Assembly (NCBI RefSeq): GCF_014695715.1
Contig: NZ_JACJOT010000008.1
Coordinates: 434,001 to 498,000, forward strand
From: Microcoleus sp. FACHB-68
GTDB lineage: Bacteria; Cyanobacteriota; Cyanobacteriia; Cyanobacteriales; Oscillatoriaceae
DNA: 64,000 nucleotides
Direction of reading: 5' to 3'
Position 1 is the stretch's first letter, and each line of letters opens with the position of its first letter. The position numbers and the translations under genes are program-made. Below are positions 1-64,000 of the stretch, piece after piece. The notes beneath the pieces are model-generated. The model had not been told where the DNA came from, did no database searches, and saw only the letters and a program-made list of their open reading frames with translations.

Positions 1-26
1 TCAGGAGGTAATACTAGATGCTATTG

Positions 27-2765
27 CTAGAGGTTATTGAGCCGGCTCTGCAAAATTTCCACCTGTTTCTCGGCTTCTGCTAGTGCATCCCGCGCTCCCT
101 GCACCACTTCTGGTTTAGCATTATCAACAAAAGCAGCATTACTCAGCCGAGCGCTTAAAGATTTAGCTTCTGCGTCTACTTTCGCTAAACTTTTTTCTAA
201 TTTAGATCGCAGTGCCGCAACATCAACAACGCCGGCTAAAGGAATGACAACTTGAACAGTTCCCACCACACCGGCAATTGAGCCGCCTTCTCCTTCTTGA
301 GTTTGGAGAGAATCAGAATCAATTGTCTCAGCGATGGTTAATTGCTCAACTTTCGCTAAATCTTGAATGTAAGATTGCCCTAATGTGAGAATTTGTCGTT
401 CGCGCTCACTTTCACTTTGTAAAATCGCCGACACTTTCACCGCCGGCTTGATATCCGCTTCAGCGCGAAGATTGCGAACTGTGCGGATTGTGCCCATCAG
501 CAAATCAAAATCTGACTCTAACTCTAGATTGAGCAAAGTTGCATCAACCTCTGGATAGATTTGTAAGGCTAACGTTTGATTTTCACCGGCTTGCGTTAGG
601 GTGTGCCAAACTTCCTCAGTAATGTGAGGCATAAAGGGATGCAGCAGTTTTAAAATTCCTTCCAAAACAACTGCCAAGGTTTGCTGCGCCACCTGCCGCG
701 AGGCTGTATCCTCACCTTGTAAACGCGACTTCACTAGCTCAATATACCAATCGCAGAAATCGCCCCAGAAGAATTCATAGAGTGCTTTTGCAGCTTCTCC
801 GATGCCGTAATTTTCGATGGAATCGCCGCTTTGCCGCACCATCTGATGATAGCGAGACAGAATCCAGCGATCACACAATTCTAGGGCATCTGCTGCCGGC
901 TGGCCTAATTGTTGGGGTGTTTGCCCATCTAGATTCATCATCACAAACCGGGCGGCATTCCACAACTTATTGGTGAAGTTACGAGAGGCTTCTACGGTTG
1001 CCGATTCTTGTTTTTTGCGATTATATTCCAGCCGGATATCTTGGCCGGCACCGGCAACTTCTCGCACCAAAGCATAGCGCAAGGCATCTGTCCCATATTT
1101 ATCCATTAGTAACAGCGGATCGATGCCATTATTAGCAGATTTTGACATTTTCTTGCCGTTTTCATCGAGCACTAACCCGTGAATATAAACGTCTTTAAAC
1201 GGCATTTGATCCGTGAAATGTCCTGCCATCATTGTCATCCGGGCAACCCAGAAGAAGATGATATCAAAGCCGGTGACAAGGGTGGCAGTGGGATAATAAG
1301 TGGTGAAATCTGTGGTTTGTTCTGGCCAACCCAAGGTTGAGAAGGGCCAAAGTCCAGAAGAAAACCAGGTATCGAGGACATCGGGATCTTGCTCTAACTT
1401 GACATTTTCACCAAATTGTGAATCGGCTTTTTCTCGCGCCTCGGCTTCATTTCGTCCCACGACAAAGGGGGTGCTGTCGGTAATTTCGCCGCCGGTTTCA
1501 CTGACGACATACCAGGCGGGGATTTGATGCCCCCACCACAACTGCCGGGAAATGCACCAATCTTTTATTTTTACTAGCCAGTCGCGGTAAACTTTCGTCC
1601 AGCGCTGAGGCACAAATTCCGGGGAGTTTTGGTTGTCTAGGGAGTCTAGCGCCTTGTCAGCGAGGGGGCGAATTTTGACGAACCACTGGGTAGAGAGGAG
1701 GGGTTCCACCGGCACCTTTCCTCGATCGCTATAAGGGACGCTGTGGTTGTAATCCTCGATTTTTACGAGCACGCCGTCTTCTTCTAGCCGCTTTACGACA
1801 TTTTTGCGGGCGGTAAAGCGGGGTTGTCCTTGGAATGGGCCGGCATTTTCGTTTAAGGAGCCATCTTTGTTCATAATATTGATGAACGGCAGTTGATGGC
1901 GCTGGCCCATTTCAAAGTCATTTGGGTCATGTGCCGGCGTGACTTTGACGCAGCCGGTGCCGAATTCGGGATCAACTAATTCATCGGCAATAATCGGAAT
2001 TTCTCGCCCCATAATTGGCAGCGTCAGGGTTTTCCCGATTAAATGCTTGTAGCGATCATCGTTGGGATTAACAGCAACGGCGGTATCTCCCAACATGGTT
2101 TCTGGGCGGGTTGTTGCCACTTCCAGGTAGCCAGAATTGTCGCTGAGGGGATAGCGGAAGTGCCAGAGATTGCCTTTAACTTCTTTATTTTCGACTTCTA
2201 AGTCAGAGACGGCAGACTGGGACTCTGGGCACCAATTCACGAGATAATTGCCGCGATAGATTAGCCCTTGTTCGTAGAGTTGGACGAACGCTTGTGAAAC
2301 AGCTTGGGATAAGCCCTCATCCATTGTGAAGCGTTCCCGCGACCAATCGACTGACACACCCAGCCGGCGAAGTTGGCCAACAATTGTCCCCTTGGATTTT
2401 GCTTTCCACGCCCAAGCCCGTTCTAAGAATTGTTCGCGCCCCAAATCGTAGCGGGTTTTACCTTCTTCCTTGAGCTGTTTTTCCAGAATCGTTTGTACTG
2501 CGATACTGGCGTGATCGGTTCCGGGAACCCATAGGGTGTTGCGTCCTTTCATGCGGTGGTAGCGCACGAGGATATCCATAATGGTATCGCCGAGGGTGTG
2601 GCCTATGTGCAAGCTGCCGGTGACATTGGGCGGCGGGATAACCATGCAATAGGGTTCGCCCGGATGATTTGGATCAGCTTTGAATACTTGATTTTCTTCC
2701 CAGAATTTTTGCCACTTGGCTTCTGTGGTTGCTGGATCGTATTGAGGGGGGAGGGTTGGAGTCAT
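27..2765 (-). CDS. valS: Valyl-tRNA synthetase
   Basis: Class I aminoacyl-tRNA synthetase that charges tRNA-Val in the cytoplasm. The 912-aa product is full length for the family. The ATP-binding HIGH motif lies at residues 53-56 and the KMSKS loop at about 539-543. Between them is the CP1 editing domain that hydrolyses mischarged Thr-tRNA, with the typical [13 protein letters not shown] stretch. After the anticodon-binding helical domain, the C-terminus is a charged coiled-coil arm of about 65 residues, as is usual for ValRS. The ATG at 2765 gives the expected N-terminus (PPQYDP...W). The gene stands alone, and its stop is only 26 bases from the left edge of the window. No oddity is seen. 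Confidence 0.98.
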
Positions 2766-3184
2766 CAGTGGAGAAAGGGCAGGGTTTCTTTATAAGATTG
2801 TGCCATAGGGCTGAGGATAGGGCGGCTTCCGCTTGCCGGCGCTGAGATGCCGGTGAGGAGTGAGAGCAACTGGCGTTTGGGGCGTGGGATGGTAAAGTTG
2901 AAATTTCTTGCGCCGGCTTTGCAATTTCCGGCACAAGGGAATATTTTTTTGATCAGCATCTTTTACTGAATCTGAATGCTGGATTAGGGTAAGTCATTAG
3001 TTTCCTTTGGAGAAAACCATCCTCTCGATTTTTGTCAGTTTACGCTTTGTTTTGCTGATTTTTAACACTTTTCTTCAGCCAGAGTTGCTGCCGAAGCAGA
3101 AAAATTTTTGCTAAAATTGTTTTTAGAGTCTAACATAAAAATTTTATCTCGTTCCCCCATTAAATTTATTAGAGGAGACCCCGT
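2766..3184. other. Intergenic region valS / TPR gene
   Basis: This 419-bp spacer lies between two divergently transcribed genes and must hold both promoters. The part near 2820-2930 is rich in GCCGGC/GCCGG motifs. An AGAGGAGA ribosome-binding site precedes the TPR gene at about 3171-3178. I see no convincing RNA gene or small coding region. Confidence 0.5.
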
Positions 3185-4189
3185 ATGCCGGCAAAACAAT
3201 TGTATGAACAAGGTTTGCACAAAGCCCGTCAGGGCAACTACTGGGGAGCCATTGACGACTTCAACCAGACGCTGGAGCTGCAACCAGGAGCGGTTAGAGC
3301 TTACCATCAGCGCGGTCTTGCTTATTATTATTTACAAGACTATGAAAGGGCAATTGAAGATTTTAATAAAGCCTTGTATCTCAATGCGAAACTATCTAAA
3401 ACATATTTTTATCGGGGGAATGCTTGGCGCAAATTAGGAGAGCATCAACAAGCCATTGAAGATTTTAATCGAGCCATTGCGAACAATTATAATTTGGAGG
3501 CCGGTTATAACAACCGGGGGCTGGCTTTTGCTCATTTAGGGGAATACGAATCGGCTATTCAAGATTACGATCGCTCAATAGCTATCAATCCCAATAACTA
3601 CAAGTTTTATTACAATCGTGGCCGAGCTTACTATCTTTTGGGAAATAAACAAGCCGCAATTTTAGATTTCGAGCGAACTTTGCAATTAAATACAAAATAT
3701 ATCAAAGCTTATATTAATCGCGGCCTTTCTTATTATCACTTAAAAGATTATCAACAAGCAATTAACGATTACAATCAAGCGTTGATAATTGATCCAAAAA
3801 ACGTTTATGCTTACTACAATCGAGGCTGTGTTCGAGCTAAATTAGGAGATTACGGGGGAGCCATTGAAGATTACAATCAAGCGGTAGTGATCGATCCCAC
3901 CTATGCAAAAGCTTATATGAATCGAGGATTAGCCCGTTATAAATTGGGAGATGAACCTGGGGCGAATAAAGATTTTTATCACGTCATGTGTATTAATGCT
4001 GAAGCTTATACCTACTACCAAGCTCAGCGGGGTACTTCTGATGCGAAGACTTATTCTAAAGAAGCTCCGCGAGTTGAGCAGAATCATGGGGGAGAATACT
4101 TTAATACTACCTTAAATTCTACTTGGGAGAAAGAAGATTTAAGTAATCTTGAAGACTTGCTTTCTGAAGGAGAATTTATTAATTCATAA
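3185..4189 (+). CDS. TPR-repeat protein (cytoplasmic)
   Basis: The 334-aa product consists almost entirely of about eight 34-residue tetratricopeptide repeats. These have regular Y-x-x-G and A-I-x-D-F/Y-N-x-A signatures from residue 4 to about 275, followed by a 60-residue acidic, low-complexity tail. No signal peptide or membrane segment is visible, so it is probably a cytoplasmic protein-protein interaction scaffold. The ATG at 3185 is preceded by AGAGGAGA about 6 nt upstream. Neighbours (valS and a phosphoesterase, both on the other strand) give no functional hint. The specific role is unknown; similar all-TPR proteins are numerous in filamentous cyanobacteria. Confidence 0.85.
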   Translation: MPAKQLYEQGLHKARQGNYWGAIDDFNQTLELQPGAVRAYHQRGLAYYYLQDYERAIEDFNKALYLNAKLSKTYFYRGNAWRKLGEHQQAIEDFNRAIANNYNLEAGYNNRGLAFAHLGEYESAIQDYDRSIAINPNNYKFYYNRGRAYYLLGNKQAAILDFERTLQLNTKYIKAYINRGLSYYHLKDYQQAINDYNQALIIDPKNVYAYYNRGCVRAKLGDYGGAIEDYNQAVVIDPTYAKAYMNRGLARYKLGDEPGANKDFYHVMCINAEAYTYYQAQRGTSDAKTYSKEAPRVEQNHGGEYFNTTLNSTWEKEDLSNLEDLLSEGEFINS

Positions 4190-4312
4190 AATTTGCCCAT
4201 TGGAATTATAAGCTTGCAATTGATAAATTTTAACCGGCACTGCTTTCAGACTTATATTTTCTTAGATAAAGCGAAGCCATTATAAAAGCTTCGCTCCCTT
4301 GCTTTATTTTTC

Positions 4313-6121
4313 CTATTTTTGATTTCTAGCCGGCACCCCAAGTTTAAATTCATCAAATTTCACCACGTTTGATTGCGGCAACCGCGTATCAAAGTAATAG
4401 CTGCTCACCGTGCCGGCACCCGTATCTAATATGCTAAAAACTGTTAGATCGTTACTCGCAATATAAGACACCGACTTCCCATTTTCATCAAGAATTGGCG
4501 CAATTGTTGGCATCACCGGCTCTAACCCATTGGGATTGCCGGTTGCTGCATATTCTTCCTGATAGCCGGCTGGGACGTTTCGCGGATTTTCTGCCACCGC
4601 CGCGCCATAAGAATTCCCGACATTTGAGGTTTCTAAAAAGTGGATTCCCTGAGAATCCAGGAATCGATTCCATAAATGGGAATGTCCATAGAATACCAAC
4701 TGCACACCGGCAGCCTCTAGCAAAGGGACAACATCCCGAATAATATAATCAGCATCCTTCGGGTATTCATAGCGAATTGCCTGAATATTGCCACTAGAAT
4801 TACGCTCAATCATCTGCACCGGATCTGTATATGCCGGCACAATATTTCCCCCAAGCGTATGCGGCGGATGGTGGAACATGACAATCTTGTATTTTGCCTG
4901 CTTAAACTCTGAACTATTCAGCTCTTTTTCCAGCCAATTATATTGAACGCTTCCCTTGACAATTGGCTCAAAAATATGCTGCCCATATCCCCAGGCAGCC
5001 GGATTATTTAAATCTTGCTCTCGTTCCCGATATCTTCCCTTCGCATCAGCATTTAGGCTTTCAACTCGCCAGACGTTTGTTATGAAAGGAACTACCAACC
5101 GCACATCCCCAAAGGTTACAGCATAATACTTTTCTCCACCTTCATTACTTTCAGGAAGCGAAAAAATCTCTTCGTAAGTGTCCGTATTAAAAGAATTATT
5201 TTTTAGCCAGGTTTCATCTGCATTTTGGTCGAGTTGTTGAGCGGCTGTGCGAGGATAAGCATCATACAACTGCTCATTCAGGCTGCTTTCCATCGAAAAG
5301 CGTCCCATAACTTCATGATTTCCAATCGTCGTAAATAGTGGGGCGTGTTGAATTAATTCTCCGCCTTTATAAACAGTTTTAACGTTATTTTTTTCTAATT
5401 CGTAGTTAGCGCGTCCTTGCATACACGGAAAAAAAGCGCCCCCCCGATCATCATCAAACCATTCTGAAGCCCGATCAGGAATGTTTACCAAGTCTCCAGC
5501 GTGAAAAACGGCATCTACCTTACCCACTGTTTCGACAACTTTCTCAAGATTAGCCGCCGTCATTGGCATTAACTGATGATCGGACGTTAATAAGATTTTT
5601 AAAGGTTGTTTCGCAGAAGGTGCCGGGGTAAGGGTAAACACAGCACTTTCAACTTTCTCCCCATTTTCTCGCACACTTGCGACAGAATAAGGCACCTTTT
5701 TATCTGGAATTAAATTCTCAATTTTTGCTTCGTGACGCCAGATGTTTCGCCTTGTTGGCTGCGTAAAAATAGGATTATCTTTAGTTTGACCTTTAACTTG
5801 TGAGCGGCTATCTTCACGAGTGCGGCTTAACTGGGTAGTAGTCGCGATCACTTCTTGATCCAAATTTTTGCCATAAATAACCGTGTGGCGAGAACCGGCA
5901 AACTCGGTAAACCAAACGACTCGCACCGAATTTTCAGCCGGCATTTGTAAAAAAGGATCGGTTAGCAGTTGAGAATGAGTTGTCATAGAAAGCGATGCCT
6001 GATATGTACTAAAAACCCAAAAAAGTGAGATAAGAATAACGAAGCCGGCAACTGTGTTTGCCATGTGCCGGTTGAGGCGCTTGAACCTAAGCGATTTTCT
6101 ATAAACAGAATTCCATCGCAT
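4313..6121 (-). CDS. Membrane-anchored calcineurin-like metallophosphoesterase
   Basis: Probable exported phosphatase or phosphodiesterase of the purple-acid-phosphatase/calcineurin superfamily. A hydrophobic segment at about residues 20-42 looks like an uncleaved signal anchor. It is followed by a beta-sandwich-like region (about 60-175) as in purple acid phosphatases. The catalytic core then shows SDHQ (where many relatives have GDxH), HAGDLV, TIGNHE, FHHPPH and FYGHSH metal-ligand motifs in order. I chose the ATG at 6121 because GGGAG sits 8 nt upstream; a GTG three codons earlier overlaps that site. The product is 602 aa. The substrate cannot be told from sequence. The gene is monocistronic and convergent with the TPR gene. 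Confidence 0.85.
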   Translation of the reverse strand: MRWNSVYRKSLRFKRLNRHMANTVAGFVILISLFWVFSTYQASLSMTTHSQLLTDPFLQMPAENSVRVVWFTEFAGSRHTVIYGKNLDQEVIATTTQLSRTREDSRSQVKGQTKDNPIFTQPTRRNIWRHEAKIENLIPDKKVPYSVASVRENGEKVESAVFTLTPAPSAKQPLKILLTSDHQLMPMTAANLEKVVETVGKVDAVFHAGDLVNIPDRASEWFDDDRGGAFFPCMQGRANYELEKNNVKTVYKGGELIQHAPLFTTIGNHEVMGRFSMESSLNEQLYDAYPRTAAQQLDQNADETWLKNNSFNTDTYEEIFSLPESNEGGEKYYAVTFGDVRLVVPFITNVWRVESLNADAKGRYREREQDLNNPAAWGYGQHIFEPIVKGSVQYNWLEKELNSSEFKQAKYKIVMFHHPPHTLGGNIVPAYTDPVQMIERNSSGNIQAIRYEYPKDADYIIRDVVPLLEAAGVQLVFYGHSHLWNRFLDSQGIHFLETSNVGNSYGAAVAENPRNVPAGYQEEYAATGNPNGLEPVMPTIAPILDENGKSVSYIASNDLTVFSILDTGAGTVSSYYFDTRLPQSNVVKFDEFKLGVPARNQK

Positions 6122-6204
6122 TTCACTCACTCCCAGCTTATAGAAACCATCTGCCTGGTTTATTCTAAAATAACGCCTATTGCGTATTCGTTTTATTTAC
6201 CATA

Positions 6205-6244
6205 AAAATCATCCCCCGATAGTTATACCGGAGGATGATTTTTT
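6205..6244 (-). terminator. Intrinsic terminator hairpin
   Basis: An inverted repeat, AATCATCC...GGATGATT with an additional CC/GG region, is flanked by A-rich and T-rich tracts on its two sides. Read on the minus strand it ends in a T-run about 95 nt downstream of the 44-aa gene. It probably terminates that transcript and insulates the divergent phosphoesterase. Confidence 0.7.
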
Positions 6245-6336
6245 AACGTGTTTTAAGGTTAAAGGGCGGTTAAGGTTCGCGCCCCAAGGGAGGGAAGCAA
6301 ATCTTTGTGTTTGTTGCATATTCTAGATATTTAGCC

Positions 6337-6471
6337 CTAGGATTCGCAGCGTTTGACAGAACCATCCGTATATAGCTCCATTGGCACTAATTCTTCTCTT
6401 CCGTTGACTTTGACTTTAGAGTAGACAATTTTCAAGAAAGAGGGTTTTTTGGGGGTTTGGGTGTACAACAT
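6337..6471 (-). CDS. Small basic hypothetical protein (44 aa)
   Basis: A short open frame encodes a 44-residue basic protein beginning MLYTQTPKKPSF and ending DGSVKRCES. Support for translation comes from GAGGA about 8-9 nt upstream of the ATG, normal codon use, and an intrinsic terminator shortly downstream. There is no signal peptide or membrane segment. The pattern of short beta strands (IVYSKVKVNG, LVPMELY) suggests a tiny folded domain. I do not recognise the family. It lies upstream of and divergent from ycf3. Confidence 0.6.
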   Translation of the reverse strand: MLYTQTPKKPSFLKIVYSKVKVNGREELVPMELYTDGSVKRCES

Positions 6472-6789
6472 GGTGGGTTTCCTCAATTCGGTCTTGTACC
6501 TTTTCTTAACTATTAGTATGAACGATAGACTTATTAGATTAAGTGATTTAAGGCTTTAAAGAATGTGATAAGTTTTTAACAGACCCGTGATTTCAAGATA
6601 AACACTGTGTGAGTGCAAGCTGCCATCGGGGTGATACCGATCACAATGGCCATCTGAGAGAGACAGCCGGCAAGCGTCTGGGAATGTAACGAAAACGCTC
6701 CAGAACCGCAGATCGGCGCTAAGCTACATTAAAAGGCGTGATTGCCGGCACCATCTAACAGGCTAATGTGAGCCAGTAGCCCCAAACCT
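6472..6789. other. Divergent promoter region, small gene / ycf3
   Basis: This 318-bp spacer lies between the 44-aa gene and ycf3 and must carry the promoters of both. The segment 6600-6740 is GC-richer, with short complementary stretches, and could form structure in the ycf3 leader. No defined RNA family was recognised. Confidence 0.4.
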
Positions 6790-7311
6790 ATGCCCAGAAC
6801 TCAACGGAACGACAACTTCATCGACAAAAGCTTCACGGTGATGGCAGATATCATCCTGAAGATCCTGCCTACTAACCAAAAAGCGAAAGAAGCTTTCGCC
6901 TACTACCGCGATGGGATGTCTGCCCAGGCGGATGGGGAATATGCAGAAGCTTTAGAAAACTACTTGGAAGCGCTGAAGCTGGAAGAAGATCCCAATGATC
7001 GCAGCTATATCCTCTACAACATCGGGCTGATCCATACCAGCAACGGTGAACAGGATAAAGCGATGGAATACTATCTCGAAGCCCTTGAACTCAACCCTCG
7101 CTTGCCCCAGGCGCTGAACAATATTGCTGTGATTTATCACTATCGCGGCGATAAAGCGAAGGAAGCGGGTCAAGATGAGGAAGCCGAAGAAATGTACCAG
7201 AAAGCTGCTGAGTATTGGAAGCGAGCAATTCGCATTGCACCCAATAACTACATTGAAGCTCAAAACTGGCTGAAGACGACTGGGCGATCTGCGATGGACG
7301 TGTATTTCTAG
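6790..7311 (+). CDS. ycf3: Photosystem I assembly protein Ycf3
   Basis: A TPR-containing chaperone needed for assembly of the photosystem I reaction centre at the thylakoid membrane. The 173-aa length, the N-terminus [20 protein letters not shown] and three TPR units (about residues 35-140), ending in a [16 protein letters not shown] segment, match the Ycf3 family closely. The ATG start gives the canonical N-terminus. It is followed 123 bp later by gatC on the same strand. Its PSI client genes psaA and psaB are about 25 kb away in this window. Confidence 0.96.
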
Positions 7312-7434
7312 GGAATTGGGAATTGGGTAAGGCTGCACCAACCTAAAGGTATGGGAATTATTACGATGATTGCCCCCTACCCATTCCTAAGCGACTAGCT
7401 AATTAAAAGTCAAAATTCAACCTTTAAGATTCAC

Positions 7435-7725
7435 ATGATTGATCGCGATCAAGTCCGCAAAGTCGCTCATCTAGCGAGATTAGAACTCACAGCCGAGGAA
7501 GAGGAGCAATTTACAACTCAACTCGGTAGCATTCTGGATTATTTTGAGCAATTGAGCGAACTCAACACCGAGAATGTGCTTCCAACAACGCGAGTCATTG
7601 ATGTTAGCAATGTAACGCGCCCGGATGATCTTCAGCCCTATCCTTATCGAGAAGAAATCCTAAGCTGCGCCCCCGATCAAGAGGGTGAATTCTTCAAAGT
7701 GCCAAAAATTATTGGCGAAAGTTAG
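7435..7725 (+). CDS. gatC: Asp/Glu-tRNA amidotransferase subunit C
   Basis: Small subunit of the GatCAB amidotransferase, which converts Glu-tRNA-Gln (and Asp-tRNA-Asn) to the amidated forms. The 96-aa product has the family hallmarks: an N-terminal [16 protein letters not shown] helix, the central [12 protein letters not shown] segment, and the C-terminal EFFKVPKII strand that wraps GatA. gatA and gatB are not in the window, which is common in cyanobacteria. A strong hairpin follows the gene. Confidence 0.96.
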
Positions 7726-7765
7726 CCTTTTTTGGCAAAAATAACCGGCTAGGAATGACGAAAGC

Positions 7766-7809
7766 GGGAGAAGAACAAAACTCGAAAATCTGAGGTTTGT
7801 TCTTCTCCC
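7766..7809. terminator. Bidirectional terminator hairpin between gatC and the convergent gene
   Basis: A perfect 14-bp stem (GGGAGAAGAACAAA at 7766-7779 pairing with TTTGTTCTTCTCCC at 7796-7809) has a 16-nt loop. It lies 40 nt after the gatC stop and 43 nt after the stop of the convergent small gene, so it can serve both transcripts. Neither side has a long T-run. Confidence 0.7.
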
Positions 7810-7851
7810 ACTTTGGCTTGATTTTATTCGATTTGCCGGCAACAGGATGGC

Positions 7852-8112
7852 TCAAGTTTGCTCTTGGGAAGTATTTTCATGATTGTTAGTCATGCCAACT
7901 TCCTCAGATGAACGACTCAGCATAGACTGATGCTGTTTTTCATCGTGCTGCCGGTGCTGAGCCATTAATTCTCGTGCGTGTTCTGAAGTCTGCTCGTTGT
8001 CTTGCGCTGCATGAACTTCGGCTTCAGAGCGGTTCAGCATGGACTGATGGTGTCTTTCGTCCTGCTGACGCTGCTGAAGCATTCGTTCTCTGGCCGGTTC
8101 TGGCGTACTCAT
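7852..8112 (-). CDS. Small His/Gln-rich duplicated-motif protein (86 aa)
   Basis: The 86-aa hydrophilic protein is rich in His, Gln, Glu and Arg. It is built from two copies of one unit of about 27 residues: ARERMLQQRQQDERHHQSML (residues 7-26) and ARELMAQHRQHDEKQHQSML (about 46-65), each followed by xRSxxEV. Predicted alpha-helical, with no signal peptide. GGAG lies 8 nt upstream of the ATG. It sits downstream of hom on the same strand (118 bp gap) and converges on gatC. The family is not recognised. The clustered His residues could bind metal, but that is only a guess. Confidence 0.7.
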   Translation of the reverse strand: MSTPEPARERMLQQRQQDERHHQSMLNRSEAEVHAAQDNEQTSEHARELMAQHRQHDEKQHQSMLSRSSEEVGMTNNHENTSQEQT

Positions 8113-8230
8113 GGAAGAATCTCCGATTGAGTGGCAAAAATGCCTTTTGTATCAACCTCACATAATTGAGCCAGAATGTAGCCAATTCTACAGAAAAGTT
8201 TACGCAAGCTTTAAAATCTGCCGTTGCCGG

Positions 8231-9547
8231 TTAAAGTACACGCAGAATACTCGGAATGCTATCGACAGCATCTAGCGTGCGAATTTCTTCTAAAGCTTGT
8301 CGGAAATTCCCTTCACGAACATCGTGCGTAACTACAACAATTTCTGCTAAATGATCGCGCATTCCTGTTTGTACGATAGATTCTAAGCTAACGCCGTGGT
8401 TGCCAAAACTGGTGCCTAATTTGCCAATCACACCGGGTTGATCTCGTGTTAGGAAACGGGCGTAAAACCGGCTCACCACTTCTTCCATTGGGGCGATGGT
8501 GCAGTAATGCTGGTGAGAGCAACTAATTAATGGATGAGGTATGGTTTCAGTTTCGGTTTTTAGAACCGCCGCAATATTCATAATATCTGCGACAACCGCA
8601 CTCGCAGTCGGGCCGGCACCGGCACCCCGTCCATAAAACATCACCTGTCCGAGGGGTTCTCCCTCTATCAAAATTGCATTATAAACACCGTTAATACTGG
8701 CGAGTGGATGCGTTTTTGGTACTAAGGTTGGATGCACTCTCAGTTGCAGATTATCTTGAGTAGAAGGTTGAGAATTCCCAGAGGTTGTAACTTCACGCTT
8801 GGCAATTGCCAGCAATTTAATTACAAAATCTAATTTTTCGGCATAGGCAATATCGGCTGCACTGATTTGCCGAATGCCTTCACGGTAAATTTGTTCAAGT
8901 TTAATGCGTCCGTTAAAGGCTAAACTTGCCAGAATTGCGATTTTATCGGCAGCGTCAAAACCATCAACATCTGCGGTGGGATCGGCTTCCGCATAACCAA
9001 GTTTTTGGGCATCGGCGAGCACATCGGCAAAGTCCGCCCCTTCTGTTGCCATTCGGGTGAGGATGTAGTTGGTGGTGCCGTTAACGATGCCGGTGACGCT
9101 TTGAATGCGGTTCGCACCCAAGGATTGTTTGAGGGGTTGAATGACGGGGATGCCACCGCCAACAGCGGCTTCTAGAAGGACGTAGACGCCTTTTTCATTG
9201 GCTGCGGTGAAGATTTCGTCGCCATAGCGGGCGATGACTGCTTTGTTGGCGGTGACAACGTGTTTACCGCCGGCAATGGCTTTGAGAATGAGGCTGCGTG
9301 CCGGTTCAAGTCCCCCGATCACCTCTACCACAATGTCAACAGCCGGATCAGTGACGATTGATTCAAGGTCTGTTGTATACACATTTTTGTCTATTTGTAA
9401 AGTGCGACCTTTATCAAGGGAACGCACTCCAATTTTATAGATTTCCAACTCTTGCAACAGTGGATGACGCCCTTCTGGGGAGAGTAAAATCTCCGCCGTG
9501 CCGGTGCCAACTGTGCCTAATCCCAACAAACCTACTTTGAAAGCCAC
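8231..9547 (-). CDS. hom: Homoserine dehydrogenase
   Basis: Reduces aspartate semialdehyde to homoserine with NAD(P)H, at the branch point to Thr, Met and Ile. The 438-aa protein has an N-terminal Rossmann domain with the GLGTVGTG nucleotide-binding loop (residues 8-15). A central catalytic domain follows, with the VNGTTNYILT and AEADPTADVDGFDAADK signatures of the family. A C-terminal ACT domain (about 355-438) is typical of Thr-feedback-regulated enzymes. The start is GTG at 9547. Length and domain order are standard. Confidence 0.97.
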   Translation of the reverse strand: MAFKVGLLGLGTVGTGTAEILLSPEGRHPLLQELEIYKIGVRSLDKGRTLQIDKNVYTTDLESIVTDPAVDIVVEVIGGLEPARSLILKAIAGGKHVVTANKAVIARYGDEIFTAANEKGVYVLLEAAVGGGIPVIQPLKQSLGANRIQSVTGIVNGTTNYILTRMATEGADFADVLADAQKLGYAEADPTADVDGFDAADKIAILASLAFNGRIKLEQIYREGIRQISAADIAYAEKLDFVIKLLAIAKREVTTSGNSQPSTQDNLQLRVHPTLVPKTHPLASINGVYNAILIEGEPLGQVMFYGRGAGAGPTASAVVADIMNIAAVLKTETETIPHPLISCSHQHYCTIAPMEEVVSRFYARFLTRDQPGVIGKLGTSFGNHGVSLESIVQTGMRDHLAEIVVVTHDVREGNFRQALEEIRTLDAVDSIPSILRVL

Positions 9548-9652
9548 GATTTCAATCCGTATTGACTAAATTCTTGCCAAAACTATTGTGACAGTTACCC
9601 GCGCCTAAAGGTTAAGCTTAGAACAATTCGACCGATTTGGTGGAGGCAATCA

Positions 9653-9964
9653 ATGGTAACCTCACCAAAAACTTCCCAGCAAGCCATTATCTAGCTAAAC
9701 ACTGACGGTCAGCCAATCACAGATAATACAAAGCAGTTTAAGTGGATTGTTTACATCAAGCAGGCACTGTAATTATTTTTTGCTGATGAGGCTGATGTTT
9801 TTGCTGCCGGTGATTTATTGTGGTATCCGGTAGAAAGGCAGAACACGCTTAAAAAAGCGCCGGATGTCATGATATTCTTTGGCCGGCATAAAGGTGACAG
9901 TGGTTCTTATTAGCAATAGCAAGAAAATAATATTCCGCGTCGTGTCGTGTTTGAGGTTATTTTA
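9653..9964 (+). pseudogene. Degraded Uma2-family (DUF820) nuclease-like gene
   Basis: Reading one frame from the ATG at 9653 gives recognisable Uma2-family sequence for about 103 codons: DGQPITDNTKQFKWIVYIKQ, then FADEADVFAAGDLLWYPVE, KKAPDVMIFFGR, KGDSGSY and NNIPRRVVFEVI. It is interrupted by four in-frame stops: TAG at 9692, TAA at 9770 and two TAGs close together near 9911 and 9917. No frameshift is needed. The intact family is about 190-200 aa, so the C-terminal half is absent. Homology stops at the A-tract at 9964, which belongs to the terminator of the opposing toxin-antitoxin unit. The gene cannot make a functional protein. Confidence 0.8.
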
Positions 9965-10006
9965 AAAAAAAAGAGGTTCTTGAAACTAACTATCTTCGTT
10001 TCAAGA
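9962..10006 (-). terminator. Intrinsic terminator of the vapBC-like unit
   Basis: On the minus strand a perfect 9-bp stem (TCTTGAAAC...GTTTCAAGA, 11-nt loop) is followed by ACCTC and nine T residues. It overlaps the TGA that would end the full-length toxin frame (10001-10003). This supports 10001 as the ancestral end of the toxin gene. Confidence 0.8.
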
Positions 10007-10435
10007 GGTCGGCATAAAATCAGTAATTGGTTTAATAACGACACCTGCATCACTTGCGGCATTTAATTGTCGCTCGTCTACTGTAATTAAAGGGCAATTT
10101 AGATTTAATGCTAATGCAATATAAAGCGAGTCGTACACAGCTAATTAATGCGTTAAACCAATTTGCAACGCCCGAGCCAGCAAAGTGTTAACTCGCACAA
10201 CTTGAAAAGGTAGCGCCAACAGTTCATGAATGAATTGCTCGGCGTCTGTCTGCGGCAGTCCCTGAAAGCGAACTTTCTTCCACAGAACATTAACGCACTC
10301 AAGCAGACAAAACTCAGGCACATACAAATCATCACTTTGGTACATCCGAGCAAACAAAACCTTTACCTCTGGCGTGTAAGGCTCTATGATGAAGCGCCGA
10401 ATCACCACACTGGCATCAACTACATAGATTGCCAT
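10001..10435 (-). pseudogene. vapC: VapC-type PIN-domain toxin, interrupted by one in-frame stop
   Basis: The frame starts at ATG 10435 with MAIYVVDASVVIRRF, the PIN-domain strand bearing the first catalytic Asp. It runs 96 codons to a TAA at 10145-10147, then continues in the same frame for 47 more codons: LAVYDSLYIALALNLNCPLI, TVDERQLNAASDAG, ending at TGA 10001. Intact relatives commonly have Gln (CAA) before LAxYDSLYIALA, so a single C-to-T change explains the stop. The truncated product keeps Asp7 and the central LLECVN Glu but loses the two C-terminal acidic residues (YDS and TVDE) needed for Mg2+-dependent RNase activity. The start overlaps the antitoxin stop as TAATG. Confidence 0.85.
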
Positions 10436-10653
10436 TATCTGCCTCGATCCTCACGCAGCATTTCCAGCGTCGATGGCGCTCCTGGTGGCGGTGTCCACAT
10501 ATGGCTGTCAATCGACTCTAAAGTCTTCTTCAAAGCTTCTTTGTCCACTGGACGTTGCGGTTGCTGCTCGTGTCGTAACCGTTGATCGACAACCTGAGCG
10601 ATCAAACCTTTGAGTTCTTCTAAGGTTAAGTCTGCGACTTGTTTATCTGCCAT
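10435..10653 (-). CDS. VapB-type antitoxin-like protein (72 aa)
   Basis: A small charged protein lies immediately upstream of and overlapping (TAATG) the PIN toxin frame, the classical antitoxin-toxin arrangement. The N-terminal half, DLTLEELKGLIAQVVDQRLR, is helical. The C-terminal half, SHMWTPPPGAPSTLEMLRED, resembles the unstructured toxin-binding tail common in cyanobacterial VapB-like partners. AAGGAG sits 8 nt upstream of the ATG. The frame is intact although the toxin is broken, consistent with a relaxed toxin and a still harmless antitoxin. Confidence 0.75.
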   Translation of the reverse strand: MADKQVADLTLEELKGLIAQVVDQRLRHEQQPQRPVDKEALKKTLESIDSHMWTPPPGAPSTLEMLREDRGR

Positions 10654-10721
10654 CTGACCGGCTCCTTTTAATCTCTAAAATTATTATCACACCGGCATCC
10701 CGAATTCTCCCCAACAGCAAA

Positions 10722-10747
10722 GGCGAGGCATCTATTGATACCTCGCC
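10722..10747. terminator. Hairpin between petH and the vapBC-like unit
   Basis: GGCGAGGCATC (10722-10732) pairs with GATACCTCGCC (10737-10747) with one mismatch and a 4-nt loop. It lies about 70 nt upstream of the antitoxin start and 130 nt downstream of petH. It could terminate petH transcription, but there is no T-tract. A second, imperfect inverted repeat lies at about 10819-10850. Confidence 0.45.
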
Positions 10748-10879
10748 CTTACATTTGATATTAAAAAGTTACCAAAACCGTGAGAATAATCTAACTTGCA
10801 ATATTAGATTTTTTATTTCCTGTGGGATAGGCATTTTGCCCGCCCCACGGAATGCAAATTAGATGCAGATCAACTGAGC

Positions 10880-12551
<1,672 letters not shown>

Positions 12552-13556
12552 ATGACCAGTAAGCCGGATCGCGTGGTTTTAATTGGCGTCGCCGGAGACT
12601 CCGGATGCGGTAAGTCCACATTTTTGCGCCGCTTGACAGATTTGTTCGGGGAAGATTTTGTCACCGTAATCTGTTTAGACGACTACCACAGCTTAGATCG
12701 CAAACAGCGTAAAGAAACTGGAATTACGGCGCTTAACCCTAAGGCTAACAACTTTGACCTGATGTATGAGCAAATCAAAGCGCTCAAGAACGGTCAAGCA
12801 ATCGACAAGCCTATCTACAATCACGAAACCGGCATGATTGACCCACCCGAACGGGTTGATCCCAATCACATCATTGTGGTAGAAGGGCTTCACCCCCTGT
12901 ATGACGAACGGGTGCGATCACTGCTGGACTTCAGCGTTTACCTCGACATCAGCGATGATGTCAAAATTGCTTGGAAAATTCAGCGAGATATGGCAGAGCG
13001 TGGTCATCGTTATGAAGATGTCATTGCTGCCATCAACGCCCGCCGGCCAGACTTTAGTGCCTACATCGAACCGCAAAAAGAATTTGCGGATGTCGTGATC
13101 CAAGTGTTGCCGACAGAATTAATCAAAGAGGACAAAGAACGCAAGGTGCTGCGAGTCCGCTTACTCCAGCGCTTTGGCGTAGAAGGCTTTGAGCCGGCAT
13201 ACCTGTTTGATGAAGGCTCAACCATTAACTGGACTCCTTGTGGCCGAAAACTCACCTGCTCTTATCCTGGTATCAGGATGTTCTATGGCCCCGATACCTA
13301 CTATGGCCACGAAGTCTCCGTACTAGAAGTAGACGGTCAATTCGACAATCTCGAAGAGGTGATCTATATTGAAGGCCACCTCAGCAATACCGCTACTAAA
13401 TACTACGGGGAGCTGACTCATCTACTGCTTCAACACAAAGAATATCCCGGTTCTAACAATGGCACCGGCTTGTTCCAAGTGCTAACCGGCCTGAAAATGC
13501 GGGCAACCTACGAGCGCTTAACAGCCGGTGAAGCCAAGATGACTGCGAAAGTTTAG
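12552..13556 (+). CDS. prk: Phosphoribulokinase
   Basis: Phosphorylates ribulose 5-phosphate to ribulose 1,5-bisphosphate, the CO2 acceptor of the Calvin cycle. The 334-aa product carries the P-loop GDSGCGKST at residues 15-23, with the first regulatory Cys (Cys19) inside it. A second Cys follows at about residue 41 (VICLDDYHS), matching the redox-regulated pair. VVEGLHPLYDERVRSLLD and the PEYIEPQ-like AYIEPQKEFAD segment are typical. The C-terminal half ends in the beta-rich domain of the class II enzyme. GAGGG precedes the ATG. Confidence 0.98.
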   Translation: MTSKPDRVVLIGVAGDSGCGKSTFLRRLTDLFGEDFVTVICLDDYHSLDRKQRKETGITALNPKANNFDLMYEQIKALKNGQAIDKPIYNHETGMIDPPERVDPNHIIVVEGLHPLYDERVRSLLDFSVYLDISDDVKIAWKIQRDMAERGHRYEDVIAAINARRPDFSAYIEPQKEFADVVIQVLPTELIKEDKERKVLRVRLLQRFGVEGFEPAYLFDEGSTINWTPCGRKLTCSYPGIRMFYGPDTYYGHEVSVLEVDGQFDNLEEVIYIEGHLSNTATKYYGELTHLLLQHKEYPGSNNGTGLFQVLTGLKMRATYERLTAGEAKMTAKV

Positions 13557-13561
13557 TGCCC

Positions 13562-13732
13562 ATTACTCTGTTGTGAGTGCTGAGTGTGGAGTTCTGAGTT
13601 CTGAGTTAAGTGTTTGACTGAGCACCAAAAACTCCACACTCTAAATTAGTTATTCGTGCCCACTGCTGAGTGTGGATCTCACAGTGAAGTTTTTGACTGA
13701 GCACCAAAAACTCCACACTCTAAGTTAGTGGA
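13562..13732. repeat. Two tandem copies of a hairpin-forming repeat downstream of prk
   Basis: Two related copies (about 13562-13655 and 13657-13732) each contain CTGAGTGTGGA, then TTTGACTGAGCACCAAAAAC, then TCCACACTCTAA(A/G)TTAGT. Within the first copy GAGTGTGGAGTT pairs with AACTCCACACTC, giving a strong stem-loop. The first copy also carries heptamer-like GTTCTGA repeats. It may act as the prk transcription terminator or be a short repetitive element. The rest of the spacer up to 13856 holds no recognised gene. Confidence 0.75.
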
Positions 13733-13856
13733 TGGCAATAAAAAATAAAACTTAAAAAAACTTAGTAAATCTTGAGCCGGATCTCGGAATTTCGCCTACC
13801 CTCGAAGTAGAGACGCTCTTGAGAAACGCAAAAGCTGGCGTTTCTAAGGCGTTGAG

Positions 13857-16373
13857 GTGTTCTCGTCAATTCCGAGATTTTCTATGCAAGTTTCTCCAGA
13901 CACAGCGCACGCCAATCACAAAGGCAATGCGGGGAAAATGGCCGCCGCCCAAGAAATGATTACCTTGGATGTCGCCGGCATGAAATGTGCTGGCTGCGTG
14001 ACGGTTGTAGAACGGCAGCTGATCCAGCATCCGGGCGTAATTTCAGCTTGTGTGAATTTGGCCACTGAGGTGGCAAGTGTGGCCTGTGAAACCGGCATTG
14101 TAGACCCAGATGCGCTAGCAAATCAGTTGACTTTAGCCGGCTTTCCCACTCAGCCGCGCAAGGGCCAAAGTGAATCAGCCACCAACCTTGAAAGAACCGG
14201 CCCAATTTCCCCCGCTGAGCGACGCCGGCAGTCCTTCCAGCAGCAATTATGGCGCGTTGCCTTTGCCGGCATTCTGATCCTGCTGTCCGGAATTGGCCAT
14301 CTAGGACAAATGGGTTGGGCAGACCTTCCCTTCCTCAGCACGATTTGGTTCCACTGGGGATTAGCGACCGTCGCCCTCCTAGGGCCAGGAAGATCAATTT
14401 TTATAGATGGCTGGCGGGGGTTGCGGCGCAATGCTCCCAATATGAATACCCTCGTCGGATTAGGAGCGATGAGCGCTTACCTGGCTAGCTGTGTGGCCCT
14501 CCTATTCCCTCAACTGGGATGGGAGTGTTTTTTCGATGAGCCGGTGATGCTGCTAGGCTTCATCCTACTAGGGCGGACGCTGGAGCAGCTAGCCAGACGA
14601 CGTGCTGCCAATGCGCTTGAAGCTCTAATTAGCTTACAACCGGCCACCGCTCGTTTAGTTGCCGATCCAGCCAAGAACGGCAGCACCACTGAAGGCGTAG
14701 AAATTCCAGTTGCTCAAGTCCGAGTTGGGGAATGGTTGCAAGTGCTTCCAGGTGAGAAAATTCCCGTTGATGGGGAAGTGGTAGCCGGCACCACAACGGT
14801 CGATGAATCAATGCTGACCGGCGAAGCGGTGCCGGTGATTAAACAACCCGCTTCACTCGTTGCCGCCGGCACCCTGAATCAGTCAGGTGCAATCGTTGTG
14901 AGGGCGACACGCACCGGCAAGGACACCACCCTAGCTCAGATTGTCACCTTAGTCGAAGACGCCCAAACCCGTAAGGCACCCGTGCAAAAGCTAGCGGATA
15001 TGGTGGCTGGTTACTTCACTTATGGCGTGATGACAATTGCCCTGCTCACCTTTATCTTCTGGTATTTTGCCGGCACCCACCTGTGGCCATTAGAAACGCT
15101 GCCCCAAGCGCAACATATTGCCTCTGTTCACCATGAAATGCCGGTCATTTCCCCTGACTCGGCGCTTAGCACTCAGGACTCAGGACTACTGCTGAGTTTG
15201 AAGTTAACCATCGCCGTGTTAGTGATTGCCTGTCCCTGTGCTTTGGGACTCGCCACCCCAACTGCTATCCTCGTCGGCACCGGCATCGGCGCGGAACGCG
15301 GACTTTTAATTCGTGGCGGCGACGTTTTAGAAAAAGTCCACCAGTTAGATACCGTCGTATTTGATAAAACCGGCACTTTAACAACAGGTCATCCTGCGCT
15401 AACTGATTGCCTGCCGATAGGCAATTATTCCAAATTTTTAATGTTAAATCCTGAATTCATTAAAAATTCAAATCTAAAACCGGAAAATTTTCTTCTCCAG
15501 CTAGCCGCCACTGTCGAAAGTGGGGCCAGCCATCCTCTCGCAGTGGCCATTGTCGAGGAAGCCCATCGGCTTGAATTGCCGTTGCTGAGCGCACAGGATT
15601 TTCACACTGAACCAGGGCTGGGGGTTCGCGCCTTAGTTAATGGCTTAATGGTAGTTTTAGGCACGGATGAGTGGCTGATACAGCAGGGAATTGCCATCAC
15701 AGAGGCCGAGCGAACTCGCGTTTTGGAGTTGGCATCTGCCGGCAAAACGGTGGTTTACGTGGCGGCTGCCGGTGTTTTAGTAGGGCTAATTGCCTGTCGA
15801 GACACATTGCGCTCTGATGCTAAAGCCACCTTAGAACGCTTGCGGCAGATGGGGCTAAGCGTGATGCTGCTCACCGGCGATCGCCAAGAAGCGGCTGACG
15901 CCATTGCCCAACAACTGGGGCTGACAGCGACAGATGTGATCGCCGGGGTTCGTCCGGATGGCAAAGCCACTGCCATTGCCCGCCTACAGGCTCAGGGGCA
16001 TCGGGTGGCAATGGTGGGAGACGGGATTAATGATGCACCTGCCCTGGCGCAAGCAGATGTCGGGATTGCCTTGCACTCAGGCACAGATGTGGCTGTGGAA
16101 ACTGCTGGCATTGTGCTGATGCACAATCATTTGATGGATACAGTCAAATCAATTGAGCTAAGCCGGCGCACCCTTCTCACAATCCGTCAGAATTTGTTCT
16201 GGGCGTTTGCTTACAACACCCTCGGTATTCCCGTTGCAGCCGGTGCCCTGCTACCTGGCTTTGGTATTGTGCTTAGCCCTGCTGCTGCCGGTGCACTGAT
16301 GGCTTTTAGCTCTATTAGCGTCGTTGGAAATTCTCTACTTTTGCGGCGGACTTTCTCCCGGTTGGATGGCTGA
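13857..16373 (+). CDS. ctaA: Copper-translocating P1B-type ATPase (CtaA-like)
   Basis: Inner-membrane P1B-1 ATPase that moves Cu+ across the cytoplasmic membrane. In cyanobacteria CtaA, together with PacS, supplies plastocyanin and cytochrome oxidase. The 838-aa protein has one N-terminal heavy-metal-associated domain with GMKCAGCV (Cys44, Cys47), closer to CtaA than to PacS (MRCAAC, from memory). Paired transmembrane helices follow, then the TGEAVPV actuator, the CPC metal site at about residue 459, the DKTGT phosphorylation site at Asp503, SHPLAVA, and MVGDGINDAPAL. The true start may be internal (M10, or M28 before QEMITLDVAGM). The M5-M6 loop contains a small heptamer-repeat insertion. 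The substrate is assigned by family. Confidence 0.9.
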   Translation: MFSSIPRFSMQVSPDTAHANHKGNAGKMAAAQEMITLDVAGMKCAGCVTVVERQLIQHPGVISACVNLATEVASVACETGIVDPDALANQLTLAGFPTQPRKGQSESATNLERTGPISPAERRRQSFQQQLWRVAFAGILILLSGIGHLGQMGWADLPFLSTIWFHWGLATVALLGPGRSIFIDGWRGLRRNAPNMNTLVGLGAMSAYLASCVALLFPQLGWECFFDEPVMLLGFILLGRTLEQLARRRAANALEALISLQPATARLVADPAKNGSTTEGVEIPVAQVRVGEWLQVLPGEKIPVDGEVVAGTTTVDESMLTGEAVPVIKQPASLVAAGTLNQSGAIVVRATRTGKDTTLAQIVTLVEDAQTRKAPVQKLADMVAGYFTYGVMTIALLTFIFWYFAGTHLWPLETLPQAQHIASVHHEMPVISPDSALSTQDSGLLLSLKLTIAVLVIACPCALGLATPTAILVGTGIGAERGLLIRGGDVLEKVHQLDTVVFDKTGTLTTGHPALTDCLPIGNYSKFLMLNPEFIKNSNLKPENFLLQLAATVESGASHPLAVAIVEEAHRLELPLLSAQDFHTEPGLGVRALVNGLMVVLGTDEWLIQQGIAITEAERTRVLELASAGKTVVYVAAAGVLVGLIACRDTLRSDAKATLERLRQMGLSVMLLTGDRQEAADAIAQQLGLTATDVIAGVRPDGKATAIARLQAQGHRVAMVGDGINDAPALAQADVGIALHSGTDVAVETAGIVLMHNHLMDTVKSIELSRRTLLTIRQNLFWAFAYNTLGIPVAAGALLPGFGIVLSPAAAGALMAFSSISVVGNSLLLRRTFSRLDG
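15171..15197. repeat. Heptamer-type short repeat inside the ATPase gene
   Basis: ACTCAGG-ACTCAGG-ACTACTG is a short run of 7-bp units inside the coding region. It encodes a low-complexity STQDSGLLLS stretch just before the CPC helix. The same type of unit (reverse complement TCTGAGT) occurs after prk. It stays in frame. Confidence 0.5.
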
Positions 16374-16686
16374 TGCGGCTGCCGGTGCCCACACTCAGCC
16401 GTCGCACTCACCGTTCAACTTTGCTGATAATTTCAGCCCACTGGCAGATGCAGGGGGCAATCAGCTCGCTGCTGTTAGGTTGCATTTCTCTTCTCTTTAA
16501 GCACACCCGCCGAAGAGACTGAATGAAGGAAATTAACAAAATCCGGGAGAGTTGTCTTCTTTATTACTTTTCAGTATTTCAGTGACAACCCTCATAAGCT
16601 GCTGATTTTGAGTGAATGATCTCTTTAAAAAGCCAACTTATAAAATGAGTTTTTGACCGGGGATAACTCTCGTCAACTCAAGAGCA
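16374..16686. other. Intergenic region after the Cu-ATPase gene
   Basis: A 313-bp spacer between two convergent genes. It holds no recognised gene, and I see no clear T-tailed hairpin. Confidence 0.4.
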
Positions 16687-17034
16687 TTAGCTGATGGTAC
16701 TTTCGACAACGTGCCACTGACGGTTTCGTTCAATGGCTTGCTGGATCTGATTGAACATTTGCCGGCAATGGTTGTCAGCGTGCAGGGGCAGTTCTTCATT
16801 TTTAGTCACAAAGTTCATCCGAATTTCGTCGTTCTCGCCATTCGGGCGATCAATGAGGACTTCCACTTTCACTAATTTGGTATAGGAGATTTGACCGGGC
16901 ACTTCGCGGGCCATTATATAATCCCCAGTGTCGTAGATAATTTCACAACTGCAGGATTCTAGAACGTCAATCAGTAATTGCCGGAGACGATCAATCGGAA
17001 CTGCAACAATAAATAAACCAGTGTAGCGAGCCAT
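16687..17034 (-). CDS. Conserved-looking small cyanobacterial protein (115 aa)
   Basis: The 115-aa soluble protein starts MARYTGLFIVAVPIDRLRQL and has an alternating strand/helix pattern. The fragment LLIDVLESCSCEIIYDTGDY is followed by GQISYTKLVKVEVLID and a C-terminal amphipathic helix (CRQMFNQIQQAIERN). I placed the start at ATG 17034 because GGAG lies 6 nt upstream; a TTG two codons earlier would disrupt that spacing. No signal peptide or membrane segment is seen. I cannot assign a function. The fold resembles small ferredoxin-like alpha/beta proteins, but this is only an impression. Confidence 0.75.
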   Translation of the reverse strand: MARYTGLFIVAVPIDRLRQLLIDVLESCSCEIIYDTGDYIMAREVPGQISYTKLVKVEVLIDRPNGENDEIRMNFVTKNEELPLHADNHCRQMFNQIQQAIERNRQWHVVESTIS

Positions 17035-17040
17035 AGGCAA

Positions 17041-17548
17041 CTCCGGAGGCGCAATATTAAAACCCTCCTGATCATACCGAACCGAGAACCTCAGTTTAGA
17101 ATGATACTAAGGGTAGAACACACTAGCTGCCAGCATAAGGTATCTTTAGAAATTGAACTCTAAATTCAACTATCCACTGCTCAGCTTTGGTACGCTAATA
17201 ACATAGCAGCCTCAGGAGCAGACTGTTGGCGAGTTCACTAGGTCGGTTGAAATTCAGATGAACACAGCTTTGCCCAAAAATTTTCTCTGTGCGTTAGGAT
17301 AGCTATAATCATCGGCTAGGCAAGGTAAGGTTATTGATCGCTCAGCAATTGGTGCATTGTGCGATTTTTTATGCGAGTACGGGTTACCCACCCAAAAACA
17401 ACTTGCCAAAACCAGATATAGTACGATAAAAGATTAGAAGGTACATTGCAGACCCCCTTGAAATCTACGCACAGGGAATAAATCTGTAGTGCAAAGCATC
17501 AAAAGCATCAATAGATATTTGCAAAATTCAATCATGGTAAAAGGTTGT
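17041..17548. other. Intergenic region upstream of two divergent small genes
   Basis: A spacer of about 500 bp between the divergent 115-aa and 73-aa genes. It presumably contains both promoters. It holds no recognised RNA gene or repeat. Confidence 0.4.
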
Positions 17549-17770
17549 ATGAACCAGCAGGTTATTCACCCGATGGAGAAATTTCAGCGTCAGGTGCGTT
17601 CTCTTGTGGACTCAAAGATTATCAAGCCAACAGATAGCCTCTGGAAGATTTCCCTACTCTATGGCGACGAATGGCCTTACTGGAAAAAAGAATTGCAGGA
17701 ATTTGAGTTTTCCATGCAAGATCCCGTCAGCGAGTTGCTAGCGGTGGAAACTTGGGAAGAAGAAGCCTAG
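17549..17770 (+). CDS. Small cyanobacterial protein, probable DUF4327 family
   Basis: The 73-aa protein begins MNQQVIHPMEKFQRQVRSLV and contains IIKPTDSLWKISLLYGDEW and a C-terminal SMQDPVSELLAVETWEEE. Length and the SLWKI and LLAVE motifs fit my recollection of the cyanobacterial DUF4327 family; this is not verified. Upstream in-frame GTG (17489) and ATG (17534) codons would give longer products. I prefer the ATG at 17549 because it has AAAGG 4 nt upstream and gives the usual size. Function unknown. Confidence 0.7.
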   Translation: MNQQVIHPMEKFQRQVRSLVDSKIIKPTDSLWKISLLYGDEWPYWKKELQEFEFSMQDPVSELLAVETWEEEA

Positions 17771-17805
17771 AGCGATTTCCGGCTCTATGGGTAATCGGGC
17801 GGCTA

Positions 17806-19056
17806 TTACACACAAGTGGCCAACGCTTGAGTGAGTTCTCCAGCATTTTGGTAGCGATGACTCGGTTTAGGTTCTGTTACCCGCTCGATTACCGCCCGTA
17901 ATTTTGGCGTGATCGTGGGCACAGTTTCCACATTAAATCGATAGTCATTGCCTTGCCGACTAAAAAACCTGTGAGGGCTTTCGCCGGTCAACAGAAAGAT
18001 CAGAGTCGGGCCAATTGCATAAAGGTCTGACTGGGTGAGCGGCTGACCCCGGTTTTGCTCTGGGGCACTGTAATCTGGGGCACCGATACGAGTACCTAAA
18101 GGCGTGCCAATTTCTTTAACTGCACCAAAGTCTAAAACCACAACGCGGTTGTCTACATGGCGAACCATCAAATTTGCCGGCTTAATATCCCGGTGAATAA
18201 TTGGAGGAGTTTGGCTGTGAATGTAGTCTAAAATGTCACAGGTTTGAATCATCCAGTCAACAGCTTGTGCCGGCGTCACAGGGCCGCGCTGGTAAACCCG
18301 CTTCTCTAAATCCTGACCGTGGATTAATTCCATTGCCAGGTATTTTTTATTACCTTCAACAAAAAAATCAAAAAATTGCGGAATTCCCGGATGGTTAAGT
18401 CCTTGGAGGATACGCGCTTCCCGTTCAAACAGTTCGCGGGCTTTGGCAACTTTTGCCATATCCGCATTCATCTCTTTGAGTACCAAAAGTTGAGGTTGGC
18501 GGGCAGAGTTAACTGTTTCCTGACACGCTAAATAAGTTGTGCCCATCCCGCCCTTTCCCAGAGTACGCAAGACCTGATACTGGTGGATCGTCCATTCAAC
18601 TTTAATTGGTTGACCGCAGTGGATACAAAACAAGTTCCCGACTGGATTACCGGCATGAGTACAATTATTTGCAGACGTACCTGCTGCCGGTGAGGGCGTT
18701 CCTTGCTGGACTACCGTTTCGTTTTGAACTTCCAACTTCAGCCGAGGGCCGCCCGAAGCCAGCTGGATCACCGCGCCATCCGAAACTAGCCCTTGCGACA
18801 TTAAAGTGCCATCAACAAACGTGCCATTTGTGCCCTTATTAACCAGTACCCACATCCCACCGGCACCTAAACGAAGTTCCAAATGCAGCCGGGAGACTAG
18901 CAGATCGTGCAGAATTACCTGATTGTCAGGAGACCGGCCAATGCGGATAACCGTCTCGTTCTCAAACTGCCACTGTTGCAGTGGGATTTGTTTTTCGGGA
19001 TGTAAAAGGGTGAGAGTTAACAACGCTATAGTCCTAGACTCAATAAACTTTCTCAA
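17806..19056 (-). CDS. FHA-domain serine/threonine protein kinase
   Basis: Hanks-type kinase combining phosphothreonine recognition and phosphorylation. Domains in order: FHA (about residues 34-105, with RIGRSPDNQV and NKGTNGTFVDG), a zinc-ribbon-like segment (132-148, Cys...CIHC), then the kinase domain (about 160-416) with GKGGMGTTY, Lys194, HRD at 288-290 and DFG at 309-311. All catalytic residues are present. No transmembrane segment. The annotated start is TTG. An alternative TTG at 19023 would align the N-terminus (TLTLLHP) with the paralogous FHA protein at 39024, so about 11 residues are uncertain. The neighbouring PP2C phosphatase on the same strand is a likely functional antagonist. 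Confidence 0.93.
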   Translation of the reverse strand: MRKFIESRTIALLTLTLLHPEKQIPLQQWQFENETVIRIGRSPDNQVILHDLLVSRLHLELRLGAGGMWVLVNKGTNGTFVDGTLMSQGLVSDGAVIQLASGGPRLKLEVQNETVVQQGTPSPAAGTSANNCTHAGNPVGNLFCIHCGQPIKVEWTIHQYQVLRTLGKGGMGTTYLACQETVNSARQPQLLVLKEMNADMAKVAKARELFEREARILQGLNHPGIPQFFDFFVEGNKKYLAMELIHGQDLEKRVYQRGPVTPAQAVDWMIQTCDILDYIHSQTPPIIHRDIKPANLMVRHVDNRVVVLDFGAVKEIGTPLGTRIGAPDYSAPEQNRGQPLTQSDLYAIGPTLIFLLTGESPHRFFSRQGNDYRFNVETVPTITPKLRAVIERVTEPKPSHRYQNAGELTQALATCV

Positions 19057-19405
19057 TCTTTTTCATATCTGAACAACTGCATCCCCTAAAGGAAGCCGGT
19101 GAGCAGATGCCAATGCTTTTGACCCATAGGAGAATGAGTGGCTTCTTACAGATGCCCTGTACCATTTTAGATTTTCAATTTTCGATTTTGAATGGGGCGT
19201 TCGCTGCTTGAAATAGCAGAAACTCAAGCGCTGTCACACTTGCCGGTATGACCTGATTTTCGACTCAGTTCATCTAATTTCTCGCTGAAAAATAGCAAAT
19301 TTCCTTTAACCGCAGGGAAAAAGGGAACCCTGAAACATTAATTGCCTGTAACCAGGGGAAGAGTGAAGTGTGTTCAGTTTACCCTTCACCCTTTTTTTGA
19401 GTCAC
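19057..19405. other. Intergenic region between phosphatase and kinase genes
   Basis: A 349-bp spacer between two genes on the same strand. It includes a GATTTTAGATT-type repeat near 19163-19191 and an imperfect inverted repeat at about 19360-19398 (AAGAGTGAAG / CTTCACCCTT, with a T-run on the plus strand). No gene is seen. Confidence 0.45.
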
Positions 19406-21598
19406 TTAAAATTCCCGCTTGCTGGGTTGAACCAGCGCCCGAATCAGGATAGCGGTGATATTGTCGTGGCCATTATGCTGATTAGCAAGATTGATCAGTT
19501 CACTGACTCCTTGTTCCAAACTAGCCTCATAACGAAGCAAGGGTTCTAGATGAGTGGATTTGTGGGTTTCCAGCAAATCATTATCCGTAAGTCCGTCTGA
19601 TGCCAGGATCAGCAACGTGTCTTCGTTGAGTTCTAAGAACTGCACATCAGGATGAACGAAATCCTCGTCTCGTGGCCCTAGGGCTTGCGTGAGTTGATAA
19701 GCATCAGGGCGAGAGTAGGCAGTTTCCGGATCGATACCCCGCTTAATTTCCCGCTGACCGACTTCGTGATCAACCGTAACTTGCCTGAGTCCCTGCCGGC
19801 GGCTGAGACGGTAAAGCCGGCTATCTCCCACATGGGCAACCGCAACTTGGGTATCTTGCACTAACACCAAGACTAAGGTGGTGCCCATCCGGCCACTACC
19901 AGAACGCACTTCTTTTTGATTGACATCAAAAATAGCTTGGTTTGCCAGCAACACTGCCTCACGAATGGTCGCTTCCTTCGGGAGTTGGTCTTGCCAGTGA
20001 GTTTGAAAATACTGCCTTAGGGTTTCAACCGCTTGGGCGCTGGCAACTTCACCGCCGGCGTGTCCCCCCATCCCATCACAGAGAATATAAAGGCATCGGG
20101 CACGAACGGCGCGGCCTAAAGGGCTTTCTATCGTAGAGATATTCGTTACAATCCCGTAGCAGTCTTCATTGTGAGCGCGTTGCCGGCCTACATCAGTAGC
20201 CCCGGCACTTTGGAGATTGACCAATTGCATAGGTAAAACCACCGTAGGCATATCTTCATCATCGTCATCCGCATCCACCGGCACAGGTGCAGAAGCGGTT
20301 TCAATTTCCTCGGCGATCGCGACTAAACGACCGCGCAACTCTTCAACAGTGAGGATCACACCTTCCTTGCAATCTAGCAGCAACTGGGTTATCGATCCCA
20401 GTTGAGTACGCTGGGATTGAGAAAATAACATCTGCCACAAGTCCCCTAAATCTGACAGCGGCAAGGAAACATCAGATTTTTCACAATATAAACGTTGTAA
20501 ACAGAGATTGCGATCCTCATTCACCCGGAGATTAGTCACCTCTAGCAGGCTGCGCCGGCAGTGCCAAGGTTCTAATGCTGCCCACAGTTCCGTCATTTCA
20601 TACAGCCACTGCAATAACTGGAGGGGGAGAATTTCATCACGGCCCCACTCGGCTAACAGCAAAGGTAAATCTGAACGATCTTCCAGCAACACCACCGTCT
20701 GGCCGTTTTGCTGCCAAGCATCGTGAATGGCTGGCAAGTTAAGGTCAAACTGCGTCTGTAAGGCCAAATAAGGCTGAGCTGGCACGGGAATTGCTAAGTC
20801 CGCCAGGGTTGGGGTAATCGCTGGGGGTTCCGACGGCGGTCTGGATTGAACTGCCCCACCTGATCTAACGAGGGCAGCCAAAGGAGACATCTGGAAAGGC
20901 TGACAGTCTAGGACTTTTACCACCGTTTCACTGGTGCCGGCTTGGATTTGCGGGAGAGATTTTAGGAGTTTGTAGCGTTGTTGGGGATCTAAATATTCTG
21001 AGGTGAGAAGGAGAGTGCTTGCCTCTGAGTCATCTTCCGGCATTGGATCAGCGGCTTCTTGCAGTGGGTTGAGAGGGGGCACTTCTGCTGTATCAGCCCT
21101 GACGCTTTCGGGCGTAGGATGGATTGAATTCACCGGCTCAGTCACGGCTTCTGGGACAGTGGTTGCGGGGGTTGACTCGGTTGCTGGATCTGGAAACGAT
21201 GAAGCAGGAAAGATTTCATTTTCCTCGATGTCGTTCACCGGCAGTTGACTTTCCCATTCATCAATACCGGCATCGGGTGTCAATGCTGGTTCTTGAGCGG
21301 TGCTGACCACGAAACTTTCAGGCGCTTGGCTTGCCGCTAGAGGGATTGTTTCAGCCCCGCTGGGGGTTGAACTCGCAATGGGTGCAGAAGTCTGTGTTGC
21401 CGCTTTAGCCGCCTCTTTTGAGATGATAGCCAACCATACCGTTCCTGCCTCAGCACCGCAATTCGGGCAGTTTTGGGCACTTAAAGCAACTTGGCTTTGA
21501 CACTGGGGACAATTCTTGGAACTTAAGGAAGTGCCGCATTTTTGACAAAACTTATTCGTATTCGGGTTTTCAAACTGACATTGGGGACAGACAAGCAT
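19406..21598 (-). CDS. PP2C-family protein phosphatase with N-terminal zinc ribbons
   Basis: Mn2+/Mg2+-dependent Ser/Thr phosphatase, probably the partner of the adjacent kinase. The first 50 residues form a double zinc ribbon (CPQCQFEN, FCQKCG, CPQCQSQ, CPNCG). A long Pro/Ala/Glu-rich low-complexity region follows (about 70-200). A middle region (about 215-445) resembles a degenerate kinase-like or regulatory fold and has no clear motif. The C-terminal PP2C domain starts at about 465, with DVGRQRAHNEDCYG, CDGMGGHAGGEVAS, VAHVGDSRLYRL and ILASDGLTDN, so the metal-binding Asp residues are present. 730 aa; ATG start. Confidence 0.93.
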   Translation of the reverse strand: MLVCPQCQFENPNTNKFCQKCGTSLSSKNCPQCQSQVALSAQNCPNCGAEAGTVWLAIISKEAAKAATQTSAPIASSTPSGAETIPLAASQAPESFVVSTAQEPALTPDAGIDEWESQLPVNDIEENEIFPASSFPDPATESTPATTVPEAVTEPVNSIHPTPESVRADTAEVPPLNPLQEAADPMPEDDSEASTLLLTSEYLDPQQRYKLLKSLPQIQAGTSETVVKVLDCQPFQMSPLAALVRSGGAVQSRPPSEPPAITPTLADLAIPVPAQPYLALQTQFDLNLPAIHDAWQQNGQTVVLLEDRSDLPLLLAEWGRDEILPLQLLQWLYEMTELWAALEPWHCRRSLLEVTNLRVNEDRNLCLQRLYCEKSDVSLPLSDLGDLWQMLFSQSQRTQLGSITQLLLDCKEGVILTVEELRGRLVAIAEEIETASAPVPVDADDDDEDMPTVVLPMQLVNLQSAGATDVGRQRAHNEDCYGIVTNISTIESPLGRAVRARCLYILCDGMGGHAGGEVASAQAVETLRQYFQTHWQDQLPKEATIREAVLLANQAIFDVNQKEVRSGSGRMGTTLVLVLVQDTQVAVAHVGDSRLYRLSRRQGLRQVTVDHEVGQREIKRGIDPETAYSRPDAYQLTQALGPRDEDFVHPDVQFLELNEDTLLILASDGLTDNDLLETHKSTHLEPLLRYEASLEQGVSELINLANQHNGHDNITAILIRALVQPSKREF

Positions 21599-22035
21599 GG
21601 TGAGTTATGAGTTGATAGGGGCGGATTTACTGTTCAGTATCAAGGGTTCCACCGACATTTTAGTGAAACCCGCCTGTAATCAGTTTTGAGTTATGAGTGT
21701 AATTCAAAATTCACGCACGGATGAATTTGCAAGTTTTAATGCTTAAAATTCTCAAAAAATCGCCAATAACACATTGAAGACGGAAGTTTTGGGTGAGTCA
21801 GTGAGGTTCAGGAAAAAATCCCTCCCAAGTGATAGGGTCTCCTGATGTTCGCAGACAGGCCGGTTGAAGGAAACCCCAAACTGGTTTTGATTCAGCAAGT
21901 CATTTAAAGGTTTAGGAGAAAATATCTGCCAAAAATGATAAAATCTCCCACTTTCCAGACATACCCCGATTGAATGAAAGCCCAAAACAAAGAATAAAAA
22001 TCTCGCTACCCTTATTTGCCTATTTTCTGAAGATT
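21599..22035. other. Intergenic region between histidine kinase and phosphatase genes
   Basis: A 437-bp spacer on the 3' side of the large histidine kinase gene. It contains a diverged tandem duplication, listed separately, and no convincing gene. Confidence 0.4.
21820..21988. repeat. Diverged tandem duplication in intergenic DNA
   Basis: Two stretches (about 21820-21882 and 21926-21988) align along their length. Both share TGATA(N3)TCTCC, then CAGACA, then CC(N)GATTGAA or CCGGTTGAA, then a block ending in CCCAAA(A)C. The period is about 106 bp. The sequences are clearly related but much diverged. Function unknown. Confidence 0.5.
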
Positions 22036-25000
22036 TTAGGTTAGGGGCAGTTCTACCGTAAAGCAAGTTTGACCGGCAGCACTTCCCACCTGAATCGTGC
22101 CCCCCAAATGATCGATCAGTTTTTGCACCAGCGCTAAGCCCAAGCCGGTGCCGCCCTGTTTCCAAGGATCTGCACTCGGAACCCGATAAAACTTCTCGAA
22201 AATATGGGGCAGCTCAGATGCAGGAATTTCCGTTCCGGAATTAGTAACCTTTAACTGCATTTTTCCACTTTCCACGCCGGCACTGAGTGTGATTTGTTCG
22301 TGGGGCGGAGTATATTTGCAGGCATTATTTAACAATTCTGCCAGAATGCGCTCCAGACTGGAAGCGTCAGACATTAAAGGGGGTAAGTTCGCTGCTAAGT
22401 GAACCGCTAACCTTTGGTGCCGATTGCGAGCTCGATCTAGAAAAGGCCGCACGATTTGAGGAATCCACTCCTGAAGCTCAATCCTTCCTAATGCCAACGG
22501 CTGCACACCGGCATCAAGTCGCTGCAAATCCAGCAAATCATTAATTAAACTAATTTCTCGTTCGCACTCGTCATGCAAGATTTGGAGGTAACGAGCGGTT
22601 TTCTCATTGCAAAAATTTTCAGGGGATGGACTTACGGCTTGGTTGCCGGTTTTGAAGGCTGAAAGTTTGCAGCCTCCAGCGATCTCCAACATCTGAATTG
22701 CCATTTTCATGTTAGACATGGGTGTTCGCAATTCATGGGAAACTGTGCTGAGAAACTCATCTTTGAGCCGGCTAAGTTTTTGCAGTTCGTCCACCTGCGC
22801 TTGAGCCGCCTGATATAGTCGGGCTTGACGCAGGGCGATGGCGCATTGAGAAGCCACCTGCCCCGCCAAGAGAATTTCCGTGTTGCTAAACACCCGGCTG
22901 GCTTTATTTAAGACAGCCAGGTGGCCGATCGTGCCGCGATCATCAAAAATCGGACATAGCAGTTTAGCCGATAGGGGCTGGGCCAAATCGGGACAGGCGA
23001 GATCGCCCAACTCAGCGCCTTGAAACAAATGATAGCGTCCAGATTCATAGGCGGCAAAATACTGTCCATCTAAGAGCTGCTCATACACCGCCGGCGCATC
23101 TGCCATTGGCAGAATTTGCCCCAAAGCTGAACCTAAAGCCGCTTGGGTATACTCATAGCTAATACTGGCAGTGGTGCGCTCACTGTTATACAGAGCCGCA
23201 CAACAGTAATCCACCTTGAGCACACTGGCAACTTCCTGTACAGCAGTTTGCAAAATCTGGTTTTCATCCAAGCTTTCGCGCACCCGTTCGGTAATTCGCT
23301 TTAGCACCTCTGCAAAGTTCAGCGACTCTTGTAATTCTCCGGTGCGCTCCTGTATTTGACCCTCAAGCTGAGTGTTAAGCAACTGCACCTGCTGGTACAG
23401 TTCTGATTGCTGGATGGCAATTCCCACCTGGATTGCTAGGGACTTGAGCAGATCAATTTCCAGCTGCTGCCACCGGCGCGGCGCACAGCAGTGATGGGCG
23501 ATCAACAATCCCCATAAGTTTTCGCCCTGCAAAACCGGCACGACTAAGTTGGCTTTCACCTGAAACTGACTGAGTAAATCGATGTAACATTGTTCTAAAT
23601 CTGTAGTCGCCAGATCCTCAATCGTTCGGACGCGACCTTGTTTGTAGCAATCCACATAAGTCTGGGCAAAGCAGGGGTCATAAATAACGGTTCCTAGCAG
23701 CGGTATGCACTGCTCATCAACTGACTCTACCGCGACTACCCCACTCCAGTTTGGCTCAAAGCGGTAAATCAGCACTCGGTCGGTTGCCAAAAATTGCCGC
23801 ACTTCGGCAACGGTGGTGTTCAGAATTTCATCCAGGTTAAGAGATTGGCGGATGCGCGTTTGCACCTGCCCCATCAGCCGCTCTCGTTCGCTTTGATGTT
23901 GCAAAGCAACTTCAGCAGCTTTACGCTCTGTGATATCCGTAATCATCTTCAAGGAGCCAGCGTATTGCCCCGCTGCATCGAAGATGGGATTGGCGGAGAT
24001 GATCGCCCACATTTCGGAGTCATCTTTGCGGCGAAGTTTAAGATCGTAGCGCTCTTCGATTCCTTGCCGGCGGTTCTCTAAATAATGCTGGGCGCTAACG
24101 CGGCTCGACTCGTCCACAAATGCCAAAAATGGCTGCCCTAACATTTCTCCATCCGTCCAGCCCAGCATTTGCGCCATCTGAGGATTGACAAAATTGGTAT
24201 TTCCTTGAGCATCCAGCACCCAAACGCCTTCGGTTGTGGTTTCCACGATCCGGCGATACCGTGTTTCGCTTTCTCGCAGCGCTCGTTCGGCTTGCCGGCG
24301 GGCGAAGTAGCTGGAAATCATCTCTGCAATGACGCGCAGCACACGAAGGTCTTCACCGGACCACTGTCGGCATTTTTCTGTATCGTCAAACCCAATAAAT
24401 CCGAGTAGTTCGCCGCTATCAAATTTTATCGGTACGATGAGCAGCGAGCGAACGCTTCGGGCGTGCAGAATCGCTTTTTCTGAGCCGGCAAGATCCGGTA
24501 AAGTTTCCACATCGCTAATTTCGATGGTTTGAGCGCTCACCAGCTGCTTCATAAACCAGGGAAATAAGGCGCTGTCCTGATTTTGGAAGTTGTCGATCTG
24601 CGATGGTGTCCGCTCGTCACACCACTCACAGGTATTATCCACTTTGGTGGTGTTTTCTCGAAATTGGAAAATATAGGCGCGATTGGCTACCACCGCTTTT
24701 CCTAACATTTGGAGGATTAGATTTAAATCGGTGTCGCCGGTGGAGACAAACAATCTCGATACCTGTGCCAGTGCCTCTTCGAGTCCTAAGCGATGTCGCA
24801 GTCCCTCTTCTGTTTGCTTGCTTTCTGTAATTTCAGTAAAGTAAACCGCCAGTCCATCGGCAGCCGGATAGGCGTGAACTGCAAACCAGGCACCCAGCGG
24901 CGGATAAAATTCTTCAAATTTTACGGCGACTTGTTCGCTTAAAGCTTTATGGTATTCCACATAAAAGGTTGAGCCGACTGTTTCGGGGAACTTATCCCAC

Positions 25001-28000
25001 AACCGCTCACCGATAAGTGATTCGCCCCGTTGGTGCAGCAGCTGTTCGGCTTCCTGATTGACGTAGGTGAAGCGGAACTGGTGATCTACAGCAAAAAAGG
25101 CGTCGGTGATGCTTTCAAGGATGTTAATTGTTTGCCGGTGAGAGCGCTGCAATTCTTGTTCGGCTTGCTTTCGCTCTGTCACATCGCGAGCAACTGCATA
25201 AATAATGTGTTCTTCAAAACAAACGGTGGAATTCCACCCAAGCCACTTATAAGAGCCATCCGCGCAGCGATAGCGATTCTCAAAAGCGAGGGTATTGCTT
25301 CCACTGGCTAATTTTGCCGTTTCCGCTAAGGTTGCGGCGCGATCGTCTGGATGGACAAATTCGATAAATGGTTTGGCTTGCAGTTGTTCTTTACTCCAGC
25401 CTAAAACTTTTTCCCAGGCGGGATTTAAGCGTTTGAAGTAGCCATCGAAGCCGGCGATACACAGCATATCGAGGGAAAGGGTAAAGAAACGATCTCGCTC
25501 CTCTTCTGCTCGCTTGCGCTCGGTTATGTCCTTCTGGACGCCGACAAAGTTAACCACTTGACCGGCAGCATCCCTGACCGGCGAAATGTATAATTCATTC
25601 CAAAATAATGTGCCATCTTTACGGTAATTTTGCAGGATGGCGTGACACTCTCGTTGCTCTGCCATTGCTCGCCGCAGGGGTTCGAGGGCAGCTTGGTCTC
25701 GATTGCTTCCCTGCAAGAACCGGCAATTACGACCAATAATTTCAGCTTGTTTATAGCCGGTTATGCGTTCAAAACCAGGATTGGCATAAATAATCGGGTT
25801 CTCTGGCTGGGTGGGATCGGTGATGATGATGCCGTTACTGCTGGCGGTGATTGCCCGTTCTAGCAAGTGCCGGTGTGCCTCTGATCTATTGCGTTCGATC
25901 GCAGTGGCTAACACATTGGAGATCGCTTGCAGAAAGTAAATGTCATCTTGGGTGAAGGTGGGCGGATGGGTAGTCTCTGGCTCTAAAACTTTTAAGTGAG
26001 ATTGTGAGACTTGTGACTCTATGTGAGAACCTTCGTCTTCTTGACCAAGCTTGACCTGTTTTCCCCGCTTCTGATTGCTGCCGGCAATTACGCTGATGCC
26101 GCTGACTGCGCTGTTGCCATGAAGCAGGGGGGGTGAACTGAATCGCGTTTCGGTACGCAAGGTTTCCATCGCCGGCTCGCTTGAAAGTAAAGTGCTGCCG
26201 GCATCGCCATACTCTCCGGTTTCTTCCTGGCAACCGACACCGGCTTTCAGTAGCACGGCTTTACCATCGGGTCGTAATTCTAAAATTTTGCAAGACTCTA
26301 CCGCTAATATTTGGGTCACTAAGATAACTGCTTGCTCCATCAGCCTATCTAAAGGGCTGCCGGCTAGTGCTAGCTGACCTAATTGAGCGACGGCGGCTTG
26401 CTGGCGGGCGTGTACTTGTAAAGCTGTAATTAAGTCTGTCTTTTCTGCTTCTGAGCGTTTGCGCCCGGTGATGTCGCGCAGCACAACTTGAATTGCCGGT
26501 TGGTTTTCATAGGTGATGGGAATGGCGGCAACTTCTACATCTACAGTTGACCCGTCGAGGCGGATGAATTGTTCTTCCATGAGCGGTACTCCCTTAACTT
26601 CTTCGAGAATTTGCCGCATTCTGGCCTTAAAGTTCTCTTGGTCGTCTGCATGGACAAAATCTAAGAGGGATCTTCCGAGCAACTGGTTGGTATGACTTGC
26701 TCCCAGGAGTTTAGCCCCAGCAGAGTTTATACAAACAATCTTTCCGTTTTGATGAATCCAGATCGCCTCGAATGACAGCTCCAGTAGCTGCTGGTAACGA
26801 TCTTCGCTTTCTCGCAGCGCCTCCTCTACGTGGCAGCGCTCGGTGATGTCAATGCCGGTACAGATTATGTAGTTAAGCTCGCCGTTTGCATTGTGCAAAG
26901 CTGTTTTAGTCCAAGCGATGCGCCGGTGAGTTCCATTTTTTGTGAGTAATACACTTGCGCTATCCCTTTGGAGAGGTTGATCTATCGGCTCGGCTCGGTA
27001 CGCATCCCGTTGGGTTAAAAGTGAGAGATGTTCGGCTTTTCTATTTTCTGAGTTTTCTGCTTCAGGTACTGAGAATAATTCAGAGAAAAGCCGGCCTTGC
27101 ACTTCTTCAAATTGATAACCGATTGTTGTCAAGCTCGTTTGATTGCACAGTAATATCCGTTCTTGCCGGTCAAGAACGACTACGTTTGGCTCTTTTATTC
27201 CTCCTAGCGATTCGCCGGTTGGGATGTTATCAGTATTGCCGGCAGGTAAAATTGCCCATTGGGGGATGACTTCTAACAAGCGAGAGACAAACTCAGGAAC
27301 TAAGATATCGGTGCTATCGAGAAGCGTAAAAACAAATTGGCGAGCTTCTACCAGTGCTGCCTCTGCTTGCTTGCTAGCAGTTATATCTTCACAAACCAAC
27401 ACAATAACTGAGGGGATATTGCTCTGCGAGTTTGAGTGCGAACCGATAGGATCACTTGCTAGACGTGGCAATGAGCCAATTTCTTTGGCAAGCGCATTTT
27501 GAGTTTGATTTTTTGACAGATGCAACTCGATATTACAGTTAGCGCAAAGCTGCTCTAAGCAATCGCAGTTTTCATATAATTGCTCGTTAATGGTTAGCTT
27601 TACTGAGGTTCTAACCCATAAGATGCTGCCATCTTGCCGCATCAGCCGAAATTCCCATTCACCCTCCGCAGCTGGCATCTGCCACCAATCTGCAAAGGTT
27701 GATCGCACCTTTGCTTGGTCTTGGGAGTGAATCCGCTCAAAAAGTGAGCTACACTTTAATTCCTCAACGCTATAACCCAAAAGGGCTGCACCATTGTGAT
27801 TGACCGCCAGCACCACGCCAGCTGAGTTTAAGGTGAAGTATATGGCAGGACTATTTTCGTACAGGTTGCGATACCACTCTAATTCTGCTCTCCTGCTGCC
27901 TCGTGCTTCTTCCATTTGCCGAAAATTTGCATTCTCTTGGGCCGGCTCAAACGGCGCGGCGGGCGCTTCATTTTGAGAGTGGCCGTATTTAAAAAACGGG

Positions 28001-28014
28001 GAGTTGGGGACCAT
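22036..28014 (-). CDS. Giant multi-PAS/GAF histidine kinase with LOV and bilin-GAF-like domains
   Basis: A 1992-aa soluble sensor kinase; GGAG lies 7 nt before the ATG. Approximate order: PAS (45-215, with an insertion), PAS (280-395), PAS (405-520), GAF (540-710, with an insertion), LOV-type PAS (720-835), PAS (840-950), PAS (960-1065), GAF (1080-1240), PAS (1250-1365), phytochrome-like GAF (1385-1540), GAF (1575-1730), HisKA with phospho-acceptor His1760 (STVSHELRTP), and HATPase (1870-1992; NNACKYTP, GTGLGLALV). The LOV domain has the flavin-binding GRNCRFLQ with Cys764. The GAF at 1385-1540 has IYRF, VVAVES and Cys1476 followed by Tyr. There is no receiver domain and no neighbouring response regulator. 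It is a probable light/redox sensor whose output partner is unknown. Confidence 0.92.
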   Translation of the reverse strand: MVPNSPFFKYGHSQNEAPAAPFEPAQENANFRQMEEARGSRRAELEWYRNLYENSPAIYFTLNSAGVVLAVNHNGAALLGYSVEELKCSSLFERIHSQDQAKVRSTFADWWQMPAAEGEWEFRLMRQDGSILWVRTSVKLTINEQLYENCDCLEQLCANCNIELHLSKNQTQNALAKEIGSLPRLASDPIGSHSNSQSNIPSVIVLVCEDITASKQAEAALVEARQFVFTLLDSTDILVPEFVSRLLEVIPQWAILPAGNTDNIPTGESLGGIKEPNVVVLDRQERILLCNQTSLTTIGYQFEEVQGRLFSELFSVPEAENSENRKAEHLSLLTQRDAYRAEPIDQPLQRDSASVLLTKNGTHRRIAWTKTALHNANGELNYIICTGIDITERCHVEEALRESEDRYQQLLELSFEAIWIHQNGKIVCINSAGAKLLGASHTNQLLGRSLLDFVHADDQENFKARMRQILEEVKGVPLMEEQFIRLDGSTVDVEVAAIPITYENQPAIQVVLRDITGRKRSEAEKTDLITALQVHARQQAAVAQLGQLALAGSPLDRLMEQAVILVTQILAVESCKILELRPDGKAVLLKAGVGCQEETGEYGDAGSTLLSSEPAMETLRTETRFSSPPLLHGNSAVSGISVIAGSNQKRGKQVKLGQEDEGSHIESQVSQSHLKVLEPETTHPPTFTQDDIYFLQAISNVLATAIERNRSEAHRHLLERAITASSNGIIITDPTQPENPIIYANPGFERITGYKQAEIIGRNCRFLQGSNRDQAALEPLRRAMAEQRECHAILQNYRKDGTLFWNELYISPVRDAAGQVVNFVGVQKDITERKRAEEERDRFFTLSLDMLCIAGFDGYFKRLNPAWEKVLGWSKEQLQAKPFIEFVHPDDRAATLAETAKLASGSNTLAFENRYRCADGSYKWLGWNSTVCFEEHIIYAVARDVTERKQAEQELQRSHRQTINILESITDAFFAVDHQFRFTYVNQEAEQLLHQRGESLIGERLWDKFPETVGSTFYVEYHKALSEQVAVKFEEFYPPLGAWFAVHAYPAADGLAVYFTEITESKQTEEGLRHRLGLEEALAQVSRLFVSTGDTDLNLILQMLGKAVVANRAYIFQFRENTTKVDNTCEWCDERTPSQIDNFQNQDSALFPWFMKQLVSAQTIEISDVETLPDLAGSEKAILHARSVRSLLIVPIKFDSGELLGFIGFDDTEKCRQWSGEDLRVLRVIAEMISSYFARRQAERALRESETRYRRIVETTTEGVWVLDAQGNTNFVNPQMAQMLGWTDGEMLGQPFLAFVDESSRVSAQHYLENRRQGIEERYDLKLRRKDDSEMWAIISANPIFDAAGQYAGSLKMITDITERKAAEVALQHQSERERLMGQVQTRIRQSLNLDEILNTTVAEVRQFLATDRVLIYRFEPNWSGVVAVESVDEQCIPLLGTVIYDPCFAQTYVDCYKQGRVRTIEDLATTDLEQCYIDLLSQFQVKANLVVPVLQGENLWGLLIAHHCCAPRRWQQLEIDLLKSLAIQVGIAIQQSELYQQVQLLNTQLEGQIQERTGELQESLNFAEVLKRITERVRESLDENQILQTAVQEVASVLKVDYCCAALYNSERTTASISYEYTQAALGSALGQILPMADAPAVYEQLLDGQYFAAYESGRYHLFQGAELGDLACPDLAQPLSAKLLCPIFDDRGTIGHLAVLNKASRVFSNTEILLAGQVASQCAIALRQARLYQAAQAQVDELQKLSRLKDEFLSTVSHELRTPMSNMKMAIQMLEIAGGCKLSAFKTGNQAVSPSPENFCNEKTARYLQILHDECEREISLINDLLDLQRLDAGVQPLALGRIELQEWIPQIVRPFLDRARNRHQRLAVHLAANLPPLMSDASSLERILAELLNNACKYTPPHEQITLSAGVESGKMQLKVTNSGTEIPASELPHIFEKFYRVPSADPWKQGGTGLGLALVQKLIDHLGGTIQVGSAAGQTCFTVELPLT

Positions 28015-29046
28015 AGGTCAACTCCTACCCTCCAATGAGTTTGTAGGTGGTTCACTTCAGGATTCCATAATTAAATAAGAAATTTACAAATTTCACACAA
28101 AATGTAACTAATTCAACAAAAATAAATAGAAATAAAGGCTTAATGCACTGCTGGCAGGGGTTTTATCCCCAAGCTGGTGAGACTGAAAGGATATCAGGCT
28201 TTTATAATTAGCTAAGGGAAACATTGACTCATTTGCCACCTAGATAGGGCAAGCCATTGCTTGTGCTTTAAAGTGATGAGTATGGTTGCCGACTTTGCAA
28301 CTAAGCGGTTGCTAGGTCGGTGTGTGAAGCAAGTAGATGATAACCTGATAAATTGATAGATTAAATTTAAATTTTTTAGGATTAAAGTATGATTTTTTAG
28401 TAAAAAAAGATTGATTACTTAGCCGCCCATAGCAGCCCAAACGCTCGCGTAGTATTAACATTCGACGTAAGCAATGATTTATATTTTTTAAATAAGCTTA
28501 AATTTTGTTATTGTTTGAGTTTGATTTATATTGATTTTTATTTTTAGAATTAACTTTATATTAATTAAAATTTTTATTTTTAATTTTCGTAGTTTTAATT
28601 TTTATCTTAAAATTAATTAAACAAATAAGGTTATAAAAATTCACTGTTTAAAATTATTTAAATAAGTTTTTTCAATTTAAATTTTACACTTTTATATGCT
28701 TTAATTGGATAATTTAAATGCATTTTTTAATTAAAATTTCGGCTAAAATATTATTTTGAAAATGAGCAGCTAGGGCTATTCATCTTTTCCGAAACTTAAA
28801 AAATTATCGGCTCTGGCTAGAGTTCTGCATTTTACCATTTTGACGGTGTTAAGATTGGTTAGCGGCGTTCCCTCTACCAGAAGCATCACGATGTCTCTCA
28901 CCCAAACTGGCAATTTCTATAATTGGGGTTATAACATTGCCGCGAGGGGAAAACTGCTGTATATAAATTTGCCCCCTTTAATGTGTGGATTCTCGGTAGT
29001 TTTTAGTTAATGAATGGGATCACGGATGCTGAGGTTTCGTGTTTTC
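28015..29046. other. Long AT-rich intergenic region
   Basis: About 1 kb without a convincing gene. The part 28330-28790 is extremely A+T-rich with long T and A runs, and could be intrinsically curved DNA. A 39-codon frame at 28891-29010 (MSLTQTGNFYNWGYN...) has no evident ribosome-binding site and is not called. The promoter of the large histidine kinase must lie near 28015-28150. Confidence 0.5.
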
Positions 29047-29721
29047 CTAGCGCCTTTTCTTATAATTTTTAATATTTGGGTTAAGAGAGGGCCGGCTTGA
29101 AGTTTTGTTGAGCTGATGTAGTGCTTGCAGTTCATCAGAAGTTAAATCTCGCCACTGGCCGGGTTCTAAGTCCTGTAAGCGCAGAGGGCCAATGGCAGCC
29201 CGCACGAGTCGCAATGTCGGAAACCCTACGGCTGCTGTCATCCGCCTAACCTGACGGTTTCGACCTTCTGTAAGGGTTATTTCTAGCCATGCCGTCGGGA
29301 CATTTTTACGGAAGCGAATCGGTGGATCGCGAGGCGGTAGAGAAGGTTCAACCGGCAATAACTTGACTGATGCCGGTCGGGTGCGGTAATCCTGAATTTT
29401 CACCCCTTGGCTCAGCTGTGTGAGCGCTGCAGCGTCCGGAATACGCTCTACTTGCACCCAGTAGGTGCGTGGATGGCCAAACTGAGGCTCAAGCAGCCGG
29501 TGTTGCAATTGCCCGTCATTAGTCAGTAACAGCAATCCTTCGCTGTCAAGATCCAGACGACCTGCAGGATAAACCGAAGGCACCGGCACGTAATTTTTAA
29601 GTGTCAGCCGGTCGGTATCACAAGTTTCGGCGTCTGTGAACTGGCATAAGACACCGTAGGGTTTATAAAACAGCAAATATCGGTAGGACACGCTCAGAAT
29701 TTTAGATTTAAGAGTTTGCAT
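29047..29721 (-). CDS. rRNA large-subunit pseudouridine synthase, RluE-like
   Basis: RsuA/RluB/E/F-family enzyme that isomerises a specific uridine in 23S rRNA. The 224-aa protein lacks an N-terminal S4 domain. It has [13 protein letters not shown], the catalytic-Asp motif [17 protein letters not shown], and the [14 protein letters not shown] signature, followed by [11 protein letters not shown]. This arrangement (short, no S4) is RluE-like, although the exact target uridine cannot be told. The C-terminus is a basic tail. A small exported-peptide gene ends 40 bp upstream on the same strand. Confidence 0.92.
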
Positions 29722-29761
29722 TGTAGCTAAAATCTAAGATTCCAAACGCAGTGGTTTATTC

Positions 29762-29929
29762 TTAAGAATCCTGTCCCTGAGAAATTGAAACTGGCTGACT
29801 CAGGATAGGCACTGTATTATCGTGCCATTTAGATACTGGAGCTTTATGGCTGGCGTCAGGAGAAGATAAAGCCATCAGCAGATTGAGCAAAAGTGTGAGG
29901 ATAGCAGCTTGTCGCAGTTTTTCCAGCAT
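29762..29929 (-). CDS. Small exported peptide (55 aa)
   Basis: A 55-codon frame begins MLEKLRQAAILTLLLNLLMA. A short basic N-terminus and a hydrophobic core of about 14 residues followed by small residues look like a signal peptide. The mature part of about 33 residues is polar. GGAGG lies about 10 nt before the ATG. It ends 40 bp before the pseudouridine synthase gene on the same strand and may be cotranscribed. Family not recognised; whether it is expressed is uncertain. Confidence 0.55.
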   Translation of the reverse strand: MLEKLRQAAILTLLLNLLMALSSPDASHKAPVSKWHDNTVPILSQPVSISQGQDS

Positions 29930-30052
29930 CGCAGTCACCCCTCCATTTAAATGGCATCCCTGAAACTATCGTTGGCCGATACGAGAACGCTTTCTCCGGC
30001 TTCCTTAAGCTGACGGGGTGATATTTGGAGGGGTTCCCACCGATGCTAGCCG

Positions 30053-31291
30053 TTAAGCCCGTTCTGGATCTGGGGTGGCTGCTTCTTCCGGGTGAAGCTG
30101 CGGTGCGGATGTTTCGTCTGAGGGTGCCGGCAGCAGTTCTACGGGGGAGAGTGGGTCTGAGGGTGCTGCCGGTTCTGGAAGAATTTCAGATGCCGGTGGT
30201 AGCAATTCTGGAATGGCTGCCGGTTCTGGAAGAATTTCAGATGCCGGTGGTAGCAATTCTGGAGTCGCTGCCGGTTCGGGGAGAATTTCAGATGCTGGTG
30301 GTAGCAATTCTGGAGTCGCTGCCGGTTCTGGTGAGGCTACAGGCTTCTGGGCGCTGTAGTTTGGCTCGACAATACCACGAGCGGCGGTAGTAGACAGTTC
30401 ACCGCGAATGAGCTTGGAAAGGGTATCTTTTCCTTTCGGTTCATAAGTAATCAGGCGCACTGTGTTGTTGAAGGCGTTTTTAACCGGGTTGCCCAGTTCA
30501 TCGAGAAACTCTAGCTGCACCCAGTTCTTGCCCGGTTTGAAGCCTTTGAGATAAATTGGCTCCCAGCGATCAATAACAAAGCTTTCGCCGTCGATGGTGA
30601 CGCGAATTCGCCAGTCTGCAATCTCATCTTCTGAGTTTTGTTGGGCAACAAGATGAAGTGGAGCATTGGTGAGGTAGAAGTCCAGCATGATAGGTTCTGC
30701 CCCGTAGGTGCCGGTGGGCCGGCTGTAGGTTAGCAGTGGCAGGGCTGGATCGGGGTTGTTGTCTTGAGTTTTGGTGAACAGGTGAAAGGTGGTTTGGGTA
30801 TAGGCACCTTCATTTTTGAAACTTTCATGCCAAGGGCGGGAGGCAAAGACTCGCAAGGTATGGGTTCCGGGGGCTAAATCCTGGAATGTTAGCGGCTCAT
30901 TGAGGTCATAAACTGCGATATAGGGTTGATTGTCTAGGATGACGTGCAAATGCGGCCCTAGCCCTAAGTCTGGGTTTTTGAAGATGGGCAGATCCTGCAC
31001 CTGGAAGCGCACGTTAACAGTTGTGTCTTGCAACACTTCATCTGGCTGGGGGCTTAAAATCGCCACTTGAGGTCGGTAGATTTTTAAGCTGTCACGCAGT
31101 TCTTGAATGACTGCCGGTGGGGAAACTTCCGAGATGTTCTGCGCCAACTGGGTGGGCGCAGTTTTAGCGCCCAATTCTTTTGGCTGCTCGATTCGAGCGC
31201 TACAGCTCATTAAATTTAATACCAAAGCGGCTGCCATTAGTGACGTTAGTAGCACTTTTGCAGCAGTTCCTCGCCAGTTCATGCCTAACAC
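30053..31291 (-). CDS. Putative lipoprotein with Pro-rich repeat tail
   Basis: The 412-aa protein has an N-terminal lipoprotein-like signal (basic start, AALVLNLMSC lipobox near Cys31). Two beta-rich regions follow. The first (about 70-170) has IYRPQVAILSPQPDEVLQDT and a GPHLHVILDNQPYIAVYDL stretch. The second (about 190-300) has WRIRVTIDGESFVID. The last 100 residues are Pro/Ala/Glu-rich, with three copies of a 17-residue unit (PEPAATPELLPPASEIL). The start is GTG 31291, supported by AGGAG 9 nt upstream; ATG 31282 is the alternative. It probably sits in the periplasm or on the outer membrane. It looks like a conserved cyanobacterial protein of unknown function. Confidence 0.75.
   Translation of the reverse strand: MLGMNWRGTAAKVLLTSLMAAALVLNLMSCSARIEQPKELGAKTAPTQLAQNISEVSPPAVIQELRDSLKIYRPQVAILSPQPDEVLQDTTVNVRFQVQDLPIFKNPDLGLGPHLHVILDNQPYIAVYDLNEPLTFQDLAPGTHTLRVFASRPWHESFKNEGAYTQTTFHLFTKTQDNNPDPALPLLTYSRPTGTYGAEPIMLDFYLTNAPLHLVAQQNSEDEIADWRIRVTIDGESFVIDRWEPIYLKGFKPGKNWVQLEFLDELGNPVKNAFNNTVRLITYEPKGKDTLSKLIRGELSTTAARGIVEPNYSAQKPVASPEPAATPELLPPASEILPEPAATPELLPPASEILPEPAAIPELLPPASEILPEPAAPSDPLSPVELLPAPSDETSAPQLHPEEAATPDPERA
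30171..30323. repeat. Three tandem 51-bp coding repeats
   Basis: Three near-identical 51-bp units (30171-30221, 30222-30272, 30273-30323), each starting GGTTC(T/G)GG on the plus strand, encode the 17-residue Pro/Glu-rich units of the lipoprotein tail. High identity implies recent expansion. A fourth partial unit follows. Confidence 0.9.
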
Positions 31292-32419
31292 GCAAGCTAA
31301 CTCCTAAGCGATCAATTCAGTTATTTAATGACTACCATAGAAGATTTTACTGACGCTCTCCGCCGTTCCCTTACGGGATAGCGGTAAATTCTCCAGAGAT
31401 TTTCACTCTTGAAGGTTGCGTCAAAGTTCTCCAGCTCACTCTACATGAATTCTGGACTGTGGCTGGTTTTTGTCTAGATGCTAGCAGCATGATTTGTATC
31501 ACCGGCATCCGTCACTTGGTTTGTGTTTGAGGCAAACTTCTTTTCATCGCGTTGCCGGTGAGTGCATGATCTTTCCCGCGAAGAGGTTTAGAAAGTTCGA
31601 GCGCTCATCGTTGGACTGTCGGCCCATTTGCCTGGAAGTTGAAATTATAAACTTCCAGTCTCTATGTCTCTATCGAGTCTCTATATAGAGTTTTCTAATG
31701 GTTGCAGGGTTACCTGATCATCTTGTGGGACAGATACTTTCACTCGACAATTTTGTTTTGTTAAGTCAGCCACATCGGACCATTGAGCTAGGGGCCGGCA
31801 ATTATAGCGGAAACATCAATCAAAGTATACACCTAGGGAGCGGGCTTGTTCTTCCAAGCTGGGTTAGCTGGGGTAATAGGACTATTGATTTTGCGGAGGT
31901 GCTAGCTCGAAAAGCTTAACTGACAAGGGTTTTGGCTTTTTATAAAATGTGCTACCTCTGTAGAGAGCGCAAATACTTAAGTACAAAAACTTATTTAGTT
32001 TGAGGGGGGTTAACTGAACAAAATGTTTAGTTTTGTGAACTTGCTGTAAACCCCCTTGACTTTTTTCAAGGACTTAGGAGTTGCAACTCAAGGTACACAA
32101 ACACTTTGCCTTTTTGAATTATTGTTAAGCACTCTGAAACACAGTCGGCTACAAGACCTATAATTCACCAACAGTACCCCACCAATGCGGTTTCAAAAAC
32201 GCAGCCAGCCAAAAGCTGGTTTACTAAGGGGGTTCCCTCTCTGACGTTTGAAGGTTGCACTAAACTATAAAAAGTTCAGAAGCTCAACATGAGTTTCATA
32301 AGAGCATCGTCTTCCAAATGTCTGCCACCGACAGCTCAACAGAGAGGGAAACCGTTGCCGGTAGGTAACGCTTCTGGTGGTGTATTGCTCGTTCCCTGTC
32401 TACAGAGAGGAGAGTCTCC
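31292..32419. promoter_or_regulatory. psaA: psaA upstream region
   Basis: About 1.1 kb without a convincing gene precedes psaA. Candidate elements are a -10-like TATAAA at 31941-31946 with CTGACA 15 nt upstream, a second TATAAA at 32266-32271, and a small inverted repeat CCTTGA-CTTTTT-TCAAGG at 32054-32071. GAGGAG lies just before the psaA ATG. psaA is typically light-regulated with a long leader; which element is used cannot be decided here. A 73-codon frame at 31698-31919 was not accepted as a gene. Confidence 0.45.
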
Positions 32420-34690
32420 ATGACAATCAGTCCTCCGGAGCGAGAGGCAAAAAAAGTCAAGGTTGTTGTCGATAAAGACCCAGTTCCTACATCCTTTGAG
32501 CGGTGGGGAAAACCCGGTCACTTTGATCGCACCTTGGCTAGAGGACCCAAAACCACAACCTGGATTTGGAATCTACACGCCCTCGCCCACGATTTCGACA
32601 GTCATACCAGTGACTTAGAAGACGTATCCCGCAAGATATTTAGTGCCCACTTCGGTCACTTGGCTATCATCTTTATTTGGTTAAGCGGTGCTTATTTTCA
32701 CGGCGCTCGTTTCTCCAACTATGAAGCTTGGCTGACTAACCCGACCGGCATTAGGCCGAGCGCCCAAGTGGTTTGGCCAATCGTCGGTCAAGAAATTTTG
32801 AACGCTGACGTGGGAGGTGGCTTCCACGGGATTCAAATTACATCCGGCTTGTTCCAAATTTGGCGGGCTTCTGGCATCACCAACGAATTCCAGCTGTACT
32901 GCACCGCTATCGGCGGTTTGGTCATGGCTGCGCTGATGCTGTTCGCCGGTTGGTTCCACTATCACAAACGCGCTCCCAAACTGGAATGGTTCCAGAATGT
33001 GGAGTCGATGTTGAACCACCACTTAGCCGGCTTGCTGGGTCTGGGCTGCCTGTCTTGGGCCGGTCACCAGATTCACGTCGCTCTGCCAATCAACAAGCTG
33101 CTTGATGCTGGGGTTGATCCTAATCAAATTCCCCTGCCTCAAGAGTTCATCTTGAACCCTAGCTTGATGACAGAGCTATATCCCAGCGTGGATTGGGGTT
33201 TCTTCAAGGGTGTAATTCCCTTCTTTACCCTCAACTGGGGCGCATATACAGACTTCCTAACCTTCAAGGGCGGTTTAAACCCTGTCACTGGCGGTTTGTG
33301 GCTGTCGGATTCGGCGCACCATCACCTGGCACTGGCAGTGCTGTTCATTATTGCTGGCCATCAGTACCGGACTAACTGGGGCATTGGTCACAGCATTAAG
33401 GAAATCCTAGAAAACCACAAAGGCCCCTTCACTGGAGAAGGCCACAAAGGTCTCTATGAAGTCCTCACCAGCTCTTGGCACGCTCAGCTAGCCATTAACT
33501 TGGCAATGTTGGGTTCTCTGAGCATCATCGTGGCGCATCACATGTATTCGATGCCGCCCTACCCCTACATCGCAACTGACTATGCGACCCAGCTGTCCAT
33601 ATTCACACATCATATGTGGATTGGTGGGTTCTGTATTGTTGGGGGCGCAGCTCACGGTGCCATCTTTATGGTGCGTGACTATGACCCAGCCAAAAATGTC
33701 AATAATTTGATTGATCGGGTGATCCGTCACCGAGATGCGATCATCTCTCACCTCAACTGGGTGTGCATGTTCTTAGGCTTCCACAGCTTCGGGTTGTACG
33801 TTCATAACGACACCATGCGGGCTTTCGGTCGTCCTCAAGATATGTTCTCCGATACCGCAATTCAATTGCAGCCGGTGTTTGCCCAGTGGGTGCAAAACAT
33901 CCACACCTTGGCTCCTGGCAATACCGCTCCGAACGCACTGGAACCCGCTAGCTATGCTTTCGGCGGTGGCGTGATGGCAGTTGCCGGCAAGGTCGCAATG
34001 ATGCCGATTGCTCTGGGAACCGCTGATTTCATGGTGCACCATATCCATGCGTTCACCATTCACGTTACAGTTCTGATCCTGCTGAAGGGTGTGCTGTTTG
34101 CCCGTAGTTCCCGCCTGATTCCTGACAAGGCGAATTTGGGCTTCCGCTTCCCCTGTGATGGACCCGGACGGGGTGGCACCTGCCAAGTTTCTGGTTGGGA
34201 CCATGTCTTCCTAGGTCTGTTCTGGATGTACAACTCCATCTCTATCGTGATTTTCCACTTTAGCTGGAAGATGCAATCAGATGTGTGGGGCACTGTTGAT
34301 CCAGATGGCAGCATCTCGCACATTACCGGCGGTAATTTTGCACAGAGTGCGATCACCATTAATGGGTGGTTGCGTGACTTCCTCTGGGCACAAGCTTCTC
34401 AGGTGATTCAGTCTTACGGAACGGCACTCTCTGCATACGGCTTGCTGTTCCTAGGCGCTCACTTTGTCTGGGCATTCAGTCTAATGTTCCTGTTCAGCGG
34501 TCGCGGCTACTGGCAAGAACTGATTGAGTCGATCGTTTGGGCACACAACAAGCTCAAAGTCGCCCCAGCCATTCAACCCCGCGCTCTGAGCATCATTCAC
34601 GGTCGCGCTGTAGGGGTAGCTCACTACCTCTTGGGAGGAATTGTCACGACATGGGCATTCTTCCTAGCTCGCATCATTTCTGTTGGATGA
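32420..34690 (+). CDS. psaA: Photosystem I P700 apoprotein A1
   Basis: Core subunit of photosystem I. With PsaB it binds P700, the primary acceptors, most antenna chlorophylls and the FX 4Fe-4S cluster. The 756-aa product has the expected length and eleven transmembrane helices. Landmarks include the N-terminal [20 protein letters not shown], many His ligands, and the FX-binding loop [15 protein letters not shown] at about residue 575. GAGGAG precedes the ATG. psaB follows after 95 bp, so the two form an operon. Confidence 0.99.
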
Positions 34691-34709
34691 GAGCGATTGT
34701 AGATGTACG

Positions 34710-34756
34710 GATTTTGGATTAGGGTTCAAGCGATCCCTAATCTAAAATCCAAAATC
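34710..34756. repeat. Imperfect inverted repeat in the psaA-psaB spacer
   Basis: GATTTTGGATTAGGG (34710-34724) is complementary to CCCTAATCTAAAATCCAAAATC (34735-34756), apart from a 7-nt bulge in the second arm. It would form a hairpin in the psaAB mRNA, a plausible processing or partial-termination element. The GATTTT(A/G)GATT words recur in other spacers of this window. Confidence 0.65.
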
Positions 34757-34785
34757 TCAAGTCCCCGCGAGAGTTAGAAGGACCT

Positions 34786-37014
34786 ATGGCAACAAAATTC
34801 CCAAAATTTAGCCAAGACCTGGCGCAAGACCCAACAACACGCAGGCTATGGTACGGGATAGCAACAGCCCACGACTTTGAAAGCCACGACGGCATGACAG
34901 AGGAGAATCTTTACCAAAAGATATTCGCCTCACACTTCGGTCACCTGGCAATCATCTTCCTGTGGACTTCGGGTAGCCTGTTTCACGTAGCATGGCAAGG
35001 CAACTTTCCGCAGTGGGTAAAAGACCCGCTAAACGTGAGGCCAATCGCCCACGCAATCTGGGACCCACAATTCGGCGCACCGGCAGTCGAAGCATTCACC
35101 CAAGCCGGAGCATCAAACCCAGTGAACATCGCCTATAGCGGTGTATACCACTGGTGGTACACAATCGGGATGCGGACAAACAACGACCTGTATCAAGGGG
35201 CAGTATTCCTACTGCTGCTATCAGCCGTATTCCTGTTCGCAGGGTGGCTGCACCTGCAACCAAAATACAGACCATCCCTAGCCTGGTTCAAAAACGCAGA
35301 ATCGCGACTGAACCACCACCTAGCCGGATTGTTTGGCGTCTCATCCCTAGCCTGGACAGGACACCTAGTGCACGTCGCCATCCCCGAAGCACGCGGACAG
35401 CACGTCGGCTGGGACAACTTCCTAACCACCCTGCCGCACCCAGCAGGACTAGGTCCATTCTTTAGCGGGAACTGGGGCGTATACGCCCAAAACCCAGACA
35501 CAGCAGGACACGTATTCGGAACCACACAAGGAGCCGGCAGCGCCATCCTGACATTCCTGGGCGGATTCCACCCGCAAACAGAATCCCTGTGGCTGACCGA
35601 CATCGCCCATCACCACCTGGCGATCGCAGTGATCTTCATCATTGCCGGTCACATGTACCGCACAAACTTCGGCATCGGTCACAGCATCCGCGACATCCTC
35701 AACACCCACCGGCCCCCAGAAGGCACCCCCTTCGGCGGACGCTTGGGAGACGGACACAAAGGACTGTACGACACCTACAACGAATCGTTGCACTTCCAGT
35801 TAGGCATCCACCTAGCAGCATTAGGCGTCGTCACCTCCCTCGTCGCGCAGCACATGTACTCGCTGCCGCCCTACGCCTTCATGGCCAAAGACTTCACCAC
35901 CCAAGCCTCCCTGTACACCCATCACCAGTACATCGCAGGCTTCCTGATGGTCGGAGCCTTCGCCCACGGCGCAATCTTCTGGGTCAGAGACTACGACCCA
36001 GCAGCCAACCAAAACAACGTCCTCGACCGCGTTCTGCGGCACAAAGAAGCGATCATCTCCCACCTGTCCTGGGTCTCGCTATTCCTGGGCTTCCATACCC
36101 TAGGCTTATACGTCCATAACGACGTCGTCGTCGCCTTCGGCACCCCAGAAAAGCAAATCCTGATAGAGCCGGTGTTCGCCCAATGGATTCAAGCAGCCCA
36201 AGGCAAAGCCCTCTACGGCTTCGACGTGTTGCTGTCCAACCCAGATAGCCTCGCCACCACCGCTTGGCCCAACTACGGCAACGTGTGGTTACCCGGCTGG
36301 CTAGATGCGATCAATAGCGGCACCAACTCCCTGTTCCTCACCATTGGCCCTGGAGACTTCCTCGTCCACCACGCCTTCGCCCTCGGTTTGCACACAACGA
36401 CCTTGATTCTCGTCAAGGGAGCATTGGATGCCCGTGGCTCGAAGTTGATGCCGGACAAAAAAGACTTCGGATACGCCTTCCCCTGCGACGGACCCGGACG
36501 CGGCGGCACCTGCGACACCTCAGCCTGGGACTCATTCTTCCTGGCCATGTTCTGGATGCTCAACACCATTGGTTGGGTCACCTTCTACTGGCACTGGAAG
36601 CATCTAGGAATCTGGCAAGGAAACGTGGCTCAGTTTAACGAGTCATCAACGTACCTGATGGGTTGGCTGCGTGACTATCTGTGGCTGTATTCAGCCCAGA
36701 CGATCAACGGTTACACCCCTTATGGGATGAATAATCTGTCGGTCTGGTCTTGGATGTTCCTGTTCGGCCACTTGGTGTGGGCGACCGGCTTTATGTTCTT
36801 GATTAGCTGGCGTGGTTATTGGCAAGAGTTGATCGAAACCCTGGTGTGGGCACATGAACGCACACCTTTGGCGAACTTGGTTCGCTGGAAGGATAAGCCC
36901 GTGGCCATGAGTATTATTCAAGGTCGTCTGGTGGGCTTGGCTCACTTCACGGTGGGTTATGTCCTCACTTATGCGGCGTTCTTGATTGCTTCGACTGCAG
37001 GTAAGTTCGGTTGA
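34786..37014 (+). CDS. psaB: Photosystem I P700 apoprotein A2
   Basis: Second core subunit of photosystem I, partner of PsaA. 742 aa, normal for the family. It starts [20 protein letters not shown] and carries the FX loop [15 protein letters not shown] at about residue 564, as in all PsaB. From the start to about 36600 the third codon positions are dominated by A and C (few T), unlike psaA and unlike the last 400 bp of the same gene. The protein itself looks entirely normal. GAAGGA precedes the ATG. A T-tailed hairpin follows the stop. Confidence 0.99.
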
Positions 37015-37050
37015 TTTTCAACTCAAACTTTTAGCTTGTTGCTGATGAAT

Positions 37051-37078
37051 CCCCTGCCCTCCGGCGGGGGGTTTTTTG
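37051..37078 (+). terminator. Intrinsic terminator of psaAB
   Basis: A GC-rich hairpin (CCCCTGCC, loop CTCC, GGCGGGGGG) is followed by TTTTTT, 37 nt after the psaB stop. This is a classical rho-independent terminator for the psaAB operon. Confidence 0.88.
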
Positions 37079-37257
37079 TCAGAGGGACGGAAGTAGACAG
37101 TAGGATTTTCCACGATCAGCAATTGTCCCGGCTCAGTGAGTGACGCTTTCGCATTAAGTGTGACTGTTAACTTTTAGCAAGGGGAGTTTGTGTACAACAC
37201 CGGCTTGGTACTAGCCTAGAAGCAAGAAAATTTATCCTCCTTGGCTTGCCTATAACC

Positions 37258-37986
37258 ATGCAGAAAAAAGTTGAAGTCTTAACAGATCGGGGCGCACTAA
37301 TACAACGGGCGCTAGAGGTCGTCTTAGATAAGATGCAAGCCGCCATCTCAGAGCGGAATCGGTTTACCATCGCTCTTGCCGGCGGTGGCACCCCTAAGCC
37401 GCTGTATGAAGCGATTGCCGCTCAACCGCTGCCTTGGGAAAAAATTCATGTTTTTTGGGGTGATGAGCGCTATGTCCCGCCCGATGACTCGGATAGCAAT
37501 CAGCGGATGGCTAGATTAGCTTGGCTGGATAAAGTGCCCATTCCAGCCGGCAATATCCACCCCATCCCCACCGGCGCTGCTGACCCCGCTGCCGACGCTC
37601 AAAAGCATGACGCCGAGTTGCAGGAGTTTTTTGGGGTGCCGACGGGTGGATTTGCTAGCTTCGATTTAATTCTGTTGGGGATCGGGGATGATGCCCACAC
37701 GGCATCTCTGTTTCCGCACACAGATGCTTTGCAAGTGCGCGACCGCATGGTTACAGTAGGAAACAAAGACGGTCAACCTCGAATTACTTTCACCGTGCCC
37801 CTGATTAACCACGCCCGGTGCGTCATGTTTCTGATCACGGGTGCTGGCAAACAACCGGCTCTGGCTCAAATTTTTGCTTCCACAGCCGACGACATGACCT
37901 ATCCAGCTCGACTGATTCAGCCGACTGGTGAGCTTTGGTGGCTGCTTGATGAGCCGGCAGGGCGAGAATTAAAACAAGAATATTAA
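37258..37986 (+). CDS. pgl: 6-Phosphogluconolactonase
   Basis: Hydrolyses 6-phosphogluconolactone in the oxidative pentose-phosphate pathway, which supplies NADPH in the dark. The 242-aa protein is of the SOL/DevB type (NagB-like fold): FTIALAGGGTPKPLYEAIA, IHVFWGDERYVPPDD, FDLILLGIGDDAHTASLFPH (the conserved GxGxDGH-like loop) and VMFLITGAGK. I use ATG 37258 (MQKKVEVL) rather than the in-frame TTG four codons upstream. The gene stands alone after the psaB terminator. Confidence 0.93.
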   Translation: MQKKVEVLTDRGALIQRALEVVLDKMQAAISERNRFTIALAGGGTPKPLYEAIAAQPLPWEKIHVFWGDERYVPPDDSDSNQRMARLAWLDKVPIPAGNIHPIPTGAADPAADAQKHDAELQEFFGVPTGGFASFDLILLGIGDDAHTASLFPHTDALQVRDRMVTVGNKDGQPRITFTVPLINHARCVMFLITGAGKQPALAQIFASTADDMTYPARLIQPTGELWWLLDEPAGRELKQEY

Positions 37987-38039
37987 AATCAGCCCACGAA
38001 TGTGGTGCTGTGGCTCAAAACTCCTCTAGGATAATCTCG

Positions 38040-38855
38040 ATGGGAGAAAAAAATGCGATGATTGTCTGCCCAAATTGCAACCACCAAAACCCCGATGGAG
38101 CGAATCAGTGTGAGGCTTGCTACACACCCTTACCTGCCATGAGTAGTTGCCCGAACTGTGGGTCATCCGTTCAAACGGATGCGACTTTCTGCGGACAGTG
38201 TGGCTGTGATCTGCGTTCAAGCGCGTCTGTGTCAGGGGAGGAGCAAGCAACTGCATCCGAGCAGGCTCTTCCTCCCACGGCGGTATCCTTTCCGGACATT
38301 CCCGCTACCGTAGCGATGCCGGCTCTCGATCCGCCTGAACCACTGGTTCAACCTGAACCAGTGGGAAGCAGTGCCGGCGTTCCAAGTACAGCAAGTTCGA
38401 GTGCGAGTGCTGCTGAGGCGGCTTCTAGCGCTAGCAACCAACCTGTTGCGCCACCAGCACCAAGCCCGATGCCGACTGCCCCCGCACCCACACCGGCTGC
38501 CGGCGGTTCTAAAACTCAACTCCAGCAGCAGACTGCTAAACTGCTGCACATCCAAACCAACACTGAGTTAGAACTTCCCCAGCAGTTATCGGTGATTCAT
38601 TTGGGTAAACCCAATGAGCGGATACCACCGGATATTGATGTTTCAGGATTTCCTAATTCTGAAGTCGTTTCTCGCGTTCATGCAGATATCCGGGTTGAGG
38701 GAGATGGTTTCTACTTGGAAGATGTCGGAAGTGCAAATGGCACCTACGTTAATAACTTCCCGTTGCCGGCTGGCAATCGGCACCGCTTGCGCCCCGGCGA
38801 TCGGATCGCGCTTGGTAAAGGAGATATGGTGACATTTCTGTTCCAAATTTCTTAG
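38040..38855 (+). CDS. Zinc-ribbon FHA-domain protein
   Basis: The 271-aa protein has a double zinc ribbon at its N-terminus (CPNCNHQNP, CEACY, CPNCGSS, CGQCG), a long Ala/Pro/Ser-rich linker (about 65-165), and a C-terminal FHA domain (about 180-265). The FHA domain has VVSRVHADIRVEG, DVGSANGTYVNN and RLRPGDRIALGKGD, so the phosphothreonine-binding Arg/Ser/Asn residues look intact. ATG 38040 has AGGA 8 nt upstream; ATG 38058 (MIVCPNC) is also possible. It probably acts as a phospho-dependent adaptor for a Hanks kinase such as the one near 18 kb. Cytoplasmic; no catalytic domain. Confidence 0.85.
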   Translation: MGEKNAMIVCPNCNHQNPDGANQCEACYTPLPAMSSCPNCGSSVQTDATFCGQCGCDLRSSASVSGEEQATASEQALPPTAVSFPDIPATVAMPALDPPEPLVQPEPVGSSAGVPSTASSSASAAEAASSASNQPVAPPAPSPMPTAPAPTPAAGGSKTQLQQQTAKLLHIQTNTELELPQQLSVIHLGKPNERIPPDIDVSGFPNSEVVSRVHADIRVEGDGFYLEDVGSANGTYVNNFPLPAGNRHRLRPGDRIALGKGDMVTFLFQIS

Positions 38856-39023
38856 CCGGCACTGCTTAAATGTCGTGCTTCTCAGGTGATTTCAGAGTGC
38901 CTTTTAAATGTGTAGAAATACGCCCCCCTAAAGCAGGAAAGGCACCCTGAACAACCCTGGAGCTGTGGCAGGCTCACTGCCTGCCTTAATATCTGGTGTA
39001 TTTACATCAACCGAGTTTCTCTC

Positions 39024-39494
39024 GTGATTACACTCATTTTGCTGCATCCATTTCAGTATGTCCCTGCTCAGAGCTGGTCTTTTGAACAGGAATCAGTTGT
39101 TCGGATCGGGCGCTCAACTGATAATCATGTGGTGCTCTATAGCGCGGTTGTCTCTCGTTACCATGTCGAATTGCGCCGGCAGAATACGACGTGGGAAATT
39201 GTTAACTTAGGCACCAATGGCACCTATCTGGAGGGTAAACCGATTACCCAAGTTCCTGTTGTGGATGGGGTGATTATTCATCTTGCTCGTTCCGGCCCTA
39301 AAATTCAAATTCGCCTCGGTAAAAAGGCTCTAGAGGAACTCAAAGCGATCTCCGCAGAAGAAACGATGGCCCAGCAAGTTAAGGATGCGTCAGTGCCTGT
39401 TGAAGCTGTCCCAGAGGAAGTAACGTTAGTTCCAGCACATCAGCAACAAAAAGAGATGCCCCCTAAAACTGAAACATTTTCACACTTGAATTAG
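39024..39494 (+). CDS. Single-domain FHA protein
   Basis: The 156-aa protein is an FHA domain (about residues 1-100; RIGRSTDNHVVL, SRYHVELR, NLGTNGTYLEG) with a charged tail. It begins with GTG. Its N-terminus, ITLILLHPFQYVPAQSWSFE, is paralogous to the FHA part of the kinase at about 19 kb (LTLTLLHPEKQIPLQQWQFE). It lies 168 bp downstream of the zinc-ribbon FHA gene on the same strand. The likely role is phosphothreonine-dependent binding of a kinase substrate; partner unknown. Confidence 0.82.
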   Translation: MITLILLHPFQYVPAQSWSFEQESVVRIGRSTDNHVVLYSAVVSRYHVELRRQNTTWEIVNLGTNGTYLEGKPITQVPVVDGVIIHLARSGPKIQIRLGKKALEELKAISAEETMAQQVKDASVPVEAVPEEVTLVPAHQQQKEMPPKTETFSHLN

Positions 39495-40070
39495 CCCGAT
39501 AGTGAATAGCGCTCATTTGAGCAACCGTGATATAACCCTTTTTGAAAAGGTCGCTTTGTTTTATTCTTAAAAAAAGATAAATTAAAGCCAATTAGTTATA
39601 AATAATCCATCAAAATAAACATGGATGACGAATTTCTTTAAGCAACTTAAATGTATCGCAGCTTGGCTTAAGGAAGCGTGATCTTGAGAATGGGGCCTTA
39701 ATAGCGCTCTCTCAAGCGGCCTTCTTTTTCCCCTTAAGGGCGAGAAAAGCCTTCCTATTTTTATCCTTGCTGTAGTGGCAATGAAGGATGCTCGGAGTTT
39801 TCGGCACAATAAGTAAGTAGAGACAAAAATTTCAACCCAGGGTAGGTTCAGCAGTTTACCTGTACTGACAACTCGTTCGCTGAATTTTAAGTTTTGTATC
39901 AAACTCGGTTGAAAAGGTTGGGGAATTTTGAATTAAAGTGACAGCGGGAGGAGCGTTCCATCTGACATTTGGGCTTTTTCTGCAAACGCGCTTTCAAAAC
40001 TTTGCTAACCCCTGTATGGGTGAACCGCCGGCTGAGCGCTACCAACGAACTATCACTGAGGAATTTATCC
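39495..40070. other. Intergenic region
   Basis: A 576-bp spacer without a convincing gene. It contains A-rich tracts near 39560-39590. A GAGG ribosome-binding site lies just before the PRC-barrel gene. Confidence 0.4.
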
Positions 40071-40847
40071 ATGAGTGCAGAACAAAAGTTGACAAAGCAA
40101 ACCGAGTTGCTCAATCGGCTAGTGATTGATCGCCGGACAGCAGACGAAGTCGGGCGTGTAGATCAATTGTGGCTCGTCCCTCAATCCCATTTAGTGATGG
40201 GGTTTAGTTGCAAATCAGGGTTTCTGGGCAAAAACAAACGCGCGTTTACTTGGGCGCAAATTGAGAGCATTGGGGCTGACAGCATTATGGTTAACACCAG
40301 CCCTGACGCAATTGATCCAGAAAAGTCTGATGCGATCATTTCTTTGATCAGTCATGAAGTTTGGACAGAGAGCGGCAACAAAGTAGGCAAGATCGTCGAT
40401 TACTTGCTCATTCCCCAGACCGGCACTGTCGTCTATTACCTATTTAGCTCTAGCGGCTGGCGTGGGGTAATGGAAGGAATTTACCTACTGCCACCTGAAG
40501 CGGTATCCAGCGCCGGCAGCAAACGGGTGATTGTCAAAGACGATGCTGTGCTCAACCCCCATCAGTACGCGGCAGGACTGACTGAAAAAGTGGGTCAAGC
40601 AGCAGAGTATTTGCAAGAAGATTATGAAAAAACCGTGGATCACTGGGAAAATTTAAAGCGCCGGACTCAAGCCGGCACGGAAGGCGTGAAGCGCGGTGCT
40701 CAACAGCTGGCGGAGGAACTCCAAGAAAGAGCACAAGAGGTGCAAGCCCAAGTGCAAACTCGCCGGCACAACCCGTCGGAACCGGCAGCCATCGAGCCGG
40801 CTGAGGAAGTGACGATTCAGCCATCTAAGGAGCAAGACATCCTTTAA
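40071..40847 (+). CDS. PRC-barrel domain protein
   Basis: The 258-aa protein contains two PRC-barrel-like units. The first is about residues 15-75 (VIDRRTADEVGRVDQLWL...GFSCKSGFLGKNKRAFTW). The second is about 95-165 (EVWTESGNKVGKIVDYLL...GWRGVMEGIYLLPPEAV). A helical, Glu/Gln-rich tail (about 185-258) follows, as in many cyanobacterial PRC-barrel proteins. I start at ATG 40071, which has GAGG 9 nt upstream; a TTG far upstream would add 34 atypical residues. No membrane segment. PRC barrels usually bind other proteins or RNA; the partner is not evident here. Confidence 0.85.
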   Translation: MSAEQKLTKQTELLNRLVIDRRTADEVGRVDQLWLVPQSHLVMGFSCKSGFLGKNKRAFTWAQIESIGADSIMVNTSPDAIDPEKSDAIISLISHEVWTESGNKVGKIVDYLLIPQTGTVVYYLFSSSGWRGVMEGIYLLPPEAVSSAGSKRVIVKDDAVLNPHQYAAGLTEKVGQAAEYLQEDYEKTVDHWENLKRRTQAGTEGVKRGAQQLAEELQERAQEVQAQVQTRRHNPSEPAAIEPAEEVTIQPSKEQDIL

Positions 40848-40867
40848 ACCATTGTCAATCGTTTTCA

Positions 40868-40923
40868 TGCCGGCACTATCGAGCGAGCGTGTGACTCATT
40901 CGCCAGTGCCGGCACTTTTTTTG
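40868..40923 (+). terminator. Terminator after the PRC-barrel gene
   Basis: TGCCGGCACT at about 40868 and AGTGCCGGCA at 40905 are complementary, and the second arm is followed by CTTTTTTT. The inner AGTGCCGGCACT is itself a 12-bp palindrome. It is a plausible intrinsic terminator made from the GCCGGC word that is abundant in this genome. Confidence 0.65.
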
Positions 40924-41228
40924 CCTTCTCTGGTAATGCAGACATTTCAACCCTCCCATTTAAACCGCACTCCCAGCAGCAATTAAATTCTTGCCACCCA
41001 ATAAAAAACATAAACTGCCAAAAGACCTTCTCAGCAAGAATGAATTGCCCGAATAACCAAGCTTTTTTTAAAAAAATGTTAAAACTGAGAGATATTATTA
41101 AGCTGATCCTGCTTTAACTTGCGGTGAGGCTCTCTGTAAAACACTGCCGATGCCGGCTTCTCACAGTCAGTTAAACGCTCATTCGCTAATTAATCTCTCA
41201 AACTCACAGAAATCCTAAAAAAGACACA

Positions 41229-41636
41229 ATGACTGCAGTCGAAACCAAAAACACCGAATCAATTCAATATCCCCGCCGTACAATCGAACGGGCAGAACGA
41301 GCAATGCGTTGCTCACCCTTCCAACTACAGTTATTTGCAGCGATGCGTTCACAAAGCGTTGTTCTCAATACCATTGCCGGTGAGTCTGGTATAAAGCGGG
41401 AGTACACGCACTCGCCCCTATCTGAGTTAGCCGCTGAAAATGCCCTGCTGTGGCTGATACAAGTGGGTTTACTGCGGCGGGAAGTGGATGGGCAAGGAAT
41501 TACCGACGGTTTTCGCCTAACGCCCTTAGGACGGCAGTTAGTTGAGAAATGGCAGAGTTTTGGAGGCAAGCTGCCGGCTCCGACATTCGGCGATCGCCTT
41601 TATAATGCGATGAGTCGATGGTTCCGACTTTTCTAA
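41229..41636 (+). CDS. Winged-helix-like small protein (135 aa)
   Basis: The 135-aa basic protein has a helical N-terminal part (RRTIERAERAMRCSPFQLQL). Then comes a pattern typical of winged-helix folds: SPLSELAAENALLWLIQVGL followed by a beta hairpin with LLRREV...GFRLTPLGRQLVEKW. No signal peptide or membrane segment. The function is not recognised. The DNA-binding-like fold is inference from the pattern, and it may be a conserved cyanobacterial protein rather than a regulator. It precedes cobQ by 91 bp on the same strand. Confidence 0.7.
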   Translation: MTAVETKNTESIQYPRRTIERAERAMRCSPFQLQLFAAMRSQSVVLNTIAGESGIKREYTHSPLSELAAENALLWLIQVGLLRREVDGQGITDGFRLTPLGRQLVEKWQSFGGKLPAPTFGDRLYNAMSRWFRLF

Positions 41637-41727
41637 AGAATAAAGCATGAAAGCTCGACAGTAAAATTCTCACTGCATCTTTCCTTCTGAACCTCTGCAT
41701 TGCTCACTCCTCACTCCTCACGTTTAT

Positions 41728-43197
41728 ATGAAAGCCATTATGGTAGTGGGCACGACATCCCACGCAGGAAAATCTACGATCACAACAGCCCTGTGTCGCC
41801 TTCTGTCGCGGCGGGGTTGGCGGGTAACGCCATTTAAAGGTCAAAACATGGCTTTAAATGCTTATGTGACGACGAGCGGTGGCGAGATCGGCTATGCTCA
41901 GGCGGTGCAAGCTTGGGCTGCCGGTGTCACGCCTTGGGTGGAGATGAACCCAATTTTATTGAAGCCTCAAGGCGACATGACTTCCCAAGTAATTATTAAA
42001 GGGAAATCAGTCGGGAAAGTTAGTGCGACTGATTATTACGAGCAGTATTTTGACAGAGGTTGGCAGGCAATTGAGGAATCTTTACAACAATTAGCCGGCG
42101 AATTTGACCTAATTATCTGTGAGGGAGCCGGTAGTCCGGCTGAGATTAATCTCAAGCATCGTGACTTAACAAATATGCGCGTGGCTCGTTATTTAAACGC
42201 TCCAACGCTGCTTGTTGTTGATATTGATAGAGGCGGTGCTTTTGCTCATGTTGTTGGCACGTTAGAGTTACTGGAACCAGAGGAACGCGCTTTAATTCGC
42301 GGAGTTGTGATCAATAAGTTTCGGGGACAACGATCAATCCTTGATCCGGGTATTACCTGGTTAGAAAAGCGAACCGGCATTCCTGTTTTGGGTGTTATTC
42401 CCTGGATTGACCAATTCTTCCCAGCCGAAGATTCTCTATCTTTATTAGAACGTCAGCCTCGGAAACTTAATAGCGAACTGACAATCGCAGTGATTCGCTT
42501 GCCTCGCATTTCTAATTTTACGGATTTTGACCCCCTGGAAGCCGAATCAAGTGTCACGGTGAAATATATTGGCCCTAAACAATCTTTGGGGCATCCAGAT
42601 GCCGTAATTATTCCGGGTTCTAAAACAACAATTGCCGATATGCTTGTCCTGCAACAAACGGGACTCGCCCAAGAAATTAAAAATTATGTGGCAGCCGGCG
42701 GCACTGTCATGGGCATTTGCGGAGGCTATCAAATGCTGGGACAAATGTTAGCTGATCCAGAGGGAATCGAAGGTCAGGAAGGCCGGTATGAAGGGCTGGG
42801 ATTGCTTCCCTTAAAAACAATGATTACTTCACAAAAAATTGCCCGTCAGCGGCACGTAACTTCTAATTTGCCTCAAGTTGGCTTACCCGTAATTGGATAT
42901 GAAATTCATCAAGGTCGCACTCAAATCATAGATGATAAAATTATCAACCCGCTGTTTGATGATGTGAATTTAGGGGTTGTTGATGCTGATCGCTCGGTTT
43001 GGGGGACTTATCTACACGGTTTATTTGATAACGGCCCTTGGCGGCGGGCTTGGTTGAATCGTCTGCGCCAGCAAAGGGGTTTAAAATCTCTGCCCACCGG
43101 CATCCCTAACTACCGCGAACAACGGGAAGCTTTACTGGACTCTCTGGCAAATGTTGTGGGAGAGCATTTAGATTTAACTCCGATATTGTCTCAGTAA
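41728..43197 (+). CDS. cobQ: Cobyric acid synthase
   Basis: Amidates the b, d, e and g carboxylates of adenosylcobyrinic acid a,c-diamide in B12/pseudocobalamin synthesis. The 489-aa protein has an N-terminal dethiobiotin-synthetase-like ATPase domain (GTTSHAGKS at residues 8-16) and a C-terminal glutaminase-type domain. In that domain, GICGGYQMLG gives the nucleophile Cys331 and WGTYLHGLFDN gives the catalytic His. The order and length are typical of CobQ/CbiP. A run of CACTCCT repeats precedes the ATG, with no clear ribosome-binding site. Confidence 0.96.
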   Translation: MKAIMVVGTTSHAGKSTITTALCRLLSRRGWRVTPFKGQNMALNAYVTTSGGEIGYAQAVQAWAAGVTPWVEMNPILLKPQGDMTSQVIIKGKSVGKVSATDYYEQYFDRGWQAIEESLQQLAGEFDLIICEGAGSPAEINLKHRDLTNMRVARYLNAPTLLVVDIDRGGAFAHVVGTLELLEPEERALIRGVVINKFRGQRSILDPGITWLEKRTGIPVLGVIPWIDQFFPAEDSLSLLERQPRKLNSELTIAVIRLPRISNFTDFDPLEAESSVTVKYIGPKQSLGHPDAVIIPGSKTTIADMLVLQQTGLAQEIKNYVAAGGTVMGICGGYQMLGQMLADPEGIEGQEGRYEGLGLLPLKTMITSQKIARQRHVTSNLPQVGLPVIGYEIHQGRTQIIDDKIINPLFDDVNLGVVDADRSVWGTYLHGLFDNGPWRRAWLNRLRQQRGLKSLPTGIPNYREQREALLDSLANVVGEHLDLTPILSQ

Positions 43198-43280
43198 GCA
43201 TAAAAAGTTAGGGGAAAAGAAAAATTATCCCCTTTATCAAACTTTTCTTGAGTCGAGAGAGAATAGCTAATCGTTAAATT

Positions 43281-43520
43281 ATGAGCGTTTTAATTCGATT
43301 TTTGCCGGATAATGTAACAGTAGAAGCCGAAGTTGGAGAACCGATTTTGGATGTCGCTGAACGTGCCGGCATTTCTATCCCCACCGGCTGCCTGATGGGT
43401 TCCTGTCACGCCTGCGAAGTGGAAATTGAGGATGGGCCAACGATTTGTTCTTGCATCACCGGCGTTCCACCGGGTCGAGAAAAATTGACCATCAATCTTT
43501 ATAGTGATCCAACTTGGTAG
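43281..43520 (+). CDS. Small 2Fe-2S ferredoxin-like protein
   Basis: The 79-aa protein is of the plant-type ferredoxin fold: IRFLPDNVTVEAEVGEPIL, then the cluster motif with Cys residues in GCLMGSCHACEVEI, and a fourth Cys near TICSC. The spacing C-x5-C-x2-C...C fits a 2Fe-2S cluster. It is shorter than photosynthetic PetF (about 98 aa) and differs in sequence, so it is a divergent ferredoxin that may serve a specific oxidoreductase. It lies 83 bp after cobQ on the same strand. Partner unknown. Confidence 0.85.
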   Translation: MSVLIRFLPDNVTVEAEVGEPILDVAERAGISIPTGCLMGSCHACEVEIEDGPTICSCITGVPPGREKLTINLYSDPTW

Positions 43521-43586
43521 ATATCATCATCAGTAGACAAGCGCACCCGTAAGACGCAGAAACGGGGAAACAGTCAGGGTTTTAAT

Positions 43587-45485
43587 ATGCAACCAGCGGC
43601 AGGAAGCAAACTTTTAATGCGGCGCAGGGATGTACTTCTGATGCCGATGGCATTGTTATTTACCCTGTTGTGCCGGCACAAAGGGCAAGCTGCTGAAGTT
43701 ACCAAACTCCGAGGCTATTTCGTTTTGCCACAACTCAAAGCACAGGGGATGCTGCGCCGGCTGGGGCGTGGTGTCATCCGTAATGTGATTCCTTTAAGTA
43801 ACGAGTTAGTGGTTGTGTGTGCTGCCGGCGGAGCAACACTCTTTAATATGATCAGTGGCGAGGCACTGTGGGAAATCGATTGCCCTGCAGAGTGCGGTGC
43901 TGTGAGTGCGGATGGCACGTTGCTGGCATTAGGTGGGAAGCCAGATATTTATTTATGGGATTTACGCACCGGCACACTTTTGCGGCAATTAACCGGACAT
44001 ACCAATGTGGTGGCTAGCCTTGCCTTCTCCTCGAATAGTAAAGTTTTGGCGTCCGGGAGTGGCGATGCCACTGTGCGACTGTGGGATGTAGCAGCCGGCA
44101 CGCAATTGCAACAGTTCAAAGGACATAACGCTTCAATTAGTCGCCTCGACTTCTCCCCCGACAGCAAATTACTGGCATCTGGGAGTTGGGATGGCATTGT
44201 GCGACTGTGGGATATAAAAGCCGGCACTCAACTGCGGCAGTTTGATACAAATACAGGTGGATCGACACGCTTGGGGTGGGCAAACAGCGTCGCCTTCTCC
44301 CCAGATGGCAAGACAGTCGCATCAGCAGCTGACGATAAGAGTGTGCGAGTCTGGGATGTGGCGAGTGGCAAACAATTGCAGCAGTTCAAAGGACATACAG
44401 ATTTAGTCGGTAGTCTTACCTTCTCCCCGGATGGCAAGTTAGTAGCATCAGGGAGTGGGGATAAGACGGTGCGAGTGTGGGATGTAACTGCCGGCAAACA
44501 ATTGCAACAACTGACTGGACATGAGTCTGGGCTAAATAGCGTCGCCTTCTCCCCAGATGGCAAGACATTAACATCAGGAAGTGGCGATAACAGCGTGCGA
44601 GTGTGGGATGTAGCTACCGGCACCCAACTGCACCAAATTGCCGGTTATACAAATTGGGTCAATGAATTTGCCTTTTCCCGCGATGGGAAGATCCTGGTAT
44701 CGGTTGATAATTTCCTGCGAGTGTGGGATGTGGCGAGTGGTAAACAACTGCGGCAGTTCCCTAAATATGAGTTTGCGTTAAGCAGCCTTGCCCTGTCGCC
44801 AGATGGCAAAACACTGGCATCGGGAAGCAGCAATGGCATGGTGGGACTGTGGGATATAAATGCCGGCACTTCACTGCGTCAGATCAGCGGACATACAGCA
44901 GCCATTAATAGCCTCGCTTTCTCCCCGGATGGCAAACTGCTGGCATCCGGAGGTGAAGATAATACCGCACGACTGTGGGATGTGGCAGCCGGCACTCAAC
45001 TGCGGCTTCTCGACGGACATACGGATTTAGTCATCAGCGTTGTCTTTTCCCCGGATGGCAAGTTACTGGCATCCGGGTGTTGGGATAGCATTGTGCGACT
45101 GTGGGACGTAGCTACCGGCACTCTACTACGGCAGCTTACAGGACATTCCAATTACATCAACAGCGTTGCCTTTTCGCCCAATGGCAAGCTTTTGGCATCC
45201 GGAGGACAGGATAATACTTTGCAGTTGTGGGATGTGGCTACCGGCAACCAACTGCGGCAGATCGGCACAGATGAGTTTGCCGTGGAGAATGTTGCTTTCT
45301 CCCCAGATGGCAAGCTTTTAGCTTCTGGGAGTTGGGAGAGTGTGCGAGTGTGGGATGTGGCCAGTGGCAAACAACTGCGGCAGTTAACCGGCCATACCCA
45401 GTTGATTCATGCCGGTTTCTCACCCGACGGCAAGCTGATCGCATCGGCTGGGATGGATGGGGTGGTGCGGTTGTGGCAGGTTTAA
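43587..45485 (+). CDS. Exported 14-blade WD40 repeat protein
   Basis: The 632-aa protein begins with a signal-like region containing a twin-arginine-type motif (RRRDVLLMPMALLFTLL, residues 12-28), suggesting Tat or Sec export. From about residue 70 to the end there are about 14 WD40 repeats with repeated LASGSGD and RLWDV/RVWDV ends, enough for two seven-bladed beta-propellers. No other domain is present, so it is probably a periplasmic interaction scaffold. The DNA shows strong internal similarity between units, the usual sign of repeat turnover. It follows the ferredoxin gene on the same strand. Confidence 0.9.
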   Translation: MQPAAGSKLLMRRRDVLLMPMALLFTLLCRHKGQAAEVTKLRGYFVLPQLKAQGMLRRLGRGVIRNVIPLSNELVVVCAAGGATLFNMISGEALWEIDCPAECGAVSADGTLLALGGKPDIYLWDLRTGTLLRQLTGHTNVVASLAFSSNSKVLASGSGDATVRLWDVAAGTQLQQFKGHNASISRLDFSPDSKLLASGSWDGIVRLWDIKAGTQLRQFDTNTGGSTRLGWANSVAFSPDGKTVASAADDKSVRVWDVASGKQLQQFKGHTDLVGSLTFSPDGKLVASGSGDKTVRVWDVTAGKQLQQLTGHESGLNSVAFSPDGKTLTSGSGDNSVRVWDVATGTQLHQIAGYTNWVNEFAFSRDGKILVSVDNFLRVWDVASGKQLRQFPKYEFALSSLALSPDGKTLASGSSNGMVGLWDINAGTSLRQISGHTAAINSLAFSPDGKLLASGGEDNTARLWDVAAGTQLRLLDGHTDLVISVVFSPDGKLLASGCWDSIVRLWDVATGTLLRQLTGHSNYINSVAFSPNGKLLASGGQDNTLQLWDVATGNQLRQIGTDEFAVENVAFSPDGKLLASGSWESVRVWDVASGKQLRQLTGHTQLIHAGFSPDGKLIASAGMDGVVRLWQV

Positions 45486-45897
45486 CCCAAGCTGCCGGTG
45501 TTGTTGCACCCAGATATAATTTCCCCCATCGACGCCACTAAACGAATTAAAAAACATTGGTTGATAATTGAACCGATGGCAAAAATCTTAAAAACCCAAA
45601 ATTAAACGCATTAAACTTTTAATCTTATCTACGGTAAGAAAAACAATTTTTGCAAATAAGGCATTTTTTTAAACATCTAAAAAATAGATAAATTTACGAT
45701 AAAATTATCGCAAAAAAAAGTTTAGCTCACCTAAAAAAATTCGCTCACTTACCCTAAAGCATCTCAAATAACCACCCTCAGTTACTTTCCGTTGGCAGCA
45801 TTAGGATTAAAACAGGCTTTATAAAATCAGCAGTTCAAAGTTCTGCTAGTTCGGAGAAAGTAAACCTAAATTCGTGTATGAAATAGGAATTATAACT
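45486..45897. other. AT-rich intergenic region
   Basis: 412 bp between two convergent genes, very A+T-rich at 45590-45740. No gene or clear terminator hairpin is seen. Confidence 0.4.
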
Positions 45898-46350
45898 CTA
45901 AATAGATGAGTCGGCGTGAGCCTGCAAGGCATACTCTCGAAATCGCTCTAAATCCGCTTCAATCGTGGATTCAACAGCGCGACCTAAAAATAAATTATCC
46001 ATCAACTGACCGAGAATCCCCGGAATCGCGTAGGAAATGGTTAATTTAACAATACTGCTGCCGTGCCGGTCATAAAAACGAACGGCCCCTCGATTGGGTA
46101 AACCATCAACAGATTCCCACTGAATGATTTGATGGGGAACTATCTTTGTAATCTTGGAAAGCCAGCTAAATTCTAAACTGCCGGTGGCGAGTTTCCAGCG
46201 AGATAAATCTGGGTCTTCTTCCAAAATTTTCACCGAGTCAATCCACTTCATCCATCGTGGCATTTGCTCTAAATCAGACCAGAGTTTCCATGACAGTTCA
46301 ATAGGAACTGCTACCTCTATTTGCACACTATGCTCTAACCAATTAGACAT
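45898..46350 (-). CDS. SRPBCC (START/polyketide cyclase-like) protein
   Basis: The 150-aa protein has a SRPBCC/Bet v 1-like fold with a hydrophobic ligand pocket: EHSVQIEVAVPIELSWKLWS, LEQMPRWMKWIDSV, and a long C-terminal helix (AVESTIEADLERFREYALQA). It starts 73 bp downstream of zds on the same strand, an arrangement I recall from other cyanobacteria. It may therefore bind or present a carotenoid or other lipid. That function is inference. Confidence 0.87.
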   Translation of the reverse strand: MSNWLEHSVQIEVAVPIELSWKLWSDLEQMPRWMKWIDSVKILEEDPDLSRWKLATGSLEFSWLSKITKIVPHQIIQWESVDGLPNRGAVRFYDRHGSSIVKLTISYAIPGILGQLMDNLFLGRAVESTIEADLERFREYALQAHADSSI

Positions 46351-46423
46351 TCGATTTTAGATTTTAAATAAGGGATGGATGACTGGGGATAAAAAATTTC
46401 CTATCCCCATTTTTGTGAGTTTG

Positions 46424-47899
46424 TTAATTGAACCCGGCACTTACTAGAGGTTTCGAGATAATGTTTTGTGCATTATCCAAAATCGCCCTTGCCGCTTGGC
46501 GTCCAGAAATTGTCGCACCTTCCATGCTATCGATATAATCTTGCTGCGTGTAGCTGCCGGCTAAAAAGAAATTGGCAACCGGCGTCTTTTGCGGCGGACG
46601 GTAAGGGTCCATTCCCGGTGCTTCCCGATACAGCGATTGTGCCAGCTTCACCACACTGTACCAGGTCATGTTCAGCTCTCGTGAAGATGGGAAAAGGTCA
46701 TGAACTTGCTTGAGAACGTGCTGGGCGATCGCCTCGTTGCTTTCTTTAATAAACGGATCTCCTGGCGTCAGCACTAACTGTAACAGAGAACCTTGCCCTG
46801 GCCGGTAGTAATCTCCCGGACTGGTTAACGCCAAATCTGCAAAACAGGAGAAATCGGCATCGGCTGTATAAAGCAAATTATCGATTCCTGCGGCTTCCTT
46901 CAGTTGTGTGCGCTTTTCCGCGTCTTCTAGTTCTGTTACCCAGCCATCAAACCTCAGTTGCACCGTTGCCACCGGCACCGTATCCAACTTATAAATATTG
47001 TCAAACTCTGGCCATTTGCGCCATGCTTGCGGCAAAATCTTCTGAATGCCGGGGACATCGCAGGCGAATACATAAGCATCGGCGGTGATAGTTTCTTCCG
47101 TTTCGCCGGCTGCCACCACAATGCCGGTGACGCGCGTTTCCCCGCCGGCATCTTCAAAGAACACGTCCCGAACCCTGCGCCGCGTATGAATTTTACCGCC
47201 CCGCGCCTCTATATAGTTAACAATCGGTTTGTGTAAATACTCATTCGGCGAACCTTCCAGCATTCGCAACACCGATGCTTCGGTTTTGGCTGCGAAAAAC
47301 TGGAAAATGGTCAACATACACCGGGCAGAAATATTTTCGCAATCAATAAAACCCAATGCGTAAGCGATGGGGTTCCACATCCGCTTGAGACTGCCATCGT
47401 TCCCGCCTTGCTTGCGGAACCAATCGGCAAAACTGATGCGATCCAGTTCGCGGATGGTTTTCATTGCCCCCTCAAAGTCAATCAGACCCCGAACGATAGG
47501 GCTGGTGCTGAGTGCAAGGGAATTGTGAAATTTATCTTGCAAGGAGAGTTGAGAGGTGGTGAAAAAGGCTTTAAGACCGTGAAAAGGTGCGCCGGTGAAG
47601 AAGCGGAAGTCTAAAGCGCCGGTGACGCCACCCCGATTGATAAAAATGTGGGTGTGCTCCTTCAAAAGCAAGCTGTCCAGTGCACCCACCTTCTTCATCA
47701 AATCAAACAGCTGGTAGTAGCAGCCGAAAAAGACGTGCAACCCCATTTCAACGTGGTTGCCTTCGGGGTCAACCCAACTGCCTACTTTGCCACCCACAAA
47801 AGGCCGAGACTCAAAGATTTCGACTTCGTGGCCGGCATCGACTAAATCGACTGCCGTGGCCATCCCTGCCAGTCCCGCGCCGACGATCGCTACTCGCAT
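46424..47899 (-). CDS. zds: 9,9'-di-cis-zeta-carotene desaturase
   Basis: FAD-dependent plant-type desaturase that converts zeta-carotene through neurosporene to lycopene at the thylakoid or cytoplasmic membrane. The 491-aa protein begins with the dinucleotide-binding motif [17 protein letters not shown] and [14 protein letters not shown]. The [20 protein letters not shown] segment that follows is characteristic of ZDS rather than PDS. The C-terminal carotenoid-oxidoreductase signature ([19 protein letters not shown]) is present. The ATG start is good. The SRPBCC gene lies directly downstream. Confidence 0.96.
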
Positions 47900-48080
47900 T
47901 CTGCCTGTCCTGTTGAATTTCTTTACATATTTTAATTGGAATGGGGAATTGAGAAATGCTGATTATGCTGCTTAATGAACCCGCATCTCATGGAATCAGG
48001 CAGACAAGTGAGTAAAAATCCTTAGTTGCTTTCCTCGCAGCGCGTGAAGATGGCACCCTAGTTTCGGCTATTGACAAACC

Positions 48081-50609
48081 TTACAAAATATGCTGCTTAA
48101 TAAACGAAAGATCCACCGAGCCAAAATTAATCACCAAAGCAACATTTAAATTTTCCAAAGATTTCACAAACCACAAAATTTCATTAACTTTGTGAGATTC
48201 ATAATGGTTAAACAGAATAGACAATCGTTTTTCCAGATAAGGTTTGACATGGCGGGAAAGCAGCACAATCTTCAGCAGCAAACTCGTGGTTCCCAGAGGG
48301 CCAATATTAGAAATCAGATCGATAAAAACATAGTGGTTTGGAGATTGCGGACTTTCCACTACTAGAAAATTAAACAACTGAGTGCAAGTTCGCATTAGTA
48401 AAAAGTCGTTTAATTTGTGAGAATCACTTTCTGGACAGGTATTTTTCAGTTGTTTAGACAATCGGCTGTTAAACTGGCGCTTTCCGTATTCGGGTTCAAT
48501 GGAAGCGATCAAGTATTCGTATAAATCGGCTTTAAAATCCCGGTAAGATGGAGTTTGGCTTGTATGAGTCAAGAAGACTTGAGCCAAGTCTCGGTAAGTA
48601 TAAGAGCCTTCAATTTTTCCAACAAATTGCTTTAAAGCCAAATACAGTTCCCGATCACTTAGCAGGGTGGGGTTTGGCACCGGCTGTATAATTCGTGCCG
48701 CTTTGGTTGAAGAAGCCTTAGCCGCAACTTGCACTCGCCTTACCAAGTAAGTTACATAATGAGAAAGATTGACTTCAAACTGCCACTGCTTTTCAGATTG
48801 AATTTGGCGAATTGTTTGCTGATGTTCGTAAGAGCTATCTTGACTTAAAAGAGAATGGGTGTATAAGTAAGGATAGCGAGAAATCATTCGTCCCAGAGAA
48901 GTATTAACGGGTTTAGTCTCACTTTCCGGACTGTCTGATACCACTTGAATTAAGCGTTGTAATGTCTGGTATTCCTCACTCTTTGTAAATAAAGATATCT
49001 GTTCTCGCAAGCGTTTGATTGATTTAGAACGAGTAGTCTGCGCTCTATTAAATGCGGGAGAATCCTTAAATAAAGCAACCACATCAGCAACAACAGATTG
49101 CTGTTGGGAGTGCATTTGCCAGCGGTTAATTAGGATGTGGCAACAGCGGTTGAGAATATACTTAAAGTCTTGATCATTGCGTAAGCTATTGATAATCCTG
49201 TCAAGCGCTTCTGCAATCTCTGTATCCGAGTATTCTGTGCCGTCGATAAACAGCTTGCGAAAGCGCTCTATCGATTGGCTTGGTGATTCAATTTGTACTG
49301 TGTAAAGCAGGTGATCGTATAATATTTGCTCATCACTGCTCGTGCGCCGGTTTTCAGCAACTTTAGCATCTGCAAATTGATGGGATTTGGGAGGAGCTAA
49401 TTTTTTGCTCGTTAAAGCTTGTTTTTGAGCGGCACTCAAAAACTCATAACTTCCAGAGCTTAATCTTTTATTGCCGGTGGCTCCTTCATTTCGCAGATTT
49501 TCAATTTCTTTTTCTACCCAGCTTCCATTAAAAATGGATTCATAAATGCGATTATATACGATTAACTTGTTCTTGTCTTTGACTACTAATCCCGATAGTC
49601 GCAACTCTATCTGTTCTGGTGTTTCCTCAGCCGTAATTTCGCCATTCAGCAAAATTTCTCGGTAGAGCAATAGAAGCCGGCTGGTGCTGTTGCGACTTTC
49701 CAGAAGGCGATCCCGGATTGTTTTCAAATGTTCCGGTTCATCCTGCGCTTCCCAGGTTTCAATAATGCGGGTTCGCACTAAATTTTCTACCCATTCAGCT
49801 TCGCAGCCGGCTGGAATATAAAAAGGTAACGTCGTCACCAGTTGGCAAAGCTTTTGAGTGAGAAAAGGTTGCCCCCCCGTCCAATTCAATATTTCTTGAA
49901 CCACGGCCTGGGGGTTGTTGGCTTTCTGAGTTAATCCTTGGACTAAAGGCAAACTTTCCGGCAGTTGAAAGCCTGTAAGTTGAATTGCTCGACCGATATT
50001 AAATGGGGTGCGATTTTTATCTTTGATTAACTCCGAAGGCTTGGCGGAACCCAGTAAAGCAAACGTAAGGCGGTTGTAGTCGGGATGATCGGCGCGATAA
50101 TTATAACAAAGACGAATCGCCGCAAAAAAATCATCAACTCGAAAATTTAAGCTGAGAATGCTGTCAATTTCATCGACAAAAATAACGATGTTTTGAGAAA
50201 ATTGTGTTAAAACAACCTGTTCGATAAATTCGCTGAATCGTTGCGCCGGCGAGAGCAAATCACGTTCGCGCCACCACTCCCGTAAATTAATTTTACCCGC
50301 AAGATTGAAACCGATTGCTAAGGAGCGAATAATGCCGGCATACCACTGTAGCGGGGTAAGATTTTGACAGCCGATCTTCGTCAAGTCAATGGCAGCACAG
50401 GCGATCCCTTCGAGTTGCAGCCGGCGCATCGTTCTTACCCGCAAACTCGATTTACCCATCTGCCGGGAATTGAACACATAACAAAACTCCCCGGCTTTCA
50501 ACCCCGCATAGAGATCCAAGTCCGCTTGCCGCTGCACATAGGTTGGTGCATTGGCTGCTAAACTCCCTCCGACTTGGTAGTCGCAGGCTAAACTGTTTTT
50601 TGTTGTCAT
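48081..50609 (-). CDS. AAA-like ATPase fused to an uncharacterised C-terminal domain
   Basis: An 842-aa protein starting at ATG 50609 ([17 protein letters not shown]); a TTG 35 codons upstream looks spurious. Residues about 1-380 are an AAA_10-like STAND-type ATPase, with a Walker-A-like [10 protein letters not shown], Walker [13 protein letters not shown] and [11 protein letters not shown]. The region after that ([17 protein letters not shown]) is typical of this family. Usually the C-terminus carries WD40 or TIR modules. Here residues about 440-842 instead form a large helical region ([57 protein letters not shown]) that I believe also occurs as a stand-alone cyanobacterial protein of unknown function. 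Possibly a signalling or defence switch. Confidence 0.8.
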
Positions 50610-51336
50610 AGATGCACTGATACTGAATTGGTTAGGCAAAGCAGAGATAACATAACATCGCACTCCGGCTGTCGTTTTTAGACGACAAGCTTGGTGAGAA
50701 GCGATCTCCTCCAAAGTAGAGTCTAACCTTCCACCCCAATGGGTGTCATGAGTAACAAGGGATTATTTTATCGAAAATTCTAGCCAAAAACTAATATTTG
50801 AAAATGCCATCCTGCCAAAATCGGCTCTTTTGGCATTAAAGATGCCTTACTGAACGCATCCAGCCGCAATTTTTATCTGGATGATTACGCTTGATTAATC
50901 ATTGTTATAAATTAGAATTTTAAGTTTAAGGCAATAGCGGAAATCCTGGCAGTCTCAACCCCTTTGAGGCATCTCATTGCCTTGTAGACCTGCTAACTTC
51001 ATGATGTGCAATTTAAACGCTGGCGCTGCCGGCAAATAGATCCATTCTTTGGCAGTCACCACTTCTTGCATGGCTGCTGGATAGCAGCTATTGCAGGCTT
51101 TTGAAAGCATTTATAACCCTGATGGTGCTAGACAAAGCAATTTCTATGTGGTATTATTAAACACCTATAAACAAAATTACTTTTCTCCATTACCATCACC
51201 CGCTTAACCCGATTGTCTCGCTAATTCGCCCGTGCCATCGCACTCAATCATAATCGATCTCTACAATGGAAGTGATGGACTTAGTAAATGCGCTTTATTC
51301 ACATAACTTTAGGTCAGATCGTATTGAGGAAAGAGG
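50610..51336. other. Intergenic region upstream of the AAA and aldehyde dehydrogenase genes
   Basis: 727 bp between two divergent starts. It must contain both promoters. It holds no recognised gene. GAGGAAAGAGG lies immediately before the dehydrogenase ATG. Confidence 0.45.
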
Positions 51337-52713
51337 ATGCTAACCCAATTACCTGTCAGTGACATCATCCGTCAGCAACGCCAGTTTTTTGCTGCCGGCA
51401 AAACCAAAGACTTAGCTTTTCGCATTGAACAACTCAAGCGTCTCAAACAAGCAGTTTTAGATAATAAAACCGCTATTATGGACGCCCTTAAAGCTGACTT
51501 GAACAAACCGACATTTGAGGCGTATGCCACGGAAATTGGTGTCATTCGAGAAATTGACTACGCCCTGAAAAACATTAAATCTTGGGTTAAGCCAAAAAAA
51601 GTCTCCACCTCCATTGATTTATTCCCCTCATCTGCCCAAATTTACCCAGAACCGCTGGGAGTTGTGCTGATTATTGGGCCTTGGAATTATCCATTTCAGT
51701 TAATGATTTCTCCCTTAGTTGGTGCGATTTCTGCCGGCAACTGTGCAACGATCAAACCATCCGAAATGGCTGCCAATACCTCGCGGGTCGTTCGTGAAAT
51801 CATTGAAAAAACCTTTGAACCGGCTTATATAGCAGTCGTTGAAGGCGGCGTCGAAACCAGCCAACAGCTACTCGCCGAAAAGTTCGATCACATCTTTTTC
51901 ACCGGCGGCACAAAAATCGGGCAAATCGTTATGGAGGCAGCGGCTAAAAACTTAACGCCGGTGACACTAGAATTAGGCGGCAAAACCCCGTGCATTGTCG
52001 ATACCGAAGTTAACCTCGAACACACCGCAAAACGCATCGTTTGGGGTAAATTCATCAATACCGGCCAAACGTGCATCGCCCCCGATTATCTGTTAGTGGA
52101 TCGAAGCATCAAAAAAGATTTACTCGCGGGAATCGAAAACTGCATTAAAGAATTTTACGGTGAAGATCCGGCCAAAAGCCCAGACTATGGCAGAATTATT
52201 AACCCAAAACAATTTGATCGGCTAGCCGGCTTGCTAAAAGATGGTGAAATTATCACCGGCGGTAAAACCAACCGAGAAGATCGTTACATCGCCCCCACAG
52301 TCATTGATCAAGTTTCCTGGGATGCCCCCATTATGGAAGACGAAATCTTTGGCCCCATTCTGCCGGTGCTTGAATACACAGATTTAACCGATGCTATTAC
52401 CAAAATAAACGACCGACCCAAACCTTTAGCCCTTTATCTTTTCTCCAAAAACAAAGAAAAACAACAGCGAGTCTTGCAAGAAACTTCATCCGGGGGTGTT
52501 TGCATAAACGACACCGTCATGCAGGTTGGCGTCTCAGAATTACCCTTTGGCGGCGTTGGTAATAGCGGCATCGGTAGCTATCACGGCAAAGCCAGCTTTG
52601 ATACCTTTTCCCATCAGAAAAGCGTGTTGAAAAGATCCTTTCTCCTCGATCTTGACTGGCGATACGCCCCTTATCAAGGAAAATTGGATTTGCTCAAAAA
52701 GATTATTGGGTAA
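51337..52713 (+). CDS. Aldehyde dehydrogenase (ALDH3-like)
   Basis: NAD(P)+-dependent oxidation of aldehydes to acids. The 458-aa protein has GPWNYPFQL, the FTGG nucleotide loop at about 188-191, the general-base Glu212 in LELGGKTP, and the catalytic Cys246 in NTGQTCIAPD. The C-terminal LPFGGVGNSGIG is also typical. The short ALDH3 form resembles the Synechocystis apocarotenal dehydrogenase Slr0091 in type. An apocarotenal or fatty-aldehyde substrate is likely but not proven. The hydrophobic C-terminal tail could associate with membranes. A strong ribosome-binding site precedes the ATG. Confidence 0.94.
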   Translation: MLTQLPVSDIIRQQRQFFAAGKTKDLAFRIEQLKRLKQAVLDNKTAIMDALKADLNKPTFEAYATEIGVIREIDYALKNIKSWVKPKKVSTSIDLFPSSAQIYPEPLGVVLIIGPWNYPFQLMISPLVGAISAGNCATIKPSEMAANTSRVVREIIEKTFEPAYIAVVEGGVETSQQLLAEKFDHIFFTGGTKIGQIVMEAAAKNLTPVTLELGGKTPCIVDTEVNLEHTAKRIVWGKFINTGQTCIAPDYLLVDRSIKKDLLAGIENCIKEFYGEDPAKSPDYGRIINPKQFDRLAGLLKDGEIITGGKTNREDRYIAPTVIDQVSWDAPIMEDEIFGPILPVLEYTDLTDAITKINDRPKPLALYLFSKNKEKQQRVLQETSSGGVCINDTVMQVGVSELPFGGVGNSGIGSYHGKASFDTFSHQKSVLKRSFLLDLDWRYAPYQGKLDLLKKIIG

Positions 52714-52780
52714 TAAAATAACCACAGATAAACATAAATTGCCTTTCGTTCATCTGTGGTTAAAAATTACTTAATTTTTC

Positions 52781-53386
52781 CTAAGAACCGAACAAACCAC
52801 TATAACGTTCCTCAGCCCAAGGTTCACCGCGCCGGTGGTAGCCATTGCGTTCCCAAAAGCCCGATTGTTCCTTATCTAGAAATTGCAGCCCATTAATCCA
52901 TTTGGCACTTTTCCAAGCATAAAGATGAGGCACAACAAGCCGTAGAGGACCCCCGTGTTCTGCCGGCAGCGGTTCGCCAAATACAGTATGGGCGAAAAAA
53001 TTCTCCTCTCGCAGGAAATCTTCTAGCGGAATGTTAGTCGTGTAGCCGCCATAGCAGTGTTCCATCAGGTGAACGGCTTTCGGATCTACTTCAATATGCT
53101 TCATGAAGTCTGTCACCTTAACCCCTGTCCACTGCACATCCAATTTTGACCAGCGGGTAACACAGTGAAAATCTGCTGTGAAGTTGCTTTGAGGCATCGC
53201 CATAAAGTCATCCCAGCTAAAGGTTGCCGGTTTCGCTAAACCCCAGACTTTAAATTCCCAGTCTTCAATGGTGACATGGGGGGTGTCGCCATAAGTCAAT
53301 ACCGGAAATCCTTTGGTTAAATATTGCCCAGGAGGAACGCGATCACTTTGTTCTGCATCTGGCTTTTTGAAAAATTTACCCAGCAT
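52781..53386 (-). CDS. Sulfite-oxidase-like molybdopterin oxidoreductase (YedY-type fold)
   Basis: The 201-aa protein is a compact single-domain sulfite-oxidase/YedY family member. The molybdenum-ligand Cys lies at residue 75 (DFHCVTRWS). Other typical segments are WTGVKVTDFM, the conserved HCYGGYTTNIPLEDFL, GEPLPAEHGGPLRLVVPHLY and YAWKSAKWI. It has no Tat signal peptide, so unlike E. coli MsrP it is probably cytoplasmic. The dimerisation domain of full sulfite oxidases is missing, as expected for this small group. Substrate unknown. It converges on the aldehyde dehydrogenase gene. Confidence 0.9.
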   Translation of the reverse strand: MLGKFFKKPDAEQSDRVPPGQYLTKGFPVLTYGDTPHVTIEDWEFKVWGLAKPATFSWDDFMAMPQSNFTADFHCVTRWSKLDVQWTGVKVTDFMKHIEVDPKAVHLMEHCYGGYTTNIPLEDFLREENFFAHTVFGEPLPAEHGGPLRLVVPHLYAWKSAKWINGLQFLDKEQSGFWERNGYHRRGEPWAEERYSGLFGS

Positions 53387-53893
53387 CGTTAAATGGTTCT
53401 TAACTACTTACTTAAAGTCCAGTATAACGCGCGATAGCCGGCCAAACTTCTTCCTCTAAGCTGTTGCCAATGAGTTGCTGCTGCTTTTTAAGCAGATTTC
53501 ACTCTTTATAAAATCCTTAATATTAACGTTCAGAATATACAACTATACGTCACATTTTTCCAAATTATACTTTTTTATTAAAACTTTTAAATTATAAAAA
53601 TTAGATTAAAGTTTTATAGAAAATTTTTCTAATCTCGAAATTAAATCATCCCTGATTATAATAGGTTTAATTTCATAAATTTTGATAAATTATTGATTTC
53701 TTTCGATTAAGAATATATCTTAAGAGAGATTGACTCAAAGCAAAGAAGAGAATTTTGAAACTTGCTTAGGAAAATTCTGCTCAATTCCTGGCATTGGAAG
53801 AAAATCTAATTCAAAGCAGAAGTTGACGACACAATCACAAGTAAATTCAAGTCAAATTGGATATAAAACTCAGAGTGCATAATACTGCGATCT
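53387..53893. other. AT-rich intergenic region
   Basis: 507 bp between divergent starts. The part 53500-53720 is strongly A+T-rich. It holds the promoters for the molybdoenzyme and the TPR gene, and no gene is recognised. Confidence 0.4.
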
Positions 53894-55189
53894 ATGTCTG
53901 AAATACATCAACGGATTTATGTTCTGGTTGCCGGCTTCCTTTGTGCCGGTTCAGTGTCCCAAAATCCTGCCCTAGCTTTCCAGGTGCCGGTAAATCTATT
54001 CAACCAAGAAAATACCATTTCGCGGGTTGATTCGAGCAATCAATCTCTCTCCCCCTCTGCCCCTGAGAACACACTCGCCCAATCTATCAAAGATTTGAGG
54101 GATGCAGAGGTTCAAAATCAATTTGGAAATACTTTAAAAGCCCAAAACCGGCTCAATGAAGCAATCGCTGCTTATCAAGAAGCGATTCGCCTCAATCCCA
54201 ACGCCGGCAAATTTTACAATAACTTAGGCGTTGCCCTCAAAGCCCAAGGCCGGCTGTCAGACGCCATCGTTGCCTATCAAAGTGGACTTCTCCTTGAGCC
54301 GCGCAATGCCCCGATTTACTATAATTTAGGGCTGGCACTCTCAGATAATGGTCAATTGCTAGAGGCAACGGAGGCGCTGCAACAAGCGATCCGCCTCAAT
54401 CCTTACTTTGGTGAAGCTTACAACAACTTGGGAATGGTTCTGCTAGCGCAAGGACAGCCGGTGGAAGCAGTAATTGCACTGAGGCAAGCGGTTAATGTCA
54501 ATCCCCGGTTGCCCAACGCTTACTTGAATTTAGGCAATGTATTATTGCAGCAACGCCAACTGCCAGAGGCGGTTGCAGCGTTCCAACAAGCAACTCTTAT
54601 CGATCCGAATTTAGCAATCGCTCAATATCAATTAGGCAACACCTTACGAGATTTAGGCCGGCAAAGAGAAGCGATTGCAGCCTATCAGGCAGTTATTCGC
54701 CTCAATCCTAACAATGCAGACGCGCAGGCAAATTTAGCAGTGCTCCTGCAACAGCAAGGTCAGTTAAAAGAGGCGATTACAGCCTACCAAGCAGCAATCG
54801 CAGCTCAACCGGGCTTAGCCCTACAGCTCAATCCTCAGCTAGCAGAAGCGCGTAACCAATTGGGCATACAGCTTGCCGGTGGGGGGCAGTTAGCACAAGC
54901 GATTACCGAATGGCAAGAAGCGGCAAGGCTTGACCCAAACGCAGGCGAAGTGCGTAAAAACCTGGGAGATGCTTTTATGCAACAGCGCCAGTATCCGCAA
55001 GCGATCACTGCCTATCGAGAAGCCCTTCGCCTGAATTTTCCAACCCCCCAACTTTATAACAATTTAGGAATTGCTTTCTCTCAAACCGGCCAACGAGGGG
55101 AAGCGATCTCCGCATGGAAAGAAGCCGTTCGTCTCGATCCAAACTTTGCCGAAGCTTACCTAAATTTAGGGAATGCCTTGCAGCAGTAA
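53894..55189 (+). CDS. Exported TPR-repeat protein
   Basis: The 431-aa protein has an N-terminal signal-like segment (about residues 8-30, VLVAGFLCAGSVSQNPALAF). A short linker follows, then about ten canonical TPR units of 34 residues (AIAAYQEAIRLNPNAGKFYN type) reach the C-terminus. It is probably periplasmic or extracytoplasmic, a scaffold for protein assembly. The repeats are more regular and Gln/Asn-richer than in the cytoplasmic TPR protein at 3.2 kb. The gene ends 40 bp before the convergent ktrA stop. No enzymatic domain. Confidence 0.88.
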   Translation: MSEIHQRIYVLVAGFLCAGSVSQNPALAFQVPVNLFNQENTISRVDSSNQSLSPSAPENTLAQSIKDLRDAEVQNQFGNTLKAQNRLNEAIAAYQEAIRLNPNAGKFYNNLGVALKAQGRLSDAIVAYQSGLLLEPRNAPIYYNLGLALSDNGQLLEATEALQQAIRLNPYFGEAYNNLGMVLLAQGQPVEAVIALRQAVNVNPRLPNAYLNLGNVLLQQRQLPEAVAAFQQATLIDPNLAIAQYQLGNTLRDLGRQREAIAAYQAVIRLNPNNADAQANLAVLLQQQGQLKEAITAYQAAIAAQPGLALQLNPQLAEARNQLGIQLAGGGQLAQAITEWQEAARLDPNAGEVRKNLGDAFMQQRQYPQAITAYREALRLNFPTPQLYNNLGIAFSQTGQRGEAISAWKEAVRLDPNFAEAYLNLGNALQQ

Positions 55190-55228
55190 GGCAGCCATTT
55201 TATTTAGGGAAAGCAGCAAGCGTTAAAT

Positions 55229-55933
55229 TTAAATCGGTAAGCGATTGATATCTTTGTTACAGCCGATCACCACCGCCGCTGTTCCCCTTTTCAGGCGCGT
55301 GTTAGGTGATGGGTTAATCTCAAACTTGTTATCATGACTCACCGCGAGCAAATTCAGACCATACCGGCTACGAAGTTGGAGTTCTGCAATCGTTTTGCCG
55401 TGAAATTCCTCCGGAACAATAAGTTCGACAATACTGTTATCAGGGTCTAACTCAAAACGGTCGAGAATGCTAGGTTTGGTCAGCGTTCTCGCCAAAGTAC
55501 AGCCCATCTCATGTTCTGGAAATATTACATGATCTGCCCCGACTTTCTTCAGAAGTTTTTCATGAATTTCAGAAGATGCCTTTGCCACCACATGAGGAAC
55601 ACCGCCTTCCTTGAGGTTAAGGGCGGTAATTACGCTTTCCTCAACATAATTGCCAATCGCCACAATGACTGTATCAAACTCAAAGACGCCTGCCTGCTTA
55701 AGGGCACTAGGGTCTGTGCTGTCTAATTGCAAGGCATGAGCAGCGATTTGATCGCTCATGGCTTGCGCTACTCGCTTTTCATCAGAATCCACACCTAACA
55801 CTTCATATCCCAAGCCATGCAGTGTTGCAGAAACAGCTCGACCAAACCGGCCTAAGCCTACCACGGCAAATTGTTTGTTCTCTGTACGAAGACTGCGGAA
55901 GAAACCTAAAGACGATAAATTCACGCCAAGCAC
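55229..55933 (-). CDS. ktrA: K+ uptake regulatory NAD-binding protein KtrA
   Basis: Cytoplasmic gating subunit of the Ktr K+ transporter. The 234-aa protein has an N-terminal RCK/TrkA-N domain with FAVVGLGRFGRAVS and a conserved Asp for NAD(H) (VLGVDSD). The C-terminal TrkA-C domain follows (about 145-234). It lies downstream of ktrB on the same strand with a 160-bp gap. The start is GTG; GTG 55933 and GTG 55924 (VNLSSLGFF) are both plausible. Confidence 0.93.
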   Translation of the reverse strand: MLGVNLSSLGFFRSLRTENKQFAVVGLGRFGRAVSATLHGLGYEVLGVDSDEKRVAQAMSDQIAAHALQLDSTDPSALKQAGVFEFDTVIVAIGNYVEESVITALNLKEGGVPHVVAKASSEIHEKLLKKVGADHVIFPEHEMGCTLARTLTKPSILDRFELDPDNSIVELIVPEEFHGKTIAELQLRSRYGLNLLAVSHDNKFEINPSPNTRLKRGTAAVVIGCNKDINRLPI

Positions 55934-56093
55934 CTGAAACTAATCTTGAAAAACTAACCTTGAAAACAGTGGAGAAAAGGCAGAGGGGGAGCGGGATAGG
56001 GGAGCAGAAAGCGTTTCATGTTCTCGTTGTCTATGCCGGCAGAAGGTGGGAGTCTCTATTAAAAATTGTATCAAAAGCCTGAGAGCGTTCTCG

Positions 56094-57428
56094 CTACCCC
56101 ACCAACAAATTCTCTTCTGGATAGCGGATCGCGCTGGGTTTGGGGTCTCCCAGAATTGCACTCATTAAGAGCAATATCCCGACCCGACCGATGTACATTG
56201 TGGTGATTATAACCAGTTCAGGGAACAGTGAAAGTTTAGCGGTGATGCCGGTAGACAGGCCAACCGTAGCAAACGCCGACACAACCTCAAGCAGAATATC
56301 GATAAATCCGATATTTTTGTCAAACAGGGCAATTAAAACGGTTGCAATAATCACCACCAGCATTGAACCGACCTGTACAGCAACCGCTTTCAAAATCAGT
56401 GCGGGTGGGATCTGGCGCTGATAAGCCAGCACTTCTTCTTTCCCTTGGAGCACCGCTTTGGTGCAGTTGAATAAAATCCTGACGGTGGTTGTTTTAATTC
56501 CGCCGCCGGTGCTGCCGGGACTGGCACCCATAAACATCAGGGCAATCGTAAGCCACAGGCCGGCGTTGGTCATTTTCCCATAGTCAACGGTATTAAACCC
56601 TGCTGTGCGCGGCACGACGGATTGAAACCAAGCTGCCATGATCTTATTGCCGAAGCTTAAAGGCGCAAAGGTTCCTGGATTGTTGAATTCTGTGAGAAAA
56701 AAGCCGATTGTTCCTACTATTAACAGAAAAAGGGTTGTACTTGTAACGACCTTAAAGTTAAGAGAAAAAACAATGCAGGTTTGATTTTTGGATAGGCGAT
56801 CTCGCACCCACAAAAATACTTCCATAATGACTTGATAGCCAATACCTCCCAGGATAATCAGGCTGCTAATCACAAAATTGACTAAGGGAGAATTGACATA
56901 ATTGATCAAATTATTGGAAAAGAGACTGAATCCAGCATTGTTAAAAGCATTGACGCTGTGAAAGATTGAAAGCCACAGTCCCTGGCTGAAGCCGAAGTCT
57001 GGTACAAAAGCAGGAAGCAGCAAGAAAATGCCAGTGATTTCAATAATGACAATCATGGCGATAATCGAGCGCACTAAATCGCCAGCGCCGGCTAACCCCG
57101 GCTGATCTAAAGATTGTTGAACTGCCAGTTTATCTCGCAATCCCAACTTCCGACCCACCAGTAAGATCAGAACGGTTGTGGCCGTCATGTAGCCTAAACC
57201 GCCCACCTGAACGAGGCAAACCATAATCAGCTGGCCCCAAAACGAATAAAACTTCCCAACATCTACCACCGATAAACCCGTCACACAGACGCAAGATGTG
57301 GTTGTAAATAATGCTGTGACTGGATCGCTCCATGTCCCATCACTTGTTGAGAAAGGCAGGGTCAGCAGGATAGTACCAATGGCAAGAAGAGCCAAAAATC
57401 CTAAGCAAATCGTTCTAGAGATTGTCAT
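56094..57428 (-). CDS. ktrB: K+ transporter pore subunit KtrB
   Basis: Membrane subunit of the Ktr system, which imports K+ with Na+ dependence; important for osmotic adaptation in cyanobacteria. The 444-aa protein has four repeated M1-P-M2 units. The selectivity-filter segments are VTGLSVVD, NNAGFSLF, RTAGFNTV and TVGLSTGI. The conserved Gly of each filter is present. ATG start. It is placed upstream of ktrA and downstream of tenA on the same strand. No KtrE/KtrC homologue is seen next to it. Confidence 0.94.
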   Translation of the reverse strand: MTISRTICLGFLALLAIGTILLTLPFSTSDGTWSDPVTALFTTTSCVCVTGLSVVDVGKFYSFWGQLIMVCLVQVGGLGYMTATTVLILLVGRKLGLRDKLAVQQSLDQPGLAGAGDLVRSIIAMIVIIEITGIFLLLPAFVPDFGFSQGLWLSIFHSVNAFNNAGFSLFSNNLINYVNSPLVNFVISSLIILGGIGYQVIMEVFLWVRDRLSKNQTCIVFSLNFKVVTSTTLFLLIVGTIGFFLTEFNNPGTFAPLSFGNKIMAAWFQSVVPRTAGFNTVDYGKMTNAGLWLTIALMFMGASPGSTGGGIKTTTVRILFNCTKAVLQGKEEVLAYQRQIPPALILKAVAVQVGSMLVVIIATVLIALFDKNIGFIDILLEVVSAFATVGLSTGITAKLSLFPELVIITTMYIGRVGILLLMSAILGDPKPSAIRYPEENLLVG

Positions 57429-57505
57429 GAAGCGAGTGTAGTTGAGAATCTGAGTGGCAGGTACTCAATGAATATTTATAAAGCTTACTCCTGAGTGATC
57501 TCTTT

Positions 57506-58135
57506 TTAATCACCGGCACTTTCCCACGCTGCCTGAAAGAAATCTCGCTCGCACAGCATGGCGTAGCGATAAGTCGAATGCGTCGCCGGCAGCGGTTCAG
57601 CATAGCGATCCAGCAAGCGTTCTAGCTGTTCGGCCAGTGGCTCAAATTCCGGACTACTGTAGGTGCGAATCCAGCCGGCATAGGGATGATCCCGAATGCC
57701 ATCTTTGGCGATTTGCCGGCCTAAAAAGGTATACAGCCGCATACACGGGGCCATCGCAGCTGCAATCAGACCGGCTTCATGACTCCAAGCAGTAGCCATC
57801 AAAAAGTCGGTGTAGCGGCGCGTTGCCGGTGCCGGTTCGGTTTCCCGCAAATCTACGCCCCACTCGGCTGCATAGCCTTGATGCAGCTTAAGTTCTTCTA
57901 AAACGCCGCCGGCAAGGGCGTGGAACACTTCAAACGCCTCCCAGTCAGGTGCTTTCGCCCCGGCAATGCTGTAGGCGCGGGCAAAGGCTTCTAAGAAAAA
58001 AGCATCTTGTCCGACGTAATAGGCAAACCGGCTTTTGGGCAGAGTGCCGGTGGCAATTCCTTGCACAAACGGATGTTCCAGGCAAGCTACTGCTAAATCT
58101 TCATGGGTTTGCCACAGTTCACTAGAAAGCGTCAT
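57506..58135 (-). CDS. tenA: TenA-family thiaminase II / aminopyrimidine aminohydrolase
   Basis: Salvages degraded thiamine by hydrolysing aminopyrimidines. The 209-aa protein has the TenA helical fold with YVGQDAFFLEAFARAY, the nucleophile Cys131 in AAAMAPCMRLY, and the C-terminal Glu region (ERDFFQAAW). Full length. The gene is divergent from the tocopherol methyltransferase, with only 65 bp between the starts, and lies upstream of ktrB. No thi genes are adjacent. Confidence 0.93.
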   Translation of the reverse strand: MTLSSELWQTHEDLAVACLEHPFVQGIATGTLPKSRFAYYVGQDAFFLEAFARAYSIAGAKAPDWEAFEVFHALAGGVLEELKLHQGYAAEWGVDLRETEPAPATRRYTDFLMATAWSHEAGLIAAAMAPCMRLYTFLGRQIAKDGIRDHPYAGWIRTYSSPEFEPLAEQLERLLDRYAEPLPATHSTYRYAMLCERDFFQAAWESAGD

Positions 58136-58154
58136 GACTAATTTGGGATTAGGG

Positions 58155-58196
58155 ATTTTAGATTAATCTAAAATTTACAATCTAAAATCTAAAATC
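58155..58196. repeat. 20-bp perfect palindrome and direct repeats between tenA and the methyltransferase
   Basis: ATTTTAGATTAATCTAAAAT (58155-58174) is a perfect palindrome. It is followed by AATCTAAAATCTAAAATC (58179-58196), which repeats the same arm. This occupies almost the whole 65-bp divergent promoter region. It could be a regulator-binding site or a copy of the GATTTTAGATT repeat family. Confidence 0.75.
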
Positions 58197-58200
58197 GCCG

Positions 58201-59052
58201 ATGACCTCAACTCTGAATCAGCAAATTCAACAATTTTACGATGCCTCTTCCGGTTTGTGGGAGCAAATTTGGGGAGAGCATATGCACCACGGTTACTATG
58301 GGCCAAGTGGCACCTGGAAAAAAGAGCGCCGGCAGGCTCAAATTGATTTAATTGAGGAATTGCTGAAATGGGCGCAAGTCAAGTCAGCCCAAAAAATTCT
58401 TGATGTGGGCTGCGGAATAGGGGGCAGCACCCTTTATTTAGCGCAAAAGTTCAACGCCTCCGCCACTGGCATCACCCTCAGTCCTGTACAAGCCGGTCGG
58501 GCAACCGAACGCGCCCAAGCTGCCGGATTAGGTGAAACAACGCAATTTCAAGTGGCAGATGCCCTGAATATGCCCTTTACAGACGATTCTTTTGATTTAG
58601 TCTGGTCGCTGGAAAGTGGCGAACACATGGCAGATAAGCAGAAATTTTTACAAGAATGCTATCGAGTCCTGAAGCCGGGAGGAACCTTGATCTTTGTTAC
58701 CTGGTGTCACCGGCCTACCGATGAACCTGCCGGCCCGCTGACAGCCGATGAGCGAAAACACTTAGAGGAGATTTACCGCGTTTATCGTTTGCCCTATGTG
58801 ATTTCGCTGCCAGACTATGAAGAAATCGCTCAACAGCAGAAATTTCAAAATATCCGTACCGCCGATTGGTCAGCCGCCGTGGCACCTTTCTGGGATGTTG
58901 TGATTGATTCAGCCTTCAACCCCGCTGCGATTTTCGGTTTGCTCACCTCCGGTTGGTCAACCATTGAAGCAGCGCTTTCTCTCCATCTCATGAGTCGCGG
59001 CTATGAACGCGGGTTAGTTCGATTTGGCTTACTGTCTGCGACTAAATCCTAA
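58201..59052 (+). CDS. Gamma-tocopherol methyltransferase
   Basis: SAM-dependent methyltransferase that converts gamma- to alpha-tocopherol, an antioxidant of the photosynthetic membranes. The 283-aa protein has the SAM motif ILDVGCGIGG at 66-75, the N-terminal FYDASSGLWEQIWGEHMHHG typical of tocopherol/VTE4-type enzymes, and LVWSLESGEHM. It lacks the plant transit peptide, as expected. The start is ATG. Closely related methyltransferases (for example 2-methyl-6-phytylbenzoquinol type) are more distant, so the assignment is fairly firm. It lies near an aldehyde dehydrogenase of the Slr0091 type. Confidence 0.88.
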   Translation: MTSTLNQQIQQFYDASSGLWEQIWGEHMHHGYYGPSGTWKKERRQAQIDLIEELLKWAQVKSAQKILDVGCGIGGSTLYLAQKFNASATGITLSPVQAGRATERAQAAGLGETTQFQVADALNMPFTDDSFDLVWSLESGEHMADKQKFLQECYRVLKPGGTLIFVTWCHRPTDEPAGPLTADERKHLEEIYRVYRLPYVISLPDYEEIAQQQKFQNIRTADWSAAVAPFWDVVIDSAFNPAAIFGLLTSGWSTIEAALSLHLMSRGYERGLVRFGLLSATKS

Positions 59053-59379
59053 CTTAAGCGATGTCATCCCTGAATCAGTCCGTGATTTTGATCCTTAGCC
59101 TTAGCCGGCTGCTTTGAGCTTGTTTCTGCCCAACACCCGCTAAGTCTTTAAACCTACCCTTGTCAGCTTTCCCCTCTCCTCCTTACAAGGGCCGGTTTTT
59201 TTTAGCCTGCCGGCAGCGCCAGATCGTTTCTCGCTTTATTTCCTTCTCCCCCTCTCTCGCACAACAACGGGAAACTGACGCCTGATAAAGTAAGTCTGAG
59301 GCTGTATTGTGCTGCCGGCGCAATAGTTTTGACCGTTCTGCTCCATTTAGCTATAAAATCACCGCCTGTTATTGAGTTG
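59053..59379. other. Intergenic region before the glycosyltransferase gene
   Basis: 327 bp between two genes on the same strand. It contains GCCGG-rich stretches and a T-run at 59198-59203 after GGGCCGG. No gene is recognised. Confidence 0.4.
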
Positions 59380-61398
59380 ATGAAATTTAAGGTGAATCAC
59401 ACAATTATCAATTTCTTGAAATCTTGCCAGAAGCATCCAGCGATTGCTTGGACGCTGTCTATGCTGTGGTTATTTTTAATTTGCTGGCTGGCTTTTCTGT
59501 GGAATTTAGGCAAATTCGGCTTAATTGATGAAACGGAACCGCTATTTGCAGAAGCCGCCCGTCAGATGACCGTTACCGGCGATTGGATTACTCCATATTT
59601 TAATGAGGAGACGCGCTTCGATAAGCCCCCATTAATTTACTGGTTGATGGCAATTTTTTATAAAATTGTCGGCGTTAATGAGTGGGCGGTACGCTTGCCT
59701 TCAGCCCTGTCTGCAATTGCTCTGGCCGGCTTAGGTTTTTATACGCTACGATATTTTACCCCGCAGAATCCATTTTCTAATTCTGAGTTAGAAACTGAAC
59801 CGACAGAAACGATTTCTGAAAATTTAGACGCGCAAAAATCTTCTTCTGTTGAGCCGGCAAAACCTTGGTTAATTGCCCTCATCGGTTCATCTTTGATCGC
59901 CTTGAATCCCGAAACCATTGCTTGGGCGAGAGTCGGTGTCTCTGATATGCTGCTCACCGGCTGTATGGGTTCGGCATTGTTAGCCTTTTTTATCGGTTAT
60001 GCCAAAGCTGAAAACAGCCAGTTACCAGAAACCCATAAAACAAAGCCTTTTCCTTGGAATTTTCTTCTGTTTACTTCCCCGTGGTATCTCGCCTTTTATG
60101 TACTCGTTGCCTTAGCAATTCTCGCCAAAGGGCCGGTGGGAATTGTGTTGCCGGCATTAATTATTGCGGCGTTTTTACTTTACCTTGGTAATTTTCGAGA
60201 AGTTTGGCGGGAAATGCGACCGATTTACGGCGCTATTTTGATGCTTGCTATCGCGCTACCTTGGTATATTTTGGTGATTTTAGCCAATGGTGAAGACTAT
60301 ATTAATTCGTTTTTTGGTTATCACAATTTAGAACGATTTACACGTGTCGTCAATCACCATTGGGCACCTTGGTATTTTTATTTTGTGGTCGTGCTGGTTG
60401 GATTTGCGCCGTGGTCTGTTTATTTGCCGGTAGCTATTGCGCGACTACGCTTTTGGAAACGTTCAATTTGGCGTCGGCAACCGCGTTCCAATCAGTTAGG
60501 TTTATTTGCCCTATTTTGGTTTGCTGTCATTTTTGGCTTTTTCACCATTGCGGTTACTAAATTACCCAGCTACGTTCTGCCTTTAATGCCGGCTGCTGCT
60601 ATTTTAGTTGCTTTGCTTTGGGGCGATATTATCCTCTCGATTCCCGCTAATTTTGCTAAGAACCAAGAAAGCAAAGCAGTAGAAATTACGCCAACTGAAA
60701 GCATCGGAGAACCTCCCCCAAGTAAAACAAAATTTTATTCTAATTTCTTAGGCTTGACTTTCTGGCTAAATGTAGCTTTTTGGGCGTTAGGTGCGGCAGC
60801 GTTTTTCTCTCATATTCTCTGGCTGAAAAAGGTCAAAGATCCAGCGATTCCCAATATATCTGAAGTAATTCAGCAGTCGGGTTTATTGATAGCCGGCGGA
60901 GTGATTTGGGCGATTGTTGCCGGTGTCGGCGCGTTTGTTTTGCTGAACCGAAAGAAACGCTGGCTTTGGACAGTTAATTTAGTAGGATTTCTCGCCTTTT
61001 TAATCTTTGTGATGATGCCGGCTTTTTTCCTAATGGATCGCTACCGTCAGATGCCGCTGCGACAACTTGCTGAAACGGTCATTCAAATCAAGCAACCCGG
61101 TGAAGAACTGGTAATGATTGGGTTTGAAAAACCAAGTTTGGTCTTTTACACTCGGCAGCCGGTGCAGTTCTTTCGTAGAGCGAGATCAGGCGTTAATTAT
61201 ATTAAAAAAATTCCTGATACTCAAGCAGATTCAACCTCTGTGTTGATGGTGGGATACCCTTCAAAATTTGAAGAAGGCGGGTTACAACCCAATCAATATA
61301 CAGTTTTGGACAAAGCCGGCGCTTATCAACTTGTTCGAGTATCCAAACAAGTTGTTGCTAGGATTAATCAATCTGATCTATCCATTGACAAAAATTAA
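59380..61398 (+). CDS. Glycosyltransferase family 39/83 (ArnT-like) membrane protein
   Basis: The 672-aa polytopic membrane protein has about 11-12 predicted helices. The first periplasmic loop has DETEPLFAEAARQM and the FDKPPLIYWL motif characteristic of PMT/ArnT-type dolichol- or polyprenyl-phosphate-sugar transferases. It probably transfers a sugar from a lipid carrier to a glycolipid, protein or polysaccharide on the outer face of the cytoplasmic membrane. The C-terminal part (about 540-670) is a soluble periplasmic domain. I start at ATG 59380 (MKFKVNHTI); an upstream TTG is also in frame. Acceptor unknown. Confidence 0.88.
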   Translation: MKFKVNHTIINFLKSCQKHPAIAWTLSMLWLFLICWLAFLWNLGKFGLIDETEPLFAEAARQMTVTGDWITPYFNEETRFDKPPLIYWLMAIFYKIVGVNEWAVRLPSALSAIALAGLGFYTLRYFTPQNPFSNSELETEPTETISENLDAQKSSSVEPAKPWLIALIGSSLIALNPETIAWARVGVSDMLLTGCMGSALLAFFIGYAKAENSQLPETHKTKPFPWNFLLFTSPWYLAFYVLVALAILAKGPVGIVLPALIIAAFLLYLGNFREVWREMRPIYGAILMLAIALPWYILVILANGEDYINSFFGYHNLERFTRVVNHHWAPWYFYFVVVLVGFAPWSVYLPVAIARLRFWKRSIWRRQPRSNQLGLFALFWFAVIFGFFTIAVTKLPSYVLPLMPAAAILVALLWGDIILSIPANFAKNQESKAVEITPTESIGEPPPSKTKFYSNFLGLTFWLNVAFWALGAAAFFSHILWLKKVKDPAIPNISEVIQQSGLLIAGGVIWAIVAGVGAFVLLNRKKRWLWTVNLVGFLAFLIFVMMPAFFLMDRYRQMPLRQLAETVIQIKQPGEELVMIGFEKPSLVFYTRQPVQFFRRARSGVNYIKKIPDTQADSTSVLMVGYPSKFEEGGLQPNQYTVLDKAGAYQLVRVSKQVVARINQSDLSIDKN

Positions 61399-61503
61399 AA
61401 ACTGACCTTTTTTTGCCCCATAAGAAGTGAAAACCGGCTTCAGAAAATCACGCAAATCAATGATCTGTGTGATTCTGTTTTAGCCAAAATTCAGACTTTC
61501 TCC

Positions 61504-64000
61504 TTAATGCGGAATTCTTAAAGTCTGGTTAATTTGCTCTAATAAAGCCGCCATTGACAAATTAGAGGGCAAAACCTGAGTCGCAATCTCCTTGAGAATT
61601 TGATTAATCTGAACGTCTGCCGGCCCAAATTTTTCGGAGACATTCCCAGAATGAGATGGAGTATCACCGGCTGGCTGACGTGTTGAAGGATGACCCGAAT
61701 AAAAAGCACTTTGAGACGAAGAATTAATTTCATGCCCGTTCAAATTGCTCTGTGCAGATTGCAGGGCAACTTCTGATTTCCTTTCATAAGGCTGGTTAAA
61801 CGGACTCTCCCCATTTTTTGTTTCCCCATCACTTTGCTGGGTGAGTACCAAAATCGGAGGTTTAACTTCGAGCTGATTCAAATTAGCCAGTGCTTGTAAG
61901 AAGGTGGATTCGGGTTTGGGTTCTCGCCAGTAAATCAAAAGTAAATCAATACTTTGGTTTTGCAACTGTTGTAAAACCTCAGCCCAAGATCGGCTAGTCA
62001 ACCCTCGAAATCCAGCGGTTTGAATATACTGAATCAGCGCTTGCTGCCAGTCGCTTTTGAGGTCTAAGTTTCCAGATCCCAAAGGCACAGAAACCTGCAA
62101 ATCTGGCAGAGTCGAGACATCCACCACTAAAATACTCGGCTTCCAATTCCGGCCATCGGCGATTTGAATCACCTGCAATAAGGTAGACAGTGCCGGCCAA
62201 GAGGAATCGGAGTTGGCTGAGTTGTCATCTGCACTCCCTAACCAGGGATAAATTTGGAGAGGCCGGCCTCCAGGTGCTAAGGTCACTTGATTGGCGGCTT
62301 GAGTGGTTTTGCGATCAAGGGTGACAAGGGGCAAAGAGGCCAATTTACTGTGACCGATCAGTTCTTGTAGGTACTCCAGCGGATCGTCGAGTCCGGCGGT
62401 GGTATCGAGCAAGACAACATCAGGGTGCCAAACACGGGCCAGCAATTCTGCTTGTTCGAGATCATCGGCTTCTAGGACACGGTAATGATGCCGGTGCAAT
62501 ACACTGTTGAGGTCTGCTATCAGCTGCGGAATTTCATCACTCACCTGGGAGGGATCGGGGTTAAGGGCGAGTGAAACTGAATTGGCACACAGGCGCAGAA
62601 CCGTCAGCTTGGCGGGGGGATTTTCCTTGGGCTGGGTTAGCGCAGTTAACTTGTGTCGCAACGCTTCAGGTTGCACCGGCAGCGTCAAAAAGCCCTCCGC
62701 ACTGTTTTGGGTGGCGAGTTCTTTTTCTGCTTGGGTGGCGGTGACGATCACCGGGATATGGCAAGTGCCGGCATCGGACTTGAGCAAAGTCAGCACATCC
62801 CACCCCGACAGCAGCGGCAGCACGGGATTAAGGAAAATCACCTCCGGACTAAACCGGCGGGCTTTCTCCAGTGCTTCTGTGCCGGCACGGGCCACCACTA
62901 CGCGATAGCCTAAACTGCTCAGCTGTTCTGTCAATTCTTCGATAAACCGGGGAACAGTTTCCACGATCAGCACCAGGCGATGCCGGTTGGCTGCCGGTTC
63001 TTCCCGCGAAGCCGCCGGTTGCGGTGGACACGGTGGCAGCAGCAAGGTAAATTGACTGCCTTCGGCTTCTTTAGAAACAAAGGTGACATCTCCCCCGTGC
63101 TGACGGGCAAGGCGCTGGGTTAATACCAGTCCTAACCCCGCACCCTCAAACCGGCGCGTCAGGGGATTTTCTAATTGCTGGAATTTTTGAAAGATTAAAT
63201 GCTGTTTGTCGTTAGCAATGCCAATGCCGGTATCCCAAACCGTAAAAGCAATCCAGCCTTCCCAGCGGCTAACTTTTAAGCCGGTTGCTCCCGTCGGTTC
63301 TGTGAATTTGAAGGCGTTTGATAGCAGGTGGACGAGCATCTGTCGTAGGCGCAACTCATCGGCAACCAGTGTCTCCAGTCCCGGTTCGATTTCGATGGAA
63401 AACTGCGTTTCTAAAACGGGTTCGTCGTCACTGTCTTGGTCGATCTCTGTATCCTGACGTTCTGAGGCCGATTGCTGCCATGCTTGTTTGAAGGCGCGAT
63501 CACAGACGTTAGTGATGTTCACCGGCTCTACAATCAGTTCCATTTGACCTGTTTCGATGCGGGTCAGATCCAAAATGTCATTAACCACCGTCATCAAATG
63601 ACGCCCGCTTTGATAGATCAGCCGCGCATAACGGGCTTGGCGTTCGTTCAGTTCTCCTATTGAGCGGTCTTTAAGTAAGCTAGATAATCCTAAAACAGCC
63701 GTGAGCGGAGTTTTAAGTTCGTGACTAATACAGGCTAAAAATTCATCTTTTAACCGATTTAGCTGGACTAAATCTGCATTTTTACCCGCCAGTTCTTTGG
63801 CGACTTGCTGGTGTTCTGTGACATCTTCTGCAAGTACCAACCACAGCCTTTCTTCTGATTGCGAAGTGAAGCCTGAAGCGTGGGTGTTTAATGCTTCGCT
63901 TTCATTTTTAATCGGTTCTTTCGAGCCGGCAAAGAATGAGAAAGCCTCCTCACCGGATGCCGTCCCACTGCCTATTGAATGCGCTTCGCCGGCAGATGCT
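61504..64000 (-). CDS. Hybrid histidine kinase / receiver protein (5' end outside the window)
   Basis: The frame stays open to position 64000, so the N-terminus lies beyond the window. At least 831 codons are present. The visible start is probably the end of a PAS region (RLWLVLAEDVTEHQQVAKEL). HisKA follows (ACISHELKTPLTAVLGL, His in the canonical context), then HATPase (NAFKFTEP, GAGLGLVLTQRL). After the kinase are two receiver-like domains. The first has Asn (62827-62829) in place of the phosphorylated Asp and lacks the acidic pair and the Lys. The second keeps an Asp in VVLLDTTAG. A degenerate C-terminal region follows. The output is unclear; it may be a phosphorelay with pseudo-receiver regulation. 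Confidence 0.88.
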   Translation of the reverse strand, partial: ASAGEAHSIGSGTASGEEAFSFFAGSKEPIKNESEALNTHASGFTSQSEERLWLVLAEDVTEHQQVAKELAGKNADLVQLNRLKDEFLACISHELKTPLTAVLGLSSLLKDRSIGELNERQARYARLIYQSGRHLMTVVNDILDLTRIETGQMELIVEPVNITNVCDRAFKQAWQQSASERQDTEIDQDSDDEPVLETQFSIEIEPGLETLVADELRLRQMLVHLLSNAFKFTEPTGATGLKVSRWEGWIAFTVWDTGIGIANDKQHLIFQKFQQLENPLTRRFEGAGLGLVLTQRLARQHGGDVTFVSKEAEGSQFTLLLPPCPPQPAASREEPAANRHRLVLIVETVPRFIEELTEQLSSLGYRVVVARAGTEALEKARRFSPEVIFLNPVLPLLSGWDVLTLLKSDAGTCHIPVIVTATQAEKELATQNSAEGFLTLPVQPEALRHKLTALTQPKENPPAKLTVLRLCANSVSLALNPDPSQVSDEIPQLIADLNSVLHRHHYRVLEADDLEQAELLARVWHPDVVLLDTTAGLDDPLEYLQELIGHSKLASLPLVTLDRKTTQAANQVTLAPGGRPLQIYPWLGSADDNSANSDSSWPALSTLLQVIQIADGRNWKPSILVVDVSTLPDLQVSVPLGSGNLDLKSDWQQALIQYIQTAGFRGLTSRSWAEVLQQLQNQSIDLLLIYWREPKPESTFLQALANLNQLEVKPPILVLTQQSDGETKNGESPFNQPYERKSEVALQSAQSNLNGHEINSSSQSAFYSGHPSTRQPAGDTPSHSGNVSEKFGPADVQINQILKEIATQVLPSNLSMAALLEQINQTLRIPH

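Follow-up and report, generated by a model that had tools for sequence, protein, structure and literature searches.

Natural proteins in which a blue-light sensor is fused to a bilin sensor have been described, such as Ppr (PYP, bacteriophytochrome and kinase) and dualchrome 1 (cryptochrome and phytochrome), as far as the accessible text of PMC5812497 and PMC11879098 goes. In PtxD (NpF2164), a multi-GAF cyanobacteriochrome (CBCR), one giant protein covers several colours, according to the same accessible text (PMC5812497). LOV domains with a reactive cysteine are known from YtvA-type LOV proteins and from Brucella LOV-HK, in which the domain is coupled to a histidine kinase. Tandem arrangements have also been built: in YHF, an engineered LOV and haem-PAS kinase, LOV and a second sensor feed one kinase and the two inputs are integrated cooperatively, as given in the available part of PMC6798134. 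A dual-sensor histidine kinase acting as a logic OR provides a precedent for signal integration (PMC8584932, available part). Among CBCRs, the dual-cysteine DXCF type typically has a blue dark state (PMC6628166, PMC11284453), and the red/green (XRG) type is defined by a WXDXXL motif (PMC11284453), again in the accessible portions of these papers. No description of a kinase pairing LOV with a CBCR was found in the accessible portions of the open-licence literature, including PMC7504144, PMC8846402 and PMC4284465, and a prior description is possible.

The 64,000-nucleotide stretch of Microcoleus sp. FACHB-68 DNA analysed here (the window) encodes a protein with both domains. This is probably a histidine kinase with several sensors, two of which respond to blue light through different photochemistries: one would give the blue dose and the other the blue/green balance.

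Domain order of the kinase

A 1992-aa histidine kinase carrying LOV and a bilin-type GAF had been proposed at this locus in the first-pass annotation, and both the protein and its coordinates were confirmed. An in-frame stop lies two codons upstream of the ATG. The features are as follows.

22036-28014, minus strand: multi-sensor histidine kinase ORF of 1992 aa, open over 1992 codons
27370-27888, minus strand: PAS 1 (slice of residues 43-215; Pfam PAS_3, 2.3e-13)
26815-27231, minus strand: PAS 2 (slice of residues 262-400; Pfam PAS_4, 6.1e-12)
26455-26823, minus strand: PAS 3 (slice of residues 398-520; Pfam PAS, 2.3e-14)
25909-26409, minus strand: GAF-like stretch (residues 536-702), by sequence appearance
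25495-25857, minus strand: LOV domain (residues 720-840), by PDB, NCBIfam and fold matches
25723-25725, minus strand: Cys764, the LOV adduct-forming position, within GRNCRFLQG
25135-25488, minus strand: PAS 4 (Pfam PAS_3, 9.9e-15)
24790-25152, minus strand: PAS 5 (Pfam PAS_4, 1.1e-15)
24280-24777, minus strand: GAF 2, ordinary (Pfam GAF, 9.7e-11)
23896-24288, minus strand: PAS 6 (Pfam PAS, 4.4e-17)
23395-23862, minus strand: CBCR GAF (residues 1385-1540), by PDB sequence matches, predicted structure and fold matches
23668-23679, minus strand: DXCF motif D1446-P-C1448-F, the second, photolabile Cys position by alignment with TePixJ
23584-23589, minus strand: canonical Cys1476 (23587-23589) followed by Tyr1477, which is His in the ortholog L185
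22801-23352, minus strand: GAF 3, ordinary (Pfam GAF, 2.6e-10)
22507-22764, minus strand: HisKA, H box SHELRTP with His1760 (Pfam and motif)
22042-22368, minus strand: HATPase_c, N box NACKYT, variant G1 box NSGTE, G2 box GGTGLGL (Pfam and motifs)

PAS 2 and PAS 3 are mostly without a match in two syntenic relatives. Residues 536-702 gave no Pfam match at 1e-3, the GAF assignment there being a reading of the sequence by eye. The HisKA with its H box and the HATPase_c with N and G2 boxes identify the protein as a histidine kinase. Its G1 box has Asn at the position where Asp is usual, not universal, and N-type boxes of this kind also turned up elsewhere among the ORFs of the set. No receiver domain was found in the protein by Pfam, so it is not classed as a hybrid kinase, and the ten neighbouring genes scanned gave no receiver match either. 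Some 920 residues separate the LOV domain from the H box; a single sensor domain, GAF 3, stands between the CBCR and HisKA. The genome contains PcyA as its only FDBR match (359.9 bits vs a cut-off of 206) and one match to heme oxygenase.

Two predicted photosensory domains

The PAS domain at about residues 720-835 had been put forward for a profile check as a LOV domain on the basis of GRNCRFLQ with Cys764. This motif is found as described, GRNCRFLQG occupying residues 761-769, and the GXNCRFLQ pattern with its reactive Cys is accompanied by NYRKDG, FWN and GVQ, whose Asn/Gln positions we take to be flavin contacts. In a sequence search with residues 705-845, the best PDB match reached 4.8e-38, and the 60 listed of the 143 matches at 1e-8 appear to be LOV entries, judged in part by their names. 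The NCBIfam LOV models YtvA_fam (3.6e-49, 167.5 bits) and BluLightHisKinLov (3.2e-42, 144.6 bits) match the same segment, with scores below the model cut-offs of 250 and 450, which are whole-protein values applied to a single-domain query. The predicted structure has a mean pLDDT of 91.7, and all 50 listed of the 537 fold matches at 1e-3 are LOV entries by title. Both by sequence and by fold, the domain is nearest to LOV rather than to other PAS domains.

The GAF with Cys1476 had been located about 710 residues further on and assigned phytochrome/cyanobacteriochrome hallmarks; the distance from Cys764 is 712 residues, and the hallmarks were borne out. Residues 1375-1545 match 6oap best (8.1e-60; 60 of 104 PDB matches listed). 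The top 22 rows are CBCRs, CBCR-derived fluorescent proteins and PAS-less cyanobacterial phytochromes, and the other 38 listed rows are at 2.8e-10 or weaker. The predicted GAF structure (mean pLDDT 90.3) is closest in fold to 6oap (TM 0.90), and the blue form of TePixJ, 4glq, gives TM 0.80 with an rmsd of 1.2. Judged by the E-values, no room is left for chance in the LOV and CBCR matches. The GAF is nearest to CBCR GAFs and has the canonical Cys, and PHY is absent from the 14 Pfam families matched in the whole protein; with no PHY match, a knotted phytochrome (PAS-GAF-PHY) was ruled out.

A second cysteine, C1448 in D-P-C-F, had gone unmentioned at first pass. Cys1448 and Cys1476 align with both cysteines of the TePixJ entries 6p58, 2m7u, 4fof and 3vv4; the tetrapeptide DPCF is identical in TePixJ, and the canonical Cys follows 28 residues later. 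A red/green (XRG) type was ruled out because WXDXXL is missing, the window having I-Y-D-P-C-F where 6bhn has W-E-D-T-H-L. By motif, with D-X-C-F and a second Cys aligned with that of TePixJ, the window GAF is a dual-cysteine DXCF CBCR, for which a dark state absorbing blue and a photoproduct in the green (teal to orange) are expected. Since the dark states of LOV and of a DXCF CBCR are then both expected to be blue, the earlier idea of two-colour sensing changes: LOV and a CBCR GAF with its chromophore Cys are indeed found in one kinase, but the DXCF motif would make the pair blue plus blue/green and not blue plus an unrelated long-wave colour.

The residue next to the bilin Cys bears on this point, as Tyr1477 in place of His may change the colour or the chromophore. 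If Tyr1477 caused the CBCR to retain phycocyanobilin or to bind biliverdin, and so to sense longer wavelengths instead of acting as a blue/green switch, it would form a true two-colour pair with LOV. The window GAF does have in common with miRFP670nano, described as a biliverdin-binding, CBCR-derived protein, the Tyr after the canonical Cys (by alignment), and the second Cys is absent from 6oap and miRFP670nano, which match the GAF best by sequence. We regard long-wave sensing as quite unlikely, however, given Cys1448 in a DPCF identical to that of TePixJ and the fact that Tyr is not rare there, being found in 18 of 60 Cys-bearing GAFs without LOV, several of them dual-Cys.

Relatives and the origin of the pairing

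The combination had been called unusual. This stands only weakly: LOV and CBCR were found together in 25 distinct proteins (window included), which come from six families and at least 15 of the 291 genomes sampled in the order. Uniqueness was rejected with 16 LOV+CBCR among 142 LOV ORFs in 154 loci, a count of ORFs that possibly includes duplicates and to which the window's own ORF does not belong. The LOV-led sample comprised 60 regions (4 from the window genome), mostly open frames of at least 1000 aa, with short LOV ORFs under-sampled. A second, GAF-led sampling gave 96 distinct CBCR GAFs, 25 with LOV, 65 without and 6 of unknown status because their ORF extends past the end of the locus. 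Matches to the window's own GAF served to build the CBCR profile, which had a score gap of 142.7 vs 80.6 on the 154 loci, before further loci were added.

All 25 proteins have HATPase_c (the kinase ATPase domain) and the LOV Cys, and in all of them, not being independent, LOV is N-terminal of the CBCR. The spacing between the two ranges from 8 to 538 residues, compact members having open frames of 811-829 aa, and 10 of the 25 carry Response_reg within their C-terminal 450 residues. Both GAF cysteines are found in 22 proteins and neither in 3; the ortholog L185 and 20 further proteins keep them together with the LOV Cys. The residue after the canonical Cys is His in 20 of these 22, Tyr in the window and Gln in L126. 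Dual-Cys and canonical-only GAFs number 22 to 0 with LOV and 47 to 13 without (Fisher p 0.016), and Tyr after the canonical Cys occurs in 1 of 22 with LOV vs 18 of 60 without, dual and canonical-only taken together (p 0.017). A bias of LOV partners towards DXCF and against Tyr is not claimed as proven, since a DXCF query guided the choice of GAFs and the rows are related to one another. The LOV-led sample alone, window included, has 14 dual-Cys, 3 without either cysteine and 0 canonical-only. In addition, L110 and L114 have GVH in place of the GVQ of the window, and the Asn and Arg next to the Cys are altered in L164 and L214, so LOV function may differ among the relatives.

The ortholog L185 has an open frame and is 87% identical to the window over residues 480-1992; its LOV is 94% identical, with Cys764 and the flavin-contact motifs kept. 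In the congener G047, the syntenic locus is broken into at least four ORFs and nothing in it matches the region around the LOV Cys; this congener can therefore do without the function. Such a break would also fit a gene that is decaying and non-functional in the window lineage, which is highly improbable against an uninterrupted window reading frame of 1992 codons that retains the H, N and G2 boxes, and against the intact L185.

Two same-genome paralogues, L207 (49% from about residue 1239 to about 1990) and L187 (59% from about 1360 to about 1990), are CBCR kinases without LOV. These matches, and the closeness of the CBCR to the kinase core with LOV so far off, would suit a C-terminal CBCR-GAF-HK cassette common to paralogues with other N-terminal arrays, in which light is sensed by the CBCR, while the LOV-PAS array either travels as a passenger or responds to redox state or a ligand. 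This is rather unlikely, as both the window and the ortholog have retained Cys764 and the flavin-contact motifs.

In the GAF tree, built from 90 rows after removal of the 6 of unknown status and with unsettled bootstrap values and a warning of long branches, 7 changes of LOV label are needed, at least 6 of them forced by well supported branches. One clade of all LOV rows and the broken locus L184 was rejected (p-AU 3.9e-5); this group is defined by domain content, but it was put to the AU test with the tree already known. A clade of the window trio plus L125 was not rejected (p 0.44). The tree is compatible with repeated gain or with one gain and several losses of the LOV pairing and does not separate them.

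Proposed mechanism and known systems

In the preferred reading, blue dose plus blue/green balance, the LOV domain would bind FMN and form an adduct at Cys764; as this would be lost again in darkness, LOV would report recent blue irradiance. The CBCR would hold phycocyanobilin, possibly isomerised to phycoviolobilin, via Cys1476, and a dark-state bond from Cys1448 to C10 would produce a violet/blue state. Under blue light the product would be a green (or teal to orange) form, and light of that second colour would drive it back, so that the CBCR would report the blue-to-green balance with memory. Both signals may run down the PAS/GAF helical spine to a dimeric HisKA, with LOV as a distal modulator and the CBCR much nearer, and the output would be phosphotransfer to an unlinked response regulator.

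More tentatively, LOV and DXCF CBCRs may have been joined more than once as a functional unit whose two dark states both absorb blue but keep different clocks: a thermally decaying flavin adduct would count blue photons, a bistable bilin would compare blue with green, and the kinase would compute blue dose conditioned on spectral shade. The His/Tyr change beside the bilin Cys in the window lineage would then retune the comparison colour relative to the sister species. Should the recurrence of DXCF partners hold up under unbiased sampling, it would suggest that these proteins share an ecological task, judging blue vs green, for example in mats or crusts. With the 25 LOV+CBCR kinases, of which the compact ones could be expressed whole, one could examine directly how a single kinase combines two photosensors that differ in lifetime; the same proteins are also potential natural two-input parts for optogenetics.

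With TePixJ and other DXCF CBCRs, the window GAF shares the DPCF motif, the spacing of 28 residues to the canonical Cys and the CBCR fold; the TePixJ entries are named methyl-accepting chemotaxis protein, whereas the window GAF is part of a kinase with LOV and has Tyr after the canonical Cys. The dual-sensor histidine kinase of 6oap, 6oaq and 6ob8, which we take to be the logic-OR kinase mentioned above, has the closest solved GAF (53% identity, TM 0.90, among the matches listed) and also brings two inputs to one kinase. To our knowledge, Brucella LOV-HK and the YtvA-type LOV proteins have no bilin sensor. In the 6oap kinase, the second input is phosphorylation and not LOV (PMC8584932, available part), and its GAF is without the DXCF cysteine. 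YHF is artificial, with oxygen as its second input, and in PtxD the colours come from bilin GAFs, no LOV being mentioned in the accessible text of PMC5812497. Ppr and dualchrome 1 combine other blue sensors with phytochromes, whereas the window kinase combines LOV with a CBCR.

Architecture and the LOV domain

The kinase is encoded by a single minus-strand frame, whose ATG has an in-frame stop two codons upstream. Its main features are:

22036-28014, minus strand: histidine kinase ORF, 1992 aa
25723-25725, minus strand: Cys764, in the LOV motif GRNCRFLQG (residues 761-769)
22228-22242, minus strand: G1 box of the kinase, NSGTE, with Asn where Asp is usual

Pfam searches on slices of the protein gave, from the N-terminus, PAS, PAS, PAS, a GAF-like stretch, LOV, PAS, PAS, GAF, PAS, cyanobacteriochrome (CBCR) GAF, GAF, HisKA and HATPase_c; LOV and CBCR were assigned from PDB and profile matches to those domains. 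The GAF-like stretch before LOV has no Pfam match at 1e-3, and the 14 Pfam families that match the whole protein include no PHY domain and no receiver. NSGTE, NTGIE and NTGVE boxes were also counted in other ORFs of the sampled loci.

The first-pass annotation had described a LOV domain with GRNCRFLQ around Cys764, and this is borne out. Further LOV motifs (NYRKDG, FWNE and FVGVQ) lie C-terminal of Cys764, and the best PDB match reaches 4.8e-38 (best 60 of 143 matches). The AlphaFold2 model, built from 32 sequences, has a mean pLDDT of 91.7, and its best 50 fold matches are all LOV entries by title. These are headed by Meiothermus MrLOV, short LOV proteins and an RNA-binding LOV receptor, with TM values of 0.85-0.89 for the first nine.

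The cyanobacteriochrome GAF and its predicted pigment

The bilin-type GAF with Cys1476 was likewise recovered (structure model mean pLDDT 90.3), and its assignment is sharpened by a second cysteine, Cys1448, within D-P-C-F and 28 residues N-terminal of Cys1476. Both are aligned with cysteines of the TePixJ entries 6p58, 2m7u, 4fof and 3vv4. The second cysteine of DXCF domains binds C10 of the bilin; typical members absorb blue in the dark state and convert reversibly to a green photoproduct, and photoproducts of this type range from teal to orange (PMC6628166; PMC11284453). On sequence grounds, the window GAF is predicted to be of the blue/green DXCF type. Phycocyanobilin can be made, since the genome has one heme oxygenase match and, as its single bilin reductase match, PcyA (359.9 bits; cut-off 206). 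The residue after the canonical cysteine is a caveat on the chromophore: it is Tyr in the window and His in L185, the syntenic ortholog. Among Cys-bearing CBCRs with LOV (n=22), His occurs in 20, Gln in one and Tyr in the window alone; among those without LOV (n=60), the counts are 40 His, 18 Tyr and 2 Leu.

Distribution and history of the pairing

LOV matches at 1e-36 were found in 165 of 291 genomes of the order, and 16 of 142 LOV ORFs from this LOV-led search also contain a CBCR GAF; CBCR profile scores on the first 154 loci were either at least 142.7 or at most 80.6. After GAF-led loci were added, 96 distinct CBCR GAFs were obtained: 25 with LOV in the ORF, 65 without and 6 undecided. The combination, previously considered unusual, is instead recurrent, with 25 distinct proteins in at least 15 genomes and, as a lower bound by taxonomy codes, six families. 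No description of LOV and CBCR in one kinase was found in the open-licence literature searched, and likely papers lie outside it.

LOV is N-terminal of the CBCR in all 25 proteins (gap 8 to 538 residues), and all retain the LOV cysteine; other LOV motif residues are changed in four (L110, L114, L164 and L214). Both GAF cysteines are present in 22, neither in 3, and the canonical one alone in none. HATPase_c is found in 25, HisKA in 19 and a receiver in 10 (last 450 residues). The tightest pairs with all cysteines, 9 residues apart, are in L110:5312-8941 and L114:5456-9079, open frames of about 1210 aa whose LOV reads GVH where the window has GVQ. In L030:9275-14884, L107:2510-8122 and L118:6275-11884, a CBCR-grade GAF 8 residues after LOV has an insertion and neither cysteine; here, the LOV motif is intact, and the bilin sensor next to it may have lost its pigment. 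Compact LOV and DXCF CBCR kinases (L180, L182, L190, L177 and L229; open frames 811-829 aa, LOV near the N-terminus) are good candidates for whole-protein work. The window's own genome has six LOV matches at 1e-36 and at least 12 CBCR-grade GAFs; of its five LOV ORFs inspected, the one in the window alone contains a CBCR.

In the GAF tree (90 rows; bootstrap not settled), the LOV label needs 7 changes, and well supported branches require at least 6 of them. Of the 25 LOV-bearing rows, 20 belong to a supported group of 26 rows; outside this group are the window together with L185, the pair formed by L106 and L119, and L125. A single clade of all LOV-bearing rows was rejected (p-AU 3.9e-5), and a clade of the window trio and L125 was not (p 0.44). 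Repeated gain and gain with losses are not separable from this tree. The C-terminal CBCR-GAF-HK part matches other CBCR kinases of the same genome at 49-59%, which suggests a cassette joined to different N-terminal arrays.

Two further genomes, of the same genus by taxonomy codes, share the flanking genes (pseudouridine synthase, PP2C, FHA protein kinase and others). In Microcoleus vaginatus WJT46-NPBG5 (G069, also the source of locus L015), the L185 protein is an open frame of 1733 aa, 87% identical to the window kinase over residues 480-1992 and 69% over 1-237; residues ~238-479 are absent, and the LOV cysteine and both GAF cysteines are kept. In G047, the gene (L184:8159-13091) is broken over at least four ORFs, its DXCF position reads DPCL, and residues 723-766 of the window kinase, Cys764 included, have no tblastn match at 1e-10 in the locus. 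The pairing is thus kept in two of three genomes and lost in one.

Downstream, on the sensor kinase's strand, lie an FHA-domain protein kinase (17806-19056) and a double-zinc-ribbon PP2C phosphatase (19406-21598), an order repeated in both relatives. Two psaA/psaB-type photosystem I genes (Pfam PsaA_PsaB; 32420-37014) lie on the opposite strand, ~4.4 kb beyond the kinase start. A scan of ten neighbouring genes gave no receiver match at 1e-6.

Proposed signal integration and known systems

Of the earlier two-colour interpretation, the presence of both sensors in one kinase stands; the interpretation as a whole is supported only in part because the GAF is predicted to be blue/green and the combination is recurrent. 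In the proposed mechanism, an FMN-Cys764 adduct would report the blue dose and then decay. The CBCR, absorbing blue in the dark, would be converted by blue light and returned by light of its photoproduct colour, and both signals would reach the HisKA dimer via helical linkers. Precedents for signal integration in one kinase are a dual-sensor kinase with OR logic (PMC8584932) and YHF (PMC6798134). Among the matches listed, the dual-sensor kinase 6oap has the GAF of known structure nearest to that of the window (8.1e-60; TM 0.90); the 6oap GAF is without a second cysteine, whereas the window GAF has Cys1448.
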